From Tsuneonella amylolytica (GTDB lineage Bacteria; Pseudomonadota; Alphaproteobacteria; Sphingomonadales; Sphingomonadaceae): a DNA stretch of 64,000 bases. A model generated the notes under the pieces. It was not told where the DNA came from. It was given only the letters and a program-made list of their open reading frames with translations, and made no database searches. Shown here piece by piece: positions 1 through 64,000 of this stretch. Numbering within the stretch: position 1 is the first letter of the stretch; every line of letters begins with the position of its first letter. The DNA lies in NCBI RefSeq assembly GCF_003626915.1, contig NZ_CP032570.1:2293001-2357000 (forward strand), written 5' to 3'. The position numbers and the translations under genes were made by a program.

Positions 1-899
1 AAGTCGGCGGCGATCTGCGCCCGGCGAACTTCGGCGGCGGCGTCAGCTACGACAGCGGCCGCGTCTATGCGACCAACGGCGTGGGCGAAGTGCTCGCGCT
101 CGACGCCGCGAACGGCAGCCAGATCTGGAAGGTGAAGCCGGCCGGTCCGCTGCGCGGTGCGCCGACGGTCGCCTTCGGATCGGTCTACGTGATGACGCAG
201 GACAACCAGGTCATCGCGCTCAACGCCGCGGACGGCAAGCAGCAGTGGGCCGAAGGCGGCTCGACCGCGCAGACCGGCATCTTCGGCGTCGCTTCGCCCG
301 CCGCTGCGCAGGGCACCGTGATCGCCGGCTTCTCGACCGGCGAACTCATCGCCTACCGCTACGAGAACGGCCGTTCGCTGTGGGCCGACGCGCTGGCGCG
401 GACCTCGATCTCGACGCAGGTGGGTGCGCTGTCGGACATCGACGCCGATCCCATCATCGACGCGGGACGCGTCTATGCGCTGGGGCAGGGCGGGCGCATG
501 GCCGCATACGAGCTCGTCACCGGACAGCGCATCTGGGAATTGAACCTCGCCGGCATCTCGACCCCCGCCATCGCGGGCGAATGGATCTTCACCCTGACCG
601 ACCAGGCCCAGTTGCTCGCGATCGCGCGCGGCAACGGCAAGGTGCGGTGGCTGATCGACCTCGGCCAGTACCGCAACATGGAAAAGAAGAAGGACGCGAT
701 CTACTGGACCGGTCCGGTGCTTGCGGGCAACCAGCTGTGGCTCGCCAATTCGGAAGGGCAGATCTACCGTTCCAGCGTGACCGACGGCACCAAGAGCCTG
801 TTCCAGACGGTGAAGGCGCCGATCAGCCTCGCGCCCATCGTCGCCAACAACACGCTCTACGTGCTCGACGACGACGGGACGATCCACGCCTATCGCTGA
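1..899 (+). CDS. bamB: Outer membrane protein assembly factor BamB (3' part)
   Basis: The reading frame is open from the left edge (first complete codon at base 3), so the N-terminus lies outside the window; about 298 residues are visible. The protein is made of PQQ-type beta-propeller blades, with recurring blade motifs such as ALDAANGSQIW, ALNAADGKQQW and AYELVTGQRIW, each a short beta hairpin ending in a tryptophan. This is the pattern of BamB, the periplasmic lipoprotein propeller that supports BamA in folding outer membrane beta-barrels. The lipobox cannot be seen because the start is missing. The stop is followed by a 56-nt gap and then a membrane methyltransferase gene on the same strand. 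A quinoprotein dehydrogenase is less likely: blades are short and no catalytic residues are evident. Confidence 0.85.
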   Translation, partial: VGGDLRPANFGGGVSYDSGRVYATNGVGEVLALDAANGSQIWKVKPAGPLRGAPTVAFGSVYVMTQDNQVIALNAADGKQQWAEGGSTAQTGIFGVASPAAAQGTVIAGFSTGELIAYRYENGRSLWADALARTSISTQVGALSDIDADPIIDAGRVYALGQGGRMAAYELVTGQRIWELNLAGISTPAIAGEWIFTLTDQAQLLAIARGNGKVRWLIDLGQYRNMEKKKDAIYWTGPVLAGNQLWLANSEGQIYRSSVTDGTKSLFQTVKAPISLAPIVANNTLYVLDDDGTIHAYR

Positions 900-955
900 G
901 GCGGGTGCGGGCGACTTTACCCGCCCGTTAACCGGTTTACGCTAGCCCGGCGCGG

Positions 956-2341
956 GTGAGCGAACCGCGCCCCGATGCAGTCAATGCCGCCCGCCCGCCG
1001 AGCGACGTCTCGCCGTGGGTGGGGCTGGCGGGCCTGGCGGGGCTTTTCGCCTGGATTCTCGCCTGCCGCCACTGGCCCGCGATCGCCGATGCGCTGGCGC
1101 TGCCGGGGCCCCGCGTGCGGCTCGACGGGCCCTTCGCCGCGCTGGCCGCGATGGTGTTCTCCACCCTGCCGATGGTCGCCGTGACCTTGCTCTTGGACAA
1201 GGCGCACCTGCGCCCGTCCACCGGCATCGACTGGCTTCGGCGACGGCCCGCGGCCGAGACCGCGCCCGTCTCCATGGTCAAGATCGCCGGGCTGTGGACC
1301 ACGTGGGTCGGAATCGCCGGGCTCTATGCGCTCGGCCGGTGGTACTGGGACGGGCAGTACCTGTTCGCGATGAAGGTGCTGGGCGCGTTCGCCATCCCGC
1401 TGTTCGTGCTCGCGGTGCCTTACGTCCTCTGGCTCGACCGTCGGCTGGTCGAGCCACGCGACGGGGCGTGGCACTTCGGCCAGATGGTCCTGCTGCGCGA
1501 CGGCTACGACTGGGAAGCGGTGAAGAAGCACTGGCGCGGCTGGATCATCAAGGGGTTCTTCGGCGCATTCATGATCTCGATCCTGCCGCCGGGCTTTGCC
1601 GCGGTGGTGAACGCCGATTACGCCGCGATGCTGCACGATCCGGCGGCGCTGGGCATGGCGCTCATCACGCTGCTGTTCCTCGTCGACGTGCAGATCGGCA
1701 CGGTCGGCTACATCGTCACCTTCCGCCCGCTCGACACGCACATCCGCAGCGGCAACCCATTGCTGGCGGGATGGGTCGCGGCGCTCCTCTGCTATCCGCC
1801 GTTCGTCTACGGCTTCATGGGCAGCGGGATACTCGGCTACGAGACCGGCACCCCGGGGCAGGGCGATGCCAACTGGGCATTCTGGATGGCGGGCCATCCC
1901 GCATTGATGTGGGTGTGGGCCGCCGCGCTGGTGGCGCTGACCGCGATCTACGCGTGGGCGACGTTCGCCTTCGGCTTGCGGTTTTCCAACCTCACCTATC
2001 GTGGGGTGCTGACGAACGGGCCGTACCGGTTCACCCGGCATCCCGCCTATCTCAGCAAAAACGCCTTCTGGTGGCTGTCGACGCTGCCGTTCCTCGTCAC
2101 CAGCGGGCTTGCGACCGACGTGGTGCGCAACACCGTCTGCCTCGCGGCGGTCAACGCGATCTATTTCTGGCGCGCGCGGACCGAGGAGGAGCACCTCTGG
2201 GCCGAGGACCCGAAGTACCGCGCCTATCATGCCTGGATGAGCGAGCACGGCCTGATCACCGCGCCTCTGGTGCGGTTGAAGCGCAAGCTGGGCCTGCGCG
2301 TGCGCGGTTTCGACAGCGTGGCGCCCGAACCCGCCGAGTAA
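956..2341 (+). CDS. Polytopic membrane methyltransferase, isoprenylcysteine carboxyl methyltransferase (ICMT)-like
   Basis: 461 aa from a GTG start. The C-terminal third carries the ICMT / phospholipid-methyltransferase signature: NGPYRFTRHPAYLSKN near residues 352-368, then a charged EEEHL segment near residue 411 and a KYRAYH segment. In this superfamily these parts bind S-adenosylmethionine at the membrane face. The N-terminal two thirds is a long hydrophobic extension with several predicted membrane helices, which makes the protein about twice the size of a minimal ICMT domain. The substrate is unknown; a lipid or prenylated small molecule is an inference from the family. It follows bamB on the same strand but the 56-nt gap does not prove cotranscription. 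It converges on the monooxygenase gene with 4 nt between stops. Confidence 0.7.
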   Translation: MSEPRPDAVNAARPPSDVSPWVGLAGLAGLFAWILACRHWPAIADALALPGPRVRLDGPFAALAAMVFSTLPMVAVTLLLDKAHLRPSTGIDWLRRRPAAETAPVSMVKIAGLWTTWVGIAGLYALGRWYWDGQYLFAMKVLGAFAIPLFVLAVPYVLWLDRRLVEPRDGAWHFGQMVLLRDGYDWEAVKKHWRGWIIKGFFGAFMISILPPGFAAVVNADYAAMLHDPAALGMALITLLFLVDVQIGTVGYIVTFRPLDTHIRSGNPLLAGWVAALLCYPPFVYGFMGSGILGYETGTPGQGDANWAFWMAGHPALMWVWAAALVALTAIYAWATFAFGLRFSNLTYRGVLTNGPYRFTRHPAYLSKNAFWWLSTLPFLVTSGLATDVVRNTVCLAAVNAIYFWRARTEEEHLWAEDPKYRAYHAWMSEHGLITAPLVRLKRKLGLRVRGFDSVAPEPAE

Positions 2342-2345
2342 GCGG

Positions 2346-2645
2346 CTAGATCGGCTGGCCGTCGTCGGCCTCGTGCATCCGCAGGTCCCGTTCGATCACG
2401 CCGACCGCGCCCATCGCCTTGCGCCATTCGGCCATGTGGGGCGCCTTGCCGTGGGCCATCAGCGCATCGCGGTCGCGCCATGCCTCCGAGATGACGAGAA
2501 GTTGCGGGTCCAGCACGTCCTGCGCGAACTGGTAGCGGATGCAACCGTCTTCCTTGCGGGTTTCGACCAGCATCGTGTGCATGGCTTCGCGCGCGCTCTC
2601 GAACGCCTCTTCGGGCACGCGGACGGTTCCGACGACGAGGATCAT
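2346..2645 (-). CDS. Antibiotic biosynthesis monooxygenase (ABM)-family protein
   Basis: 99 aa, the usual length of a single ABM ferredoxin-like domain. The N-terminus (ILVVGTVRVPEEAFESA), the EDGCIRYQFAQD turn and the LLVISEAWRDRDALMAH strand-helix unit match this family (YgiN-like quinol or polyketide monooxygenases and related dimeric proteins). The substrate cannot be deduced. It is the last gene of a minus-strand run rsmE-gshA-this gene, starting 16 nt after the gshA stop, so cotranscription with glutathione synthesis is likely. A small-molecule or quinone redox role would fit that setting, but this is inference. Confidence 0.75.
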   Translation of the reverse strand: MILVVGTVRVPEEAFESAREAMHTMLVETRKEDGCIRYQFAQDVLDPQLLVISEAWRDRDALMAHGKAPHMAEWRKAMGAVGVIERDLRMHEADDGQPI

Positions 2646-2661
2646 GGCTCTCTCCCTTGGC

Positions 2662-4032
2662 TTAGAAACTGTACTTGTAGACGCGCGAGACGTCGCCGCC
2701 CCACTCGCCGTGATACTTGTCGAGCAGGCGCTGCGCCGGCACCTTGCCGCTGGCGACGATCTCGTCGAGCGTTTCGAGAAAGCCCGTCTCGTTGTCGCCG
2801 CTGGAATTCAGCTGCCCGCGCGCGACAAGCCCGGCGCGGGCGATCTTCAGCACCTCGGGCGCAATGTCGCGCAGGGTCCGGCCCCCCGGCACCGGCGCGT
2901 CGAGCGCCAGCTTCGGCACCGCGTTCCGCAGCGTCTCGCGCTCGTCCATCGACCAGTCCTTGACGAGGTCCCACGCCGCATCGAGCGCGCTCTGATCGTA
3001 GAGCAGCCCGACCCACAGTGCGGGAAGGGCGCAAATGCGGCTCCACGGCCCGCCGTCGGCCCCGCGCATCTCGAGGAAGGACTTGAGGCGCACTTCGGGG
3101 AAGGCGGTGGACAGGTGATCCCACCAGTCGCTCATCGTGGGTTTCTCGCCCGGCAGCACGGCCAGCTCGCCCTTCAGGAAATCGCGGAAGCTGTGGCCCG
3201 CGGCATCGATGTATTTTCCGTCGCGGAAGACGAAGTACATCGGCACGTCGAGCATGTAGTCGGCGTAGCGTTCGTAGCCGAAGCCGTCCTCGAACACGAA
3301 GGGGATCATGCCGGTGCGGTGCGGGTCGGTGTCGGACCAGATGTGGCTGCGGTAGCTCAGGTACCCGTTCGGCCTGCCTTCCGTGAATGGCGAATTTGCG
3401 AAGAGCGCCGTGGCGAGCGGCTGCAACGCCAGCGAAACGCGGAACTTCTGCACCATGTCCGCTTCCGACGAGTAGTCGAGGTTGGTCTGGATGGTGCAGG
3501 TCCGCAGCATCATGTCGAGGCCCAGGCTGCCGACGCGCGGCATGTGGCGCAGCATGATCTCGTACCGGCCCTTGGGCATGATCGGCAGCTCGCCGCGCGT
3601 CTTGTCGGGCCACATGCCGAGGCCGAGAAAGCCCACGCCGCAGGTATCGCCGATGGCCTTCACCTGCGTGAGATGCCGGCCCGTTTCGGCGCAGGTCTGA
3701 TGGAGATTGACCACCGGCGCGCCCGACAGTTCGAGCTGGCCCGCCGGTTCGAGACTGACGGTCCCGTCCTCGCCGCGCATGGCGATGACCTGTCCGTTCT
3801 CCTCCACCGGCTCCCACCCGAAACCGGTCAGCGCCATCAGCAGGTCGCGGATGCCGCCGGCTTCCTCGTACGACGGCGCGTGATGGTCGGGCAGCTTGTA
3901 GACGAGCTTCTCGTGCTCGGTGCCGATGCGCCACATCTGTTTCGGCTTCTCGCCCGCCGCCATGGGGGCGATCAGCGCCTCGCGCGACTCGATGATGGGA
4001 TCGTCGGCTGCCGAGGCTTCGCGGGTGCTCAT
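2662..4032 (-). CDS. gshA: Glutamate-cysteine ligase, GCS2/plant type
   Basis: 456 aa from the ATG at 4032; a longer open frame extends upstream, but the family alignment starts near MWRIGTEHEKLVYK (residues 34-47). The protein catalyses ATP-dependent joining of glutamate and cysteine, the first and limiting step of glutathione synthesis, in the cytosol. Family landmarks seen include GVGFLGLGMWPDK, a conserved MPKGRYEIM segment, QTNLDYSSEADM and SHIWSDTDPHR, all typical of the plant/alphaproteobacterial GshA class and not of the enterobacterial class. It lies between rsmE (41 nt upstream) and the ABM gene on the minus strand. Length and motifs are complete. Confidence 0.93.
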   Translation of the reverse strand: MSTREASAADDPIIESREALIAPMAAGEKPKQMWRIGTEHEKLVYKLPDHHAPSYEEAGGIRDLLMALTGFGWEPVEENGQVIAMRGEDGTVSLEPAGQLELSGAPVVNLHQTCAETGRHLTQVKAIGDTCGVGFLGLGMWPDKTRGELPIMPKGRYEIMLRHMPRVGSLGLDMMLRTCTIQTNLDYSSEADMVQKFRVSLALQPLATALFANSPFTEGRPNGYLSYRSHIWSDTDPHRTGMIPFVFEDGFGYERYADYMLDVPMYFVFRDGKYIDAAGHSFRDFLKGELAVLPGEKPTMSDWWDHLSTAFPEVRLKSFLEMRGADGGPWSRICALPALWVGLLYDQSALDAAWDLVKDWSMDERETLRNAVPKLALDAPVPGGRTLRDIAPEVLKIARAGLVARGQLNSSGDNETGFLETLDEIVASGKVPAQRLLDKYHGEWGGDVSRVYKYSF

Positions 4033-4073
4033 GCCGGTGGCACTAGGAAACCGAAATCGCGGGCGCCAGCGAA

Positions 4074-4862
4074 TTAATCTTGGCCTTCCCCCGCCGCGTT
4101 CGCGCTCCAGTCGCCGCAGGTCGCCATCCATATCGACAGCGCCGCGATGCCCGCGGTTTCGCCGCGCAGGATACGGGGGCCGAGCGAGATCGCGCGCGCC
4201 TGCGGGAGGGCGCGGATCGCCTCGCGCTCGGCATCGTCGAAGCCGCCCTCCGGTCCGGTAAGTATCGCGGCCGGTCCCGGACAGTCCGCAAATGCGCGCG
4301 CCGCCGGTTCGCCGCCGGTCTCGTCGGCGAAGAACAGCGTGCGCTCCGCCGGCCAGTCGCGCAGCATCGCGGACAGCGGTACGGGCGCGTCAAGCGCGGG
4401 CAGGGCGGTCCGCGCACATTGCTCCGCCGCCTCGACGGTGAGGCCGCGCGCGCGGTCGAGGTTGAGCTTGTCCGCCACGCAGCGACGCGTCAGCACCGGG
4501 CGAATGGCTGCGACGCCGATCTCGGTCGCCTTCTCCAGCACCAGATCGAAGCGGTCCTTCTTGAGGAGCGCGGGGACCAGCCACAGGTCCGGCACGGCCT
4601 CGCGCGGGCGGAGCCGTTCGGCCGGCTCCAGCACGACGTCCCGCTTGCCGGTCTCGAGGACCCGCGCAGCCCATTCGCCGGTCGCATCGTCGCACAGGAT
4701 GACCGTATCGCCCGGCGCGACCCGCATGACGCGCGCCAGGTAGTGCGCCTGGTTGCCTTCGATGGTGACCGTCTGCCCGGCAGCGAGCGGGGGCGGCACG
4801 AACAGGCGCGGGGCACTTTTCGGCGGCCAGGCCGGCGTCTTCGGCTGGTGGGAGGCGGGCAT
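4074..4862 (-). CDS. rsmE: 16S rRNA (uracil-1498-N3)-methyltransferase RsmE
   Basis: 262 aa. An open frame continues upstream to 5228, but homology begins near RLFVPPPLAAGQ and the ATG at 4862 gives a normal length. RsmE is a SPOUT-class enzyme that methylates U1498 of 16S rRNA in the 30S subunit. The SPOUT knot is visible: AAILTGPEGGFDDAER, then SLGPRILRGETAGIAAL near the C-terminus, which is the hallmark GxRILRxETA motif of RsmE. The N-terminal PUA-like domain includes HYLARVMRVAPGD. It is first of a minus-strand run with gshA and is divergent from ubiA, whose GTG start lies 160 bp away. Confidence 0.95.
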   Translation of the reverse strand: MPASHQPKTPAWPPKSAPRLFVPPPLAAGQTVTIEGNQAHYLARVMRVAPGDTVILCDDATGEWAARVLETGKRDVVLEPAERLRPREAVPDLWLVPALLKKDRFDLVLEKATEIGVAAIRPVLTRRCVADKLNLDRARGLTVEAAEQCARTALPALDAPVPLSAMLRDWPAERTLFFADETGGEPAARAFADCPGPAAILTGPEGGFDDAEREAIRALPQARAISLGPRILRGETAGIAALSIWMATCGDWSANAAGEGQD

Positions 4863-5022
4863 GGGCGCTGTCCTACATCCGCGGCCTGTGGCAAGGAAGT
4901 CCCATGGCGCGCTGCTCGATCCTGTTATCGATCCCCCGGTTCCGCCCGCGATCGGCCGGTCCGGGACTTTCCCCTCTGGACAGTGTGACAGGTGTGACAC
5001 GCCCTCAGGCAATGGCCGCATC

Positions 5023-5928
5023 GTGACCGCCGAGACGATCGTACCCGACAGCGAACACCGCGGGCTGGTCGCGCGGTTGCCGCAGGTGCCGCGCGACCTC
5101 GCCATGCTGGCCCGGTTCGACCGGCCGATCGGCTGGTGGCTTCTGTTCTGGCCCTGCGTGTGGGGCGTGTGGCTGGCGGGGGCGGGGTGGCAGTTGCCGC
5201 TCCTCGCCTGGCTGCTTGCCGGCAGCATCGCGATGCGCGGGGCGGGTTGCGTCTACAACGACATCGTCGATGCCGACCTCGACCGGCAGGTCGCGCGCAC
5301 CGCCAGCCGCCCGGTCGCGAGCGGGCGGGTGTCGCGCAAGCTGGCCTGGGGATGGCTGCTGGTGCTGTGCGCGGTCGGCCTCGTCGTGCTGCTACAACTG
5401 CGCTGGCAGGCGCAGCTCGTGGCGCTGGCGAGCCTCGCACTGGTCGCCGCCTATCCATTCATGAAACGGATCACCTGGTGGCCGCAGGCGTGGCTGGGGC
5501 TGGTGTTCACCTGGGGTGCGCTCGTCGGCTGGACGGCGCTGCGGCTCGACCATCTCGACGTCATGCTGGCGCTCTACGCCGGGGCGTTCTTCTGGTGCAT
5601 GGGATACGACACGATCTACGCGTTGCAGGACCGCGAGGACGATGCGCTCGTCGGCATCCGGTCGAGCGCGCTGCGGCTGGGCCGCCATGTGAAGGGCGGG
5701 GTCGCCGCGTTCTACGCCGCCGCGGTGGCGCTCTGGCTGCTGGCGTTCTGGCTGCTGCGCGGCGACCCGCTGGCACTGCTCGCGCTCGCCCCGGCGGCGG
5801 CGCATCTTGCCTGGCAGGTGACGACGCTCGATCCGGCGGATCCGGCCAATCCGCTCGATCGCTTCCGCTCCAACCGTTTCGCGGGTGCACTGGTGGCGGC
5901 GGCGTGCTTCGTCGTCGGAAACGCCTGA
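5023..5928 (+). CDS. ubiA: 4-hydroxybenzoate polyprenyltransferase UbiA
   Basis: 301 aa from a GTG start; the open frame extends further upstream but overlaps the rsmE coding strand, and the GTG gives the usual family length. UbiA is an integral inner-membrane prenyltransferase that attaches the polyprenyl tail to 4-hydroxybenzoate in ubiquinone synthesis. Both Asp-rich metal-binding motifs are present: NDIVDADLD at residues 79-87 and YDTIYALQDREDD at about 195-207. RPIGWWLLFWP (residues 34-44) is the typical first-helix entry. The polyprenyl diphosphate donor is probably made by the synthase at 61066-62085 in this same window. The SRAP gene follows after 12 nt. Confidence 0.95.
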   Translation: MTAETIVPDSEHRGLVARLPQVPRDLAMLARFDRPIGWWLLFWPCVWGVWLAGAGWQLPLLAWLLAGSIAMRGAGCVYNDIVDADLDRQVARTASRPVASGRVSRKLAWGWLLVLCAVGLVVLLQLRWQAQLVALASLALVAAYPFMKRITWWPQAWLGLVFTWGALVGWTALRLDHLDVMLALYAGAFFWCMGYDTIYALQDREDDALVGIRSSALRLGRHVKGGVAAFYAAAVALWLLAFWLLRGDPLALLALAPAAAHLAWQVTTLDPADPANPLDRFRSNRFAGALVAAACFVVGNA

Positions 5929-5940
5929 GGGGAACGCCGG

Positions 5941-6570
5941 ATGTGCAATCTCTACCGCATGACGAAGAACGCCGACGAGGTGGCGAAGTGGTTCGCCGCG
6001 CTCAACGAAGCGGCGGGGGCGAACTTCGGGGCGGAAGTCTATCCCGGCTATCCCGGCCTTGTCGTTGCGGAAGGGCGGGTCCGGCAGATGAACTGGGGCT
6101 TTCCCGTGGTGCTCAAGGGGAAGAAGGGCCAGTCGCTGAAGCCGAAACCGGTCACCAACGCGCGCGACGACAAGCTGACCACCGCGTTCTGGCGCGACAG
6201 CTTTGCCAAGCGCCGCTGCCTCATCCCGGTCACCAAGTGGGCCGAACCCGAAGGCAAGGCCGGCGCGATGACGCGCACGTGGTACAGGCTTGGCGGGCAC
6301 GAGATGTTCGCGGTCGCGGGGCTCTGGCGGCCCACCGCCGAATGGGGCGACGCCTACACGATGGTCATGGCCGATGCCTGCGCCGCGATGTTCGACGTGC
6401 ACGACCGGATGCCGGTGATCCTGACGGCGGACCAGTACGAACAGTGGCAGCACGGCAGCGAGGACGAGGCGATGGCGCTGGTCCGCACCTGCGACCTCGA
6501 ACTTGCGGTCGAGCGGACCGATGCGCTGTGGGTGTCGGGGGAACGGCCGGCGCAGACTTCGCTGCTCTGA
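5941..6570 (+). CDS. SOS response-associated peptidase (SRAP/YedK-HMCES family)
   Basis: 209 aa. SRAP proteins remove their initiator Met and use the exposed Cys2 to form a thiazolidine crosslink with abasic sites in single-stranded DNA. The protein begins MCNLYRMT, so the essential Cys2 is present; the other expected active-site residues are in place at Asn73 (PVTNARDD), Glu102 (KWAEPEG) and His154 (FDVHDRMPVIL). GLWRPTAEW is the family core strand. Glu102 sits in an unusual WAEPEGK context instead of the common YEW, so this is a divergent subgroup. It starts 12 nt after ubiA, possibly by readthrough; no SOS box was identified. Confidence 0.92.
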   Translation: MCNLYRMTKNADEVAKWFAALNEAAGANFGAEVYPGYPGLVVAEGRVRQMNWGFPVVLKGKKGQSLKPKPVTNARDDKLTTAFWRDSFAKRRCLIPVTKWAEPEGKAGAMTRTWYRLGGHEMFAVAGLWRPTAEWGDAYTMVMADACAAMFDVHDRMPVILTADQYEQWQHGSEDEAMALVRTCDLELAVERTDALWVSGERPAQTSLL

Positions 6571-6580
6571 TCCCGCGCGA

Positions 6581-7111
6581 TCAGTGTTCCGGGCCGAGTT
6601 CCAGGTCGAGATCGCGGGGCCGCGCGAAGTGGACGAGCTTGCCGCATTCCCCGTCGATGTCCGCCCAGTCGTCGATCGCGAGTTCGAGCACGGCGAACGT
6701 CGCGGTGGGGAACTTGACCGAAGCCTCGTCGAACAGGTCGTTCTCGTTCGCCGGCGGCACGAGTTCGAGGAGCAGGTCCTGCAGCCCGGGATTGTGGCCC
6801 GACAGCAGCACGGCATCTGCATCGCCCGCCTTCTCGCGTACGACGTCGAGCAGGGTCGCCGCGTCGGCGAGGTAGGCGCGCTGGTCGTAGCGCGGCGCGA
6901 GGCCGAGCCCGGCGGCCTCCAGCGTCGCCTTCACGCGTTCGGCGGGACTGGCGAGCAGCGCGTCCCACCGCACCCCGTGGTCGCGAATATGCGCACCGAT
7001 CAGCGCCGCGCCCCGCCGTCCGCGATCGTTAAGACCGCGGTCGAAGTCGCGCTGGCCGATGTCGTCCCAGTCGGACTTGGCGTGGCGCAGCAGGCCGAGC
7101 AGCTTGGTCAG
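6581..7111 (-). CDS. sixA: Histidine phosphatase SixA-like, probable CTG start
   Basis: About 176 aa. The protein opens with LLGLLRHAKSDWDD, the RHG motif of the histidine phosphatase (phosphoglycerate-mutase) superfamily; the catalytic His is residue 10 and the second conserved His is in LLSGHNPGLQDLLLEL. SixA dephosphorylates phosphohistidine on HPt domains, although small alphaproteobacterial members may have other substrates. No ATG, GTG or TTG occurs in frame near the expected N-terminus. The only plausible start is CTG at 7111-7109, which overlaps the helicase stop codon as CTGA and has GAGAGGA placed 9 nt upstream. Expression is therefore probably coupled to the helicase gene. Standard gene callers are likely to miss or mis-start this gene. 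Confidence 0.82.
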   Translation of the reverse strand: MTKLLGLLRHAKSDWDDIGQRDFDRGLNDRGRRGAALIGAHIRDHGVRWDALLASPAERVKATLEAAGLGLAPRYDQRAYLADAATLLDVVREKAGDADAVLLSGHNPGLQDLLLELVPPANENDLFDEASVKFPTATFAVLELAIDDWADIDGECGKLVHFARPRDLDLELGPEH

Positions 7112-9837
7112 GGGAGCGTATCCTCTCGGGCCGCCGCCGGAAGGGCGAGCGTATCGCTGCCGTCTCGCGAACCGGCGAGGCGTTGTAAAGCCTCGTCGAG
7201 CGTGCAGCGGATGACCGGCGTGCCTGCCGGGAACGCGGTCAGCAGGCGGCTCGGGAAGGCTGGCGAAAGCACGACGAAATGTCCGCGATCGTCCTTGCTG
7301 CGGATCAGCCGGCCAAACGCCTGCGCCAGCCGTGCGCGGATAAGCCGGTCGTCGTAGGCGCTGCCGCCGTTCGCCGCACGGCGTGCGCGGTGCAGGATCG
7401 TCGGGCGCGGCCAGGGCACCTGCTCCATCACGACGCACCGAAGCGAATGGCCCGGCACATCCACCCCGTCGCGCAAGGCATCGGTGCCCAGCAGGCTGGC
7501 AGCCGGGTCGTCGCGGAAGATGTCCACCAGCGTGCCGGTGTCGATCGGGTCGACGTGCTGCGAGTAGAGCGGCAGGCCGGAACGCGCGAGCCGGTCCGCG
7601 ATGCGGCCGTGCACGGCGCGCAGACGGCGAATGGCGGTAAACAGTCCGAGCACGCCCCCGCCGCTGGCCTCGACGATCCGGCCGTATGCGCCCGCGAGCG
7701 CCGGGATGTCGCCGCGCTGGACGTCGGTGACGATCAGCACCTCGGCATTGGCGGCATAATCGAACGGGCTTTCCGCCTCGCTCATCCGCGGGACGAGGTC
7801 GAGGTGGCCCGCGCCGCTGCGCGCGATCGCGGCCTCCCAGTCGGGCCCGTCCTTCAGCGTCGCGCTCGTCAGCATGACCCCGTGCGCGGGCTCGAGCACG
7901 ACGTGGGCGAACGGCTTCATCGGATCGAGCCAGTGGCGGTGGAGCCCGATGTCGAACTCGCGCGCTTCGTTGCGTTCGACCGCAAGCCAGTCGACGAATT
8001 CCGGATCGCCCGGTCCGCCCAGCCGGTCGAGCAGCGCTTCCCAGGCCGCCAGCAGATCGCACCGCCATTGCAGCGAATGGCGCGCCCCTTCGATCCGCGC
8101 CCGTCCCTGCGCGTCGAGCCAGTCGGGCGGATCGGCGAGAATCGCTTCCAGCCGCCCGCCGAGCCGCAGCAAGGGCGACCGGATCGCCGCCAGCGCGCCC
8201 GCCGCCTGCGCGGCCAGTTCGACCACCGGCCCGTCGAGGCCGGCGGCTTCCGTCTCGATGCCGTAGCCCGCCTCCTGCCCGCCGCTCTCGTCGCGGGCAT
8301 AGGTCGCCGCGCGCACCGCACCGAGCAGCGCCTCGAGAGGGCCGAACGGCGTTCCCTCGCCCAGCCGCTGTAGCCACCCGTCGCTCGGCAGGTCCTGCGC
8401 CGCGGCTAGCGCCGCCTCGATCGCCTTGCCGCCCGCCTCGTCGTAGCTGGCGACGTCGGCCAGCCGCGCGGCGAGCCCGCGGCGGCGGCCGCGGCTGTTT
8501 TTCTCCGGACCGACGATCCAGCGGCGGAGCTCGATCGCCTCCTGTCCCGTCAGCGCCGCGGCGAACGTACTGTCGGCCGCCTCGAACACATGGTGCCCTT
8601 CGTCGAACACGATGCGGGTCGGACGCTGCGCATGGTCGCGTCCGCGCGCGGCGTTGACCATCACCAGTGCGTGGTTCGCGATCACGAGATCGGCCTGCGC
8701 CGATGCGCGCGCGGCATGTTCGATGAAACACTTCCGGTAATGCGGGCAGCCGGCATAGACGCACTCGCCGCGCTGGTCGGTCAGGGCCGCAATCCCGCGC
8801 TTCCTGAACAGCGTGCCCAGCCAGCCGGGTAGGTCGCCGCCGATCATGTCGCCATCCTGGCTGAACGCCGCCCACCGGGCCACGAGCTGCGCGAGGATCG
8901 CCGCGCGCCCGCCGAAGCCGCCCTGCAGCGCGTCCTCGAGGTTGAGCAGGCAGAGGTAGTTCTCGCGCCCCTTTCGCACCACCACCGGCCGGCTGCCGTC
9001 GGTCCTCGCGGCGGGCCAGGCGCGCCCGCTCTCTCGCCGCAACTGGCGCTGGAGGTTCTTGGTGAAGGTGCTGACCCACACCGTGCCGCCGGACTTCTCC
9101 GCCCAGAGCGAGGCTGGCGCGAGGTAGCCGAGCGTCTTGCCGATGCCGGTTCCCGCCTGCGCCAGGAGGACGTGCGGGACGCCGCGTTTCGGTCGGGGCG
9201 CAAACACGCTGCCCGCGTCGCGGGAATAGAGGCGTTGCCCCTCGCGCCGTTCCGCCCCTTCGCCGGTGAGGCGGGCGAGCCGGGCTTCGACCTCGGGTTC
9301 CTCGATCAGCACTTGCGCGGGCTGGGGCCGTTCGGGCGTCTCCTCCCATTCCGGCAGGCGCGCGAAGAGCCAGCGCTCGGCCCGCTCGGGCTTGCGGACA
9401 TAGGGGAGGAGGACCTGCGCCCACGGCCAGCGCAGGCGCAGCAGCGACTGGAGGGTCGACCACGCTCCTTCGCGCTCGGGCCAGTCGCCGCTCTCGCAGG
9501 TCGCGATGAGCCGGCCGGCGGCGGACTGCAGGAATGCGGGCACGGCGTCGTCGGCGGCCGGTTCCTCCATCCCCAGCGCGTGGGCGAGCCCCTTCGCGGT
9601 CGGCACGGCGAAGCGCGCGGGGTGCACGAAGGCGAACAGTTCGAGCAGGTCGAGCCCCGACAGGTCGGGATAGCCGAGCCGGTTGGCGACGAGCGGCGCG
9701 TTCAGCAGCAGCAGCGGGGTATCGGCCGCGGCGGTGACGGCTTCGCCCTTCGAACACCCGCGGGTCGCGAATCCGTCGCGCAGCCACGTTCCGGCGTGGC
9801 TGGCGTGAAGGGCGGGCAGGGCGACGGGTTCGCTCAT
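7108..9837 (-). CDS. ATP-dependent DNA helicase, DinG/XPD-like
   Basis: 909 aa from the ATG at 9837. Superfamily 2 helicase with Walker A AQAGTGIGKT near residues 227-236, a DEGH-type Walker B (RIVFDEGHHVFEAAD) and a cluster of cysteines (CVYAGCPHYRKC) that matches the Fe-S domain of DinG/XPD helicases. Motif VI is visible near the C-terminus as RLIRARLAQAFGRLIRS. About 220 residues precede the helicase core; this part resembles the N-terminal region seen in alphaproteobacterial DinG-like proteins but I could not assign catalytic residues. Such enzymes unwind 5'-3' at R-loops or repair intermediates. The 3' end overlaps the sixA start. It is divergent from lysS with 81 bp between starts. Confidence 0.88.
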   Translation of the reverse strand: MSEPVALPALHASHAGTWLRDGFATRGCSKGEAVTAAADTPLLLLNAPLVANRLGYPDLSGLDLLELFAFVHPARFAVPTAKGLAHALGMEEPAADDAVPAFLQSAAGRLIATCESGDWPEREGAWSTLQSLLRLRWPWAQVLLPYVRKPERAERWLFARLPEWEETPERPQPAQVLIEEPEVEARLARLTGEGAERREGQRLYSRDAGSVFAPRPKRGVPHVLLAQAGTGIGKTLGYLAPASLWAEKSGGTVWVSTFTKNLQRQLRRESGRAWPAARTDGSRPVVVRKGRENYLCLLNLEDALQGGFGGRAAILAQLVARWAAFSQDGDMIGGDLPGWLGTLFRKRGIAALTDQRGECVYAGCPHYRKCFIEHAARASAQADLVIANHALVMVNAARGRDHAQRPTRIVFDEGHHVFEAADSTFAAALTGQEAIELRRWIVGPEKNSRGRRRGLAARLADVASYDEAGGKAIEAALAAAQDLPSDGWLQRLGEGTPFGPLEALLGAVRAATYARDESGGQEAGYGIETEAAGLDGPVVELAAQAAGALAAIRSPLLRLGGRLEAILADPPDWLDAQGRARIEGARHSLQWRCDLLAAWEALLDRLGGPGDPEFVDWLAVERNEAREFDIGLHRHWLDPMKPFAHVVLEPAHGVMLTSATLKDGPDWEAAIARSGAGHLDLVPRMSEAESPFDYAANAEVLIVTDVQRGDIPALAGAYGRIVEASGGGVLGLFTAIRRLRAVHGRIADRLARSGLPLYSQHVDPIDTGTLVDIFRDDPAASLLGTDALRDGVDVPGHSLRCVVMEQVPWPRPTILHRARRAANGGSAYDDRLIRARLAQAFGRLIRSKDDRGHFVVLSPAFPSRLLTAFPAGTPVIRCTLDEALQRLAGSRDGSDTLALPAAAREDTLP

Positions 9838-9918
9838 CTCGGGCTCCCTAGAACACAACGGGAACCGTGCCAATGTATGCTTGCGGTTTCACCGGCGCTA
9901 CGCCAATCGCGGGCCGTT

Positions 9919-11526
9919 ATGACCGATACCGCTCTCACGGACGCCGCCCGCACTTCCAAGGCCTGGCCATTCGAGGAAGCGCGCAAGATCCTCAAGCGCT
10001 ATCCCGACGGCGTCCGGCCCGACGGGCAGCCGGTGCTGTTCGAAACCGGCTACGGGCCGAGCGGGCTGCCGCATATCGGCACCTTCCAGGAGGTTTTGCG
10101 CACTACGCTCGTGCGCCGCGCGTTCGAGGCGCTGACGGGCGGCGCGCCGACCCGGCTGGTGGCGTTCAGCGACGACATGGACGGGCTGCGCAAGGTGCCC
10201 GACAACGTGCCGAACAAGGAGATGCTCGGCCGCCATCTCGGGATGCCGCTCAGCCGCATTCCCGACCCCTTCGGTTCGAACGGCAGCTTCGCCAGCCACA
10301 ACAACGAGCGCCTGCGCGAATTCCTCGACCGGTTCGGTTTCGACTACGAATTCGTATCGTCGGCCGACCGCTACAACTCCGGCGCTTTCGACGAGGGTTT
10401 GCGCAAGGTCCTGCGCAATTATCAGGCGATCCTCGACATCATGCTGCCGACGCTGCGTGCCGAACGCGCCGCGACCTATTCGCCCGTGCTGCCGATCAGT
10501 CCCAAGAGCGGCACCGTGCTGCAGGTGCCGGTGGAGGTCGTCGATGCGCAAGGCGGCACGATCCGCTTCACCGACGAGGACGGCAGCACGGTCGAGCAAT
10601 CGGCATTGGGCGGCCGGTCGAAGCTTCAGTGGAAGGTCGACTGGGCAATGCGCTGGGTCGAACTCGGCGTCGACTACGAAATGTACGGCAAGGACCTGAC
10701 CGACAGCGGCGTGCAGTCTGGCAAGATCGCGCAGGTCCTCGGCGGCCGCAAGCCGGAAGGGCTGATCTACGAACTGTTCCTCGACGCGAACGGCGAAAAG
10801 ATTTCCAAGTCCAAGGGCAATGGCCTGACCATCGAGGAATGGCTGACCTACGGCAGCGACGACAGCCTGGCGTTCTACATCTTTCCCAACCCCAAGAGCG
10901 CCAAGAGCCTGCACGCCGGCGTCATCCCGCGCGCGGTCGACGATTACTGGCAGTTCCGCGGCAACCTTGCGGACCAGGAACTCGACAAGCAACTCGGGAA
11001 TCCGGTGTGGCACCTGCTCCGCACGACGGGGGACGGGACCGGCGCGGGGGACACGCTGCCGGTCACGTATGCGCTGCTGCTCAACCTCATCGGCGTGCTG
11101 GGTCCGCAGGCGAGCCGCGAGCAGGTTTGGTCCTATCTCGGCAACTACGTGGACGATGCCGACCCGGCGGCGCACCCGGAACTCGACGCGCTGGTGACCA
11201 CCGCGCTCGCCTACAACCGCGACTTCGTGGCGCCGACCCTGTCGCGGCGCGCGCCCGACGAACACGAGGCGGAGGCCTTGCGCGAACTCGACCGCCAGCT
11301 CGCCGCGGCGGATCCCGGCATCTCCGCCGAAAATCTGCAGACGATGGTCTATGAGATCGGCAAGCGCGAGGAATTCGGCTTTGCGAGCCTGCGCGACTGG
11401 TTCCGCGCGCTGTACGAGACCCTGCTCGGCAGTGCGCAGGGACCGCGCATGGGCAGCTTCATCGCGCTCTACGGCGTTCCCGAAACCCGCGCCCTGATCG
11501 CGGAGGCGCTGTCCCGCCAAGACTAA
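9919..11526 (+). CDS. lysS: Lysyl-tRNA synthetase, class I
   Basis: 535 aa from the ATG at 9919. This is the class I enzyme, common in archaea and alphaproteobacteria and unrelated to the class II LysRS of most bacteria. The HIGH-type motif is PHIGTF at residues 51-56 and the KMSKS-type loop is KISKSKGNG beginning at residue 294. The C-terminal anticodon-binding helical domain follows. It charges tRNA-Lys in the cytosol. It stands alone, divergent from the helicase and convergent with the 2OG oxygenase, whose stop lies 6 nt beyond its own stop. Confidence 0.95.
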   Translation: MTDTALTDAARTSKAWPFEEARKILKRYPDGVRPDGQPVLFETGYGPSGLPHIGTFQEVLRTTLVRRAFEALTGGAPTRLVAFSDDMDGLRKVPDNVPNKEMLGRHLGMPLSRIPDPFGSNGSFASHNNERLREFLDRFGFDYEFVSSADRYNSGAFDEGLRKVLRNYQAILDIMLPTLRAERAATYSPVLPISPKSGTVLQVPVEVVDAQGGTIRFTDEDGSTVEQSALGGRSKLQWKVDWAMRWVELGVDYEMYGKDLTDSGVQSGKIAQVLGGRKPEGLIYELFLDANGEKISKSKGNGLTIEEWLTYGSDDSLAFYIFPNPKSAKSLHAGVIPRAVDDYWQFRGNLADQELDKQLGNPVWHLLRTTGDGTGAGDTLPVTYALLLNLIGVLGPQASREQVWSYLGNYVDDADPAAHPELDALVTTALAYNRDFVAPTLSRRAPDEHEAEALRELDRQLAAADPGISAENLQTMVYEIGKREEFGFASLRDWFRALYETLLGSAQGPRMGSFIALYGVPETRALIAEALSRQD

Positions 11527-11532
11527 GGGCGG

Positions 11533-12201
11533 TCAGGTCCATTTGCGCGTTCGGTACCACTTCGTCAGGACGTACTTTACACCTGCCTCCACCGGCGTTC
11601 CGGCGTGGAGCGTGTTCTCGTTCGGGCTGCCGTCGGGCAGGGCGTTGTTCCAGATCAGGAGGACGCCCGGCTTGGGCTCGATCTTCGCGCCTACCTCGAC
11701 GAAATGTGTCTCGCCGCCGGCCTCCACGGTGTTGAGGAACGCCATGGCGGTCCAGCTGCGCTGGCCGCCACGCTTGCGCTCGCCCTTCCAGTAGTCTTGG
11801 TCGGTGTAGAACCAGTCGTTGTGCGCCTGAAACTGCTGTCCGGGATAGTACCGCTGCGCCTGGATCGTCTCGCCGCAGATGGGATTGATGCCGAGCAGGT
11901 CGTCGATGCGGCGGCTGACCGATTTGACGAGCGGATCGTGCGCGTCGAGATCGCCCGAATAGCTCGTGCGGAACCCGGTCGAATAATCCTGGTCGTAGAG
12001 CGAGCTCGGCCGGGCCACGGTATCGGTCATGCGGATGAACCGCGCGCATTCCTCCGCGCTCAGGAAGTCGCCCACGGCGAAGATTTCCGCCTTGTCGGTC
12101 GGCACCTTGTAGACGCGCGGATGGCCGGTCAGCCGGTTGCGGACGGTCTCTCCGAGACGGCGGAGCGCGTCCTTGTCGGGAATCGTTTCGGTGGTCGCCA
12201 T
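11533..12201 (-). CDS. 2-oxoglutarate/Fe(II)-dependent oxygenase, prolyl 4-hydroxylase-like
   Basis: 222 aa from the ATG at 12201. The C-terminal half is a double-stranded beta-helix of the P4Hc type. The metal triad is intact: HxD at His127 and Asp129 (AHNDWFY) and the distal His199 (TLHAG). The 2-oxoglutarate-binding Lys is Lys209 (GVKYVLTKW). The family hydroxylates peptidyl proline or free substrates; bacterial targets can include translation factors or secondary metabolites, and no target is evident here. The start codon is 79 bp from the divergent cytochrome b561 gene. Confidence 0.85.
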   Translation of the reverse strand: MATTETIPDKDALRRLGETVRNRLTGHPRVYKVPTDKAEIFAVGDFLSAEECARFIRMTDTVARPSSLYDQDYSTGFRTSYSGDLDAHDPLVKSVSRRIDDLLGINPICGETIQAQRYYPGQQFQAHNDWFYTDQDYWKGERKRGGQRSWTAMAFLNTVEAGGETHFVEVGAKIEPKPGVLLIWNNALPDGSPNENTLHAGTPVEAGVKYVLTKWYRTRKWT

Positions 12202-12280
12202 GCGTGGTGCGATAGCAAGCCGCTTGCGAGGCGAAAACCCGCCGTTAAGACCGAAGGTCAAGGGCGCCTGGGAGATACAA

Positions 12281-12844
12281 ATGGAAAGAGCCGACCGGGG
12301 ACCGCGTTATTCGAGCGTGGCGATGGTGTTCCACTGGACGATCGCGGCACTGGTCATCTGGAACTGGCGTCTCGCCGAAGCGGCGGAAGAAGGGGGGCTG
12401 AGCCGCGCGGCATCGCAGGAGACGATGGGGCTGCACATGGCGATCGGAATGACGATCCTCATCCTGTCGGTGGGCCGCCTGCTATGGCGCGTGACGCACA
12501 AGTACCCGGCGATGCCGTCCGACATCTCGAACTGGGAACGCGTGCTCGGCAAGACCGTGCACATCATCTTCTACGTCCTCATCATCGGCCTGCCGCTCGG
12601 CGCATGGATCGCCAGTTCGATGGACGGGGAGGGGATCGACTTCTTCGGGCTCTTCACGATTCCGGCCCTGCCGGTGGGCCAGAACGAGAAGCTGGGCCAC
12701 ACGATCTTTGAAGTGCACGCGACGGGCGGCATGATCCTGATCTATTTTGCCGGCCTCCACATCCTCGCCGCGCTCAAGCACACGTTCTGGGACAAGAACG
12801 GGGAGCTGTTCCGGATGCTGCCCTTCGGTACGCCCAAGGCCTGA
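12281..12844 (+). CDS. Cytochrome b561 family protein
   Basis: 187 aa from the ATG at 12281, preceded by a GGGAG ribosome-binding site. Four hydrophobic helices carry the histidines expected for two b-type hemes: VFHWTIAALV, GLHMAIGM, KTVHIIFYVL and the final helix with HATGGM and GLHILAALKH. Such proteins are inner-membrane di-heme electron carriers that oxidise quinol or support peroxide and superoxide responses. A second, distinct b561 gene lies at 45685-46356. A strong stem-loop follows after 25 nt and probably ends this transcription unit. Confidence 0.9.
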   Translation: MERADRGPRYSSVAMVFHWTIAALVIWNWRLAEAAEEGGLSRAASQETMGLHMAIGMTILILSVGRLLWRVTHKYPAMPSDISNWERVLGKTVHIIFYVLIIGLPLGAWIASSMDGEGIDFFGLFTIPALPVGQNEKLGHTIFEVHATGGMILIYFAGLHILAALKHTFWDKNGELFRMLPFGTPKA

Positions 12845-12869
12845 TCCGGGTTACCGTTCGAGCAACAAA

Positions 12870-12902
12870 GAACCCCCGCCGGCGCGAGCCAGGCGGGGGT
12901 TC
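12870..12902. terminator. Rho-independent-type terminator hairpin
   Basis: A perfect 11-bp stem (GAACCCCCGCC / GGCGGGGGTTC) with an 11-nt loop sits 25 nt after the b561 stop and 44 nt after the end of the convergent RcnB-like gene. The A-rich run AACAAAGAA on its left side acts as a T-rich tail on the opposite strand, so it can serve both converging genes. Confidence 0.8.
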
Positions 12903-12946
12903 AGTTCATCCGAAACGGGCCACTCAATCCCGCGCCGGAAAACGCG

Positions 12947-13903
12947 TCACCAGAAGAAGTCGTGGATCACGTCAGCGACCTGGCCCGTGTAGACGTTCAC
13001 CAGCAGGGCATCGTCGTAGTAGCGGATCCAGCGATAGGGTCCGTACGCCGGCGGCAAGCGATACTGCCACGGATCGTTGATCCAGTAGTTGTTGCCGTAG
13101 AACAGGCTGCCCAGCGTGAAACCGATGCCGACGCGGCTGTACCGGTAATTGCGATACGGCGAGTAATAGGTGCCGAGCCGGAACACGTTGCGGTTGGCGT
13201 TGCGATACCCATACCAGTTGTACCGATTGTCTCGCCGCCAGTCGTTCGACCAGCGCTGGTAATTGCGTCCGTCATAGCGGTAGTCGTTGCCTGAGCGACC
13301 GTCGCGATAGTTGTCGGTCCGCACGCCGTCGCGGTAGCCGCTGCGGTAGGCGTTCTGCTGCTGATAGCGATCCTGGCGTTGGTCGACCCGGCGCCCGTCG
13401 CGATAACCGCTCTGGTAGGTCGAATTGCGCGCCCGGTCGGCGTAGCTGCCGTTGCGCTGCCATTGCTGTGAACGCTGCGCGGCGTCGGCCTGTGCGCGGG
13501 CCTGCGCCGCAGCCTGCGCCTGGGCCTGCGCCGCGCGTGCCTGACCCCAGTTGTTGTTCGTGTTGTCGCGGCGGTTCCAATCGCGGCCCGAGCGCTGCTC
13601 GGCGACTCCGTTGCGGTTGTCGCCGCGGTTCCAGCCGCCGCCCGACCGGTTCTGCGTGCGATCCTGCGCAGCGCGGACGGTGGGCTGTTGCGAAGCGGCT
13701 TGCGCGCGCTGGCCCCGGGCCTGTTGCCGCGATTCGCGTACCTGGGGCCGGGCTTCGGTGCGGTCCTGGTCGCTCGTTCCGCGATCGGCCGACCATCGGC
13801 CGGGTCGTTCGTCGGCGTGGGCGGTGCCGGGGAGCGCGGTAAGCGCCATCGCACCGACGAGGGCGGGAGCCCCGACGCGGCGCAGCAAGGTTTTGAAGGT
13901 CAT
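12947..13903 (-). CDS. RcnB-family periplasmic protein with Q/R/N-rich spacer
   Basis: 318 aa from the ATG at 13903. Residues 1-30 form a signal peptide ending GTAHA. Residues about 31-235 are low-complexity and rich in R, Q, N and D, with an AQAQAQAAAQARAQADAA helix-prone patch and a repeated SGYRDG unit (residues 165-170 and 188-193). The C-terminus (about 255-318) is the RcnB fold, with YGPYRWIRYYDDALLVNVYT and a final DVIHDFFW. RcnB is linked to nickel/cobalt homeostasis in E. coli; sphingomonads carry many long versions of unknown role. The charged linker suggests association with the cell wall or outer membrane, by inference only. Confidence 0.8.
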   Translation of the reverse strand: MTFKTLLRRVGAPALVGAMALTALPGTAHADERPGRWSADRGTSDQDRTEARPQVRESRQQARGQRAQAASQQPTVRAAQDRTQNRSGGGWNRGDNRNGVAEQRSGRDWNRRDNTNNNWGQARAAQAQAQAAAQARAQADAAQRSQQWQRNGSYADRARNSTYQSGYRDGRRVDQRQDRYQQQNAYRSGYRDGVRTDNYRDGRSGNDYRYDGRNYQRWSNDWRRDNRYNWYGYRNANRNVFRLGTYYSPYRNYRYSRVGIGFTLGSLFYGNNYWINDPWQYRLPPAYGPYRWIRYYDDALLVNVYTGQVADVIHDFFW

Positions 13904-13991
13904 CGAATCGCTCCGTTCAATGAACCGCCCCACCACCTGCGGATCGTGATTAACGAAGCCCCGTCTAGTTCAGGTTGGCTGTCCGCTTTCT

Positions 13992-14020
13992 GAACGATTT
14001 GCCCGCCCTACCGAACGATT
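13992..14020. repeat. Direct repeat GAACGATT x2, 21 bp apart
   Basis: GAACGATT occurs at 13992-13999 and again at 14013-14020, two helical turns apart, in the 233-bp divergent region between the RcnB-like and entericidin-like genes. The spacing suits a regulator bound on one DNA face. No known factor is assigned and chance is possible. Confidence 0.3.
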
Positions 14021-14136
14021 GGCCTCTCGTATCATTTTTATCGGGAACTCACGGGGCGCTGAGGTGTCATCCCTTTTGTGTCAGGCTCCCAAGGTGGGTT
14101 GGCGCCGGTCGCGTCAAGGAAGAAGGGAAGAATATC

Positions 14137-14268
14137 ATGAAGAAGGTCATCATCGCGCTCGCTCTCTCGAGCGGCTTCATTCTCTCGGGCTGCAATGCCG
14201 TTCGCGGTGCTGCTGCCGACGTGGAATCGGTCGGCGACTGCGTCGACGGCAAGCAGGGCAACTGCTGA
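14137..14268 (+). CDS. Entericidin A/B-like small lipoprotein
   Basis: 43 aa from the ATG at 14137, with purine-rich AAGGAAGAAGGGAAG upstream. An N-terminal hydrophobic segment ends in the lipobox LSGC (Cys19), followed by NAVRGAAADVESVGDCV, the short helix typical of entericidins. In E. coli, EcnA and EcnB form an envelope-lytic pair with an antidote role for EcnA; in alphaproteobacteria usually a single gene is found and its role is unclear. This copy has two additional cysteines (Cys35 and Cys43) near its end. No partner gene lies beside it. A stem-loop follows 41 nt downstream. Confidence 0.8.
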   Translation: MKKVIIALALSSGFILSGCNAVRGAAADVESVGDCVDGKQGNC

Positions 14269-14309
14269 TCGCTTGATCGCAGCGCCGGGTACGTCCCGGC
14301 AGAAACCGG

Positions 14310-14347
14310 CGGGTCGGAAGCAGTGCTTCCGGCCCGTCGTTTCGTTT
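14310..14347 (+). terminator. Terminator after the entericidin-like gene
   Basis: A long stem with a very short loop (CGGGTCGGAAGCA / TGCTTCCGGCCCG, one T:G mismatch-type pair) at 14310-14336 is followed by TCGTTTCGTTT. It lies between the entericidin-like gene and the convergent azoR gene. Confidence 0.7.
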
Positions 14348-14361
14348 GAGCCTTATCTGGC

Positions 14362-14940
14362 TCAAGCAGCCGCGACCGGAACGCGCAAGTCGCCGATCTC
14401 TTGGTGTGCGGCCCTCATCGCGGCTTCGCGCGCTTCGTCGCTGATCTTCAGGCCCTCGGCGATGACGAAGCGGGGCGTGATCCCGATGAAGCCGAAAGCC
14501 GAAGTCAGATAGCGTTCGGCATGCTCGGTACTGCGCTGGGCGCTGTCCTCGCCATAGAGGCCGCCGCGCGCGATCGCGACGATCACGGTCTTGTCGCCGG
14601 CCAGGCCCTCGACCGCGCCCGTCTCGGTATAACGGAAGGTCTGCCCGGCCACGAGGACCCGGTCGATCCAAGCCTTGAGCTGCGTCGGGATCGTGAAATT
14701 GTACATGGGCGCGCCGATGACGATGGTGTCGGCGGCCTGGAATTCGGCGAGCGCTTCGGCCGATTGCGGGCTGGCGTATCCCTCCAGCGTCAGGTGGTCC
14801 AGCGGATCGGCCGCAAGGTCGCGATACACGACGTCGGCGGATGCCTCGCCGCCGGTCAGTGTCTCGACGATGGCGGCGGACAGCTTGCGGGAGGCGGACT
14901 GATCGCCGGTGATGCTCGAATCGAGGTGGAGGATGGTCAT
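14362..14940 (-). CDS. azoR: FMN-dependent NADH-azoreductase AzoR
   Basis: 192 aa from the ATG at 14940. Flavodoxin-like fold: HLDSSITGDQSASRKLS is the FMN phosphate-binding loop at the N-terminus, then IVIGAPMYNFTIPTQLKAW is the flavin-binding APMYNF motif. AzoR reduces quinones and azo compounds by two electrons in the cytosol and counters electrophile stress. It is divergent from a HxlR-type regulator with palindromic sites in the 103-bp spacer, the standard arrangement for quinone- or aldehyde-responsive control. Confidence 0.93.
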   Translation of the reverse strand: MTILHLDSSITGDQSASRKLSAAIVETLTGGEASADVVYRDLAADPLDHLTLEGYASPQSAEALAEFQAADTIVIGAPMYNFTIPTQLKAWIDRVLVAGQTFRYTETGAVEGLAGDKTVIVAIARGGLYGEDSAQRSTEHAERYLTSAFGFIGITPRFVIAEGLKISDEAREAAMRAAHQEIGDLRVPVAAA

Positions 14941-14958
14941 TCTGGCTGGCTCCGTTGA

Positions 14959-15036
14959 GTGGTCACTAATCTTGACCAGCACCAGATAAGTGACCACATC
15001 GGGCGCACAAGAACGCAAAGATCGATGACCAGGTCA
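14959..15036. promoter_or_regulatory. Probable HxlR operator sites between azoR and hxlR
   Basis: A perfect inverted repeat GTGGTCACT (14959-14967) / AGTGACCAC (14989-14997) with 21 bp between arms lies in the divergent promoter. A third related palindrome TGACCAGGTCA occurs at 15026-15036, 7 bp before the hxlR start. The shared TGACC/GGTCA core suggests one dimeric regulator binding at several sites, controlling azoR and itself. Confidence 0.65.
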
Positions 15037-15043
15037 CATCCGT

Positions 15044-15427
15044 ATGCCTACCGCAAAACCGCATCCCCATGCCCAGCCTGCCTGCCGCGCCGTCAGCGAG
15101 GTCCTCAGCCGTGTCGGCGACAAGTGGACCGTGCTCGTCGTGAAAGCGCTGGTGGACGGACCCCGCCGCTTCAACGATCTCAAGCGGGACATCGGCGGCA
15201 TCAGCCAACAGATGCTGACTCGCACGCTGCGGACGCTCGAACGCGACGGGATGGTGGCGCGCACCGTTCACCCGACGATCCCACCGTCGGTCGAATACAC
15301 CCTGACCGATCTCGGCCTGTCGCTCAGCATCCCGGTGCTCGCGCTCGCCGACTGGACGTTCGCCAACCTCGACTGCATCCACGCGAACCGCGAGGCTTAC
15401 GACGCAGCGTTGGCCGCCGCCGCCTGA
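15044..15427 (+). CDS. HxlR-family winged-helix regulator
   Basis: 127 aa. VGDKWTVLVVKALVDGPRRF (residues 25-44) and DIGGISQQMLTRTLRTLERDG form the winged helix of the HxlR/YodB/QorR family, with the conserved DKW start of helix 2. Cys14 (QPACRAV) lies just before the domain, where YodB-like quinone sensors have their reactive cysteine; a second Cys is near residue 108. Gene order and operator palindromes suggest it represses azoR and senses quinones or related electrophiles through Cys14. That role is inference. Confidence 0.88.
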   Translation: MPTAKPHPHAQPACRAVSEVLSRVGDKWTVLVVKALVDGPRRFNDLKRDIGGISQQMLTRTLRTLERDGMVARTVHPTIPPSVEYTLTDLGLSLSIPVLALADWTFANLDCIHANREAYDAALAAAA

Positions 15428-15579
15428 GGCACGAGCGACCGGCGATTAGGCAATCGGACCATGCCGTGCTAGGGTGGCCCGGCTGACGTCGAATTAAGCG
15501 ACGGACTTCGGCATTTGACGACCGCTGACCGTCACGCGCCCGCACCGGCGCGTGTTCCCGGCGCAACCCAGACGGCGAC

Positions 15580-15651
15580 TTCCTTTCTCGAGACGACCTT
15601 ACGCACGACCGCGCGGGCAATGTCGCTCGCGCGCACCGTTCTCGAAAGGAA
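15580..15651 (+). promoter_or_regulatory. csp leader with anti-Shine-Dalgarno pairing
   Basis: TTCCTTTC at 15580-15587 is the exact reverse complement of GAAAGGAA at 15644-15651, which contains the ribosome-binding site of the cold-shock gene (start at 15658). The intervening RNA can form a GC-rich hairpin (GCGCG ... CGCGC around 15611-15632), bringing the two arms together. The leader could thus mask the site and refold with temperature. Structure not tested. Confidence 0.45.
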
Positions 15652-15657
15652 CACACC

Positions 15658-15870
15658 ATGAGCAAGACCGGAACCGTGAAGTTCTTCAACCTCGACAAGG
15701 GCTACGGCTTCATCCAGCCCGACGATGGCAGCGATGACAGCTTCGTGCACATCACCGCTGTCCAGGCCGCCGGCATGAACACGCTGAACAAGGATCAGCG
15801 CGTGAATTACGAAGTCGAGACCGGCCGCAACGGCAAGGCGAGCGCGGTGAACCTCTCCGCCGCCGACTGA
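15658..15870 (+). CDS. cspA: Cold-shock domain protein
   Basis: 70 aa, a single cold-shock OB-fold domain. RNP1 is KGYGFI at residues 14-19 and RNP2 is FVHI at 29-32, both needed for single-stranded nucleic acid binding. The protein acts as an RNA chaperone or antiterminator; whether it is cold-induced cannot be read from the protein. The long leader is described separately. A stem-loop follows 17 nt after the stop. Confidence 0.95.
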   Translation: MSKTGTVKFFNLDKGYGFIQPDDGSDDSFVHITAVQAAGMNTLNKDQRVNYEVETGRNGKASAVNLSAAD

Positions 15871-15887
15871 CGGCACCACCTTTTCAT

Positions 15888-15918
15888 CTTCCCGGCGCTC
15901 CATGGGGGCGCCGGGAAG
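15888..15918 (+). terminator. Stem-loop after csp
   Basis: A perfect 11-bp stem (CTTCCCGGCGC / GCGCCGGGAAG) with a 9-nt loop lies between csp and the next small gene. The following tract is only TTCG, so it may be a weak terminator or a 3'-end stabiliser. Confidence 0.6.
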
Positions 15919-15947
15919 TTCGTACCCGTCAGCGACGAAAGGCAGTC

Positions 15948-16178
15948 ATGTCCCAGACTTTCGAATTCTACGATGCCCGCGCGAAGGAAGCGGCGGCCGA
16001 GGCCAAGGCCGCAAAGCTCGACAACGTTCGCGATCGCAACCTGCGCGCTGAGAAGACCTGGCGCGGGCTGGCCGATCAGGCCCGCAAGACGATGTCCGCG
16101 CGTCTCAAGACCGAGCGGGCCAGGCAGGACCAGCGCGACCGCGATGCTGCGGAACAGGGCGCCCTGGACGAGGCCTAG
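15948..16178 (+). CDS. Small charged helical protein, unknown
   Basis: 76 aa. The protein is almost wholly alpha-helical by composition: alternating A, E, K and R (for example DARAKEAAAEAKAAKLDNVR) with few hydrophobics and no Cys or Gly-rich loops, which suggests a coiled coil or a nucleic-acid-associated helix. No signal peptide or membrane segment. It lies 77 nt after csp on the same strand and could be cotranscribed if the intervening hairpin leaks. I do not recognise a family. Confidence 0.65.
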   Translation: MSQTFEFYDARAKEAAAEAKAAKLDNVRDRNLRAEKTWRGLADQARKTMSARLKTERARQDQRDRDAAEQGALDEA

Positions 16179-16248
16179 CGTCGGCGCCACCTTCCGATCG
16201 ATTTAACGCCCGCGAACTGTCTTCGGGCCGGTTACACCCTTGCGAAGG

Positions 16249-16368
16249 TCAGCGGCGCATCCGCCGCCGATGCCTGTTCCGTCGCCGAATGGCGACCGAG
16301 AGGAGCGCTCCCAGCCCCAGCACCATGAGTGCGATGAGGGCATAGGCGATGACAAGACGTGTTTCCAT
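16249..16368 (-). CDS. Candidate small single-span membrane protein (39 aa)
   Basis: A 40-codon frame that starts at the ATG at 16368 and ends at TGA 16249-16251. The product is a hydrophobic helix (about residues 5-25, VIAYALIALMVLGLGALL) followed by a very basic tail (IRRRNRHRRRMRR), the layout of small inner-membrane proteins with a cytosolic positive end. The ribosome-binding site is weak (GTGACGG). Nothing else in the 337-bp space between the helical protein gene and ettA looks coding. Coding status rests on composition only. Confidence 0.42.
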   Translation of the reverse strand: METRLVIAYALIALMVLGLGALLSVAIRRRNRHRRRMRR

Positions 16369-16515
16369 GCCGTCACAGTCATCGGCGCGGTACATCGTTC
16401 CGGGAAATCAATAATATAGATCGCTCGCCCCGCGATGTGGCGAGCCCATGTCGATGCCGCCGAGCCGGCGCGCAGCGAACCGGTCGCGTGACCGGACCGT
16501 GCGCGCCGTTCGCCG

Positions 16516-18189
<1,674 letters not shown>

Positions 18190-18302
18190 CGGTGGGTCCT
18201 TCGGGTATTCGTGGTGTCTGGAGTTGGCCGCGCAGATAGGGGTTGGCGCGCCGGGGGGCAAGCCGCTTGGCAGGCGGGCGCGGGCGGGGTAGCACGCGCG
18301 TC

Positions 18303-19700
18303 ATGACCGCACGCACCCTCGCGCTCGCCGCGCTGCCGCTCCTCCTGTCCACCGCCGCCATCGCCGCGTCGCCAAGGCCGCCCGCGCTTGCCGAGGTCGC
18401 CGACCGCGCACTGGAGGACGACAAGCTGGCATGGGACTTCGTCGAGGGCATTACGACCGAGGTCGGCCCCCGGCAGGCCGGGACCGAGGCGGAGGCGCGC
18501 GGCCGGGCCTGGGCGGTGAAATGGCTCAAGGCCAACGGCCTCGCGAAAATCGCCATCGAACCCTATCAGATGCCCACATGGGTGCGGGGCGAGGAACGGG
18601 CGGAGATCGTCGCGCCCTATGCCCAGCCGCTCAGGATCACCGCGCTCGGCACATCCGCATCGACCGGGCCCGACGGCCTGACCGCCGAAGTCGTCTATTT
18701 CCCGAGCTATGCCGCGCTCGAAGCCGCGCCCGCGGGAAGCCTTGCGGGCAAGATCGCCTTCATCAGCCACGACATGAAGCCCACCCAGGACGGATCGGGC
18801 TACGGCTTTGCCGGCCCCGCGCGCTGGACCGGCGCCGCGCTCGCCGCGAGCAAGGGAGCTGTCGCGACCGTGATCCGCTCGATCGGGACCGAGAACCACC
18901 GCACCCCGCACACCGGCGGCACGACCTTTCCCGAAGGCGTCGCGCGGACCCCCGCCGGCGCATTGAGCAACCCCGATGCCGACAATCTGGAACGCATGTT
19001 CGCCCGCGCGGGGGGACAACCGATCACGATGAAGCTGGTCCTGACCCCGCGCGATCTCGGCCGGACCGAAAGCGGCAACGTGGTCGGCGAAATCACCGGC
19101 CGCGATCCGAAGCTCGCGCCCGTGTTGCTCGCATGCCACCTCGACAGCTGGGACCTCGGCACCGGCGCGATCGACGACGGCGCCGGCTGCGGCATCGCCG
19201 CCGCCGCGGCGAAGCACGTGGCCAAGGCCGGCCCGCCGCTGCGCACCGTGCGCGTGCTGTTCGCCGGCGCGGAGGAAACCGGCCTGTGGGGCAGCAAGGC
19301 CTATGCCGCCGCGCACAAGGGCATGCCCATCTACGCCGGCCTCGAAAGCGACTTCGGCGCCGACCGCATCTGGCGGCTCGACACCAACTTCACGAAGACC
19401 GATCCCGCGCTCTACAAGCAACTGGCGCAGGCCGTCGCGCGCTTCGGGGTGGCCCCGTCGCAGGAAGTTGCCGGCGGCGGCGCCGACCTCAACCTCGCGC
19501 GCGAAAGCGGGGCGGCCATCCTCGACCTGCAGCAGGATGGGACGCGCTACTTCGACCTTCATCACACGCCCGACGACACGCTCGACAAGATCGACCCGGC
19601 CGCCCTGCGGCAGAACGTGGCGGTGTGGACGCAGGTCGTCGGCATCCTCGCCAACCGGGCCGAGCCGATCGAGAAGGGCGAGACGGGCGCTCGCCGCTGA
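18303..19700 (+). CDS. Secreted M28-family zinc aminopeptidase
   Basis: 465 aa from the ATG at 18303. An N-terminal signal peptide (LALAALPLLLSTAAIAAS) directs it to the periplasm or outside. The two-zinc site of M28 peptidases is present: HLDSWD (His279, Asp281) with bridging Asp291 in GAIDDGAG, the catalytic GAEETGLWGS, LESDFGADR, and the final His in LHHTPDDTLDKIDP. A PA-type insert lies between residues 120 and 230. It resembles carboxypeptidase Q / bacterial leucyl aminopeptidases. Likely role is recycling of exogenous peptides. Confidence 0.9.
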   Translation: MTARTLALAALPLLLSTAAIAASPRPPALAEVADRALEDDKLAWDFVEGITTEVGPRQAGTEAEARGRAWAVKWLKANGLAKIAIEPYQMPTWVRGEERAEIVAPYAQPLRITALGTSASTGPDGLTAEVVYFPSYAALEAAPAGSLAGKIAFISHDMKPTQDGSGYGFAGPARWTGAALAASKGAVATVIRSIGTENHRTPHTGGTTFPEGVARTPAGALSNPDADNLERMFARAGGQPITMKLVLTPRDLGRTESGNVVGEITGRDPKLAPVLLACHLDSWDLGTGAIDDGAGCGIAAAAAKHVAKAGPPLRTVRVLFAGAEETGLWGSKAYAAAHKGMPIYAGLESDFGADRIWRLDTNFTKTDPALYKQLAQAVARFGVAPSQEVAGGGADLNLARESGAAILDLQQDGTRYFDLHHTPDDTLDKIDPAALRQNVAVWTQVVGILANRAEPIEKGETGARR

Positions 19701-19719
19701 CGGACTAGCGCAGTGATGC

Positions 19720-19748
19720 TTGCCAGCCGCCAGCCCCGCGTCTACCGC
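19720..19748 (+). promoter_or_regulatory. Possible promoter of the tRNA-Ile2/tRNA-Pro unit
   Basis: TTGCCA (19720-19725), 17 bp, then TACCGC (19743-19748), 32 bp before tRNA-Ile2. The -35 is good but the -10 is poor. The same TTGCCA-N17 design precedes tRNA-Pro(GGG) at 47395-47423. Confidence 0.35.
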
Positions 19749-19780
19749 GCGCCGACCGGTCCGGGCGGCACGTCCGGGTG

Positions 19781-19856
19781 GGGCCTGTAGCTCAGCGGTT
19801 AGAGCTGGCCGCTCATAACGGCTAGGTCGCGGGTTCGAATCCTGCCGGGCCCACCA
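19781..19856 (+). tRNA. tRNA-Ile2 (CAT anticodon, lysidine type)
   Basis: 76 nt including an encoded CCA. The acceptor stem GGGCCTG pairs with CGGGCCC, the D arm is AGCTCAGCGGTTAGAGC and the T arm GCGGGTTCGAATCCTGC. The anticodon is CAT in CTCATAA. The stem pattern (GGCCG ... CGGCTAGGTCGC) resembles the E. coli ileX type decoded as Ile after TilS converts C34 to lysidine, and not initiator or elongator Met. Confidence 0.88.
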
Positions 19857-19875
19857 CCGGACCGGTCCGACAGGT

Positions 19876-19952
<77 letters not shown>

Positions 19953-19977
19953 CTCGGAACCGGCGAGCGAACGGAGC

Positions 19978-20979
19978 TCAGTGCTTCGCCGCCTGCATGA
20001 TCTCCGCCACCGTCGTCGGGGCGACCCCGCGCATGGCGAGGTAGGTATAGACGCGCCGGAACCAGTCGTAGAGCCGGTCGAGGTCGGCTTCCGAGCGGAC
20101 GTAGGGCGTATGCCCGACCGCCAGCGAAGGGCTGTGGAAACTGAGCACCAGCAGCGGCAGCCCGTCGTCGAGCGCCATGTCGATCCCCCGCAGCGCCTCT
20201 TCCGCCGAGACGCCTTCAGGCGTCAGCGCGATCTTCTCCAGCAGGCCCAGCCGCGACAGCGCGCCGTTCGCCAGCGGCATCCGCGCGGCTAGCGGGTGAA
20301 GCATGCGCCCCTGACGGCGCAGCATACCCCAGTAGACCGTCGTCAGCGGGAGTTCGAGCAACCGGCGATCCTCGTCCACCCAATAGGGCACGAGCGGATG
20401 CCGGCTGTAGTCCGGGCCGTGGCCCGTCCGGTAATCGAAGTTGGCGCGCACCGAACTGTCGATCGGCACGCCGGCCTCGATCATCATTCTCGCCGTCTGG
20501 GGGCCCAAGCCGTACCGGCCTGCGCGGTAGATGAGGGGCGCGGTGCCGAAGTTCTCGGCGATCGCGTCGCGTAGACGAAGGAATTTCGCGCGTTCGAGTG
20601 CCGGGGGCAGGTTGCCGGCATAGCTGTTGCGCGGATTGACGTTCTCTTCGAGCGGCGGATTGACCCACGGGTGGAGCTGGATGCCGACTTCGGCCCGCCC
20701 GGCCTTCACCGCGCTGCCGATGAGGTCGATGGCCACCTCCGAAGTCGCGACCGGCCAGTCGACGAGGTAGACCGGCACCACGCCCAGACCTTCGCAGAAC
20801 TGCTGGAAACGCGGAATGCTGGTGAGGTGCGACAGCCCGTGTTCGAGCCGGGTGAAGGGGCTGGCCCAGTCGAATTCTTCTTCGGTATCGACGGTCAACA
20901 GAGACCGGGTCGGGCCGAAACCGGTGTCGAACGCGGCGGTGCGGCCGGCCGGCGGCGGTTCGGTAATCGGCCGGTCCAT
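19978..20979 (-). CDS. Polysaccharide deacetylase-like protein
   Basis: 333 aa from the ATG at 20979. NodB-like beta/alpha barrel elements include LLTVDTEEEFDW (the strand-end Asp typical of the metal-binding Asp), QLHPWVNPP (a possible metal His) and YRAGRYGLG, with LLVLSFHSPSLAVGHT near the end. No signal peptide, so it is probably cytosolic. Relatives sit in exopolysaccharide (WalW-like) clusters, but none is near. It starts 36 nt after the histidine kinase gene on the same strand, so both are probably cotranscribed. Confidence 0.8.
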   Translation of the reverse strand: MDRPITEPPPAGRTAAFDTGFGPTRSLLTVDTEEEFDWASPFTRLEHGLSHLTSIPRFQQFCEGLGVVPVYLVDWPVATSEVAIDLIGSAVKAGRAEVGIQLHPWVNPPLEENVNPRNSYAGNLPPALERAKFLRLRDAIAENFGTAPLIYRAGRYGLGPQTARMMIEAGVPIDSSVRANFDYRTGHGPDYSRHPLVPYWVDEDRRLLELPLTTVYWGMLRRQGRMLHPLAARMPLANGALSRLGLLEKIALTPEGVSAEEALRGIDMALDDGLPLLVLSFHSPSLAVGHTPYVRSEADLDRLYDWFRRVYTYLAMRGVAPTTVAEIMQAAKH

Positions 20980-21015
20980 GTTACGCTTCCCCCGTCGCGG
21001 CGGACGCACCGGCGC

Positions 21016-22749
21016 TCAACCCGCCGCGGCGTCCATCCCCACGGGGCTAGGGTTGGCGGCACTGGCGGTCAAGCGCGGGAGCGTGAGTACGAGCGCGCCG
21101 TCCTCGCACACGAGGTCGCCCCCGGCGGAGCGCGCTTCGGCCCGGGCCAGGCGCAAGGCGAACCCGGCGCCGAACATTCCGGCGCTGACCGCGCCACCGC
21201 CCGCAGGCGCCGCGCCCGAGAACACGTCCTGCGCTTTCGCCAGCGAGGGGGGAAGCGCGCACACGACTTTCACCACGTCGCCCGCGCAGCCGATTTCCAG
21301 TGGCAGCGTCTCGCCCGCTCCGGCCGCGCCGGTGACGGTTGCGAGCAGGCGCCAGCCGAGCGCTTCCATCTCGTGCTGGCCGAACGGCACCGAGCAGGGG
21401 GCGTCGCCAGCGGACAGCGCGAAGGCGGCGCCGCGCGTCCGCAAAACCTCACCCAGCTGCCGCGCCAGGCCGCCGAAAACCGCCGAAATTTCGGCGCTGC
21501 CCCCGTCCAGTTCCAGCGCGCCGGTCTCCAGCCGGGCGAGCCGGTCGAGCTCGTCGAACCCCGCCAGGATCCGCGCCGCGTCGCCGGCGATGGCCGCGGC
21601 CAGCGCACGATATTCGTGCGGGACCGGACCGAACAGCTGCTGCTGGATCATCTCGGCATAACCCTGGACGGCATTGACCGGGTTCTTCAGCTCGTGGAGC
21701 AGCTGGCGCATGCGGTCGGCGGCGGGATCGGTCTCGACGACGGGCTCCGCGGCCGACGGTCGCCGGAACCGGCCCGCGTATCCGACGAAGTGCCCGTCCG
21801 GCGTGCTGAAACGCGGGCTGGCATCGACGATCCATTCGCCCGCGACTTGCGGCGCGCCGAACCATTCGATCCGCGCGGCCTCGATCGGCCGGCGGGCGCG
21901 GGCCCGCTCGGCGGCGGGGGCGAGCAAGGCGTGCATGACCATCGGCGCTGCAGCCCCGTCGGCCCAGTCGATCCGCCCTTCCGCGTCGGTCGTAAAGGCA
22001 AAACCGGAGAGCGGCGGGCGGGTCTCGTGCGTGGTCTCGCCCAGCGGCAAGCGCGGGTCGGCCTCGCCGGCGTGAGGTGCGCGAGTCTTGCGGAATGCCT
22101 CGATACGCCTGACGAGCGCGCCGATCTCGCTGTCGTCAGCAGCCGTCTCCGGGACTTGGCGGGACGGAGCTGCGGCAGGACCATCGAAATCGGCATGGTC
22201 GTTGGCCGGGATCGGGCGAGGCGGCGATGCGACGGCCGGGGGAGGCGGGGGCGCGGGAGCAATGGACGGTCCCGCCGCAGGCACTTCGATAACGTCGGCG
22301 ATCGTATCGGGGCGGGGCAGGCCGCGATCGCGCACGCCCAGCCGTTCGAGCAGTTCGCGGGTTCCGGCCGGCAGGTCGCGGCGCAGGCGCAGGAAACCGC
22401 GCGCGCGGATCGGAAGGCGCGGCACGAGCGCTTCCCAGTCGTCTTCCGACAGGTTGGCGACGCCGAGCGCGGCCGCCGCCACTTCCGGTTCGTCGTCGGC
22501 CAGGTGGAGCGCCAGTTCGGGATTGCGGAAGCGCACGCCGGGCTCGCGGATCATGGACGCGCGATCGCCCGCAGGGATCGTCTCGCCCAGCGCCGCCAGC
22601 CGCAACCATGCCGCCGCCAGCATGCTACCGTCGCGTCCGGCCAGCCGGCTGCCGAGCAGGTCGAGCAACTGGCGGTACTGCGTCCCAGCCGCGCGCGGAC
22701 CGGCGGCGCGGTGGCGCAGCACGGTGGCGAGGCGGTCGTCGAGATGCAT
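21016..22749 (-). CDS. Histidine-kinase-like protein with eroded ATPase domain
   Basis: 577 aa. Residues 1-145 form a helical region of short repeats (for example LADDEPEVAAAALGVANLSE) that recalls DUF2336/HEAT-type domains. A Pro/Ala-rich linker (146-200) follows, then a PAS-like segment (about 245-330) and a DHp helix with H-box LLHELKNPVNAVQGYAEM (His352). The C-terminal ATPase domain is reduced: the N-box position (MEALGWRLLATVTGA, 461-475) has no Asn, no DxGxG motif is found, and only a G2-like GAGFALRLAR (527-536) remains. No membrane segment. It may be a phosphotransfer or scaffold protein instead of an active kinase. No response regulator lies beside it. Confidence 0.78.
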   Translation of the reverse strand: MHLDDRLATVLRHRAAGPRAAGTQYRQLLDLLGSRLAGRDGSMLAAAWLRLAALGETIPAGDRASMIREPGVRFRNPELALHLADDEPEVAAAALGVANLSEDDWEALVPRLPIRARGFLRLRRDLPAGTRELLERLGVRDRGLPRPDTIADVIEVPAAGPSIAPAPPPPPAVASPPRPIPANDHADFDGPAAAPSRQVPETAADDSEIGALVRRIEAFRKTRAPHAGEADPRLPLGETTHETRPPLSGFAFTTDAEGRIDWADGAAAPMVMHALLAPAAERARARRPIEAARIEWFGAPQVAGEWIVDASPRFSTPDGHFVGYAGRFRRPSAAEPVVETDPAADRMRQLLHELKNPVNAVQGYAEMIQQQLFGPVPHEYRALAAAIAGDAARILAGFDELDRLARLETGALELDGGSAEISAVFGGLARQLGEVLRTRGAAFALSAGDAPCSVPFGQHEMEALGWRLLATVTGAAGAGETLPLEIGCAGDVVKVVCALPPSLAKAQDVFSGAAPAGGGAVSAGMFGAGFALRLARAEARSAGGDLVCEDGALVLTLPRLTASAANPSPVGMDAAAG

Positions 22750-22978
22750 GGCGCTCCGGTTCGGTGATGCCGACGTTATGGGATGGCGGGTCTGAACCAA
22801 TGCCGTCCCGGAAGCGACCGGCTACCACGCGCTGTCCCCGACGACATGGGGTCTGGAGGGTGCGTTGCAAAGCGGGACAATTGCTGGCAGAAACAATAAA
22901 ATTAGCCGCGCCGGTGATTCCGCGCGGGGTTAATTGCCCGTTGCCGGCGGCGGCGGGCGAACTTGCGGGGGCGGGATA

Positions 22979-23443
22979 ATGGCCAATCTGGACGATATCG
23001 ACCGGAAATTGCTGTCGGAATTGCAGGCCGAAGGCCGCGTCACCAACGTCGAACTGGCCAACCGGGTCGGTCTCACCGCCCCGCCGTGCCTGCGGCGCGT
23101 CCGCAGCCTCGAAGAAGAGGGGGTGATCCGCGGGTATCACGCCGATCTCGACCCGTCGAAGCTGGGTTTCGCCATCACCGTCTTCGCGATGGTCAGCCTC
23201 AAGAGCCAGGCTGAAAACGCTCTGCGCGAGTTCGAGGATCATATGCGCGATCTGCCCGAAGTGCGCGAATGCCACATGCTGAACGGCGAGATCGACTTCA
23301 TCCTCAAGATCGTCAGCCAGGACCTGCAGAGCTTTCAGGAATTCCTGACGAGCAAGCTGACCCCGGCGCCCAACGTGGCCAGCGTCAAGACTTCGTTGAC
23401 GATCCGCACCGCCAAGCACGAGCCTGGCGTACCTCTGCAATAA
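22979..23443 (+). CDS. Lrp/AsnC-family transcriptional regulator
   Basis: 154 aa from the ATG at 22979, the usual Lrp length. N-terminal HTH: LDDIDRKLLSELQAEGRVTN and ELANRVGLTAPPCLRRVRSL (the APPCLRRV recognition helix typical of Lrp itself). The C-terminal RAM domain (about 70-145) with GEIDFILKIV binds amino-acid effectors. The 229-bp upstream space has an A/T-rich stretch at about 22876-22915, where Lrp may act on its own gene. It converges on yihY with 5 nt between stops. Confidence 0.92.
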   Translation: MANLDDIDRKLLSELQAEGRVTNVELANRVGLTAPPCLRRVRSLEEEGVIRGYHADLDPSKLGFAITVFAMVSLKSQAENALREFEDHMRDLPEVRECHMLNGEIDFILKIVSQDLQSFQEFLTSKLTPAPNVASVKTSLTIRTAKHEPGVPLQ

Positions 23444-23448
23444 GCCGG

Positions 23449-24423
23449 TCAGGCCGGCGCGGATGCCTCGTCGCTGGCAACGTGGTCTGCCGCCCAGGCG
23501 CCGCGCTCTCCCATCGGTTCCTCGGGGCCGGTGGTCGTATCCCGCGACGTCTGGTGTTCGAGTTCGGAGTTCAATTCGGCTCCGAACAGGAGGACGTAAG
23601 CCGACAGATAAATCCACGTAAGCAAGACGACGACGGCGCTCAGCGACCCGTATGTCGCGCCGTAACTGCCGAAGCGGGAGACATAAATGCCGAAGCCGAT
23701 AGTCAGGGCAATCCAGCCGAGCGCGAAGAAGATCGAACCCGGGGTCAACCAGCGCCATTTCGGGTGATCGCGGGCGGGGCCGTAGCGGTACAGGAGTGCG
23801 GCGCCCGTCGCAGCGGCAAGGCCGAGCAGCGCGTACGTAACAAGTCGGCCCAACACGAGGACCAGGCCTCCGGCCGCAGGCAGGGCGTCCGGCATGAACC
23901 GCATCGCTCCGACCCCGATGGCGGCCAAAATCGCTGTGACGACAGCCCCCATCGTTATGGCGAGGGCCAGGATATTTACCTTCACGAAGCTCCTGCGTTC
24001 CTCTTCCTCGTAAGCGATATTCAGCGCGCTCACGATCGAACCGGCGGCATTGCGGGCGCCGAACAGGGCAATGGCCAAGGCTATGAGCAAGCCGAGACCC
24101 TTCTTCCCCTCCGACGTTCGCACGACGTTGGCGATCTGATCCGTGACCAGAGGCCCAACGTCGCTTGGAAGGACCATCAGCAACCGCGTCAGGTGTTCCC
24201 TGACAGTCTCTATGTCGACAACGAGACCGTACGTTAGGATCGTGGCCGCCAATAAAGGTACCAGGGCAAGAAAGCAGTAGAACGCAACGCCTGCAGCCAT
24301 CAGCCCGACGTTGTCGGCCGATGCTTCCTTCCAGGTCCGGAGGAGGACCGCCTTGTAGTCGCGCCACGAAAACCGTGTGGGCGCGCTTGCGGCGCGCGTT
24401 CTGTCGTCGTCGTTACTGTTCAC
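23449..24423 (-). CDS. YihY/BrkB-family inner membrane protein
   Basis: 324 aa from a GTG start. About six hydrophobic helices with the family markers NVGLMAAGVAFYCFLALVPL near residue 38, LFGARNAAGSIVSALNIAYE near 120 and GATYGSLSAVVVLLTWIYLS near 250. It is often mislabelled ribonuclease BN; the family is thought to transport or handle lipids or other solutes in the inner membrane. The last 40 residues form an acidic cytosolic tail. It has no clear partner and follows accC by 93 bp. Confidence 0.9.
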   Translation of the reverse strand: MNSNDDDRTRAASAPTRFSWRDYKAVLLRTWKEASADNVGLMAAGVAFYCFLALVPLLAATILTYGLVVDIETVREHLTRLLMVLPSDVGPLVTDQIANVVRTSEGKKGLGLLIALAIALFGARNAAGSIVSALNIAYEEEERRSFVKVNILALAITMGAVVTAILAAIGVGAMRFMPDALPAAGGLVLVLGRLVTYALLGLAAATGAALLYRYGPARDHPKWRWLTPGSIFFALGWIALTIGFGIYVSRFGSYGATYGSLSAVVVLLTWIYLSAYVLLFGAELNSELEHQTSRDTTTGPEEPMGERGAWAADHVASDEASAPA

Positions 24424-24516
24424 TCGAACAGAAATGGTGGGCGGTCGGTCCGTTCCGAAAAACCCCGAAAGTTCCTCAGATCCTGCAGCTTGGTACTGCC
24501 CCGATGCACGAGAAAT

Positions 24517-25866
24517 TCAGGCCTCGCGCTCCCTTAGCCATTCTTCGAGCCACTTGATCGAGTAGTCGCCACTAAGCACGTCGGGCTGGCGCAGAAGCTC
24601 TTGGTGCAGCGGGATGCTCGTCTTCACGCCCTCGACGACCATTTCCTCGAGTGCGCGCTTCAGGCGCATGATGCACCGTTCGCGGGTGCGGCCGTAGACG
24701 ATCAGCTTGGCGATCATGCTGTCGTAGTAGGGGGGGATGCGGTAGCCGGCGTAGAGCCCGCTATCGACCCGCACGTGCATCCCGCCCGCCGCGTGATACG
24801 CGGTGACGTTGCCGGGGCTGGGCGCGAAGGTCCACGGATCCTCGGCATTGATGCGGCATTCGATCGCATGGCCGGAGAACGAGATGTCCTCCTGCTTGCA
24901 AGACAGGTCCTTGCCGTCGGCGATGCGGATCTGTTCGCGGACGAGGTCGATGCCGGTGATCATCTCGGTGACCGGGTGTTCGACCTGCAGGCGGGTGTTC
25001 ATCTCGATGAAGTAGAACTCGCCGTTCTCCCACAGGAACTCGATCGTGCCCGCCCCGCGGTAGCCCATGTCGGCCATGGCGCGGGCGCAGACGCCGCCCA
25101 TCCGCTCCCGCTCCTCGTCGGAGATGATCGGGCTGGGCGCTTCTTCCAGCACCTTCTGATGGCGCCGCTGCAGCGAGCAGTCGCGTTCGCCGAGGTGCAC
25201 CGCGTTGCCGCGCCCGTCGCCGAAGACCTGGAATTCGATATGGCGCGGATTGCCGAGATACTTCTCGATGTAGACCGTGGCATCGCCGAACGCGGCCTTG
25301 GCCTCGCTGCCAGCCTGCTTCATCAGGGTTTCGAGCTGGTCCTCGGCCTCGCAGACCTTCATCCCGCGCCCTCCGCCGCCCGATGCGGCCTTGATGATGA
25401 CCGGATATCCGATCTCGGCTGCGATCGCCCTGGCTTCCTCCACCTCGGACACGGCGCCGTCGCTGCCGGGCACCAGCGGCAGGCCGAGCTTGCCGGCGGT
25501 GCGTTTCGCCTCGACCTTGTCGCCCATCGTCACGATGTGTTCGGGCTTGGGCCCGATCCAGGTGATTCCGTGCGCCTCGACGATCTCGGCGAACTTCGCA
25601 TTCTCCGACAAGAAGCCGTAGCCGGGATGGATCGCGTCGGCCTGGGCGATCTCGGCGGCCGAGATGATCGCCGCGACGTTGAGATAGCTGTCGGTCGCGG
25701 GCGGCGGGCCGATGCAGACCGCGTGGTCCGCCAGCCTTACGTGCATCGCGTCGGCATCGGCGGTGGAGTGCACCGCGACCGTCTCGATGCCCATCTCGTG
25801 CGCCGCGCGGTGGATGCGCAGCGCGATCTCGCCGCGGTTCGCAATCAGGATGCGGGAAATTGCCAT
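24517..25866 (-). CDS. accC: Acetyl-CoA carboxylase, biotin carboxylase subunit
   Basis: 449 aa, full length. N-terminal biotin-carboxylase domain ([20 protein letters not shown]), ATP-grasp domain with the Gly-rich loop [10 protein letters not shown] and the catalytic core [14 protein letters not shown], and C-terminal domain to LKEW-type end. It carboxylates biotin on AccB, using ATP and bicarbonate, for malonyl-CoA in fatty acid synthesis. It starts 9 nt after accB on the same strand; aroQ and accB precede it. Confidence 0.97.
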
Positions 25867-25875
25867 CGCGAAAAA

Positions 25876-26370
25876 TCAGCCGATGACGACAAGCGGCTGG
25901 TCGTATTCGACCGGCTGGGCGTTCTCGACGAGGATCGCCTTGATCGTTCCCGACTTGTCGGCCGGGATCGTGTTCATGACCTTCATCGCCTCGATGATGA
26001 CGAGGGTCTGACCCTCCTTCACACTGTCGCCGACCGACACGAACGGCGCGGCACCGGGTTCGGACGACAGATACACCGTGCCTACCATGGGCGATTTCAG
26101 CGCGCCGGCCACGTCTGCCGTCGTCTCCGCCGCGGGAGCGGCAGCCGCGGCCGGAGTAGCGGGGGCGGCGGGAGCGGGCGCGGGGGCATGCATCGCGACC
26201 GGCGCGGCCATCGCCCCGCCGCCGCGCGACACGCGCACCTTGCGGTCGCCGTCTTCCACTTCGATTTCGGTCAGTCCGGTATCGGTCAGCATCTCGGCGA
26301 GCGAGCGGACCAGTTCGATGTCGACGTTCATGCCCGAGCTACGCCCGGCAGCGCCCTTGGTATCGGCCAT
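25876..26370 (-). CDS. accB: Acetyl-CoA carboxylase, biotin carboxyl carrier protein
   Basis: 164 aa. The first 50 residues are helical, followed by a Pro/Ala-rich flexible linker (about 54-86) and the biotinyl domain from [11 protein letters not shown] onward. Lys130 in EAMKVMN is the biotinylated residue. The linker lets the biotin swing between AccC and the carboxyltransferase. It is 69 nt after aroQ and 9 nt before accC, so a single operon is very likely. Confidence 0.97.
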
Positions 26371-26439
26371 TATATGCCTCTTCGCGATTAGAAGCGACGG
26401 CCTATGCGCGGGCCGGAGCGGACTGGCAAGGGGCGGACG

Positions 26440-26874
26440 CTAGAGCGCCGCGGCCTTTTCCAGAGCCACGACATAGCTTTGCGGGCCCAGACCCTTGACC
26501 TCGCCCGCCGCCGCCATGCCGACGTAGCTGACGTGGCGGAATGCCTCGCGGGTCGCCGGATCGGACAGGTGAACCTCGATCACCGGCACCGCGATCGAGC
26601 GGATCGCGTCGAGCAGCGCGATCGAGGTATGCGTGTATGCGCCTGCATTGAGCAGGACGGCCTTTGCGCCTTCCGCCTGCGCCTCGTGCAACCAGTCGAC
26701 CAAGTGTCCCTCGTGGTTGGACTGGCGCACGTCGACCTCGAGATCGAGGTCGCGGGCGCGGTCCTCCAGCATGCCGGCGATCTCGTCGAGGGTGGCGGAC
26801 CCATAGATGTCGGGCTCGCGCGTGCCGAGAAGATTGAGGTTGGGGCCGTTGAGGACGTAGACGAGATCGCTCAT
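26440..26874 (-). CDS. aroQ: 3-dehydroquinate dehydratase, type II
   Basis: 144 aa, dodecameric type II class. VLNGPNLNLLGTREPDIYG at the start contains the catalytic Arg19 and Tyr24. LLNAGAYTHTSIALLDAI has the active-site Asn and His, and IEVHLSDPATREAFRHVSY the second His/Arg pair. It converts 3-dehydroquinate to 3-dehydroshikimate in aromatic amino acid synthesis. The aroQ-accB-accC order is common in proteobacteria. Confidence 0.96.
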   Translation of the reverse strand: MSDLVYVLNGPNLNLLGTREPDIYGSATLDEIAGMLEDRARDLDLEVDVRQSNHEGHLVDWLHEAQAEGAKAVLLNAGAYTHTSIALLDAIRSIAVPVIEVHLSDPATREAFRHVSYVGMAAAGEVKGLGPQSYVVALEKAAAL

Positions 26875-26910
26875 CGCCCGGCCATAGCGGGGCCGGCCAC
26901 CGGGCGGAAG

Positions 26911-27231
26911 CTACAGCGTCGCCAGCACCGTGTCGTCATCGCGTGCCGGAGCCGTCGCTTCCGCCGGCAGCGGTTCGAACACGGCAGGCTTGAGAGCGAG
27001 ATCGCCGATCCCGCCGAGATGGAAAAACCCGAGCGCCGGATCCTCGTCGACCCGGCGGCTCTTCGCCGGGTTCACCGCGCGCAGGTAGGTGGTCCCGTTC
27101 CGCTCGACGAGCTGGTGGGGGTGAAGCTCGACGTCCACGCCGTTGTAACGGGCGGTGAGGACGAGGCGCCGTTCGATGGCCAGCGCGCAGATCGCCGCCT
27201 TGCCCTCCGGCGTATCGACTTCGTGTTGCAT
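26911..27231 (-). CDS. Orphan WYL-domain-like small protein
   Basis: 106 aa. The central part (about 20-75) reads as one small beta-barrel: LVLTARYNGVDVELHPHQLV then RNGTTYLRAVNPAKSRR, which matches the WYL fold (xYR...xxxPxxLxxRxGxxYLxAxxP). WYL domains normally sit at the C-terminus of HTH regulators and bind nucleotide or RNA-like ligands; here there is no HTH. The C-terminal 25 residues are disordered. It lies between the holin-like gene (49 nt upstream) and aroQ (36 nt downstream) on the minus strand. The family call is from pattern only. Confidence 0.6.
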   Translation of the reverse strand: MQHEVDTPEGKAAICALAIERRLVLTARYNGVDVELHPHQLVERNGTTYLRAVNPAKSRRVDEDPALGFFHLGGIGDLALKPAVFEPLPAEATAPARDDDTVLATL

Positions 27232-27280
27232 TGCAGCAAAATAGCCGAAGCCGCGCGGAAAGCCACCCCCTTGCGTCCCC

Positions 27281-27694
27281 CTATTGCTCGACGCCCTTGA
27301 TTTTTCCCCACTGGCGAGCCGCGGTGTAGCCGAGATAGCCGGTTCCGAAGAGCGCGTAGAGTTCGTCGGGCAAGCCGCGCAGGTACGCTGTCATCGATCC
27401 CGCGATACGGCCGGCGGCGTCGGGCTGAAACAGGCTGAGGAGGCCGACCGGCAGCGAGAAAAGCAGCATGGCATACATCACGTAGAGGAAGCTCGGCCGC
27501 GCACGACTGGTCCACGGGTCGGCCGATTGCGCCTCCGCGATGATCGCCGAAAGCTGGGTCTCGATCCGGCGTAGCTCGTGGGTTCCCTCCAGTTCGAGAA
27601 GCGACAGCTTCGCCTTGTCGCGTGCCGCCTTGTCGGGGATGACCTTGTCGATGATCGAGGCGAGGGGGCCAATGATGGCGTCGAGAACGGGCAT
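27281..27694 (-). CDS. GTA-type holin-like protein (3TM holin family)
   Basis: 137 aa. The N-terminal amphipathic segment (VLDAIIGPLASIIDKVIPDK) is followed by a charged helix (21-50), then DPWTSRARPSFLYVMYAMLLF, the conserved family core at residues 59-79, a hydrophobic helix to about residue 89, and a final helix with GYLGYTAARQWGKIKG. This matches the holin family that in Rhodobacter releases gene transfer agents. No other capsid, tail or endolysin gene is nearby, so it is either a solitary holin, a GTA component detached from its cluster, or a housekeeping membrane protein. It is the first gene of a minus-strand run into aroQ and acc genes. Confidence 0.75.
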   Translation of the reverse strand: MPVLDAIIGPLASIIDKVIPDKAARDKAKLSLLELEGTHELRRIETQLSAIIAEAQSADPWTSRARPSFLYVMYAMLLFSLPVGLLSLFQPDAAGRIAGSMTAYLRGLPDELYALFGTGYLGYTAARQWGKIKGVEQ

Positions 27695-27839
27695 GGGGAA
27701 TCTCCAAGACCAAAACCCTTTATTTAACCGTATCGGTTCATGTAGGAAAACATTTTGTCCCTAACTGGCGGTCGGAATTGGCGTTTGACAGGACGGGGTG
27801 CCGGCATCAGGAAGCGCGGCTCTAGGGAGACACGTCAAA

Positions 27840-29627
27840 ATGCGCCTGGCCATCGCGCTCGCCGCCGCTTCGCTCGCCCTTGTTGCGCCCGGGGCATATG
27901 GTTCCGCCTCGGCGGCTCCGACACGGCCCGCCTCCGCCGATGCGGAATTGCGCACACTCTACACTGATTATTGGAACTGGACCGTCGCCGAGTCGGGAGC
28001 GATCGAGACGTCCGAAGGCGATCTCGAGCAGGGACCGACGATCGCGTCGGTAACGCCCGAGGCGCAGCGTGAACGCGCAGCGAAGGCCGCCGCTTTCCTC
28101 GCGCGGCTCGATGCCATCGACCGGTCGGCGCTGTCACCGGACGAGCGGGTCAATGCCGCGGTCCTGCGGGCCGTGCTCACCGAGACGGTCGAGGATGCGA
28201 AATACGCGGAATGGGAAATGCCGTTCGACAGCGACTCCAATTTCTGGAGCTACTGGGATGCCCGATCGGGCTTCCAGACGGTCGCCGAATACGAGAACTA
28301 CATCGCCCGCATGAACGCCCTGCCGCGCTACTTCGACGAACAGATCGCCAACGCGCGGGCCGGGCTGAAGCGGGGTTTCAGCGTGCCCCGGGTGACGCTG
28401 ACCGGCCGCGACGCGAGCCTCGCCGCCTATGTCGTCGACGATCCTGAAAAGAGCCCCTTCTGGCGGGCGTTCGCCGAGATGCCGGCGCGCTTCTCGCCCG
28501 TTGACAAGGCACGGTTGGAGGCGGCGGGCCGCGCGGCGATCGCGGGTGCGGTGGTGCCGGCCTACACCCGCCTGCACGCCTTCGTTCGCGACGAATACAT
28601 GGTGCAGGCGCGCGAGACGCTGGCGGCCGAGGCGATGCCGGGCGGCAAGGCGTATTACCGTCAGCAGATCCGCCAGTACACGACGCTCGATCTTTCCGCC
28701 GAGCAGATCCACGACATCGGCCTTGCCGAAGTGGCGCGGATCGAAGGTGAGATGCGCAAGGTGATGACGGAGGTCGGCTTTACCGGCACGATCGCCGCGT
28801 TCAATGAAACGCTGCGGACCGATCCCCGCTTCATCGCCGGGACGCCCGACCAACTAATGGGCGTTTCGGCCTATGTGGTGAAGCGCGTCGACGGGAAGAT
28901 CGCCGACTATTTCGGCTTCCTGCCGCGCCGGCGATTCACCATCCGCCCCGTGCCCGACGCGATCGCGCCGTTCTACACCGCCGGGCGCGGCGGGCTGGAA
29001 TCGTGCCTGATGAACACGCACGACCTTCCCAGCCGGCCGCTCTATAACATCCCCGCGCTGACCCTGCACGAATGCGAGCCGGGCCACAGTTTCCAGGCCG
29101 CCTTCCAGCTGGAATGGGGTGGCAAAGGGCAGGGCGAACAGCCGAAATTCCGCCGCAACGTCTACTTCAGCGGCATGGGCGAGGGCTGGGGCCTCTACTC
29201 GGAGTTCCTCGGCGAGGAGATGGGCATCTACCGCACGCCGCAGGAACGGTTCGGCCGCCTGAGCTACGAGATGTGGCGCGCGGCGCGGCTGGTGATCGAC
29301 ACCGGCATCCACCACTACGGCTGGAGCCGCGAGAAGGCGACCGGGTATCTTGCCGACCGCACCGCGCTGTCGCGGCACGAGGTCGGCACGGAAGTGGACC
29401 GGTACATCTCCTGGCCCGGCCAGGCGCTCGCCTACAAGCTGGGCGAAATGACCATTCGCCGGATGCGGACCAAGGCCGAAGGCGCGCTCGGCGACCGGTT
29501 CGACATCCGCAAGTTCCACGATGTCGTCCTTGCGCTCGGCTCGGTCCCGCTGCCCGAGCTCGAAGCGCGGATCGATGCGTTCATCGCGGACGGCGGCGAG
29601 GGCCTCGCCGGAGTCGCGTATGACTGA
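27840..29627 (+). CDS. DUF885-family secreted metallohydrolase
   Basis: 595 aa from the ATG at 27840. Signal peptide ends near YGSASA. The DUF885 active-site motif HECEPGHS starts at His410, the HExxxGH pattern of this zinc hydrolase family, and GEGWGLYSEFLG downstream includes the third ligand Glu. It is predicted to be a periplasmic or extracellular peptidase or amidase; the substrate is unknown. The second half has the conserved Trp/Tyr-rich region (DTGIHHYGWSREKA). A LacI regulator follows after 8 nt on the same strand. Confidence 0.88.
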   Translation: MRLAIALAAASLALVAPGAYGSASAAPTRPASADAELRTLYTDYWNWTVAESGAIETSEGDLEQGPTIASVTPEAQRERAAKAAAFLARLDAIDRSALSPDERVNAAVLRAVLTETVEDAKYAEWEMPFDSDSNFWSYWDARSGFQTVAEYENYIARMNALPRYFDEQIANARAGLKRGFSVPRVTLTGRDASLAAYVVDDPEKSPFWRAFAEMPARFSPVDKARLEAAGRAAIAGAVVPAYTRLHAFVRDEYMVQARETLAAEAMPGGKAYYRQQIRQYTTLDLSAEQIHDIGLAEVARIEGEMRKVMTEVGFTGTIAAFNETLRTDPRFIAGTPDQLMGVSAYVVKRVDGKIADYFGFLPRRRFTIRPVPDAIAPFYTAGRGGLESCLMNTHDLPSRPLYNIPALTLHECEPGHSFQAAFQLEWGGKGQGEQPKFRRNVYFSGMGEGWGLYSEFLGEEMGIYRTPQERFGRLSYEMWRAARLVIDTGIHHYGWSREKATGYLADRTALSRHEVGTEVDRYISWPGQALAYKLGEMTIRRMRTKAEGALGDRFDIRKFHDVVLALGSVPLPELEARIDAFIADGGEGLAGVAYD

Positions 29628-29635
29628 GGTGCCCT

Positions 29636-30655
29636 GTGTCCGATAACGGCCGCCGCCCGAGGGTGACCTCGTTCGACGTGGCCGAGGCGGCCGGCGTCAG
29701 CCAGTCGACGGTGAGCCGTGCGCTCGCCGGATCGCCCGCGATCACCGAGGAAACGCGGGCGCGGGTCGCGGCGGCCGCAGCGCATCTCGGCTATCACGTC
29801 GATTCGCGTGCGGCGCGGCTGCGGAGCGGGCGGACCGGGACGCTGGCCATCGTGGTGATCGGGCGCGCCGGGTCCGATCCCACGCGGGTCAGTGCCTTCC
29901 ATTACGCCCTGCTCGGCAGCACGTGCGCCGCGGCGGCGGAGCGGGGCTACCAGTCGCTGGTATCGTTCCAGTCGGAGCCCGGAGAGTTCCAGTGGAACTA
30001 CACCGCGCAGGGACAGGCCGACGGGCTGATCGTGATGGGTACCAGCGTCAACCGCGCCGCCTGGGCGGATCTGCGCGATGCCGCGCCCGAAGGGCCGGTG
30101 GCGCTGTGGGGCGCCCCCTTCGACGACGGGCGATGGGTCCGCGCGGCCAATTACGAAGGTGCGGTTCGCGCGGTGGAGAGGCTGCTCGAGGGCGGATACC
30201 GGAGCATCGCGTTCGTCGGTTCGGTGGACGACCTTCATCCCCAGTTCGCCGAGCGGTACGCCGGCTACCGCGACGCACTCACCGACAACGGCCTGCCTCC
30301 GATGGAGCCGATCGCGGTGCCGGGCGACGACCGCGTCGAGGGCGGGCGGACGGCGGTTGCAGACCTTCTCGCGATGCCCGAACCGCCGGACGCGATCTTC
30401 GCGGCGAATGACGCCATCGCACTGGGCGCGCTCGAGGCACTGGCGAAGAGCGGGATGGCGGTGCCGACGGCGTTCGGCGTGGTCGGCTTCGACGGGCTGG
30501 CGGCGGGCGAATACTCGAACCCGCCGCTCACCACTATCGTGCCCGACTTCGCCGAGGCGGGTCGCATCCTGGTGGCGCAAATATGCGATACAAACGCGGG
30601 CACCGCGCCCCGCATTCCGGTGACACTGGTGGAGCGCGCGAGCGTGCGCCTCTAG
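29636..30655 (+). CDS. LacI-family transcriptional regulator
   Basis: 339 aa from a GTG start, 8 nt after the DUF885 gene. The N-terminal HTH (TSFDVAEAAGVSQSTVSRAL, about residues 11-30) is the typical LacI recognition helix with the hinge at GYHVDSRAARLRSG. The periplasmic-binding-protein-like domain follows (TGTLAIVVIG to about 330), with PDAIFAANDAIALGALEAL as the ligand-cleft helix. The effector is probably a sugar or nucleoside but cannot be named, and no sugar-use genes are next to it. It may control its DUF885 neighbour. Confidence 0.9.
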   Translation: MSDNGRRPRVTSFDVAEAAGVSQSTVSRALAGSPAITEETRARVAAAAAHLGYHVDSRAARLRSGRTGTLAIVVIGRAGSDPTRVSAFHYALLGSTCAAAAERGYQSLVSFQSEPGEFQWNYTAQGQADGLIVMGTSVNRAAWADLRDAAPEGPVALWGAPFDDGRWVRAANYEGAVRAVERLLEGGYRSIAFVGSVDDLHPQFAERYAGYRDALTDNGLPPMEPIAVPGDDRVEGGRTAVADLLAMPEPPDAIFAANDAIALGALEALAKSGMAVPTAFGVVGFDGLAAGEYSNPPLTTIVPDFAEAGRILVAQICDTNAGTAPRIPVTLVERASVRL

Positions 30656-30677
30656 GCCGAAAACCTTGCATAATATA

Positions 30678-30701
30678 AGCACTGTTATAAATAATAGTGC
30701 T
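30678..30701. promoter_or_regulatory. MarR operator palindrome
   Basis: AGCACTGTTAT (30678-30688), AA, ATAATAGTGCT (30691-30701): an 11-bp inverted repeat with one mismatch and a 2-bp centre. It touches the ATG of the marR gene (30702), so a bound dimer would block both transcription start and ribosome loading of the efflux operon. Confidence 0.72.
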
Positions 30702-31145
30702 ATGGATAACATCGGCTCGCTCCTCGGCGATTCCTCCCGGCTGTTGAGGCGCGAGTTCGACGCTCGGGTGCGCGATATCGGCGTCACATGGCCGCAGTGG
30801 CAGGTCCTGACGACGCTGCGCCGGCACGAAGGGATCAACCAAGGCGGTCTTGCCGAACAGCTCGATGTCGAGCCGATCACCGTCTGCCGCATGGTCGACC
30901 GCCTGCAGGATGCCGCCCTCGTCGAGCGGCGCGCCGATCCGGCCGACCGCCGGTCTTGGCGGCTGTTCCTGACCCCTCGGGCCGAAGCGCTGCTCGACCA
31001 GCTCCGTCCCATCGCGGAGCGGCTTTTCGAGGAAGCGCTCGACGGGATTGCCGAGGCCGACCGTGCCGCGTTGCAGGCGATGCTCGAGCGGATCCGCGAC
31101 AACCTGAGCCGGCGCGATGCCGAAGGACTGGTGGCCAATGGCTGA
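30702..31145 (+). CDS. MarR-family transcriptional regulator of the efflux operon
   Basis: 147 aa. Winged helix with ITVCRMVDRLQDAALVERR as recognition helix and DPADRRSWRLFLT as wing. MarR proteins are repressors released by phenolic or lipophilic ligands. It has a near-perfect palindrome immediately upstream and overlaps emrA by 8 nt (ATGGCTGA), so it is the first gene of a marR-emrA-emrB operon and most probably its own repressor. A longer frame begins at 30666, but the ATG at 30702 fits the family alignment. Confidence 0.93.
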   Translation: MDNIGSLLGDSSRLLRREFDARVRDIGVTWPQWQVLTTLRRHEGINQGGLAEQLDVEPITVCRMVDRLQDAALVERRADPADRRSWRLFLTPRAEALLDQLRPIAERLFEEALDGIAEADRAALQAMLERIRDNLSRRDAEGLVANG

Positions 31146-32256
31146 AAGCGATCCGAAAATCGCCGTCGAGGACGGCCAGCCCGTCGCGGCCGCGCTATCC
31201 GAAGATACCGTGACGGCGGCACCGGACACTGCGATTGCCGAACCCGCTCCGAAGAAGTCGCGCAAGCGGCTCGCGATCATGATGTCGGTTCCGCTGCTCG
31301 TGATCGCGGCGGCGGGCGGATACTGGTGGAGCCTGCAGGGCAAGGTCACGACCGACAATGCCTACGTCCACCAGGACAAGGTCTCGGTAAGCACCGAGGT
31401 CGCCGGTCGGATCGTCGCGGTCATGGTGGCCGACGATGCGGAGGTGAAGGCGGGCGACCTCCTGTTCCGCATCGATCCCCAGCCCTATCGCATTCAGGTC
31501 GCCGAAGCGGATGCCGCGATCGCCACGGCGCAGGCCAATGCGACCGCGCTGGAAAGTTCGTCGGCATTGTCGGGCGCGGATATCTCGGCCGCCCGGGAGG
31601 ACATCGGTTTCGCGCAGTCGCGCTACGAACGGCAGGCGGCGTTGTGGGCGCGGGGGTTCACCACCAAGGCGGACTACGAGGCAGCGCAGCATCAGGTTGC
31701 GCAGGCGCGCGAACAGTTGCGGCTGGCCGAGGGCAAGCAGTCGGAAGCTGCCGCCAAGCTCGCCACCGGCGCACAAGTGCCCGGCGTCCTGCCCGCGGTC
31801 GCCGCAGCGCGGGCGCAGCGCGAGGCGGCGGAACTCAACCTGACTCGGACGGACGTGCGCGCACCGATTGCGGGGCGGGTCACCCAGGCCGATCGTCTGC
31901 AGGCCGGCCAGCAAGTCGTCAGCGGGCTGCCGGTCGCGACCATCGTCGCCACCGCGTCGAGCTATATCGAGGCGAATTTCAAGGAAACCGAACTTGCCGA
32001 CATGGCCATCGGCCAGCCGGCCGAGATCACCTTCGATGCCTATCCCGGTGTCAGGCTGAAGGGCCATGTCGAATCGATCGGGGCGGGCACGGGCAGCGAA
32101 TTTTCGGTGCTGCCCGCACAGAACGCGACCGGCAACTGGGTGAAGGTGACGCAGCGCGTGCCGGTGCGGATCGCCATCGATTCCAAAAGCCCGCGCCCGC
32201 TGATCGCCGGCCTTTCGACCCACGTCACCGTCTTCACCGACGGCCGCAAGCACTAG
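31138..32256 (+). CDS. emrA: HlyD/EmrA-type membrane fusion protein
   Basis: 372 aa. A cytosolic tail (1-43) precedes one membrane helix (LAIMMSVPLLVIAAAGGYWW, about 44-63), then the DNAYVHQDKVSVSTEVAGRI lipoyl half, a long alpha hairpin with AEADAAIATAQANA, the second half, and a beta-barrel domain with FKETELADMAIGQPAEI. This is the periplasmic adaptor of EmrAB-type export, usually completed by an outer-membrane TolC partner, which is not in this window. It overlaps marR by 8 nt and precedes emrB by 7 nt. Confidence 0.93.
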   Translation: MAESDPKIAVEDGQPVAAALSEDTVTAAPDTAIAEPAPKKSRKRLAIMMSVPLLVIAAAGGYWWSLQGKVTTDNAYVHQDKVSVSTEVAGRIVAVMVADDAEVKAGDLLFRIDPQPYRIQVAEADAAIATAQANATALESSSALSGADISAAREDIGFAQSRYERQAALWARGFTTKADYEAAQHQVAQAREQLRLAEGKQSEAAAKLATGAQVPGVLPAVAAARAQREAAELNLTRTDVRAPIAGRVTQADRLQAGQQVVSGLPVATIVATASSYIEANFKETELADMAIGQPAEITFDAYPGVRLKGHVESIGAGTGSEFSVLPAQNATGNWVKVTQRVPVRIAIDSKSPRPLIAGLSTHVTVFTDGRKH

Positions 32257-32263
32257 GCCCGCA

Positions 32264-33841
32264 TTGGCGACGGCCCAGTCCGCGCAGCCGGTCGAGCCGG
32301 GGCCCGCCGCGCCTGCCGCGCCCGCGGAGGATGTCGCCGCGCTGCCTGTCGCGAACACCTGGCTGGTGGTGTTCGGCATCATGACGGCATCGCTGCTGCA
32401 AATCCTCGACACGACCATCGCGAACGTCGCGATCCCGCACATGCAGGCCTCGCTCGGCGCGACCCGCGACGAGGTGAGCTGGGTGTTGACGAGCTATATC
32501 GTCGCCAGCGCGGTCGCGATGCCGATCACCGGCTGGCTGGCCGACCGCGTCGGATCGCGCCGCCTGTTCATCTGGTCGACCGCCGGTTTCGTCGTCGCAT
32601 CGATGATGTGCGGGCTGGCGCAGAACATCACCGAGATGGTGCTGTTCCGCGCGCTGCAAGGCGTGACCGGCGCGTTCATCGGCCCGTTGAGCCAGGCGGC
32701 GATGCTCGACGTCAACAAGCCGTCGCGGCAAGCGCAGATGATGGGCGTTTGGGGCATGGGCATCATGCTTGGTCCGATCCTCGGCCCTCTCCTCGGCGGC
32801 TGGCTGACCGAAAACTGGAACTGGCGGTGGGTCTTCTACGTCAACGTGCCGCTGGGCGCGATCGCGCTGACGATCCTCATCACCGAGCTTCCTTCGCGCG
32901 CGATCCGCATCCGCCGGTTCGACATGTTCGGGTTCGCGATGGTCGCTGTGTTCATCGCCGCGATGCAGATGATGCTCGACCGCGGGACGCAGGAGGACTG
33001 GTTCGCCTCGGGCGAGATCTGGATCTATGCCCTGCTGATGGCCTGCTGCGGCTGGATCGGCGCGGTCCACCTCGCCACGAGCCGCAAGGACGCGCTGTTC
33101 AACCGGGCCTTGTTCGCCGACCGCAACTTCGTCGTAGCGCTCATCTTCATGGCCGCGATCGGGGTCGCGATGTTCGCCACGATGGCGCTCTTGCCGCCGA
33201 TGCTGCAGCAACTGTTCGGCTATACCGTCATCGATACCGGCTGGGTGTTGATGCCGCGCGGCGTGGGCACGCTCATCAGCATGCAGATCGCCGGCCAGCT
33301 CGCCCGGCGCGGGGTCGATCCGCGTCCGATGGTGTTCATGGGCTTCGTGCTGGCGACATTGTCGTTCTGGCAGATGTCGGGCTGGTCGCTGGGTGTGGAC
33401 GAGCGCAGCGTGATCATTTCCGGCTTCATCCAGGGCCTCGGCATGGGCCTCGTCTTCATCCCGCTCAACACCGCCGCCTTCGCCACGCTGCCGCAGGAAC
33501 TGCGGACCGAGGGATCGAGCCTCCTCATCCTCCTGCGTTCACTCGGCGCGTCGATCGGCATTTCGGTCACGACGATGATGCTCGCCCGCAACATCCAGAC
33601 GAGCCATTCCGATCTCGCCAGCCATGTGACCGCAACGGCCAGCGGCGTGGTGGACGTGTCGACGGTGGACCGGTTCCAGCAGTTAGGCACGACCGCGCTC
33701 AGCGTGATCGATGGCGAAATCAACCGGCAGGCGGCGATGATTGCCTACATCGACGATTTCTACCTGATGATGTGGGTGACCGCGGCGGCGCTGCCGTTCA
33801 TCCTGCTGATGCGCCGACCGCCGCCCCTGTCGCGTCGATGA
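32264..33841 (+). CDS. emrB: DHA2-family multidrug efflux MFS transporter (EmrB-like)
   Basis: 525 aa with a probable TTG start, 7 nt after emrA. Fourteen hydrophobic helices are expected. DTTIANVAIPHM in TM1 carries the conserved Asp of the DHA2 family, GWLADRVGSRRLFIW is the loop 2-3 motif A, and GPILGPLLGGWLTENWNWRW is motif C. It uses the proton gradient to export hydrophobic drugs through EmrA. The 3' end overlaps the convergent DUF934 gene by 44 bp. Confidence 0.93.
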   Translation: MATAQSAQPVEPGPAAPAAPAEDVAALPVANTWLVVFGIMTASLLQILDTTIANVAIPHMQASLGATRDEVSWVLTSYIVASAVAMPITGWLADRVGSRRLFIWSTAGFVVASMMCGLAQNITEMVLFRALQGVTGAFIGPLSQAAMLDVNKPSRQAQMMGVWGMGIMLGPILGPLLGGWLTENWNWRWVFYVNVPLGAIALTILITELPSRAIRIRRFDMFGFAMVAVFIAAMQMMLDRGTQEDWFASGEIWIYALLMACCGWIGAVHLATSRKDALFNRALFADRNFVVALIFMAAIGVAMFATMALLPPMLQQLFGYTVIDTGWVLMPRGVGTLISMQIAGQLARRGVDPRPMVFMGFVLATLSFWQMSGWSLGVDERSVIISGFIQGLGMGLVFIPLNTAAFATLPQELRTEGSSLLILLRSLGASIGISVTTMMLARNIQTSHSDLASHVTATASGVVDVSTVDRFQQLGTTALSVIDGEINRQAAMIAYIDDFYLMMWVTAAALPFILLMRRPPPLSRR

Positions 33842-34238
33842 CCTCGCCCGCCAGCTTCTCGCGATAGCTCGGCCAGTCGTGCAGCTGCCAGTCGGGCTCG
33901 GGCTGGCGCGCGGCGAGCGCGTCGTCGATCTCCACCTCGTCGAACCCGCATTGCAGCGCGTGGCGGAACTGATCGCTGATCACGTAGCCGCTGGCCCGGA
34001 GGCGACCGCGATAGCCCATTTCCCGCAACTGGCGCGCAAGGCTGAACCCGCGTCCGTCGCCGTAAACTGGGAAAGGAATGCGCACGAGCGCGATATCGGC
34101 AAACCGCGCGGCCAGGATTTCGGCATCCGCGTCGTTCGGCAAATCGACAGCGAGGCCGGAGCCTGACGGCAGCTCGCCGGCGGGCACGAAGTCCGGGGCG
34201 TCGGCGGGGCGGAAGCCCTCGGGGGTCACGATCGGCAT
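33798..34238 (-). CDS. DUF934 protein of the sulfite-reduction operon
   Basis: 146 aa from the ATG at 34238. The DUF934 core ADIALVRIPFPVYGDGRGFS, then QLREMGYRGRLRASGYVISDQF, is the typical segment. These proteins are nearly always next to cysH and cysI and are thought to be small oxidoreductase partners in assimilatory sulfate reduction; no catalytic activity has been shown. It begins 2 nt after cysH, and its 3' end overlaps emrB tail-to-tail by 44 bp. Confidence 0.88.
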   Translation of the reverse strand: MPIVTPEGFRPADAPDFVPAGELPSGSGLAVDLPNDADAEILAARFADIALVRIPFPVYGDGRGFSLARQLREMGYRGRLRASGYVISDQFRHALQCGFDEVEIDDALAARQPEPDWQLHDWPSYREKLAGEVIDATGAAVGASAG

Positions 34239-34240
34239 CG

Positions 34241-34957
34241 TCAGATTCCTCCGCCCTGCACGAACTGGCCTTCCACGTAGTGGATGCCGCATTCGGTCTT
34301 CTCGCTGTCGCGCCAGCGGCCCGCGCGCGGGTCCTCTCCGGGTGCGACCTTGCTGGTGCACGGTGCGCAGCCGATGCTGGGATACCCTTGCGCGACGAGC
34401 GGATGGCGGGGCAGGTTCCGCCGGTCCATGTATTCGGCGATATCGGCCGAGGTCCAGTCGGCGAGCGGGTTCAGCTTGACGCGCCCCGCCTCGTCGATCT
34501 CGGACATCTCGAGGCGCGCACGCTCCGCGTTCTGGAAGCGCTTGCGGCCGTTGATCCACGCACCGAACGGCGCCAGCGCCCGTTGCAAAGGCTCGCGCTT
34601 GCGCAGATTGCAGCACGCGTCGGTATCGCGCGTGCTCAGCGTGCCGTCGCCGTCGTAGGCTGCCAGCTGCAGCGCGGTCGGGCGCACGACCTGCACGTTT
34701 GTCAGCCCCAGCGCCTCGGCCACCTCGCGCTGGTAGGCGATTGTCTCGGAAAACAGCATGCCGGTTTCGTTAAACAGCACCGGCGTCGCCCGGTTGATCC
34801 GCGCGACAAGGTCGAGCAGCACGACCGATTCCGCGCCGAAGCTCGATACCATCGCGATGCGTCCGCGATGGTCCCGGCGGATCGCCTGCGACAGGAACGC
34901 CAGCGCCTCGGTCTCGAGGTCACGCGGCTCTTCGACCGGAATGCGCTCAGGCCGCAT
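34241..34957 (-). CDS. cysH: Adenylylsulfate reductase, Fe-S type (CysH)
   Basis: 238 aa. It reduces activated sulfate to sulfite using thioredoxin. The PP-loop is FGAESVVLLDL near residue 40. Two Cys pairs, DACCNLRK and IGCAPCT, hold a [4Fe-4S] cluster, and the catalytic Cys is in ECGIH. A cluster-bearing enzyme of this type normally uses APS, although some use PAPS as well. It overlaps cysI by 11 nt and precedes the DUF934 gene. Confidence 0.94.
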   Translation of the reverse strand: MRPERIPVEEPRDLETEALAFLSQAIRRDHRGRIAMVSSFGAESVVLLDLVARINRATPVLFNETGMLFSETIAYQREVAEALGLTNVQVVRPTALQLAAYDGDGTLSTRDTDACCNLRKREPLQRALAPFGAWINGRKRFQNAERARLEMSEIDEAGRVKLNPLADWTSADIAEYMDRRNLPRHPLVAQGYPSIGCAPCTSKVAPGEDPRAGRWRDSEKTECGIHYVEGQFVQGGGI

Positions 34958-36635
34958 CGGCCGTCTCCTTGGTGGGATAGAGTGCGTCCTTGAACGGGGC
35001 GGTGCCCAGCCGGTTCACGACCTTGAGGAACGTCTCCCCCGGCCCCTCGCGCGCATCCAGATACGTCGTAACCAGCCGCTCGATAGCGGGCACGACCTCG
35101 TCGGCATCGAACCCGCGACCCAGCCGCTCGCCGATCTTGAGCGTCTCGGTATGGTCGCCGCCGATCGTGATCTGGTAGTTCTCGCGTCCCGCACGGTCGA
35201 GGCCGAGGATGCCGATATGCCCGACGTGGTGATGGCCACACGAGTTGATGCAGCCCGAGATCTTGATCTTCATCTCGCCGATCGTCCGGGCATAGGCCGG
35301 GTCGGCGAAATGTTGGGCGATGTCCTGCGCGATCGGAATCGAGCGCGCGGTGGCGAGCGCGCAGTAGTCGAGGCCCGGACAGGCGATGATGTCGCCGATC
35401 TGGCCCGCATTGGCAGTGGCGAGTTCCACCTCGCGCAATGCCGCGTGGACGGTCGCAAGGTCGCGGCGGGCAACGTGCGGCAGGATGAGGTTCTGTTCGT
35501 GGCTGACCCGCAGTTCGTCGTGCGAGTACCGCTCGGCCAGATCGGCGACGACGCGCATCTGGTCGGCGCTCGCATCGCCCGGAATCGCGCCGACGGCCTT
35601 AAGGCTGATCGTGACGATGCCGTAGCCCGGAACGCGGTGCTGGGCGACGTTGCTGTCGCACCAGGCGGCGAATTCGGCGTTTTCGGCATACGCTGTGGCG
35701 AAATCGGCATCGTGCTGGGCGAATTCCTCGAACGCGGGCGGGGCGAACGCGGCTTCAATCCTCGCGACGACCGCCGGATCGGGCACGAGCGAAGGTCCGC
35801 CGCCGAGTTCGAGCAGGCTCGCGAACTCGGTCTCGACCTGTTCGCGGAAGGTATCGAGACCTTCTTCCTTGACGAGGATCTTGATCCGCGCCTTGTACTT
35901 GTTGTCGCGCCGACCGTGGAGGTTGTAGACGCGCAGGATCGCCTCGAGATAGGCGAGGAGCTGCACCTTGGGCACGAAGTCGCGGACCACGACGCCGACC
36001 ACCGGCGTCCGGCCGAGGCCGCCGCCGACGATCACCTCGTAGCCCGGTTCGCCCGCATCGTCGCGCACCATCCGGAGCCCGATGTCGTGCGCCTTGGTCA
36101 CCGCTCGGTCGTTGGGCGAGCCGGTCACCGCGATCTTGAACTTGCGCGGCAGGAAGGCGAATTCCGGGTGGTCGGTCGACCACTGGCGGATGAGCTCGGC
36201 AGTCGGGCGCGGATCCTCGATCTCGTCGGCCGCGGCGCCGGCGAAATGGTCGGCGGTGACGTTGCGGATGCAGTTCCCGCTGGTCTGGATCGCGTGCATC
36301 TCGACGTCTGCCAGCGCATCGAGAATGTCTGGCAGGTCGGCGAGCTTGGGCCAGTTGTACTGGATGTTCTGCCGTGTGGTGAAATGGCCGTAACCCTTGT
36401 CCCACCGCTCGGCGATCATCGCCAGCTGACGCATTTGGGCGGAACTGAGCGTGCCGTATGGGATGGCCACCCGCAGCATGTAGGCATGCAGCTGAAGATA
36501 GATGCCGTTCTGCAGGCGCAGCGGCTTGAACTCGTCCTCGGTCAGCGCGCCCGAGATGCGGCGGGCGACCTGGTCGCGGAAGGTCGCGACCCGCGCCTTA
36601 ACATAGGCGCGGTCGAACTGGTCGTATTCATACAT
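34947..36635 (-). CDS. cysI: Sulfite reductase hemoprotein (nitrite/sulfite reductase family)
   Basis: 562 aa from the ATG at 36635. Two ferredoxin-like/siroheme repeats; siroheme-[4Fe-4S] ligands are Cys419 and Cys425 (CPGLDYC) and Cys462 and Cys466 (CINSC). HFTTRQNIQYNW and EQNLILPHVARRDL are the family halves. It reduces sulfite to sulfide by six electrons in the cytosol. The adjoining CysG supplies siroheme. A nitrite-reductase function is less likely because cysH is adjacent. It overlaps the DUF2849 gene by 8 nt and cysH by 11 nt. Confidence 0.93.
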   Translation of the reverse strand: MYEYDQFDRAYVKARVATFRDQVARRISGALTEDEFKPLRLQNGIYLQLHAYMLRVAIPYGTLSSAQMRQLAMIAERWDKGYGHFTTRQNIQYNWPKLADLPDILDALADVEMHAIQTSGNCIRNVTADHFAGAAADEIEDPRPTAELIRQWSTDHPEFAFLPRKFKIAVTGSPNDRAVTKAHDIGLRMVRDDAGEPGYEVIVGGGLGRTPVVGVVVRDFVPKVQLLAYLEAILRVYNLHGRRDNKYKARIKILVKEEGLDTFREQVETEFASLLELGGGPSLVPDPAVVARIEAAFAPPAFEEFAQHDADFATAYAENAEFAAWCDSNVAQHRVPGYGIVTISLKAVGAIPGDASADQMRVVADLAERYSHDELRVSHEQNLILPHVARRDLATVHAALREVELATANAGQIGDIIACPGLDYCALATARSIPIAQDIAQHFADPAYARTIGEMKIKISGCINSCGHHHVGHIGILGLDRAGRENYQITIGGDHTETLKIGERLGRGFDADEVVPAIERLVTTYLDAREGPGETFLKVVNRLGTAPFKDALYPTKETADAA

Positions 36636-36966
36636 GGTAGGAGCTTCCGTCGAATTGCTGCGCGTCGTGGGCTGCTTGCCGACCAAGGTCGGGGCGCACG
36701 GTCGGCCCCCGGTCGCGGATGATTTCGCGCAGTGCCGTAGGGCGCGGGGCTTCGCCGTCGTCCAGCGCCACGTCGATGAGAGCCACGTCGATAACTTGCG
36801 GTTCGCGCGGGGCAGCCGCGATCAACGCCTCCAGTTCGTCCGAGTCGTCCGACACGGCGGCGAGGCTGCGATCGAGGCCCCAGGTGCCGTTGCGTTGGAG
36901 ATAGACGACCTGCCCGCCCAGCAGGTCGTTGGCGCTCGCGATCTTGGGGCTAGCGGCTTTGGGCAT
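36628..36966 (-). CDS. DUF2849 protein of the sulfite-reduction operon
   Basis: 112 aa. The DUF2849 core is ANDLLGGQVVYLQRNGTWGL near the N-terminus, followed by an acidic middle. It is conserved between cysG and cysI in alphaproteobacteria; its role is unknown, probably an accessory for sulfite reductase. Its 5' end overlaps cysG by 17 nt and its 3' end overlaps cysI by 8 nt. Confidence 0.85.
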   Translation of the reverse strand: MPKAASPKIASANDLLGGQVVYLQRNGTWGLDRSLAAVSDDSDELEALIAAAPREPQVIDVALIDVALDDGEAPRPTALREIIRDRGPTVRPDLGRQAAHDAQQFDGSSYHV

Positions 36967-38365
36967 GGGCCGGGTTCCTTTGGCTGGGCTCGGGGCGGGC
37001 GGCGTTGCTGCGAACGCTGCGCGGCGCGATGCCGAGATAGAGAATGGCGGGGCCGACGATACCGGCGGCGGCCATCGTTTCGGGAAGGTCGGCCAGTGTC
37101 GCGACCGCTTCGCGCCGGTCGGCGCGCGAGATGTTCTCCACCACGGTGACGGGGGTTGCCGGATCGGCGCCGTGCATCAGCAGCCGCCCCTGGATGAAGC
37201 GTGCCGCGCGGACGCCCATGTAGACCGCCGCGGTCGCCCCGGGGGCGGCGAGGCCGCGCCAGTCGTGTTCGGCGAACCCGTCGATATCGTGTCCGGTGAG
37301 GAACCTAAGGCTCTTGTTCCGCCCGCGCCGGGTGAGCGAAAGGCCGAGCTCCGCCGCCCCGGCGACCGCGGCGGTGATGCCGGGGACGACCTCGAACGGG
37401 ACGCCGGCTGCGTCCAGCGCCTCGACTTCCTCGTCGAGCCGCCCGTAGACGCCGGGGTCGCCCGATTTCAGGCGGACGACGACATTGCCCGCCTGCGCCT
37501 CGGCGACGATAAGCGCGTTGATGTCCTCCTGCTTCCAGCTGGGGCCGAACGGCATCTTGCCCACCGGCAGGAAGCGTGCGTCCCGGCGCGCAAGATCGAG
37601 CACTTCGGGTGAAACCAGCCTGTCGTAGACGATCACATCCGCCTCGCGCAGCAGGCGGTGGGCCTTGCGGGTGAGCAATTCGGGATCGCCGGGTCCGGCA
37701 CCCACCAGCGCCACGCGGCCGGTTACAGGGGCGGTCTCTTCTGCGAGCATCCGGTCGAACGCGCCGATTACCGCATCGCGCCCGCCGCTGCGCCATGCAG
37801 TTGTACCTGCGGCGCCGAAGAACCGCGCCCAAAAGGCACGACGGCGCGCGCCCGCGGGCACGGCGGCGGCGCGGCGGCGCAACGTACCGGCAACGCGCGC
37901 GAGCGGACCGGTCTCGGCGGGTAGCATGTCCTCGATGTCGGCGCGCAGGCGCGTCGCGAGCATCGGTGCGGTTCCCTCGCTGCCGATCGCCACGATCACC
38001 GGATCGCGGTCGACGACTGCGGGGGTGAGGAAATCGCACTCCTCCGGCGCGTCCACCACATTGACCAGTGTGCCATTGGCCCGCGCAACCTCCAGCGCCG
38101 CGCGTGTACCGGGATCGGCGGTCTCGTCGGCGAGGTAGATCGCCTTCGCGCCGTCCACGTCCCCTTCGGAAAGCGGCCGGCGGTGGAGCGTCAGCACGCC
38201 GCCGGCTTCCCACGCGAGAACGTCGGCTCCCGGCTCGGCATCGAACACCTCGATCGCAGCGGGCGTTTTCAGCAGCAGGCGCAGCTTGGCCACGGCCGCC
38301 GGTCCGGAACCGGCCACGACGACGCGGGCACCGTGCATATCGAGGAATACGGGGAGATAGCGCAT
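36950..38365 (-). CDS. cysG: Siroheme synthase CysG (bifunctional)
   Basis: 471 aa from the ATG at 38365. The N-terminal third is the dehydrogenase/ferrochelatase module, with nucleotide-binding VVVAGSGPAAVAKLRLL. The C-terminal part is uroporphyrinogen-III methyltransferase (SUMT), beginning GRVALVGAGPGDPELLTRKA and containing VVRLKSGDPGVYGR. It makes siroheme for CysI. It is the first gene of the operon cysG-DUF2849-cysI-cysH-DUF934, with overlaps or 2-nt gaps throughout. The promoter faces a Lrp/AsnC gene. Confidence 0.94.
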   Translation of the reverse strand: MRYLPVFLDMHGARVVVAGSGPAAVAKLRLLLKTPAAIEVFDAEPGADVLAWEAGGVLTLHRRPLSEGDVDGAKAIYLADETADPGTRAALEVARANGTLVNVVDAPEECDFLTPAVVDRDPVIVAIGSEGTAPMLATRLRADIEDMLPAETGPLARVAGTLRRRAAAVPAGARRRAFWARFFGAAGTTAWRSGGRDAVIGAFDRMLAEETAPVTGRVALVGAGPGDPELLTRKAHRLLREADVIVYDRLVSPEVLDLARRDARFLPVGKMPFGPSWKQEDINALIVAEAQAGNVVVRLKSGDPGVYGRLDEEVEALDAAGVPFEVVPGITAAVAGAAELGLSLTRRGRNKSLRFLTGHDIDGFAEHDWRGLAAPGATAAVYMGVRAARFIQGRLLMHGADPATPVTVVENISRADRREAVATLADLPETMAAAGIVGPAILYLGIAPRSVRSNAARPEPSQRNPAHAQSR

Positions 38366-38416
38366 CGCAGCGATATAGAACCATATCCCATATCCTTCGA
38401 CCTGACTGGTCAAAGA

Positions 38417-38430
38417 AGGAAAATTCTCCT
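38417..38430. promoter_or_regulatory. Candidate Lrp/AsnC-type operator
   Basis: AGGAAAATTCTCCT is a 14-bp palindrome with one mismatched pair and an A/T centre, typical of Lrp/AsnC half-sites. It lies in the 116-bp spacer between cysG and the Lrp/AsnC gene and could regulate both. Confidence 0.5.
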
Positions 38431-38481
38431 AAGAACGGAGGCTCACCGCAACCGCTATCTACAATTCGATCGGAAACCGGA

Positions 38482-38958
38482 ATGCCCGTCAGGATCGATA
38501 CCCTCGACCGGAAGATCCTCCGCCTGCTGCAACAGGACGCAACGCGCCCGCTCGACGAGATTGCGCAGGAGGTGGGTTCTTCGAAGACCCCCGTCTGGAA
38601 CCGCATCCGGAAGATGCGCGAAGCTGGCGTCATCGACCGGCAGGTCGCGGTTCTCGATCCGGCCAAAGTCGGGCTGGGAAGCTGTTTTTTCGTACTGGTG
38701 CGCACCGCACGGCACGACGCGGAATGGCTCGCATCGTTCACCAGCGCGCTCGAAGCGCGGCCCGAAATCGTCGAGGCGCACCGGCTAGCAGGAGAGATCG
38801 ACTACCTGATCAAGGTCCGCGTGGCGGACGCGGCGGCATACGACCGGTTCTACCGCGCGCTGATCGAGGACGTGAGCATCTTCAGTGTGACCGCGCTTCT
38901 GTCGATGGAAGAGATGATTGCCACCACCGCGCTACCGCTGGGCGAACCGGAGGGCTGA
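38482..38958 (+). CDS. Lrp/AsnC-family regulator divergent from the sulfur operon
   Basis: 158 aa from the ATG at 38482. HTH: LDRKILRLLQQDATRPLDEI and VGSSKTPVWNRIRKM (the SKTPVWNR recognition helix). The C-terminal RAM domain has LAGEIDYLIKVRVADAAAYD. This regulator type is often found beside cys operons in sphingomonads, so amino-acid-responsive control of cysG-cysI-cysH is plausible. It differs from the Lrp protein at 22979-23443, which has the APPCLRRV form. Confidence 0.92.
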   Translation: MPVRIDTLDRKILRLLQQDATRPLDEIAQEVGSSKTPVWNRIRKMREAGVIDRQVAVLDPAKVGLGSCFFVLVRTARHDAEWLASFTSALEARPEIVEAHRLAGEIDYLIKVRVADAAAYDRFYRALIEDVSIFSVTALLSMEEMIATTALPLGEPEG

Positions 38959-39000
38959 GAACGCAAGAGCCGACGTTCGGGTCGCGAGACATGCGGATTC

Positions 39001-40344
39001 CTATCGGGCCTGCGGCGCTGGTCTGGCCGATGCCTGAGGCGCCGGCCCCGCCCGGTTGGCCCGCGTGATGCTCCAGACCGTATTCGATACGTCGTCGGCC
39101 ACCAGCAGTCGCCCGCGCGGAGCGTCGTAAAGCACGCCCACGGGGCGGCCCCGCGCTTCGCCGTCCTTCAGGAAACCGGTGAGGAAGTCGACCGGGTCGC
39201 CTGCCGGCCTTCCGCCGCGAAACGGCACGAAGACGACCTTGTAGCCGGACCGGTCGTTGCGGTTCCAGCTACCGTGCTCGCCCACGAAGGCGCCTTCGGC
39301 GAACTGCCCGCCCATTCCGCCGTCATTCGTGAAAGTGAGACCCAGCGCGGCAACATGGCTGCCAAGGGCATAATCGGGCTTGATGGCCTTTGCGACCATA
39401 TCGGGTTTCTGGGGATGGACGCGCGGATCGACGGTCTGGCCGTAATAGCTGTAAGGCCAGCCGTAGAACCCGCCTTCGCGCACCGATGTGAGGTAATCGG
39501 GCACGAGTTCGGGGCCCAGTTCGTCACGCTCGTTGACGACCGACCACAGGCGATTGCCCCATGGATCGAACGCAAGCGCGGTGGGGTTGCGGATGCCGCT
39601 GGCGAAGATGCGGCTCGAGCCGTCGGCAGGATCGACCTCCCAAATGACCGCGCGATCCTCTTCGGCATCCATCCCGCGTTCGCCCACGTTGCTGTTGGAG
39701 CCGATGCCGACGTAGAGCCGGCTGCCATCGGGGCTGGCGGTCAGCGCCTTGGTCCAGTGATGGTTGATCTTCGCAGGGAGGTCGGTGACCTTTTCGCCCG
39801 GCGCGGTGATGGCGGTCGCACCCTCGGTATAGGGGAAACGCATTAGGTCCCCCTGGTTGGCGACGTAGATTGCCCCGTTCACGAACGCAAGGCCGTAAGG
39901 CGCGTCGAGGCCCGATATGAAAGTGGTCTGGAGATCGGTCCGCCCGTCGCCATCGCTGTCGCGCAGCAGGGTGATGCGATCGCCGCCCTTGACCGGGCTC
40001 TTGCCTCGGCTCTTCAGGAAACCCGCGACGATGTCCTTCGGCCGCACCTTGGGCGCGTGGCCGCCAGACCCTTCGGCCACCAGCACGTCGCCGTTGGGCA
40101 GCACGAGCATCTGACGGGGGATCTTGAGGTCCTGTGCGATGGGGGTGACTGTGTACCCTTGCGGAACCGTCGGCAGTTCGCCGTTCCAGCCGGTCGGCGG
40201 CGCGATGGCGATTGCGGGTATCAGGCTGTCGGCCTGCTTCGGCAGGGTGGGCGACTGGCCGGTCTGGTCGAGCCCCCGGGACGACGGCGAACAGGCTGCG
40301 ACGAGAGCGATCAGCGGCAGGGCCGCGAGCGACAGGCGGTTCAT
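39001..40344 (-). CDS. Sorbosone-dehydrogenase-like lipoprotein (PQQ sugar dehydrogenase family)
   Basis: 447 aa from the ATG at 40344. Signal peptide with lipobox LVAAC, so it is a lipid-anchored periplasmic protein. A six-bladed propeller of the soluble glucose/sorbosone dehydrogenase family is indicated by MLVLPNGDVLVAEGSGG, GLDAPYGLAFVNGAIYVANQ and REGGFYGWPYSYYG. Members use PQQ or are catalytically inactive; PQQ ligands cannot be confirmed by eye. It overlaps the DUF2231 gene by 4 nt (ATGA) and closes the run that begins with the terminal oxidase genes, which suggests a link to periplasmic electron transfer. Confidence 0.8.
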   Translation of the reverse strand: MNRLSLAALPLIALVAACSPSSRGLDQTGQSPTLPKQADSLIPAIAIAPPTGWNGELPTVPQGYTVTPIAQDLKIPRQMLVLPNGDVLVAEGSGGHAPKVRPKDIVAGFLKSRGKSPVKGGDRITLLRDSDGDGRTDLQTTFISGLDAPYGLAFVNGAIYVANQGDLMRFPYTEGATAITAPGEKVTDLPAKINHHWTKALTASPDGSRLYVGIGSNSNVGERGMDAEEDRAVIWEVDPADGSSRIFASGIRNPTALAFDPWGNRLWSVVNERDELGPELVPDYLTSVREGGFYGWPYSYYGQTVDPRVHPQKPDMVAKAIKPDYALGSHVAALGLTFTNDGGMGGQFAEGAFVGEHGSWNRNDRSGYKVVFVPFRGGRPAGDPVDFLTGFLKDGEARGRPVGVLYDAPRGRLLVADDVSNTVWSITRANRAGPAPQASARPAPQAR

Positions 40345-40778
40345 GTGCGGGTCTCCCGAACTGTGGTTCCGGAATGGAGCAGGAAGGCTGCCACGATGGC
40401 GAGGATGGCGCAGACGGCCGACATGACAACACCCGCCGTACCGACCGACGCCCACCCGTCCTTGGAATGCTGGAAGGCGTTGATCACCCCGACCACGAAC
40501 ATCACCGCCACGACGACGAGGTACAATGAGCCCCTCCCCCGGGCCCGGCGTGCTTTACCGAAGAAAAACGACACGAGCGCCCATGCCAGCAGCAATCCCG
40601 CGAACAGATCGGCACCGGCTATCAGCCACTGCGAAAAGTTGGTCCACTGGATCACCGACGTACGCAGATACGTGATGTCGGAAATCAGTGCCGCGGGATA
40701 CAGGGCGACGGGGAAAGCGAGAAGGATCGCGTGGATCGGGCTGGCAAGCGAGGCGGATTTCGCTCCGGGGTCTGGCAT
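40341..40778 (-). CDS. DUF2231-like membrane protein
   Basis: 145 aa with four hydrophobic helices: PIHAILLAFPVALYPAALIS, FSQWLIAGADLFAGLLLAWAL, LYLVVVAVMFVVGVI and VVMSAVCAILAIVAAFLLH. The first helix has the HAIL start found in DUF2231 proteins (in which conserved His residues may bind heme). It is coupled to the dehydrogenase-like lipoprotein by a 4-nt overlap, so it could be its membrane electron acceptor. That partnership is inferred from position. Confidence 0.75.
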   Translation of the reverse strand: MPDPGAKSASLASPIHAILLAFPVALYPAALISDITYLRTSVIQWTNFSQWLIAGADLFAGLLLAWALVSFFFGKARRARGRGSLYLVVVAVMFVVGVINAFQHSKDGWASVGTAGVVMSAVCAILAIVAAFLLHSGTTVRETRT

Positions 40779-40848
40779 CGGAAACTCCGGTTGAGTGAGT
40801 ACCTACGCAATGAACCCGCGAAGAGCCGGAAAGGTCCGCGCGCGGACG

Positions 40849-41130
40849 TCAGCCGACCGCGGCGGGAATACTGCCGAAGATTACAGCGACGGCCGCAATG
40901 CCGACGGACGAGGCGAAGATACGGCCGGCGCCCTTTCGCGATCGCCACCGCCACAGCAATGCCAGCGCGGCGAGGGCCCCGAGAGTTGCGACGAGGGCGA
41001 CCAGTCTCGCCGCGTCGTCGCCGGGAAAGATGCTGCTCGATCCCCAGAGGATGGAGAAATGCAGCGCCCAGACGACAAACGCCCATGCCGTGCCCGGCCA
41101 GTCGGTCGTTTCGCTGTAATCGTCGGCCAT
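40849..41130 (-). CDS. Small membrane protein of the oxidase cluster
   Basis: 93 aa from the ATG at 41130, 2 nt after the oxidase subunit I+III stop. Three short hydrophobic stretches: TAWAFVVWALHFSILWGSSS, LVALVATLGALAALALLW and IFASSVGIAAVAVIFGSI. The first contains WALHF, typical of small subunits found with caa3 oxidases. No known motif otherwise. Its position suggests an accessory subunit of this oxidase. Confidence 0.72.
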   Translation of the reverse strand: MADDYSETTDWPGTAWAFVVWALHFSILWGSSSIFPGDDAARLVALVATLGALAALALLWRWRSRKGAGRIFASSVGIAAVAVIFGSIPAAVG

Positions 41131-41132
41131 CG

Positions 41133-43673
41133 CTACGCCCCCGGCACGAACCGCACGATCAGCGCGGTCGCGAAACCCTGCACCGCGACGTAGCCGATGA
41201 ACCGCGTCACGATGTCGAGCGTGACATTGGCGGGGCCCGACACGAGCCCCCGTCCGCTGCGATAGCCGAGATAGAGGGCCATGATGACCGCGATCGCGGC
41301 GCATACGCCTTGGAAGGCGACGAGTGCGAAGACCGTTGCGCCCTGGCCGGTTGCAGAAGGTTCGAGCCCGACGTCGGACCACCCGCTCCAGTCGAGCCAT
41401 GCGCCCGCAGCCAGCGCAGCGCTGGCAACCGCACCGAGCAGCCAAGGGCCCTGTCCTGGGAACACGCCCTTCGCCGAACGCGCGAGCATCATGCGCGAAC
41501 CCCGCGCCAGCAGGAATGCGGCGACAGCGGAACCGGTGACCAGAGCGGTCTGCCACAGCGGCGGCGGGGCGATCCATACCTCGGGGTGGATGCCGTAGAG
41601 GTAGAGGTAGCCGAACACTGCCATGAAGGCGATCATGCCCATCACCACCATCAGCGTGTTGAGCGCCCACCAGCCGTGGCTGGAAGGGCCGGTGATGGCG
41701 ACAGGCAGCACGATCCCCGCGCCCACGTCCGCCTCCTCGTGCTTCAGCGGGCGATCGGTCTCCCACAGCCAGCGCAGCACGCAGGCAATGGCGACAACGC
41801 CGCAGAACAGCGAGAAGCCGTAGGCCTGCACCGTTAGCGACAGGAAGTGCAGGGCGGTGCCAACCGCGGCCGCCAGCGGCCAGGGCGAGGGGCCGGGCAT
41901 GATCTGGAGATACTGCGGCTCGGCATTGATCGGGCTGGTGATCAGCGTCTCGCGCAGGCCCGTGGCGCTGCCGGGAAGGAAGTAGCGCCCTTCCTCCACT
42001 CGCCGGGCAAGACCGGGATCGTGCCACAGCGGCTCGCGGCTGTTCACGAGCGGGATCGAGCGCGTGGAATAGAGTCCCGTCGGCAGCCATTCCAGCGTGC
42101 CGCCGCCATAGACGTTGCCCGCCTCCTCCTCCGCCGAGAAGCGGAAGTTGCGAAAGAGATCGACGATGAACAGCAGCACGCCCGCCGCGATGACGAAGGC
42201 GCCGACGGTGGAGACGAGGTTAAGCAGGTCCAGCCCGCGATCGGGCAGATAGGTATAGACCCTGCGCGGCATTCCCATGAGGCCCGTCAGGTGCATCGGC
42301 AGGAAGGTCACGTGGATGCCGGCAAAGATCAGCCAGAAGACCCAGCGGCCCACACGCTCGCTCAAGGGCCGCGCGCTCGTCATGCCGAACCAGTAGTAGA
42401 ACGCGCCGAACATCGGCAGCACCATGCCTCCGATAAGCACGTAGTGGAGATGCGCGACGATGAAGTAGGTGTCGTGCGCCTGCCAGTCGAACGGCACCAT
42501 GCCCACCATGACGCCCGTTAGCCCGCCCATCACGAAGACCAGCAGCCCGCCGACTACGAACAGCGCAGGCACGGACCAGCGGATCTTTCCGCTCGCCAGC
42601 GTGGCGATCCAGCAGAAGACCTGGATGCCGGCGGGAAGGCTCACCGCCATGCTCGCCGCGCTGAAATAGCCGGTGGAGACGCGCGGCATTCCGGTAGCGA
42701 ACATATGGTGCGCCCACACACCGAAACTGATGAAGCCGGTGGCGATGATCGCCAGCACGTTGAGCCGGTATCCGACCAGCTCGGTGCGCGCAATGGTGGC
42801 CACCATCATGCTCATCAAGCCCGCCGCGGGGAGGAAGATGATGTAGACCTCCGGATGGCCGAAGAACCAGAACAGGTGCTGCCACAACAGCGGATCGCCG
42901 CCGCGCGTGGGATCGAAGAACGGCCAGTTGAAGGCCCGCTCCAGCTCCAGCAGCAGGGTGCCGAGGATGACGCTCGGGAAAGCGACCACGATCATCACCG
43001 CGAAGACCAGCATCGCCCATGCGAACACCGGCATCCGCGACAGCGTCATCCCCGGCGCGCGGGTGCGCAGGACACCAACGATGATCTCGATCGCGCCGGC
43101 GATGGCGGAAATCTCGATGAAGCCGATGCCCAGCAGCCAGAAGTCGGTGTTGATTCCGGGGCTGTAGGCGATGGAGGTGAGCGGCGGGTACATGAACCAG
43201 CCGCCGTCGGGCGCAAGGCCCACGAACAGCGAACAGAAGAACAGGAGGCCGCCTACGAAATAGGCCCAGAAGGCATAGGCCGACAGACGCGGGAAGGGCA
43301 GGTCGCGGGCGGCCAGCATCTGCGGCAGCAGCAGCACCCCGATCGCCTCTACCATGGGCACCGCGAACAGGAACATCATCACCGTGCCGTGCATGGTGAA
43401 GAACTGGTTGTAGGTATCGACCGGCAGGAATTCCTGCATCGGCGCGGCCAGCTGCACCCGCATGCCCAGCGACAATACGCCCGCCAGCACGAAGAACAGG
43501 AAGGCCGTGCCGACGTAGTAGATGCCGATGTAGTTGTTGTTGACCGCGGTCAGCAGCTGCCAGCCGGTGGGCTTGCACCAGATGCGTTCCAGCTCCTCCA
43601 GCTCGCCTTCGGGGCGAGGGCCTTCGGTCGGGAAGCGGTCGTAGAGAGAGTGATCGAAACCCGTCTCGCTCAT
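41133..43673 (-). CDS. ctaD: Cytochrome c oxidase subunit I fused to subunit III
   Basis: 846 aa. Residues 1-about 560 are the heme-copper oxidase subunit I: low-spin heme ligands His95 and His410, heme a3 His408, CuB ligands His273, His322 and His323, and Tyr277 for the His-Tyr crosslink (GHPEVY, with Glu275). Residues about 600-846 form subunit III (KHEEADVGAGIVLP onward). The family is therefore A-type, I+III fused as in some caa3 oxidases. Two proton-channel positions are unusual: the K-channel TGxK is AGIQ here (Ala348, Gln351), and the D-channel Asn (N139 in R. sphaeroides) is Ser131, while Asp124 and Glu275 remain. It overlaps the subunit II gene by 4 nt. Confidence 0.95.
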   Translation of the reverse strand: MSETGFDHSLYDRFPTEGPRPEGELEELERIWCKPTGWQLLTAVNNNYIGIYYVGTAFLFFVLAGVLSLGMRVQLAAPMQEFLPVDTYNQFFTMHGTVMMFLFAVPMVEAIGVLLLPQMLAARDLPFPRLSAYAFWAYFVGGLLFFCSLFVGLAPDGGWFMYPPLTSIAYSPGINTDFWLLGIGFIEISAIAGAIEIIVGVLRTRAPGMTLSRMPVFAWAMLVFAVMIVVAFPSVILGTLLLELERAFNWPFFDPTRGGDPLLWQHLFWFFGHPEVYIIFLPAAGLMSMMVATIARTELVGYRLNVLAIIATGFISFGVWAHHMFATGMPRVSTGYFSAASMAVSLPAGIQVFCWIATLASGKIRWSVPALFVVGGLLVFVMGGLTGVMVGMVPFDWQAHDTYFIVAHLHYVLIGGMVLPMFGAFYYWFGMTSARPLSERVGRWVFWLIFAGIHVTFLPMHLTGLMGMPRRVYTYLPDRGLDLLNLVSTVGAFVIAAGVLLFIVDLFRNFRFSAEEEAGNVYGGGTLEWLPTGLYSTRSIPLVNSREPLWHDPGLARRVEEGRYFLPGSATGLRETLITSPINAEPQYLQIMPGPSPWPLAAAVGTALHFLSLTVQAYGFSLFCGVVAIACVLRWLWETDRPLKHEEADVGAGIVLPVAITGPSSHGWWALNTLMVVMGMIAFMAVFGYLYLYGIHPEVWIAPPPLWQTALVTGSAVAAFLLARGSRMMLARSAKGVFPGQGPWLLGAVASAALAAGAWLDWSGWSDVGLEPSATGQGATVFALVAFQGVCAAIAVIMALYLGYRSGRGLVSGPANVTLDIVTRFIGYVAVQGFATALIVRFVPGA

Positions 43674-44698
43674 CGCGGCGTGTCCAGCCAGGCGGCGATG
43701 GCCTCAACCTCTTGCGCGGACAGCATGTCGTAGCTCGGCATCCGGTTGCCCGGCTTCACCGCCTGGCTGTCGGTAATCCAGCCCTGCAACGTGCCCCGAT
43801 TGTTAGGCAGAACCCCCGCTCCCAGGGTAAGCCTGCGCGAGACGTGGGTGAGGTCGGGGCCGGACAAGCCATTCGCCGCAGTGCCCTCTACCCGGTGGCA
43901 GGCGGCGCAGCCGTTGGCGAGAAACAGCGCCCCGCCATTGGCGGCGGCCGGAACTGGCCCGGCGGCTGTCCTGCGCTCCAACGCGGGCAGGCTGCCCGGG
44001 ACCTTCTGCTGTTCGGTGAGCAGCGGCGCGCCGATGCGCTCCCCGCCAAGAAAACGGCGATAGTCCGCATCGTCGTGCGCGGCGACGACGAATCCCATCA
44101 GCGCATGCGGCCCTCCGCAGAATTCCGCGCACACGCCGCCGTATCGCCCGGCCTTGTCCGCCTGCACCTTGAGGAGGTTGGTGCGGCCCGGGATCATGTC
44201 CTCCTTGCCCGACAGGTTCGGCACCCAGAAGCTGTGGATGACGTCCGCACTCTTCAATTCGAGGACGACCGGGCGGCCCACCGGCAGGTGCAGTTCGTTG
44301 GCATCGCGCAGCACGACGCGGCCTGCGGCATCGAGGTATTCGACGTCCCACCACCACATATGCCCCGTCACCCGGATACGCTGTTCGTCGCCGCGAATGG
44401 GATCGGTCAGCGAGGCGGTGAGGGTCAGCCCCCAGACCAGCAGCCCGGTCAGCACCACGCCGGGAAAGGCGACGCCCATGATCCAGATCAGCTTCTCCCC
44501 GCCCAGTTTCGCCTTCCACTTCGCGGGTCCCGCCAGCGCCACGTACAGCGCCGCCGCCACGATCGCGGTCACGATGGCCCCCATCGCAAACAGCGCCCAG
44601 GCAAGCACCGTCACGCTTTCGGCGTATGGACCTGCTGGATCGAGAACGGGCGGCGGCCAGCCCCACCATGCGTCGAAAGCGGTCGAAGCGTCAGTCAT
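43670..44698 (-). CDS. ctaC: Cytochrome c oxidase subunit II with C-terminal cytochrome c
   Basis: 342 aa from the ATG at 44698, overlapping the upstream cytochrome gene by 8 nt (ATGACTGA). Two membrane helices (about 30-56 and 70-94) precede the CuA cupredoxin domain with ligands His155, Cys190, Glu192, Cys194, His198 and Met201 (VCAEFCGGPHALMGF). The C-terminal domain (about 250-342) is a cytochrome c with CAACH at 264-268 and axial Met310 (GNRMPSY). This subunit II-c fusion defines the enzyme as caa3-type, accepting electrons directly through its own heme c. An alternative upstream start (44728) adds 10 residues. Confidence 0.95.
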   Translation of the reverse strand: MTDASTAFDAWWGWPPPVLDPAGPYAESVTVLAWALFAMGAIVTAIVAAALYVALAGPAKWKAKLGGEKLIWIMGVAFPGVVLTGLLVWGLTLTASLTDPIRGDEQRIRVTGHMWWWDVEYLDAAGRVVLRDANELHLPVGRPVVLELKSADVIHSFWVPNLSGKEDMIPGRTNLLKVQADKAGRYGGVCAEFCGGPHALMGFVVAAHDDADYRRFLGGERIGAPLLTEQQKVPGSLPALERRTAAGPVPAAANGGALFLANGCAACHRVEGTAANGLSGPDLTHVSRRLTLGAGVLPNNRGTLQGWITDSQAVKPGNRMPSYDMLSAQEVEAIAAWLDTPR

Positions 44699-45059
44699 CG
44701 GAGATACCATAGAGATAGGCGGCGACATCGCGCGCCTCGGATCGGGAAATCGGCATGGCGGGCATCGTGCTGCCGGGCTTGGCGACGGGCGCGTTGCGGA
44801 CGAACGCGGCGAGGTTGGCCGGCGTGTTGGGGAGCGCGCCGGCGATGGGCCCCCGTCCGTCGAAGGCCGTCAGGTCCGGGCCCGCGCGCCCCTTGGGCCA
44901 GTCTATGTCGGGAAATGCGTGACACGCCGCGCACCCCGCCGCGGCCACGACCGTACGGCCACGCTCGATGGCCGCGGGTTCGAAGTCGTGCCGGCCTTCG
45001 GGCGGCGGCTTGCATCCTGCCGCGGCGGCTGCCAGCAATACGGCGATGGCGAGCTTCAC
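44691..45059 (-). CDS. Single-heme cytochrome c lipoprotein
   Basis: 122 aa from a GTG start at 45059. A signal peptide ends in the lipobox AAAAGC (Cys16), so it is anchored in the membrane. One heme site CAACH (residues 43-47) and an axial Met in STMPAMPI near 100-107. It overlaps ctaC by 8 nt and is first in the oxidase gene run. It is probably an electron donor or accessory cytochrome to the caa3 oxidase. Confidence 0.88.
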   Translation of the reverse strand: MKLAIAVLLAAAAAGCKPPPEGRHDFEPAAIERGRTVVAAAGCAACHAFPDIDWPKGRAGPDLTAFDGRGPIAGALPNTPANLAAFVRNAPVAKPGSTMPAMPISRSEARDVAAYLYGISDD

Positions 45060-45104
45060 CCACTGCGGGCGGGCCGGACAGTCAGGAGGTGGGAAACCGG
45101 TTCG

Positions 45105-45809
45105 ATGAAGCGATTGTCCTGTCTTGCCGCGCCGTTTTTCGTCCTGACGACAAGCGCGTGCTCCTCGCCCGCGATCACCGCCGATCTGTTCGCTGCGACC
45201 GGCGAGACGATCGCTTTCAGCGGCGGTGCGGCCGGGGCGGCGGGAGCGTGCTCCACGTGCCACGGGACGCGCGGAGAGGGCGACGGCAACCTCGCGCCGC
45301 GAATCGCGGGGCTCGACCAGGGTTACGCGCTGCGCCAACTCGAACACTTTGCCTCCGGCGCCCGCCGGCACCCCCAGATGCAGTGGATCGCCGGTCGGCT
45401 CGATGGAGACGCCCGCGAGAAAGTCACCGCTTACTACGCGCAAATGGACTGGGCTACGCTGGACGCGCTGGAAGGGGCCGCGCCATGTGCGGGGGCGATC
45501 CTCTATCACGAGGACCTTCCGCCCAAGGGCGTCGCATCGTGCGCCAGCTGCCACGGCGCCGACGGGCTCGGCAACGCGGGCAATCCGCCGCTTGCGGGGC
45601 AGAGTGCGGCGTATCTGGAACGCCAGCTCGATGCGTGGGCGACGGGCGAACGGTACGGCGACGGCGGGGCGGCAATGACAGCCATCAGCCGGTCGCTCCA
45701 TCCGGCCGATCGGCGAGCGGTGGCGGCGTATGCCGCGAACCCAGCGGGTGCTGGCGATGGTCGGTCAGTTCCGGAAACATGCCTTCGAGCACGTCGTCCC
45801 GATCGATGA
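45105..45809 (+). CDS. Di-heme cytochrome c lipoprotein (c4-like)
   Basis: 234 aa from the ATG at 45105; AGGAGG lies 15 nt before it. Lipobox TTSAC (Cys19). Two heme motifs: CSTCH at 49-53 and CASCH at 146-150, each followed by GxxGxG-type turns, the layout of cytochrome c4. It faces the single-heme cytochrome across a 45-bp spacer. Its last 125 bp overlap the 3' end of the convergent b561 gene; the second domain's end motif DRRAVAAYAAN lies inside this overlap. It may carry electrons between b561 or other donors and the oxidase. Confidence 0.88.
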   Translation: MKRLSCLAAPFFVLTTSACSSPAITADLFAATGETIAFSGGAAGAAGACSTCHGTRGEGDGNLAPRIAGLDQGYALRQLEHFASGARRHPQMQWIAGRLDGDAREKVTAYYAQMDWATLDALEGAAPCAGAILYHEDLPPKGVASCASCHGADGLGNAGNPPLAGQSAAYLERQLDAWATGERYGDGGAAMTAISRSLHPADRRAVAAYAANPAGAGDGRSVPETCLRARRPDR

Positions 45810-46356
45810 AATGATGCTTGAGCGCCGCGAGGGCATGCGCGGGGACGAGCAGGGTGAGCAGGATCACCGCAGCGACGTGGACGTCCATCGACCAGTCGAG
45901 CACGCGGAACTGCCACGCCCGCGACAGGTCGTAGAACGGCATCGGCGGGACGGGGATGAGACCCGCCAGATATAGCGGACGCGCCGGCTGGATCGCCGAC
46001 CACATCGCCCAGCCGGACAGTGGCAGGATCGTGAAGAGCGCGTAGAACACGCCGTGTGTCAGATGCGCGATGTTCGAGGGCAGGCCGGGCTTGTCCGCGT
46101 CGTTGATCGGACCGGGAACGATCAGGCGCCAGAGCAGCCGCAACACCCCCAGCACGAGCAGCGTGAGCCCGATCTGCGAATGGAGCGCATAGGCAGCCAG
46201 CTTCTCGCCCCCGACGAGATAGCGCTGGATCCACCATCCCGTGCCGAGCTGAAAGATCACCACCGCGGCCATGATCCAGTGGAACGCGACGCCCACAGGC
46301 GTGTAGCGGCCGCGGCTGCGATAGCGCTGCGCCCATGCCCCCAGCCTGCTCGTCAT
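45685..46356 (-). CDS. Cytochrome b561 family protein of the oxidase locus
   Basis: 223 aa from the ATG at 46356. Four helices with heme His residues: VAFHWIMAAVVIFQL, ALHSQIGLTLLVLG, HLTHGVFYALFTI, and VHVAAVILLTLLVPAHALAALKHH. Longer than the b561 at 12281-12844 and with only low similarity to it. A quinol-linked di-heme carrier, possibly feeding the cytochromes here. It overlaps ctaG by 4 nt (ATGA) and the di-heme cytochrome by 125 bp in opposite orientation. Confidence 0.9.
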   Translation of the reverse strand: MTSRLGAWAQRYRSRGRYTPVGVAFHWIMAAVVIFQLGTGWWIQRYLVGGEKLAAYALHSQIGLTLLVLGVLRLLWRLIVPGPINDADKPGLPSNIAHLTHGVFYALFTILPLSGWAMWSAIQPARPLYLAGLIPVPPMPFYDLSRAWQFRVLDWSMDVHVAAVILLTLLVPAHALAALKHHFIDRDDVLEGMFPELTDHRQHPLGSRHTPPPLADRPDGATG

Positions 46357-47099
46357 GCGGCGCGGGGCTGCGGATCCGGGCCGAGGGCCCGCCATAGCCT
46401 GGCCGAGGCGAACAGGAGGTAGAAACCGCCGCCGACGACCCACATCACCAGTCCCGCGATTTGCTGATCCTCGAGCGGCGTCAGGCCCCAGGCGGCAATC
46501 GTGCCAAAGTGCGGTGCGTAGAGCGCCCGTCCTGCGAAGACGAGCAACGCACCCAAGACGCCCATCTGGACCATCTGCGCCAAAAGGCTCGCTCCCGCCT
46601 TCAGCGCGCCCGACCGGCGCACGGCCGCCCACCATGCCGCCGCGCTGGCGGTGATCGTCACCTGCATCGTCCAGAACACCGCATCGTTCGACATGGCCAG
46701 TTCGTAGAGAGTCGGCAGGTGCCATGCCCAGAACACCGCCGCCTGGACCAGCGTGGCCGCCCCGAGCGGCAGGGGCGGATAGACCTTCTTGCCGACGGCA
46801 GCGACCAGCAGCGGCGCAAGCACGAACGCCAAAGCCAGGTGATGGACCGACCGCGCTACGAACAGCGCCGATCCGAGCGCGCACAGGGGAGTCACGAACA
46901 GGATGACCATGGCTCCGACGAAACCGACTTGGCTGCGCATCGTGCGGGGCGAGTATCTCGCTCCCGCGACGATCAAGGCGGCCAGCATCGCCAGCAGAAC
47001 CGGGTCCCAGTTCCAGTGCATCAGCCAATGCGCCGGGCTTGGCGCCTCCCCGCAATACGGGCTCCAGCTCGTCGCGTGCGCGGTGGGCGTCGTCTCCAT
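46353..47099 (-). CDS. ctaG: caa3-type oxidase assembly protein CtaG
   Basis: 248 aa from the ATG at 47099; a longer start at 47147 is possible. Polytopic membrane protein of the caa3_CtaG family, with [37 protein letters not shown] and [21 protein letters not shown] helices; the HH and HLP histidines are the conserved metal-related residues. It supports CuB insertion in the oxidase. It is distinct from the Cox11-type CtaG. Coupled to the b561 gene by a 4-nt overlap. Confidence 0.9.
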
Positions 47100-47299
47100 C
47101 CCCGACTGATTACCCGATGGCGCGCCTCGTTCAATTCCTTCGTCCACGGATTCTGGATCTAACGGGAATATATCCGAGCTACCGTGGAAGGGATTACAAT
47201 CCTCTCAAGCGCCCTACATCATGGTCCAGATCGGACATCGGCCAACGAAAAGGAAAACGGGTCGAGTTTTCGCAGCTGTGGCTGAAAACCTTGATCCAC

Positions 47300-47376
47300 T
47301 GGTCGGGACGAGAGGATTCGAACCTCCGACCCCCACACCCCCAGTGTGATGCGCTACCAGGCTGCGCTACGTCCCG
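47300..47376 (-). tRNA. tRNA-Pro (GGG anticodon)
   Basis: 77 nt on the minus strand with encoded CCA. Acceptor stem CGGGACG/CGTCCCG, D arm TAGCGCAGCCTGGTAGCGC, anticodon loop CTGGGGG with GGG, T arm GGAGGTTCGAATCCTCT. A second tRNA-Pro (TGG) lies at 19876-19952. Confidence 0.95.
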
Positions 47377-47394
47377 AGACCAGTGGAGCGCGGG

Positions 47395-47423
47395 CCTATA
47401 GGGTCGGGTTTTGGGCATGGCAA
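47395..47423 (-). promoter_or_regulatory. Promoter of tRNA-Pro(GGG)
   Basis: On the minus strand: TTGCCA (47418-47423), 17 bp, TATAGG (47395-47400), 18 nt before the tRNA. A good sigma-70-type match with the right spacing. Confidence 0.6.
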
Positions 47424-47571
47424 GCGCCGAGGCGAGCGTTGCCTCGCGGCCACACGTCCGCCTCGATTGCTCTCGCCCGGCGATGCTGCTAGGCGCGCGG
47501 CCATTGCCGGGGGCGGGTTCGCGCCTACCTTCCGCCTATCCTTCCCTTCGTTCGAACGGACCGAACAGACG

Positions 47572-47895
47572 ATGCTCGATATTCTCGCCGCCGCCACCAC
47601 CGCGGCCGCGCCTCCGGTTTGGATCAGCTGGCTGCCGATCGTCGGCATGATCGCGATCTTCTGGTTCCTGCTGATCCGCCCGCAGATGCGCCAGCAGAAG
47701 GCGCACCAGGCCAAGGTCGCGGGACTGAAGCGGGGCGACCAGGTGGTCACCGCCGGCGGTCTCGTCGGCAAGGTCGTGCGGGTGGACGAGCACTACGTCG
47801 ATCTCGAACTGGCGCAGGGCGTCAAGGTGAAGGCGGTCAAGGCCACCATCGGCGACGTCATCGCGCCGGGCGGCACCGCCGCCGCGAACGACTGA
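47572..47895 (+). CDS. yajC: Preprotein translocase accessory subunit YajC
   Basis: 107 aa from the ATG at 47572. One membrane helix (WLPIVGMIAIFWFLLIRPQ, about 20-38) with the FLLIRPQMRQQK motif just after it, then a small beta domain (GDQVVTAGGLVGKVVRVDE). YajC binds SecDF in the holotranslocon. secD starts 19 nt downstream and secF 13 nt after that, so yajC-secD-secF is one operon. Confidence 0.96.
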   Translation: MLDILAAATTAAAPPVWISWLPIVGMIAIFWFLLIRPQMRQQKAHQAKVAGLKRGDQVVTAGGLVGKVVRVDEHYVDLELAQGVKVKAVKATIGDVIAPGGTAAAND

Positions 47896-47914
47896 CGGCG
47901 GAGACCGACACCCC

Positions 47915-49513
47915 ATGCTCGATTTCCCGCGCTGGAAGAAGGTCTGGCTGTGGAGCCTGATCCTCCTCGTCTCGATCGCGTCGCTGCCGTCGATCGCCTC
48001 GCTGTCGGGGCTGAACTGGCCCGATGAACTGCCCGATCCGGCGGTCAATCTCGGCCTCGACCTTGCCGGCGGTAGCCACATCCTGCTCGAGGCGGATGCG
48101 CGGCAGCTTTCGATCCAGCGGCTCGAAACGATGGAAGAGTCGGTTCGCACCGCGCTGCGGCAGGCGAAGCCCGCTGTCCGTATCGGCGACGTGTCGACGC
48201 AGGGCAATCGCCTGAGCTTCATGGTCGAGAGCGCGGCCGACGTCGACCGGGCGCGCGAGGCGATCCTGCCGCTCGTCAACGGCACCGGCATGACCCGCGA
48301 ATGGTCGCTGAGCGTCATCGACGAGACACGCTTCGTGCTGACCCCGACCGAGCAGGGCAACACCGCCGCGCTCGACCAGGCGATGGACAGCGCCAAGGAC
48401 GTTATCGACCGCCGCATCAACGCCATCGGCACGCTGGAGCCGACGATCATCCGCCAGGGCGACGACCGCATCGTGGTCCAGGCCCCGGGGCAGGAAGACC
48501 CCGAGGCGCTGAAGGCGCTGATCGGCCAGACCGCGAAGCTGGAATTCAAGCTCGTCGACGAGAACGCCCTGCCGAGCGACATCGCCGCAGGCAACGCGCC
48601 GGCGGGCAGCCAGATCTTCCCCTTCGCCGACGGTACGCCGCAGGCGGGGCAGGGCATCGCCGTGCGCCGGCTGGGCGGGATCAAGGGCGACAGCCTGACG
48701 AACGCGCAGCAGGGTTTCAGCCCGCAGGACAACAGCCCGGTCGTCAACATCACCTTCGACCAGCAGGGCGCGGCCAAGTTCGCCCGCCTGACCACCCAGA
48801 ACGTCAACAAGCCCTTCGCCATCATCCTCGACGGCAAGGTCCTGTCAGCACCCAACATCAACGAGCCGATCCGCGGCGGTACCGCGCAGATCAGCGGCGG
48901 CTTCACCGTCGACGGCGCGAACCAGCTCGCGATCTCGCTGCGTTCGGGCGCGCTTCCTGTCGACCTGAAGGTGATCGAGGAACGGACCGTCGGGCCCGAT
49001 CTCGGCGCCGATTCGATCCGCAAGGGCCTCGGCGCGATGGCTATCGGCACCGGGCTGATCCTCCTGTTCATGGTCGTCACCTACGGCCGCTTCGGTGTCT
49101 ACGCGAACCTCGCGCTGGTGCTGAACGTGCTGATGATCCTGGGCATCATGGCGGCCTTCAACGCCACGCTGACGCTGCCCGGCCTTGCCGGTTTCGTGCT
49201 GACCATCGGTGCGGCGGTGGACGCCAACGTGCTCATCAACGAACGCATCCGCGAGGAACGACGACGTGGGCGAAGCGTGGTGGCTGCGGTGGAAACCGGC
49301 TACAAGGAAGCCAGCCGCGCCATCTACGACGCGAACATCACCAACGTCATCGCCGCGACGCTGCTGTTTCTGTTCGGGCAGGGCCCGGTGAAGGGTTTTG
49401 CCGTCGTCCTCGTCATTGGTGTGATCACCTCGATGTTCACCGCCGTCACCATCACCCGCATGTGGGTCGCCGGTTGGCTCCGCCGCACGCGCCCGACCGA
49501 CATCAATATCTGA
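47915..49513 (+). CDS. secD: Protein translocase subunit SecD
   Basis: 532 aa. TM1 at the start (WLWSLILLVSIASLPSI), then the large periplasmic P1 domain with LGLDLAGGSHILLEAD, and five further helices beginning IRKGLGAMAIGTGLILLF. The conserved VDANVLINERIREE in the membrane region contains the proton-relay Asp. SecD uses the proton gradient to help pull exported proteins. Full length. Confidence 0.97.
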   Translation: MLDFPRWKKVWLWSLILLVSIASLPSIASLSGLNWPDELPDPAVNLGLDLAGGSHILLEADARQLSIQRLETMEESVRTALRQAKPAVRIGDVSTQGNRLSFMVESAADVDRAREAILPLVNGTGMTREWSLSVIDETRFVLTPTEQGNTAALDQAMDSAKDVIDRRINAIGTLEPTIIRQGDDRIVVQAPGQEDPEALKALIGQTAKLEFKLVDENALPSDIAAGNAPAGSQIFPFADGTPQAGQGIAVRRLGGIKGDSLTNAQQGFSPQDNSPVVNITFDQQGAAKFARLTTQNVNKPFAIILDGKVLSAPNINEPIRGGTAQISGGFTVDGANQLAISLRSGALPVDLKVIEERTVGPDLGADSIRKGLGAMAIGTGLILLFMVVTYGRFGVYANLALVLNVLMILGIMAAFNATLTLPGLAGFVLTIGAAVDANVLINERIREERRRGRSVVAAVETGYKEASRAIYDANITNVIAATLLFLFGQGPVKGFAVVLVIGVITSMFTAVTITRMWVAGWLRRTRPTDINI

Positions 49514-49526
49514 GGAGGGCGCGGAC

Positions 49527-50504
49527 ATGAAACTGCTCAAACTCGTTCCCGACAACACCAACATCCACTTCCTGGGATGGCGGGTGCCGTTCTTCGTCGT
49601 CTCGGCATTGCTGATCGTGGCAAGCTGGGGCCTGGTGCTGACGCAGGGCCTCAACCTCGGGGTCGATTTCGTCGGCGGACAGATGATCCGCGTGACGTTC
49701 GTGGGCAAGGCCGACGCGCCGGTCGGTGCGATGCGGACCGAGATCGAACGGCTCGGCTACGGCGACCCCATCATCCAGCGCTTCGGTCAGCCCAACGAGG
49801 CCTCGATCCGGATGAAGCTGCCGGAAGGGTCCGACGCGCGCCCCGATCTCGCGAACACGATGGCGGAACGGATTACATCCGCGCTCAAGGCCGCGCATCC
49901 CGAGGTGCGAATCGACGGCGTCGATTCGGTTTCGGGCAAGGTATCGGGCGAACTGTTCCGCACCGGCCTGCTGTCGCTGCTGGCGGCGATGGTTGCGATC
50001 TCGATCTACATCTGGATCCGGTTCGAATGGCAGTTCGGTGCGGGCGCATTGCTGGCGCTGTTCCACGACGTGTCGCTGACTCTGGGGTTTTTCGCGCTGA
50101 CCCAGCTCGAATTCGACCTCAACATCGTGGCCGCGATCCTGACCATCATCGGCTATTCGCTCAACGACACGATCGTCGTCTACGACCGCATCCGCGAAAA
50201 CCTGAAGAAATATCGCAAGATGCCGCTGCCCGAACTGCTCGACCTGTCGGTCAACGAGACGCTGGCGCGCACCGTGATGACCTCGCTGACCCTGCTGGTC
50301 GCGCTGGTCCCGCTGGTGCTCTTCGGGCCGGCCAGCCTGTTCGGCATGGCTGCGGGGATCACGCTCGGCATCTTCGTCGGCACCTACAGCTCGATCTACA
50401 TGTCGGCGCCGCTGCTGGTCTGGTTCGGGGTGCGGGGCGACAGCTTCGTTCCGGCCGAAACCAAGGTGGACCGGGCCGAACAGATTGCCCGCGGCGAAGC
50501 CTGA
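49527..50504 (+). CDS. secF: Protein translocase subunit SecF
   Basis: 325 aa. N-terminal helix with GWRVPFFVVSALLIVAS, a short periplasmic domain with LGVDFVGGQMIRV, and five helices, including GYSLNDTIVVYDRIRENL, which carries the SecF Asp motif. It pairs with SecD. The next gene is convergent with 10 nt between stops. Confidence 0.97.
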   Translation: MKLLKLVPDNTNIHFLGWRVPFFVVSALLIVASWGLVLTQGLNLGVDFVGGQMIRVTFVGKADAPVGAMRTEIERLGYGDPIIQRFGQPNEASIRMKLPEGSDARPDLANTMAERITSALKAAHPEVRIDGVDSVSGKVSGELFRTGLLSLLAAMVAISIYIWIRFEWQFGAGALLALFHDVSLTLGFFALTQLEFDLNIVAAILTIIGYSLNDTIVVYDRIRENLKKYRKMPLPELLDLSVNETLARTVMTSLTLLVALVPLVLFGPASLFGMAAGITLGIFVGTYSSIYMSAPLLVWFGVRGDSFVPAETKVDRAEQIARGEA

Positions 50505-50514
50505 TGGGGGCGGC

Positions 50515-51696
50515 TCAGCCCGGCAGGGTTTCGTAATAGGCAGCCAGCGCGGCGGCGTTGCTCTGCCAGCTGAACCGGTCCGCCATCGCCGCCGTCGCCT
50601 GCCGTAGCGGGGGGTCGGAAATCACCAGCCCCACGCCTTCCGCGATCGCGGCGGGGGTGCGCTCGACAATCACGCCAGCTTCGGGAGCGGTTACGACCTC
50701 GCGTGCGCCGCCGGCATCCGTGATGACCAGCGGCGTGCCGCAGGCGAGAGCTTCCACCCATGCGTTGGCAAGGCCCTCGCTCGCCGAAGGCAGGACCATC
50801 GCATCGGCCGCCGACAGCACGAGCGGCAGAAGATCGTGGTCGAGGCTGCCGAGGAAATGCACCCGCCCGGCAACGCCCCGTTCGGCGGCGAGGGACCGTA
50901 AAGCCGCCTCGTCGTCACCCCGGCCGACCAGGACCAGCTGCGTATCGGGGGGCAGGCCGTCCAGCGCCTCGATCACCAGTCGCTGCCCCTTGCGCGGGAT
51001 GAGTGCGCCCACCGTAGCGAGCACCGGGGCATTGTCGGGCAGGCCGATCGCAAGTTCTCGCGACAGGCGGCGGCGGAGCTGGGTATGCTGGAGGGGGCGG
51101 AAGCGATCCCGGTCGAGCCCGGTGTAGTGAAGCGCGATCTTGTCGGCGGGCAGGCCCAGTGCGGCCATGTCTTCGGCGAGCGCGCCGCATACCGCGAGGA
51201 GGCCCGCTGCCTGCTTTCCGGCGGCCAGGATCTGCGGCCGGGTGTCGGCGCGGGCGCCCCAGTAATGGATGTCCGCCCCGCGTGCCTTGATCGACAGCGG
51301 CAGGCCGAGGTCGGTAGCTACGCGGGCGGCAGCGGGCCCGTCGGGATAGAAGAACTGCGCGTCGACGACATCGAACGGCGTTTCGGCATGGAGGCGGCGG
51401 GCGAGCGGCAAGATTTTGCGCACGATGAGCCCCGGATTGTACCGGGCGCCGAACCGGGGGATCGTGCGGAAAGTCGGGCGGTGCACCGCAACGCCGTTCT
51501 CCATCCCTCCGGTCGCGGCCTCGCGCGCGGCCTTGTACCGGCCCAGCGCCACGGGGGGCAGGGCGATCGGGTTGATCACGGTCACCGCCCAGTCGCCGCG
51601 TTTCGCCAACGCTTCGAGACTGCGCGCGACGAAAGTGCCGAAGCGCGGGTTCGCCGCGTTGGGATAGAGCGTGGAGATCGAAAGCGCGCGGCGCAT
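50515..51696 (-). CDS. Glycosyltransferase, GT4-like
   Basis: 393 aa. GT-B fold with N-terminal LSISTLYPNAANPRFGTFV and the C-terminal retaining domain: VGALIPRKGQRLVIEALDGL, then SASEGLANAWVEALACGTPLV, whose EALACGTPLV is the GT4 nucleotide-sugar site. It probably extends a glycolipid or surface polysaccharide. No other polysaccharide genes adjoin. It is separated from the divergent-side XRE gene upstream by only 10 nt and may share its transcript. Confidence 0.9.
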   Translation of the reverse strand: MRRALSISTLYPNAANPRFGTFVARSLEALAKRGDWAVTVINPIALPPVALGRYKAAREAATGGMENGVAVHRPTFRTIPRFGARYNPGLIVRKILPLARRLHAETPFDVVDAQFFYPDGPAAARVATDLGLPLSIKARGADIHYWGARADTRPQILAAGKQAAGLLAVCGALAEDMAALGLPADKIALHYTGLDRDRFRPLQHTQLRRRLSRELAIGLPDNAPVLATVGALIPRKGQRLVIEALDGLPPDTQLVLVGRGDDEAALRSLAAERGVAGRVHFLGSLDHDLLPLVLSAADAMVLPSASEGLANAWVEALACGTPLVITDAGGAREVVTAPEAGVIVERTPAAIAEGVGLVISDPPLRQATAAMADRFSWQSNAAALAAYYETLPG

Positions 51697-51706
51697 CGCT
51701 CGGTCC

Positions 51707-52279
51707 CTACAGCTTGCGCACGAGCATTTCGGCGACTGCGATCCACGCCGGATCGTCGACCACCTGCTGCTTCTGCCCGGCGCCCACCGGCAGTACGCCG
51801 AAGCGTCCGCCCTGCCGGTCGATCAGCCTGCCGAACGCGAACCGCCCGCCCTTGCGCGGGACGAGGACATCGCGGTTGATCGCCTGCCCGGCGTTCGCAG
51901 GCGCGATCTGGCGAAGCCATAGCTGGTCGCCCGCCCGGTATTCGCCCGCGCTGGTCTCGATCGACAGCACGACGCGGATCTCGTCGCCGCCGAGTTCGGT
52001 CGGCAGCAGCGCATCGCGCGGGGCTGCGAGCGCATCCGGCCCGCCGTCGCCCAAAGTCGCGACGATCTGCGCGCGGGCGTTCGCCTCGGCACGGATTAGC
52101 GTTTCCGGATCGACGCCGAGCGCGGATGCGATGCGGTCCATCCATCTGATCGACAGGTTGCGCATCCCGGTTTCCAGCCGGCCGATGGTTTGCGGCGTCG
52201 TCGGCGGGTCGCACGCCTCGGCGAGTTCGGCGAGAGTCATGTTCTTTTCGCGGCGAATGTCGCGAATGCGGTTGATCAT
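51707..52279 (-). CDS. XRE-type regulator with LexA/S24-like C-terminal domain
   Basis: 190 aa. N-terminal HTH (IRDIRREKNMTLAELAEACD, then PQTIGRLETGMRNLSIRWMD). The C-terminal half (about 95-190) resembles the beta-barrel of phage repressor/S24 proteins (GDQLWLRQIAPANAGQ, INRDVLVPRKGGRFAFGRLI) but the Ser-Lys dyad of a self-cleaving repressor is not evident. It is divergent from the DUF6456 gene with an inverted repeat between them, and may be autoregulated. Confidence 0.8.
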   Translation of the reverse strand: MINRIRDIRREKNMTLAELAEACDPPTTPQTIGRLETGMRNLSIRWMDRIASALGVDPETLIRAEANARAQIVATLGDGGPDALAAPRDALLPTELGGDEIRVVLSIETSAGEYRAGDQLWLRQIAPANAGQAINRDVLVPRKGGRFAFGRLIDRQGGRFGVLPVGAGQKQQVVDDPAWIAVAEMLVRKL

Positions 52280-52284
52280 CGGGC

Positions 52285-52320
52285 ACCTGTAACCAAATCG
52301 GTTTTCTCTTTCCTACAGGT
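52285..52320. promoter_or_regulatory. Inverted repeat between XRE regulator and DUF6456 gene
   Basis: ACCTGTA (52285-52291) and TACAGGT (52314-52320) form a perfect 7-bp inverted repeat with 22 bp between arms, plus an inner AACC/GGTT pair at 52291-52303. It lies 5 bp from the regulator start and is a likely operator for the XRE protein. Confidence 0.55.
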
Positions 52321-52363
52321 AATCCGCTTTGGCAAGACAGGTTTCGTAGCCGAGGAGAACACG

Positions 52364-52834
52364 ATGCGCGAACTGGTTGAACGCGAACTCACCCCCGAGG
52401 GTCCCCGCCGCTGCGGCGGAGTCGGGAAGGGCGGGCGTTCGGTGACGGTCAACCTCGCCGGATCCCCGATCGCATGGCTCCATGCCCGCGGCCATCTCGA
52501 CGACCGCCTGTTCGATGCGGGCGAGCGCCTGCGCGCCGATTACGAACGGGCGCAGATGGCCCCCAGTGTCACGATGCGGTGGGACCCGGTGCGGGTGAGG
52601 ACGACGGGCGATGCCGGCCTCACGCCGGGCGAAAGGCAGATCGCCGCTAAGGCGCGGTTCGACGGCGCGCTAGCCGCGGCGGGGCGCGGGCTCGAGGACG
52701 TGTTGTGGCGGGTCGTGTGCGCCGGCGAGAGCCTGCCCGACGCCGAACGTTCGCTCGCGTGGCCCGCGCGGAGCGGCAAGCTGGTGCTCCGCCTCGCGCT
52801 CGACCGGGTGGCCGAGTTCTATCGCATTTCCTGA
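52364..52834 (+). CDS. DUF6456 protein
   Basis: 156 aa from the ATG at 52364, with GAGGA upstream. The conserved core is SPIAWLHARGHLDDRLFDAG then RADYERAQMAPSVTMRWD, the DUF6456 pattern, followed by a helical C-terminus with LLRLALDRVAEFY. It lacks membrane or signal segments. In alphaproteobacteria this domain often occurs with small helix-turn-helix proteins; its biochemical role is unknown. The 3' end overlaps the convergent phosphatidyltransferase gene by 16 bp. Confidence 0.75.
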   Translation: MRELVERELTPEGPRRCGGVGKGGRSVTVNLAGSPIAWLHARGHLDDRLFDAGERLRADYERAQMAPSVTMRWDPVRVRTTGDAGLTPGERQIAAKARFDGALAAAGRGLEDVLWRVVCAGESLPDAERSLAWPARSGKLVLRLALDRVAEFYRIS

Positions 52835-53511
52835 TCCCGCCGGGCCGCTGCGTCGAGCGCGGCCATGCGCCGCGCGGCGGCGATCGTCTGGATCATGAAC
52901 ACCGCGACCATCACGATCGCCGCCGCCCCGAAGATGTAGTCGAACGGTCCGAGCCCGGCGAACCAGCGCGCGTCGGGGCCGACGATCCACATCGCGATCG
53001 TCAGCGCGATCAGAATCAGGCGCAGCTCCGTCGGCCCGGCGCCGAGGTGCGACATGGGGAATTCGCCCGCGACCTTGGCCATGATGAACGTGTGCGCCAT
53101 GAGCATGAAATAGGCCGCCGTCGTCAGCAGCGCGACCTCCGCTTCTACGTACGGGCTGAAACCGATGCCGACGAACATCACGAGCGCGCCGAACACGTCG
53201 GCACTGTGATCGACGAGGTAGCCGTAGCGAGGCCGCTCGATCCGCCGGAACCGCGCGATCGACCCGTCGAGCGAGTCTCCGAACCAGTGGACGACATAGC
53301 CACCGATAGAAAGCGCGAGCCAGCCAACCGCGAACGTGCTCATCGCATAGCCGAAGCCGATGCACAGCGTGGCGAGGATCGCCAGCCCGGTCAGCCCGTC
53401 GGGCGTCACCCAGGCCGGAAGCCGCGGGCAGATCCACGCCAGCAACCGCTTCTCGCTGGCGGCAAGAAGGTTCTGCTGGATGCGCTTTGGCGGCGGTGAC
53501 ACTTTTGTCAT
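52819..53511 (-). CDS. CDP-alcohol phosphatidyltransferase family protein
   Basis: 230 aa from the ATG at 53511; a long upstream open frame is not needed. The CDP-OH-P signature is complete: DGSIARFRRIERPRYGYLVD with following HSAD, giving DGxxAR(x)9Gx3Dx3D. Six or so membrane helices. It joins a CDP-activated lipid to an alcohol; the alcohol cannot be told from this motif. It is convergent with the DUF6456 gene and divergent from the GST gene. Confidence 0.88.
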   Translation of the reverse strand: MTKVSPPPKRIQQNLLAASEKRLLAWICPRLPAWVTPDGLTGLAILATLCIGFGYAMSTFAVGWLALSIGGYVVHWFGDSLDGSIARFRRIERPRYGYLVDHSADVFGALVMFVGIGFSPYVEAEVALLTTAAYFMLMAHTFIMAKVAGEFPMSHLGAGPTELRLILIALTIAMWIVGPDARWFAGLGPFDYIFGAAAIVMVAVFMIQTIAAARRMAALDAAARRDQEMR

Positions 53512-53586
53512 CGACCCGCCCCTGCGCCCTGCAGGCCTCATGGGCAAGGGGTTTGACGCCGGAACCCGCGCCGCCCCTCGCGGCTT

Positions 53587-53603
53587 GGTCCTTCGAAAGG
53601 ACC
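53587..53603 (+). promoter_or_regulatory. Hairpin covering the GST ribosome-binding site
   Basis: GGTCCTT (53587-53593), loop CGA, AAGGACC (53597-53603): a perfect 7-bp stem that contains the AAAGGA Shine-Dalgarno of the GST gene (ATG at 53608). A short stem this close to the start could control translation, for instance by temperature. Confidence 0.5.
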
Positions 53604-53607
53604 TGTC

Positions 53608-54189
53608 ATGAAGCTTTACTATTCCCCCGGCGCCTGCAGCCTCGCCAGCCACATCGCCCTCATCGAAGGCGACGCCGACTACGAGGCGGTGAAGGTCGAC
53701 CTGAAAGCGCACAAGACCGAATCCGGCGAGGACTACTACGCCATCAGTCCGCGCGGATATGTCCCCGCCATCGAGACCGAGGACATGGGCCTCGTGACCG
53801 AGAACCCGGCGGTGCTGCCCTATATCGCGCAGCAGACCGCGCGCCTGCCGCAGGGCAAGGACATGTTTCGCCTGCTCGAGTGGATCGGCTTCGTCGGTAC
53901 CGAGATCCACACAGGCTATGGCCCGCTGTTCGGCGGCGCGGGCGACGACGAGCAGGCCGAGGCGAAGGAGAGCCTGGCGAAAACCTATCGCCTGGCGGAC
54001 CGGCTGATGGACGGCAACGATTGGCTGGTGGGAGACGCGCCGACGGTGGCCGACAACTACCTGTTCGTAACGCTGCTGTGGGCCGACAAGTTCGGCATCG
54101 AGGTCCCCGAATCGCTCGCCGACTACCGCAAGCGCAACCTGGAACGCCCGGCGGTCAGGCAGGCGATGAAGGACGAGGGATTGAGCTAG
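53608..54189 (+). CDS. Glutathione S-transferase, beta-class-like
   Basis: 193 aa. The N-terminal thioredoxin fold begins MKLYYSPGACSLASHIAL; Cys10 is the catalytic Cys of bacterial beta-class GSTs. PRGYVPAIETED and LTEN-type TENPAVLPYIAQQ are the glutathione-binding loop region, and the all-alpha domain follows with DAPTVADNYLFVTLLW. It conjugates or handles glutathione made by GshA of the left part of the window. The stop overlaps the convergent ABC-F gene by 4 bp. Confidence 0.9.
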   Translation: MKLYYSPGACSLASHIALIEGDADYEAVKVDLKAHKTESGEDYYAISPRGYVPAIETEDMGLVTENPAVLPYIAQQTARLPQGKDMFRLLEWIGFVGTEIHTGYGPLFGGAGDDEQAEAKESLAKTYRLADRLMDGNDWLVGDAPTVADNYLFVTLLWADKFGIEVPESLADYRKRNLERPAVRQAMKDEGLS

Positions 54190-55976
54190 CCCTCGACCGC
54201 CTCGGCGAGTTCCAGCCAGCGTTCCTCGGCCGCGTCCTTTTCGGCCCGGGCATTGGCCACGCCCTGGCTGATGTTGGCGAACCGCTGCGGGTCGCTGGTG
54301 TAGAGCGCAGGGTCGGCGAGGATGTCTTCGCCCTTCGCAATGGCCCGCTCCAGTTCCTCGATCCGGGCCGGCAGCAGTTCGTAGTCGCGCTGGTCCTTGT
54401 AGCTGAGCTTCGCCGCGCGCGGGGGCGGCGGGGGAGGGGGCGGCGGCGCGGCATCCGCCCGCGCGGACCTCGCCGCCGGCGCGTGCCGTTCGCGGCGGCG
54501 GGCCACCCAGTCCTCGTATCCGCCGGCGACCACGTCCACCGTCCCGCTGCCGTCGAGCCCAAGCGTGACGGTGACAGTCCGGTCGAGGAAGTCGCGATCG
54601 TGGCTGACGATGAGGACGGTGCCGTCGTAGTCGGCGATCACTTCCTGCAGCAGGTCGAGCGTTTCGAGGTCGAGATCGTTGGTCGGCTCGTCGAGCACGA
54701 GGAGGTTCGACTTGCGCGCGAATTCGCGGGCCAGCAGCAGCCGGCTGCGCTCCCCGCCCGACAGCGTGCCGACCTTCGCATCGACGATGGCGGGGTCGAA
54801 CAGGAACTCCTTGAGATAGCCTTGCACATGCTTCTTGCCGTCGCCGACCTCGATCCAGTCGCCGCCTTCGGCCACCACATCCCGAACGCTCTTTTCAGGC
54901 GACAGCAGGCTGCGCTGCTGGTCGATCATCACACCGGTCAGCTTCTGCGAGATGTCGATGGTGCCGCTGTCTGGTTCGAGCCCGCCGGTCAACATACGTA
55001 GCAACGTCGTCTTGCCGGCGCCGTTCGAGCCGACGATGCCGATCCGGTCCCCGCGCTGGATGCGCAGCGAGAAATCGCGGATGATCTTCCGGTCGCCGAA
55101 GCTTTTGGACACCTTGTCGGCGACGATGACCGACTTCGACTTGAACTCGGTCTCGGTCGCGAGCTGGAGCTTGGCGGCACCCTGCGGGCCCATCATCGAA
55201 GCGCGCTGGGCGCGCATCTGCCACAGCTTTTCCAGACGGCCCTGGTTGCGCTTGCGCCGCGCGGTGACGCCGCGTTCCAGCCAGTGCGCCTCGATCTTCA
55301 GCTTCGCGTCGAGCCGTTCGGCGTTGCGCGCTTCTTCGGCGTATACCTGTTCTTCCCACGCCTCGTACCCGCCGAATCCGACATCCTTGCGCCGCATCGC
55401 GCCGCGGTCGAGCCACATCGTGGTCGTGGTGAGGCGCTTGAGGAACGTGCGGTCGTGGCTGATGACCACGAAGGCGCCCTTGTACCGGCTCAGCCAGTCC
55501 TCCAGCCAGTCGATCGCGCCGATGTCGAGGTGGTTGGTCGGCTCGTCCATCAGCAGCAGGTCGGGATCCTGCGCCAGCGCGCGGGCGATGGCCGCCCGGC
55601 GCTTCTCGCCGCCGCTGGCGGTCGACGCTTCGCGTGCCATGTCGATGCCGAGCTGGCCGGCGATCGCCTCCACCTCGTGCACCGCAGGCGCATGCTCCCC
55701 CGAAAGCGCCCAGTCCATCAGAGTCGCATGGCCGGCGAGATCGGGCTCCTGTTCCAGCAGCACGATGCGGGTGCCGGGCTTGACCTTGCGCAGGCCGCGG
55801 TCGGCCTCGATCCGGTCGTCGATCAGCTTGAACAGCGTCGTCTTGCCCGCTCCGTTGCGGCCGATCAGCGCGATGCGGTCGCGCGGTCCGATGTGGAGGT
55901 CGAGGTCGCTGAACAGCCAGCGCCCGCCCTGTTGCAGGCCCAGGCCTTCCCAGCTGAGGATCGGAGGTTGTGCCAT
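54186..55976 (-). CDS. ABC-F ATPase, Uup-like
   Basis: 596 aa. Two ABC domains: Walker A GRNGAGKTTLFKL and GSNGAGKTTLLRM; signature ASGGEKRRAAIARAL and LSGGERSRLLLAREFA; LMDEPTNHLDIGAI and VLDEPTNDLDLETL. The C-terminal extension (about 520-596) is a Pro-rich linker followed by a coiled coil, as in Uup, which helps DNA binding and ribosome-related roles. It is the second ABC-F gene in the window, distinct from EttA, which lacks this coiled-coil tail. Convergent with the GST gene. Confidence 0.9.
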   Translation of the reverse strand: MAQPPILSWEGLGLQQGGRWLFSDLDLHIGPRDRIALIGRNGAGKTTLFKLIDDRIEADRGLRKVKPGTRIVLLEQEPDLAGHATLMDWALSGEHAPAVHEVEAIAGQLGIDMAREASTASGGEKRRAAIARALAQDPDLLLMDEPTNHLDIGAIDWLEDWLSRYKGAFVVISHDRTFLKRLTTTTMWLDRGAMRRKDVGFGGYEAWEEQVYAEEARNAERLDAKLKIEAHWLERGVTARRKRNQGRLEKLWQMRAQRASMMGPQGAAKLQLATETEFKSKSVIVADKVSKSFGDRKIIRDFSLRIQRGDRIGIVGSNGAGKTTLLRMLTGGLEPDSGTIDISQKLTGVMIDQQRSLLSPEKSVRDVVAEGGDWIEVGDGKKHVQGYLKEFLFDPAIVDAKVGTLSGGERSRLLLAREFARKSNLLVLDEPTNDLDLETLDLLQEVIADYDGTVLIVSHDRDFLDRTVTVTLGLDGSGTVDVVAGGYEDWVARRRERHAPAARSARADAAPPPPPPPPPRAAKLSYKDQRDYELLPARIEELERAIAKGEDILADPALYTSDPQRFANISQGVANARAEKDAAEERWLELAEAVEG

Positions 55977-56076
55977 GGCGGGCGCGGCCTAGCCGCACCG
56001 GGTTGGCGGAACAAGTCGGTTCACCGGGGCGTAACCGGGGGCAAGGCACCTGCACCGCCAAAGGAGACCCACCCAC

Positions 56077-56802
56077 ATGATCCGTACCATCGCCTCGACC
56101 CTCGCCGCCGCCACTGTCGCCGCCGCCATCGCGGCGCCTGCCGCCGCCGCCGACGTACAGGTCGCCTCGCAAGGGCCGGTGGTCGAACTGTCGGTGACCG
56201 AGACGGTCAAGGCCCGGCCCGACATCGCCAACGTCAGCGCCGGAGTCACCACCAACGCTCCGACCGCGGTCGCCGCGATGGCGGCCAATGCGCAGGCGAT
56301 GGACGCGGTGATCGCGCGCATCAAGGCGCTGGGCGTGCGGGCCGAGGACATCCAGACCGCCGGCATCAATCTTGGCGCACAATACGATTACGACCAGGCC
56401 GAACGGCGCCAGGTGTTCCGCGGCTATCAGGCATCGAACCGGGTCAGCGTGACCTTGCGCGACGTGAAGCGCACCGGGCCGGTGCTCGATGCGCTGGTCG
56501 CCGTCGGTGCGACCGACATCGGCGGACCGGATTTCTCGATCGACGACGACACCGCCCCGCGCGCGCAGGCCCGCAAGGCCGCCTTCGACAAGGCGCAGGC
56601 GCAGGCGACCGAGTATGCGCGCTGGGCCGGCTACACCGGCGTGCGTGTGCTGTCGGTCAGCGAAGCGGTCAATCCGGGGCGCCCGATGCCGCAGATGATG
56701 GAGGCGCGCGCCGTGTCCGCCGATGCCAAGAGCACGCCCGTGGAGCCGGGCCTCGTCGGCACCGCCGTCACCGTTTCGGTGACATTCGAGATGACGCGCT
56801 GA
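56077..56802 (+). CDS. SIMPL-domain (DUF541) periplasmic protein
   Basis: 241 aa. Signal peptide ending AAPAAAADV (cleavage near 25). SIMPL domain: VELSVTETVKARPDIANVSA at the start, the IQTAGINLGAQYDYDQAE segment, and RKAAFDKAQAQATEYARWAG. Relatives such as YggE reduce reactive oxygen effects or act in the envelope; the function is not firmly known. It stands between the ABC-F gene and the PepSY gene on the plus strand. Confidence 0.88.
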   Translation: MIRTIASTLAAATVAAAIAAPAAAADVQVASQGPVVELSVTETVKARPDIANVSAGVTTNAPTAVAAMAANAQAMDAVIARIKALGVRAEDIQTAGINLGAQYDYDQAERRQVFRGYQASNRVSVTLRDVKRTGPVLDALVAVGATDIGGPDFSIDDDTAPRAQARKAAFDKAQAQATEYARWAGYTGVRVLSVSEAVNPGRPMPQMMEARAVSADAKSTPVEPGLVGTAVTVSVTFEMTR

Positions 56803-56872
56803 TCGCCTGAACGGGCAGCGGGGCCCACATTCACGGGTTGTTCAATGCGCCGTGGCTAGGCACGAAGTCGTC

Positions 56873-57178
56873 ATGAAGAAGATGGTCGCACCCTTCGTAT
56901 CGGCGGTTCTTGCCGCCACCCTGGCGCTCCCCGCGTCGCCCGCGCTCGCCCAGCGCAACGATCAGGGCGAAGCGCGCAAGGAGATGCGGGCGGGCAACGT
57001 GCTCAGCCTGCGCCAGATCGAAGGGCGCGTGCTGCCGACGATGCCGGGCAGCGAATATCTCGGCCCGGCCTACGATTCGACCGCGATGGCCTACCGCCTG
57101 AAATTCATCAAGGATGGCCGGGTGACCTATGTCGACGTCGATGCGCGGACCGGCCGGGTGCTCGGCGTATCGCGATAG
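56873..57178 (+). CDS. PepSY-like secreted small protein
   Basis: 101 aa from the ATG at 56873. Signal peptide ends SPALA (residues 1-26). The mature part has one PepSY-type half domain: YLGPAYDSTAMAYRLKFIKD then GRVTYVDVDARTGRVLGVSR. PepSY proteins inhibit or modulate peptidases or sense the periplasm. It is the first gene before a response regulator and a sensor kinase on the same strand (87 nt ahead), so it may inform or be controlled by that pair. Confidence 0.78.
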   Translation: MKKMVAPFVSAVLAATLALPASPALAQRNDQGEARKEMRAGNVLSLRQIEGRVLPTMPGSEYLGPAYDSTAMAYRLKFIKDGRVTYVDVDARTGRVLGVSR

Positions 57179-57265
57179 GCGGTCTTTCGGAAACCGCCGG
57201 CTCGGTTGACGCGTTCATCTTGCGCGCCCACATCCGGGCCGGAAGATAACGGGGACCACTCGCCC

Positions 57266-57946
57266 ATGCGCATCCTGATCGTCGAGGACGAACCGCCCCT
57301 CGGCAAGCAGCTCAAATCCACGCTGGAGCAGAACGGCTATGCCGTCGACCTGTCGACCGACGGGGAGGATGGGCATTTCCTCGGCTCGACCGAGGAATAC
57401 GATGCGGTGATCCTCGACCTCGGCCTGCCGGAAATCGACGGGCTGACGGTGCTGGGCATGTGGCGCAAGGAAGGGCGCAAGTTCCCCGTCCTCGTGCTGA
57501 CCGCGCGCGACAGCTGGTCCGACAAGGTCGCCGGGCTCGATGCCGGCGCGGACGATTATCTCGCCAAGCCGTTCCAGACCGAGGAACTGATCGCCCGCCT
57601 GCGCGCGCTGATCCGCCGGGCCAGCGGCAACACCAGCAGCGAGCTCACCGCCGGCCCCGTCCGCCTCGACACCCGTTCGGGCCGCGTCACGCTGGACGGC
57701 GAACCGGTCAAGCTGACCGCGCAGGAATACAAGCTGCTGAGCTACCTCATGCACCACAAGGGCAAGGTCGTCAGCCGCACCGAACTGATCGAACATATCT
57801 ACGACCAGGATTTCGACCGCGATTCGAACACGATCGAGGTCTTCGTCACCCGCATCCGCAAGAAGCTGGGTGCGGACGTCATCACCACCATCCGTGGCCT
57901 CGGTTACAGCCTCGACGACCCCGACGAACAGCCGCGCGCCAACTGA
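57266..57946 (+). CDS. OmpR-family response regulator
   Basis: 226 aa from the ATG at 57266. Receiver domain with phospho-acceptor Asp51 (AVILDLGLPEIDG), Asp8/Glu7 pair in VEDE, and the Lys in DDYLAKPFQ near residue 100. The winged-helix DNA-binding domain follows (TAQEYKLLSYLMHHKGKVVS, then VFVTRIRKKLG). The adjacent histidine kinase is its partner. Similar to PhoP/TctD-type regulators of magnesium, organic acids or stress; no operator was identified. Confidence 0.93.
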   Translation: MRILIVEDEPPLGKQLKSTLEQNGYAVDLSTDGEDGHFLGSTEEYDAVILDLGLPEIDGLTVLGMWRKEGRKFPVLVLTARDSWSDKVAGLDAGADDYLAKPFQTEELIARLRALIRRASGNTSSELTAGPVRLDTRSGRVTLDGEPVKLTAQEYKLLSYLMHHKGKVVSRTELIEHIYDQDFDRDSNTIEVFVTRIRKKLGADVITTIRGLGYSLDDPDEQPRAN

Positions 57947-57989
57947 TCCGGCAGGCCCCGCCGCGGCACCCGCCGCGGACGGCCAGCCG

Positions 57990-59381
57990 GTGACGGTCGC
58001 CGCGGCTGCTCCGACGCCGGGCCCGGGCCATACCGGTAGCCTGACGCGGCGCATCATGCTGATCGCGTTCGGCTGGATCGCGATCCTGCTGCTGGCCGGC
58101 GGTTTCGCGCTCGACCGGACGCTGACCAACCTCGTCGAAAAGAACTTCGACGACCAGCTCGGCTACATGCTCACCGCGATGATCTCGTCGGTGGAGATCG
58201 TTCCCGACGGGTCGGGCGAGGTCTATTTCATCCGGCCGTTGGGCGACCAGCGTTTCCTCGAGCCCAACAGCGGCCTCTACTGGCAGATCACCGGCAAGGG
58301 GCAGGACGACTACCTCAGCCGCAGCCTGTGGGACCGCACGCTGAAGGTCCGCGCCGAACCCGGCAACGCGGACACGCAGATTTACGATTCCGACCAGTTC
58401 GCGGGCGAACCGCTGCGGATCGCGGAACGCGCGATCATGCTGCCCGGCAGCGATACGACCTGGACGTTCGCCGTCGCCTCCAGCCGGGGCGAGCTCAATT
58501 CGCAGATCGCCCGCATCCGCTCGATCCTGTACTGGAGCTTCGCGGTGCTGGGCTTCGGCCTGTTCGCGATGGCGATGGCGCAGACGTGGTACGGCCTCGG
58601 CCCGCTGCGGCGCGTTCGCAAGGCGATCCAGACGATGCGGGTCGGCGGGTCCAACCGCGTCACCGATCCGCTGCCGCTTGAGGTGCAGCCGCTGGTCGAG
58701 GAACTGAACGCGCTGCTCGCCCACTCCGAACGGCAGGCGGAAGAGGCGCGTACCCACGCCGGCAACCTCGCCCATGCCCTGAAGACCCCGCTCACCGTCA
58801 TCAACAACGCCGCCACCGCCCGGGCCGACGACCTGTCGGAGACCGTCATCCGCGAATCGGGCACGATGCGCCGTCACGTCGACCATCACCTCGCTCGCGC
58901 GCGCGCCGTGGGTCGCCGGGCGGTGGGCCATGCCAACACGCCCGTCTGCGAAAGCGCGGAGGCGGTGCGCCGCGCGGTGGAGCGGCTCTATCCCGACGTC
59001 CGCTTCGACATCGCCGGCAATCGCAAGGCCGCCGTCGCGATCGAGCGGCAGGACCTCGACGAAATCCTCGGCAACCTCATCGAAAACGCGGCCAAGTACG
59101 GCGGCGGCAGCGTCTTCGTCACCGTCGATGCCGAACCCGAGGCCGCCGAGTGCGCGATCTGGGTGGAGGACGACGGCACCGGCATTCCCGAGGCGGAGCG
59201 CGTCCGCATCTTCGATCGCGGCGCGCGGCTCGACACCGGCAAGCCCGGCACCGGCCTCGGCCTCGCGATCGTGCGCGACGTGGCGGAAATCTACGGCGGC
59301 TCGGTCACCCTGGGCGAGAGCGAGGATTTGGGTGGATTGATGGTCCGGCTCGGTTTGCCCCGCGCGGGGGCGGGGGTATAG
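57990..59381 (+). CDS. Sensor histidine kinase (partner of the OmpR-type regulator)
   Basis: 463 aa if the GTG at 57990 is used; the frame is open further upstream within the regulator gene (GTG at 57870), and an ATG at 58056 is also possible. TM1 is IMLIAFGWIAILLLAGGFAL, a periplasmic domain of about 130 residues follows, then TM2 (ILYWSFAVLGFGLFAMAMAQ) and a HAMP segment. The H-box is NLAHALKTPLTVINNAA, N-box NLIENAAKYG, G1 DDGTGIP and G2 GTGLGLAI, all intact. It autophosphorylates and controls the response regulator. Confidence 0.9.
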   Translation: MTVAAAAPTPGPGHTGSLTRRIMLIAFGWIAILLLAGGFALDRTLTNLVEKNFDDQLGYMLTAMISSVEIVPDGSGEVYFIRPLGDQRFLEPNSGLYWQITGKGQDDYLSRSLWDRTLKVRAEPGNADTQIYDSDQFAGEPLRIAERAIMLPGSDTTWTFAVASSRGELNSQIARIRSILYWSFAVLGFGLFAMAMAQTWYGLGPLRRVRKAIQTMRVGGSNRVTDPLPLEVQPLVEELNALLAHSERQAEEARTHAGNLAHALKTPLTVINNAATARADDLSETVIRESGTMRRHVDHHLARARAVGRRAVGHANTPVCESAEAVRRAVERLYPDVRFDIAGNRKAAVAIERQDLDEILGNLIENAAKYGGGSVFVTVDAEPEAAECAIWVEDDGTGIPEAERVRIFDRGARLDTGKPGTGLGLAIVRDVAEIYGGSVTLGESEDLGGLMVRLGLPRAGAGV

Positions 59382-59414
59382 GCGCCGCCTCCTGACCCGG
59401 GCGGAGATGTTGGC

Positions 59415-60677
59415 ATGAGCGATGCGATGCGCCGGACGATACCGGTCGCCGTTCTCGCCGCCGCCATCGCGATCCTCGGCGGACTGTACCTGTCGGGCCA
59501 GCACGGCGCGTTCGCATGGATCATGCGTCACTGGCTGGTCATGTTCGACATGCCGCCTTTCGCCGACGCGGAAGGAATGCTGGGCGCGATCGAGTGCGAG
59601 CGGGCGGGGATCGAGACCTATCTCGGCAACCCCTGCGATCCGAAGGCGCGGCCGTTCGTCTACACCCCGACGTGGAAGCTGCTGACCGCGCTGCCGGTGA
59701 CCCGCGCCTGGACGCTGCCGGTGGTCGCGGTGTCGATCCTCGCGTTCCTCGCCGCGCTGTGGGCGCTGCCGCCTGCGAAGGATCGCCGCGGGCTGGCGTT
59801 CCGCATTGCCGCCGTCCTGTCGCCGAGCACGCTGATGGCGATCGAGTACGGCAACAACGAGATGCTGATCTTCGCCCTCGCGGTCGCGGGCGCGATTCTT
59901 GTTGCTCGGAGCTGGACGGCGCGCGTGGCCGCCTACGCGGTCTTCTTCCTACTCGGGCTGCTGAAGTACTTCCCGTTCACCGCGCTCGCCCTCGCGCTAC
60001 GCGAGCGACCGGCGCGCCTGTTCGCGGTGAGCGCCGCGACGGCGCTCGGTCTCGCACTGTTCGCCGCTCTTGCGGGCGAGCAACTCCGCCTCAGCCTCGC
60101 GAACATCCCCAGCATGTCGGCCATGAGCTACGTCTTCGGGGTCAAGAACTTCTCCGACCTGATGACGGCCTCGGGTGTGACGGGACCGGTGCCGGTTTTC
60201 GTGCGCGGGATCCTTACCGCGATCGTCGTGGGCGGGGCGGTGGTGTTAGCATTGAAGGCCGAAGTCCGTTCGGCGGCCGGGTCGCTCGACGAAGGCACGC
60301 GCATCTTCCTGTTGGTGGGCGGCATCCTTACCGTATCGGCCTACCTTCTCGCGCAGAACGTCGCCTACCGGCAGGTGCATATGCTGATGGTCCTGCCCGC
60401 CCTCCTCGCCATCGCCGCGCGTGAAGGGAGCGACCGGCGCTGGCGGGCGCTGCCGTGGATCGCGGTCGGCCTGATGTACGCCTTCACCATCCGCATGGGC
60501 ATCCGCGCCCCGTTCGGCGAGGACACGCCCGCGTTCGCGATCCTGACCCTCGCGGGCTTTTTCGCGCGCGAGCTTGCGTGGCTGGTGCAGGCGACCGTCG
60601 TGCTCGCGCTGGTGATCGCTGCGTTTCCGCCCGTGCCCTTGCTCGAGCGACTGCGGACCTTGCGCCCGGTGCGCTAG
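59415..60677 (+). CDS. Membrane glycosyltransferase, GT87/DUF2029-like
   Basis: 420 aa. About ten membrane helices. The family's features are an acidic periplasmic entry (GIETYLGNPCDPKARPFVYT), YGNNEMLIFALAVAG, and GLLKYFPFTALAL. GT87 proteins use polyprenyl-phosphate sugars on the outer face of the inner membrane. The substrate is unknown. It starts 33 nt after the kinase; its stop overlaps the convergent chorismate mutase by 4 nt. Confidence 0.72.
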   Translation: MSDAMRRTIPVAVLAAAIAILGGLYLSGQHGAFAWIMRHWLVMFDMPPFADAEGMLGAIECERAGIETYLGNPCDPKARPFVYTPTWKLLTALPVTRAWTLPVVAVSILAFLAALWALPPAKDRRGLAFRIAAVLSPSTLMAIEYGNNEMLIFALAVAGAILVARSWTARVAAYAVFFLLGLLKYFPFTALALALRERPARLFAVSAATALGLALFAALAGEQLRLSLANIPSMSAMSYVFGVKNFSDLMTASGVTGPVPVFVRGILTAIVVGGAVVLALKAEVRSAAGSLDEGTRIFLLVGGILTVSAYLLAQNVAYRQVHMLMVLPALLAIAAREGSDRRWRALPWIAVGLMYAFTIRMGIRAPFGEDTPAFAILTLAGFFARELAWLVQATVVLALVIAAFPPVPLLERLRTLRPVR

Positions 60678-61000
60678 CCGCCTGCCGGCCGGCCTGCGCG
60701 ATTATGATGCCGGATCACCTCGTCGATCACGAAGCGGATGAATTTCTCGCTGAATTCGGGGTCGAGGTCCGATTCCTCGGCCAGTTGACGGAGCCGGGCG
60801 ATCTGCGCCGCCTCGCGCGCGGGATCGGCGGGGGGCAGGGCGTTGGCGGCCTTGTGACGGCCGACCGCCTGGGTGATCCGGAACCGTTCGGCCAGGATGT
60901 GGATCAGCGCCGCGTCGAAATTGTCGATGCTCTTGCGATAGGCGGCGAGGGTCGCGTCGGAGGCGGCCGCGGCGGACGGTGTGTCGGGTTGCTCGGTCAT
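60674..61000 (-). CDS. Chorismate mutase, AroQ type
   Basis: 108 aa, one helical AroQ-type domain. YRKSIDNFDAALIHILAERF gives the first helix with Arg and the conserved IDNxD, then ITQAVGRHKAANALPPADPA and REAAQIARLRQL provide Lys and Arg active-site positions. It converts chorismate to prephenate in phenylalanine and tyrosine synthesis. The gene is short and standalone, not fused to prephenate dehydratase. Convergent with the GT87-like gene by 4 nt. Confidence 0.88.
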   Translation of the reverse strand: MTEQPDTPSAAAASDATLAAYRKSIDNFDAALIHILAERFRITQAVGRHKAANALPPADPAREAAQIARLRQLAEESDLDPEFSEKFIRFVIDEVIRHHNRAGRPAGG

Positions 61001-61065
61001 CCGCCGGGCACGATAGCGGCGATTCCGTGCTTGCCAAGCAACCCGCGCTTTCGCATGGCCAAGCG

Positions 61066-62085
61066 GTGACTGCCGATATCGTCCCGCTCAAGCGCCGGTC
61101 CGACCGTGCGCCGTCGCTCGATCCGATGCTCGCGCTGACCGCGCAGGGCATGAACGCGGTGAACGCGGTCATCCTCGACCGGATGCAGTCGAAAATCCCC
61201 CTCATCCCGGCGCTCGCGGGCCACCTGATCTCGGGCGGGGGCAAGCGGCTGCGCCCGATGCTGACGCTCGCCGGGGCGGAGCTTGTCGGGTATTCGGGCA
61301 ATCGCCATCACAAGCTCGCCGCCGCGGTCGAGTTCATCCATACCGCGACGCTGCTGCACGACGATGTCGTCGACGGCAGCGACCTCAGGCGGGGCAAGGC
61401 GGCGGCCAACATCATCTTCGGCAATCCCGCCACCGTGCTCGTCGGGGATTTCCTGTTCAGCCGCGCGTTCGAGCTGATGACCGAGGACGGCAGTCTCAAG
61501 GTCCTGCGCATCCTGTCGAACGCCAGCGCGGTCATCGCGGAAGGCGAGGTCGACCAGCTGACCGCGCAGCGCCAGATCGAAACCAGCGAGGAACGCTACC
61601 TCTCGATCATCGGGGCCAAGACCGCCGCCCTGTTCGCCGCCGCCAGCCGCATCGCGGCGGTCGTGGCCGAATGCGACGAGCGGGCCGAGCAGGCGCTCGA
61701 CGACTACGGCCGCAACCTGGGCGTGGCGTTCCAGCTCGTCGACGATGCGATCGACTACGATTCGGATGCGACGACGATGGGCAAGGCGCGCGGCGACGAC
61801 TTCCGCGAAGGCAAGATGACCTTGCCCGTAATCCTCGCCTACGCGCGCGGAGACCAGGACGAACGCAAGTTCTGGCAGGACGCGATATCCGGCCGCCGCG
61901 AGGGCGACGATGCGCTGGCGGAGGCGACCCGCCTCATCGCGCGCCACGACGCGGTCGAGGCGACCCGCGAGCGCGCCCGCCACTTCGCCGCCCGCGCGAT
62001 CGACGCGCTGTCGATCTTTCCCGACGGTAACGCCCGCCGCGCGATGGCCGAAGCCGCCGAATTCGCGGTGGCCCGCGGGTACTGA
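61066..62085 (+). CDS. ispB: Long-chain polyprenyl diphosphate synthase (IspB-like)
   Basis: 339 aa from a GTG start. Trans-prenyltransferase fold: GGGKRLRPML, the first Asp-rich motif LLHDDVVD and the second LVDDAIDYD. The residue before the first motif (small residues, THLL-type IHTATLLHDD) suggests a long product such as octaprenyl or decaprenyl diphosphate for ubiquinone, matching ubiA in this window. Chain length cannot be fixed by eye. Confidence 0.9.
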   Translation: MTADIVPLKRRSDRAPSLDPMLALTAQGMNAVNAVILDRMQSKIPLIPALAGHLISGGGKRLRPMLTLAGAELVGYSGNRHHKLAAAVEFIHTATLLHDDVVDGSDLRRGKAAANIIFGNPATVLVGDFLFSRAFELMTEDGSLKVLRILSNASAVIAEGEVDQLTAQRQIETSEERYLSIIGAKTAALFAAASRIAAVVAECDERAEQALDDYGRNLGVAFQLVDDAIDYDSDATTMGKARGDDFREGKMTLPVILAYARGDQDERKFWQDAISGRREGDDALAEATRLIARHDAVEATRERARHFAARAIDALSIFPDGNARRAMAEAAEFAVARGY

Positions 62086-62191
62086 CTTACGCTTTCCTAC
62101 CGCCCGCGCAATGTGGCAGGCCAGGCCGATGCACCGTCGTGTTCTTTCCCTGCCCCTTATTCCTGCCATGCGCGGGGACGAGGACAGCGCG

Positions 62192-62293
62192 ATGGCTAAG
62201 GTGACAAACGCGACAGCCCGAAACGCTGGTTTACAGATGATTCAGGCGGGTCAGGGTTTGCGGAAAAGCACCCCGATCAGTGTGACACCGTGA
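62192..62293 (+). CDS. Possible 33-aa leader ORF coupled to hrpB
   Basis: A 34-codon frame from the ATG at 62192, with GAGGA 7 nt before it, ends with TGA at 62291-62293, overlapping the hrpB GTG start as GTGA. The product is MAKVTNATARNAG... to residue 33, without recognised motif. It may be a real translationally coupled leader peptide or chance. No homology can be claimed. Confidence 0.28.
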   Translation: MAKVTNATARNAGLQMIQAGQGLRKSTPISVTP

Positions 62294-64000
62294 CCGACCT
62301 GCCCATCCACGCGGTTCTGCCGGACCTGCTAGCCGCGCTGCGCGAGGCCACCGGAGCGGTGCTGATTGCGCCGCCGGGGGCGGGCAAGACGACCGCGGTC
62401 GCGCCGGCGCTGATCGGCGAGGCATGGTGCGCCGGTCAGGTCATCGTCACCTCACCCCGCCGGGTCGCGGCCCGCGCTGCGGCCGAACGAATGGCGGACC
62501 TGCTGGGCAAGAAGGCGGGGCAGACGATCGGCTACGCCACCCGCATGGACACCCGCCAGTCCGCCGCCACCCGCGTGCTGGTCGTGACCGAGGCGATCCT
62601 CGTCAACCGGTTGCTCGACGACCCCGAGATGGCGGGCGTCTCCGCGATCCTTTTCGACGAAGCGCACGAGCGGCATCTCGACGGCGATCTGGGGCTGGCG
62701 CTCGCGCTCGAAAGCCAGGCCGTCCTGCGCGAGGATTTGCGCGTGCTGGTGATGAGCGCCACCATCGACGGCGCGCGGTTCGCGCGGATGCTCGGCCCCG
62801 ATGCGCCGGTGATCGAGAGCGCGGGCAAAGCCTATCCGCTGGATATCAGGTGGTTGGGTTCGGACCCGCGCAAGCGCACCGAGGACGCGGTGGCCGATGC
62901 GGTCGCGGTCGCCTGGCGCGAAGAGGACGGCGATGTCCTGGCGTTCCTCCCCGGCGTCGGCGAGATCGAGCGGGTGCGGGAGCGGCTGGAGGGGCGGCTG
63001 CCGGACACCGCGATCCTGCCGCTGCACGGGCAGGTGGATCCCGCCGGCCAGCGCGCCGCGATCCGGCGCGACCCGAACGGGCGGCGGCGGGTGGTGCTGG
63101 CGACGAGCATCGCGGAAACCTCGCTCACGCTCGACGGCGTGTCGGTGGTGGTCGACAGCGGCCTTGCCCGGCGCGCCGAGTTCGACAAGGCGGCGGGGAC
63201 CACGCACCTCGTCACCGGCCGGGCGAGCCAGGCTGCCGCGGCCCAGCGCGCCGGGCGGGCGGCGCGGCAGGGGCCGGGCGTCGCTTACCGATTGTGGGAG
63301 GAAGCCGCGCACCCCGGCCGCCCGCCCTACGATCCGCCAGAGATGCTGACCGCCGATCTTGCGCCGCTGGTGCTATCGCTGGCGCGCTGGGGAGCGGGCG
63401 ATCCGGCGGCGCTCCCGTGGCTCGACCCGCCGCCCGCCGCGAGTCTCGCCGCAGCCCGCTCACGGCTGCAGGCACTTGGGGCGCTGGGAGCGGACGGGCG
63501 GATCACCGACCGCGGACGCCACCTCGCCGCTCTGCCGCTCGACCCGGCGCACGCGGCGATGGTCCTGGCCGGCGCGCAGGCCGGGGAAGGGGAAGCCGCC
63601 GCGCGGCTGGCCCTGCTGCTGCAGGAACGCGGCCTCGGCGGGCGGGGGGAAGACCTGGACGCGCGCCTGCGCCGCTGGTCCGCCGATCGCTCGCCCCGCG
63701 CCGAGGCGAGCCGCAAGCTGGCCGCCGGCTGGGCGCGCAAGGCCGGCGAACTCGTCGGAAAGGCTCGGGAGGAATGCGCTCCGCTCGCGGTCCACCTGCT
63801 TGCCGGGCTGCCGGACAATCTCGCGCGCCGCCGCGATCCCTCGGGCGAGCACTGGCTGTCGGCCGGCGGGCGCGGCTACCTACTCGATCCGGCCAGCCCC
63901 CTCGCGCGGGCGGAGTGGCTCGCGATCGGCGACGCGCAGGGTTCGGCCCGGGGCGCGCGCATCACCGCCGCGCTGGCGCTCGATGGGGCCGACGTGGAGC
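62290..64000 (+). CDS. hrpB: ATP-dependent helicase HrpB (5' part)
   Basis: Open from the GTG at 62290 to the right edge, about 570 residues, so the C-terminus is outside the window. DEAH-box helicase: Walker A APPGAGKTT (residues 28-36), TSPRRVAARAAAERM, Walker B DEAHERHLD (near 124-132), SAT motif MSATIDGARF, and motif VI QAAAAQRAGRAARQGPG, where the usual AGR is AAR. HrpB-type proteins are RNA/DNA helicases of the DEAH family with a distinct C-terminal domain. The role in this organism is not known. Confidence 0.92.
   Translation, partial: MTDLPIHAVLPDLLAALREATGAVLIAPPGAGKTTAVAPALIGEAWCAGQVIVTSPRRVAARAAAERMADLLGKKAGQTIGYATRMDTRQSAATRVLVVTEAILVNRLLDDPEMAGVSAILFDEAHERHLDGDLGLALALESQAVLREDLRVLVMSATIDGARFARMLGPDAPVIESAGKAYPLDIRWLGSDPRKRTEDAVADAVAVAWREEDGDVLAFLPGVGEIERVRERLEGRLPDTAILPLHGQVDPAGQRAAIRRDPNGRRRVVLATSIAETSLTLDGVSVVVDSGLARRAEFDKAAGTTHLVTGRASQAAAAQRAGRAARQGPGVAYRLWEEAAHPGRPPYDPPEMLTADLAPLVLSLARWGAGDPAALPWLDPPPAASLAAARSRLQALGALGADGRITDRGRHLAALPLDPAHAAMVLAGAQAGEGEAAARLALLLQERGLGGRGEDLDARLRRWSADRSPRAEASRKLAAGWARKAGELVGKAREECAPLAVHLLAGLPDNLARRRDPSGEHWLSAGGRGYLLDPASPLARAEWLAIGDAQGSARGARITAALALDGADVE

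Follow-up and report, generated by a model that had tools for sequence, protein, structure and literature searches.

A predicted caa3-type oxidase of Tsuneonella amylolytica belongs to a large, conserved A-family branch without the K-channel lysine

Described A-type oxidases and how the locus compares

Proton uptake in the classical A-family (A1) oxidases is described in terms of a small number of residues, given here in the R. sphaeroides numbering. According to the available text of PMC10341450, the markers of the D-channel include Asn121, Asp132, Asn139, Ser142, Ser197, Ser200, Ser201, Asn207 and Glu286, with Asn121/Asn139 as its named gate, and the chemical protons of the reductive half of the cycle must pass the K-channel, for which Lys362 is by consensus needed. 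Mutation experiments show that the K-channel cannot do without Glu101 of subunit II, according to the accessible part of PMC9687966. The available text of PMC8239418 describes loss of the K-channel in archaeal members of family A; for proteobacterial A-type oxidases, no statement of such a loss was found in the searchable literature, outside which lie supplements and most subscription papers.

The gene type analysed here is already known. In the available text of PMC4013037, proteobacterial COX operons of type a carry a COX1-3 fusion, with subunit I fused to subunit III and subunit II fused to cytochrome c, and the latter fusion is described as frequent in COX operons; a term search of the main text in that form returned 'channel' 0 times. 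The locus of Tsuneonella amylolytica has the same make-up. It lies in a window of 64,000 nucleotides (the whole stretch of DNA that we analysed), positions 2293001-2357000 of a single-contig genome of 2.79 Mb. This genome harbours three COX1 genes, the other two of which (L001 and L003, the latter of bo3 type) have a classical K-channel with the motif PTGVK.

Compared with the aa3 oxidases (A1) of R. sphaeroides and Paracoccus, the window enzyme is alike in fold (2gsm, Z 50.4, rmsd 1.4), metal ligands, active-site Tyr and the Asp132 and Glu286 places. It differs from them in that Lys362, Thr359, subunit II Glu101, Asn121, Asn139 and Asn207 are all replaced, Glu residues are added at positions 117, 198 and 207, and subunit I is fused to subunit III. 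The caa3 oxidase of Thermus thermophilus (2yev), in which we take a K-channel to be present, shares the I+III fusion, the caa3 type and the fold (Z 48.4) but is 39% identical over the aligned core.

Closer in their channel residues are two rhizobial oxidases. That of Rhizobium etli p42b has Gln362, Glu117, Glu198, Glu207, Val121 and Ala359, as in the window enzyme, and is encoded with consecutive cytochrome c, coxB and ctaD genes; in contrast, it harbours Asn at both 132 and 139, and its subunit III is separate. With a presumed matching of old and new tags, this locus is probably RHE_PB00063-66, genes named as putative and left unstudied in the available text of PMC4274787. The Sinorhizobium meliloti pSymB oxidase matches 95% of the fusion at 55% identity and has Gln362, Glu117, Glu198, Glu207, Asp132 and Ser139, with a DUF2231-dehydrogenase gene pair nearby, but with Ser at 359. 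Compared by description, the CoxMNOP enzymes of KF707 and rhizobia likewise carry c-heme and are alternative oxidases of the A type in Proteobacteria (PMC5492768, available text). It is a guess that CoxN corresponds to the group with Trp at 286 described below.

The fusion gene, its operon and its family

The fusion gene (41133-43673, minus strand) is an 846-residue open frame without stops. Its subunit I part (residues 1-545; 42039..43673, minus) harbours H95, H273, H322, H323, H408 and H410, which we take to be the heme and CuB ligands, as well as Tyr277. That the full set is present had been claimed in a prior reading of the DNA letters (hereafter the sequence-only reading) and was confirmed by alignment. 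The active-site residues do not vary among the aligned groups, and the Tyr277 place is Tyr in 100% of the sequences of all groups. The same reading had described a fused subunit I, which is borne out by the intact I+III frame and by the C-terminal part (approximately residues 655-846; 41136..41711, minus). This highly diverged subunit III matches the subunit III of unfused relatives in a profile comparison (99.7%, E 5e-26) and that of R. etli in BLASTP (E 5e-4). Pfam COX3 gave no match to it up to E 1, a PDB sequence search did not recognise it as subunit III, and a single-sequence structure prediction was poor (pLDDT 47, pTM 0.30) and was set aside. The dN/dS ratio of the gene is 0.087 against its nearest orthologue and 0.11-0.27 against four remoter ones.

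An AlphaFold model of residues 1-545 built with 58 sequences (pLDDT 88.5, pTM 0.89) was compared with the PDB. The top seven rows were A-family oxidases (Z 50.4-51.1; 491-505 residues aligned with rmsd 1.4-1.6), and 3om3, the structure of the R. sphaeroides K362M mutant, scored Z 49.9. The subunit I fold and the place in the tree, with the clade nested among Lys362 A-family sequences, are those of the A family (A1), as are the ligands of heme a, heme a3 and CuB, the crosslinking Tyr and the D-channel residues Asp132 and Glu286 (D124 and E275). In contrast, V113, S131 and E196 stand in place of Asn121, Asn139 and Asn207, A348 and Q351 in place of Thr359 and Lys362, and W82 in place of the subunit II entrance Glu101. 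Since descent is from the A family and the K-channel and asparagine residues are not those of A1, we avoid the ordinary A1 label and speak of a K-less branch of the A family.

Other identities were considered. Close orthologues on plasmids carry the name cbb3 (C-family). We rejected a cbb3 identity for the window protein, which has no ccoN match at E 0.001 and whose best family match is CtaD_CoxA (669.2 bits, for a cut-off of 670.75). CtaD_CoxA is matched by 58/58 aligned members (best E 9e-225), and ccoN weakly by 27/58 (best E 2e-13). A nitric oxide reductase was rejected on the presence of Tyr277 and its invariance in all groups; nitric oxide reductases are not known to have an active-site Tyr on the His-Pro-Glu-Val-Tyr helix.

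The operon, on the minus strand, encodes in order a Caa3_CtaG copper assembly factor (46353..47147), a cytochrome b561-like protein (45685..46356), a small lipoprotein-like cytochrome c (44691..45059), CoxB with its cytochrome c and the CoxAC fusion, followed by a DUF2231 membrane protein (40341..40778) and a glucose/sorbosone dehydrogenase-like lipoprotein (39001..40344). On the plus strand, a gene for a divergent, c4-like cytochrome c that is matched in two stretches (45105..45809) overlaps the end of the b561 gene. The order is the same in Aurantiacibacter atlanticus, with four other genes separating CoxAC and DUF2231. Six named loci of the close clade were compared. Five of them encode CtaG, b561, cytochrome c and CoxB, and the sixth (L135) starts within the gene; three of the six, as well as both Sinorhizobium loci (L136 and L210), carry the DUF2231-dehydrogenase pair. 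As judged from domains and gene order, electrons would pass from periplasmic cytochromes c to the cytochrome c domain of CoxB. The setting suggests that the oxidase is probably fed by nearby periplasmic dehydrogenases through cytochromes c.

Channel residues across the K-less branch

Residue equivalences were established by HMMER against the solved chains 6koc and 6kob (B. subtilis type aa3-600) and 9wcx, and by MAFFT. The R. sphaeroides numbering was transferred through the classical oxidase of the host (L001) aligned to 6pw1/6ci0, with an offset of 16 to 1m56 (R. sphaeroides). Our collection comprised 205 distinct subunit I rows, one of them a fragment, so that 204 were readable at the 362 place. 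Lys362 is present in 40, and the other 164 are K-less, with Gln in 153 and Ala, Ser, Thr or Gly in 11. The latter 11 also have Trp in place of Glu286 (Trp286 group). Among the 153 Gln362 sequences, 151 harbour Glu198, and the remaining two, from actinobacterial MAGs, have Gly or Ser.

K-less oxidases proved to be widespread. Strong matches numbered 49 in 46 of 296 genomes of the order (E up to 4e-150; Lys362 in 0/49), 31 in 25 of 385 genomes of the class (E up to 2e-155; all without Lys362) and 44 in 40 of 398 genomes of the phylum (E up to 1e-120; Lys362 in 0/42 readable, the remainder being a fragment that ends before the 362 place, L104, and a further fragment outside the count), figures that are lower bounds on presence and are uninformative on Lys362 in weaker matches, because the samples overlap, two or three candidates were scored per genome and the cut-offs are biased towards relatives of the window gene. 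The order includes 26 orthologues (68-100% identity, window gene included) with Gln362 in 26/26, Ala359 in 26/26 and Ser139 in 25/26, and the substitutions are thus not due to chance. A scan of named genomes covered the best 80 loci. Among the matches listed, K-less enzymes occur in Sphingobium, Sphingopyxis, Sinorhizobium, Devosia, Bosea, Microvirga, Variovorax, Massilia, Achromobacter, Methylobacter, Halomonas and others, as well as in a few MAGs whose names point to other phyla. The Lys362 enzymes among these matches come from records named Actinobacteria, Chloroflexi, Gemmatimonadetes, Planctomycetes, Verrucomicrobia and Bacilli.

A subunit I tree of 96 rows, computed after removal of the trait columns, grouped all K-less rows in one clade (SH-aLRT 100), inside which the Gln362/Glu198 rows form one clade (support 99). 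Similarly, a subunit II tree of 57 rows without the entrance columns yielded one K-less clade (support 96), with less well supported inner groups (the main group at 72). The two trees were computed quickly and rooted on the long-branch bo3-type row L003, and they take in few other A-family lineages (archaeal, Thermus, Acidithiobacillus). By these sequence comparisons, the window enzyme belongs to a large, deep and conserved A-family branch devoid of the K-channel lysine and is not an oddity standing alone.

In the window protein, the motif SLPAGIQVFCW places Ala348 and Gln351 (42621..42632, minus) at the positions of the K-channel residues Thr359 and Lys362. This replacement, put forward in the sequence-only reading, is upheld by the HMMER and MAFFT alignments, which agree. 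The P-A-G-x-Q signature is conserved in the window's clade, with Ala359 and Gln362 each in 31/31 sequences. The reading would have been undermined by a substitute lysine from another helix, and it stands in this respect also, as none is conserved beside the old lysine: no clade-conserved Lys or Arg absent from Lys362 enzymes was found inside helix VI or VIII in that position. The clade-specific conserved basic residues, at 203, 257, 363, 440 and 508, are in loops or at helix ends in the model. Nor is AGIQ a feature of the A-type oxidases compared, which we take to be good proton pumps, Thr359 and Lys362 being intact in 40/40 Lys362-type sequences and in the solved chains of aa3-600, 9wcx, 7jro and 6pw1/6ci0.

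Subunit II (CoxB; 43670..44728, minus) consists of a COX2 domain and a C-terminal cytochrome c, and the end of its gene overlaps the fusion gene by four bases. Both the aligned column and a profile alignment with the same Glu101 register put Trp82 (44483-44485, minus) in the place of Glu101. Glu78 of the same protein is located one turn below this place. The Glu101 column holds Glu in 30/31 partners of Lys362 enzymes, with Gln in one, and in 0/125 partners of K-less enzymes, two of which have gaps. A loose entrance motif, matched anywhere in 19/101 main-group and 1/19 next-group K-less partners, was discarded in favour of the aligned column. In the aligned sequences, the channel lysine of subunit I and the entrance glutamate of subunit II are thus both gone across the sampled branch.

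The D-channel is altered as well. Ser131 (43281..43283; motif FPRLSAYAFW) occupies the place of the gate residue Asn139, and Asp124 (43302..43304) and Glu275 (42849..42851) are retained in those of the entry Asp132 and of Glu286, all on the minus strand; the sequence-only reading had made these three assignments, and the alignments agree with them. Beyond that reading and in addition to Trp82 of subunit II, we identified, on the same strand, Val113 (43335..43337) in place of Asn121, the other half of the gate, Glu196 (43086..43088) in place of Asn207, Glu109 (43347..43349) in place of Gly117 and Glu187 (43113..43115) in place of Gly198 in TM4. In the Lys362 sequences, positions 121, 139 and 207 are Asn and position 198 is Gly in 40/40 cases, and position 117 is Ala or Gly in 31/40. 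Glu198 is found in none of these 40 nor in the 11 Trp286 sequences. Residue 286 is Glu or Asp in 153/153 Gln362 sequences. Among the 121 Gln362/Glu198 sequences that have an acid at 132, position 121 is never Asn but Val (55), Ile (53), Met (9), Leu (3) or Thr (1); position 139 holds Ser (86), Gly (15), Thr (13), Asn (5) or Ala (2); position 207 holds Glu (118), Asp (2) or Cys (1); and Glu occupies position 117 in 119, with one Gln and one gap. By these alignments, the Asn121/Asn139 gate is dismantled and new conserved carboxylates are present in the Gln362 sub-branch with an acid at 132. A further 30 Gln362/Glu198 sequences have Asn, Ser, Thr or Ala at 132 and keep Glu286; since 12 of these 30 also have a non-acidic residue 207, the carboxylate path is not universal.

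Helix periodicity puts residue 117 on the lining face of TM2, Glu187 (198) 106-126 degrees off and Glu196 (207) 54-74 degrees off, angles that leave the latter two unproven as channel residues. The idea of a ladder of carboxylates that has Glu187 directly inside the D-channel was kept only in part, as the periodicity turns this residue sideways.

Possible routes for proton entry and their meaning

The reading that we favour, to which we give a probability of roughly 45%, is that of a working caa3-type oxygen reductase without a classical K-channel, in which protons would travel mainly through a carboxylate-lined D-channel. Both the protons consumed in forming water and those pumped, if any, would enter through this rebuilt channel, where, in the Gln362 sub-branch, the new carboxylates E109, E196 and E187 may join the kept D124 and E275. 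With a single rebuilt entry, coupling and gating would be unlike those of the classical enzyme; that the oxidase may move protons differently had been raised in the sequence-only reading, and we keep it as a hypothesis. More tentatively, the K-less branch common in Proteobacteria might as a whole rely on a rebuilt D-channel to deliver every proton, one sub-branch even lacking acids at 132 and 207, with no recognisable classical cytoplasmic entrance. The joint presence of the changes is not independent evidence of coupling between them, because one origin suffices on the trees. In the oxidised classical structure, the end of the D-channel and the active site are not joined by a water path (PMC10341450, available text), and a D-only enzyme would thus require an unseen link. 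Polar residues speak against a D-only route too: Ser288 and Gln351 are kept in the window protein, and 89/121 sequences of the Gln362/Glu198 group with acid 132 carry Thr or Ser at 359, although the window's clade has Ala there.

B- and C-family oxidases use the K position without that lysine, and protons of the window enzyme might similarly follow a lysine-free K-channel through water, Gln351, Ser288 and Cys/Ser354, possibly with Glu78 of subunit II as the new entrance, an explanation that we regard as the main and a serious rival, if less likely than entry through the D-channel. The Ser299 place, which is Ser or Thr in 31/31 sequences of the window's clade and in 101/121 of the group with acid 132, fits such a path, as does the absence of drift at Gln362 (153/153 readable K-less sequences outside the Trp286 group); the invariant Ala in place of Thr359 in the clade (31/31) does not. 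The subunit II partners point both ways. An acid lies at most 11 residues from the old entrance in 38/101 main-group K-less partners, the window's included, and in 34 of those 38 it stands four residues before the Glu101 place; in the window's clade, this position is Glu in 24/31 partners. However, it is Lys, Gln, Thr or Ala in the other seven, and no acid was found near the entrance in 63/101 main-group partners; the remaining K-less groups, with 19, 4 and 1 partners, likewise showed none.

We regard as improbable a non-pumping oxygen reductase whose channel changes reflect relaxed constraint after pumping was lost. In classical enzymes, altering Asn139 uncouples pumping, and both the loss of the asparagine gate and the existence of groups without Asp132 or without Glu286 in the branch are compatible with this idea. 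Relaxed sites should nevertheless drift, yet Glu198 is kept in 151/153 and Gln362 in 153/153 sequences outside the Trp286 group, Glu117 in 119/121, Glu207 in 118/121, and Glu or Asp at 286 in 153/153. That the window gene encodes a degenerate or non-oxidase protein, or that a sequencing error or misalignment misled us, is very improbable given the unvarying ligands, the low dN/dS, the same residues in 26/26 orthologues and the agreement of HMMER and MAFFT; at the sequence level, conserved orthologues and low dN/dS rule out a pseudogene and a sequencing error.

If enzymes of the K-less branch turn over normally, nature would already have replaced Lys362 and the asparagine gate in many species, together with changes that compensate for them. 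How the two channels share their work would then be directly testable, and these enzymes would reveal which of the new residues are able to take it over. As a caution, annotation of a gene as a caa3 oxidase is not in every case sufficient ground for assuming its pumping yield. The branch thus offers a natural test of whether the K-channel is needed for oxygen reduction and proton pumping.

Annotation and gene order around the oxidase

The fused oxidase subunit I+III of the window (41133-43673, minus strand) scores 669.2 against the CtaD_CoxA profile, whose cut-off is 670.75, and thus falls short by approximately 1.5 bits. In the plasmid records H1-H7, its close orthologues carry the label 'cbb3-type cytochrome c oxidase subunit I'; this assignment appears to be mistaken. 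In the oxidase operon, the b561 gene (45685-46356, minus strand) shares its terminal stretch with a c4-like cytochrome c gene encoded on the plus strand (45105-45809); in five loci of the close clade as well, a relative of this cytochrome gene is found on the strand opposite to the oxidase.

Subunit I sequences with altered proton channels

According to our alignment of subunit I sequences (R. sphaeroides numbering), 12 of them (L044-L047, L049, L113, L164, L167, L170, L171, L173 and L203) have no acid at positions 132 and 207 and no Lys362, so that no classical proton entrance is recognisable. Trp replaces Glu286 (GHPWVY) in a sister group of A-type oxidases (n=11; L048, L050-L052, L074-L076, L117-L119 and L175), with Ala, Ser, Thr or Gly at the place of Lys362, while Asp132, Tyr288 and all three asparagines (Asn121, Asn139 and Asn207) are retained. 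As judged from these residues, the classical channel ends of this group are altered in both channels.

Possible substitute group and possible order of losses

One sub-branch (L030-L037, L061-L066 and L085-L089) harbours Glu at position 353 of helix VIII, in the motif FSAASEAV-PTG-Q, possibly representing an alternative proton group close to the old K-channel. Two sequences from actinobacterial MAGs (L177 and L185) combine Gln362 with intact Asn121, Asn139, Asn207 and Asp132, and they may indicate that the D-channel change came later than the loss of the lysine.
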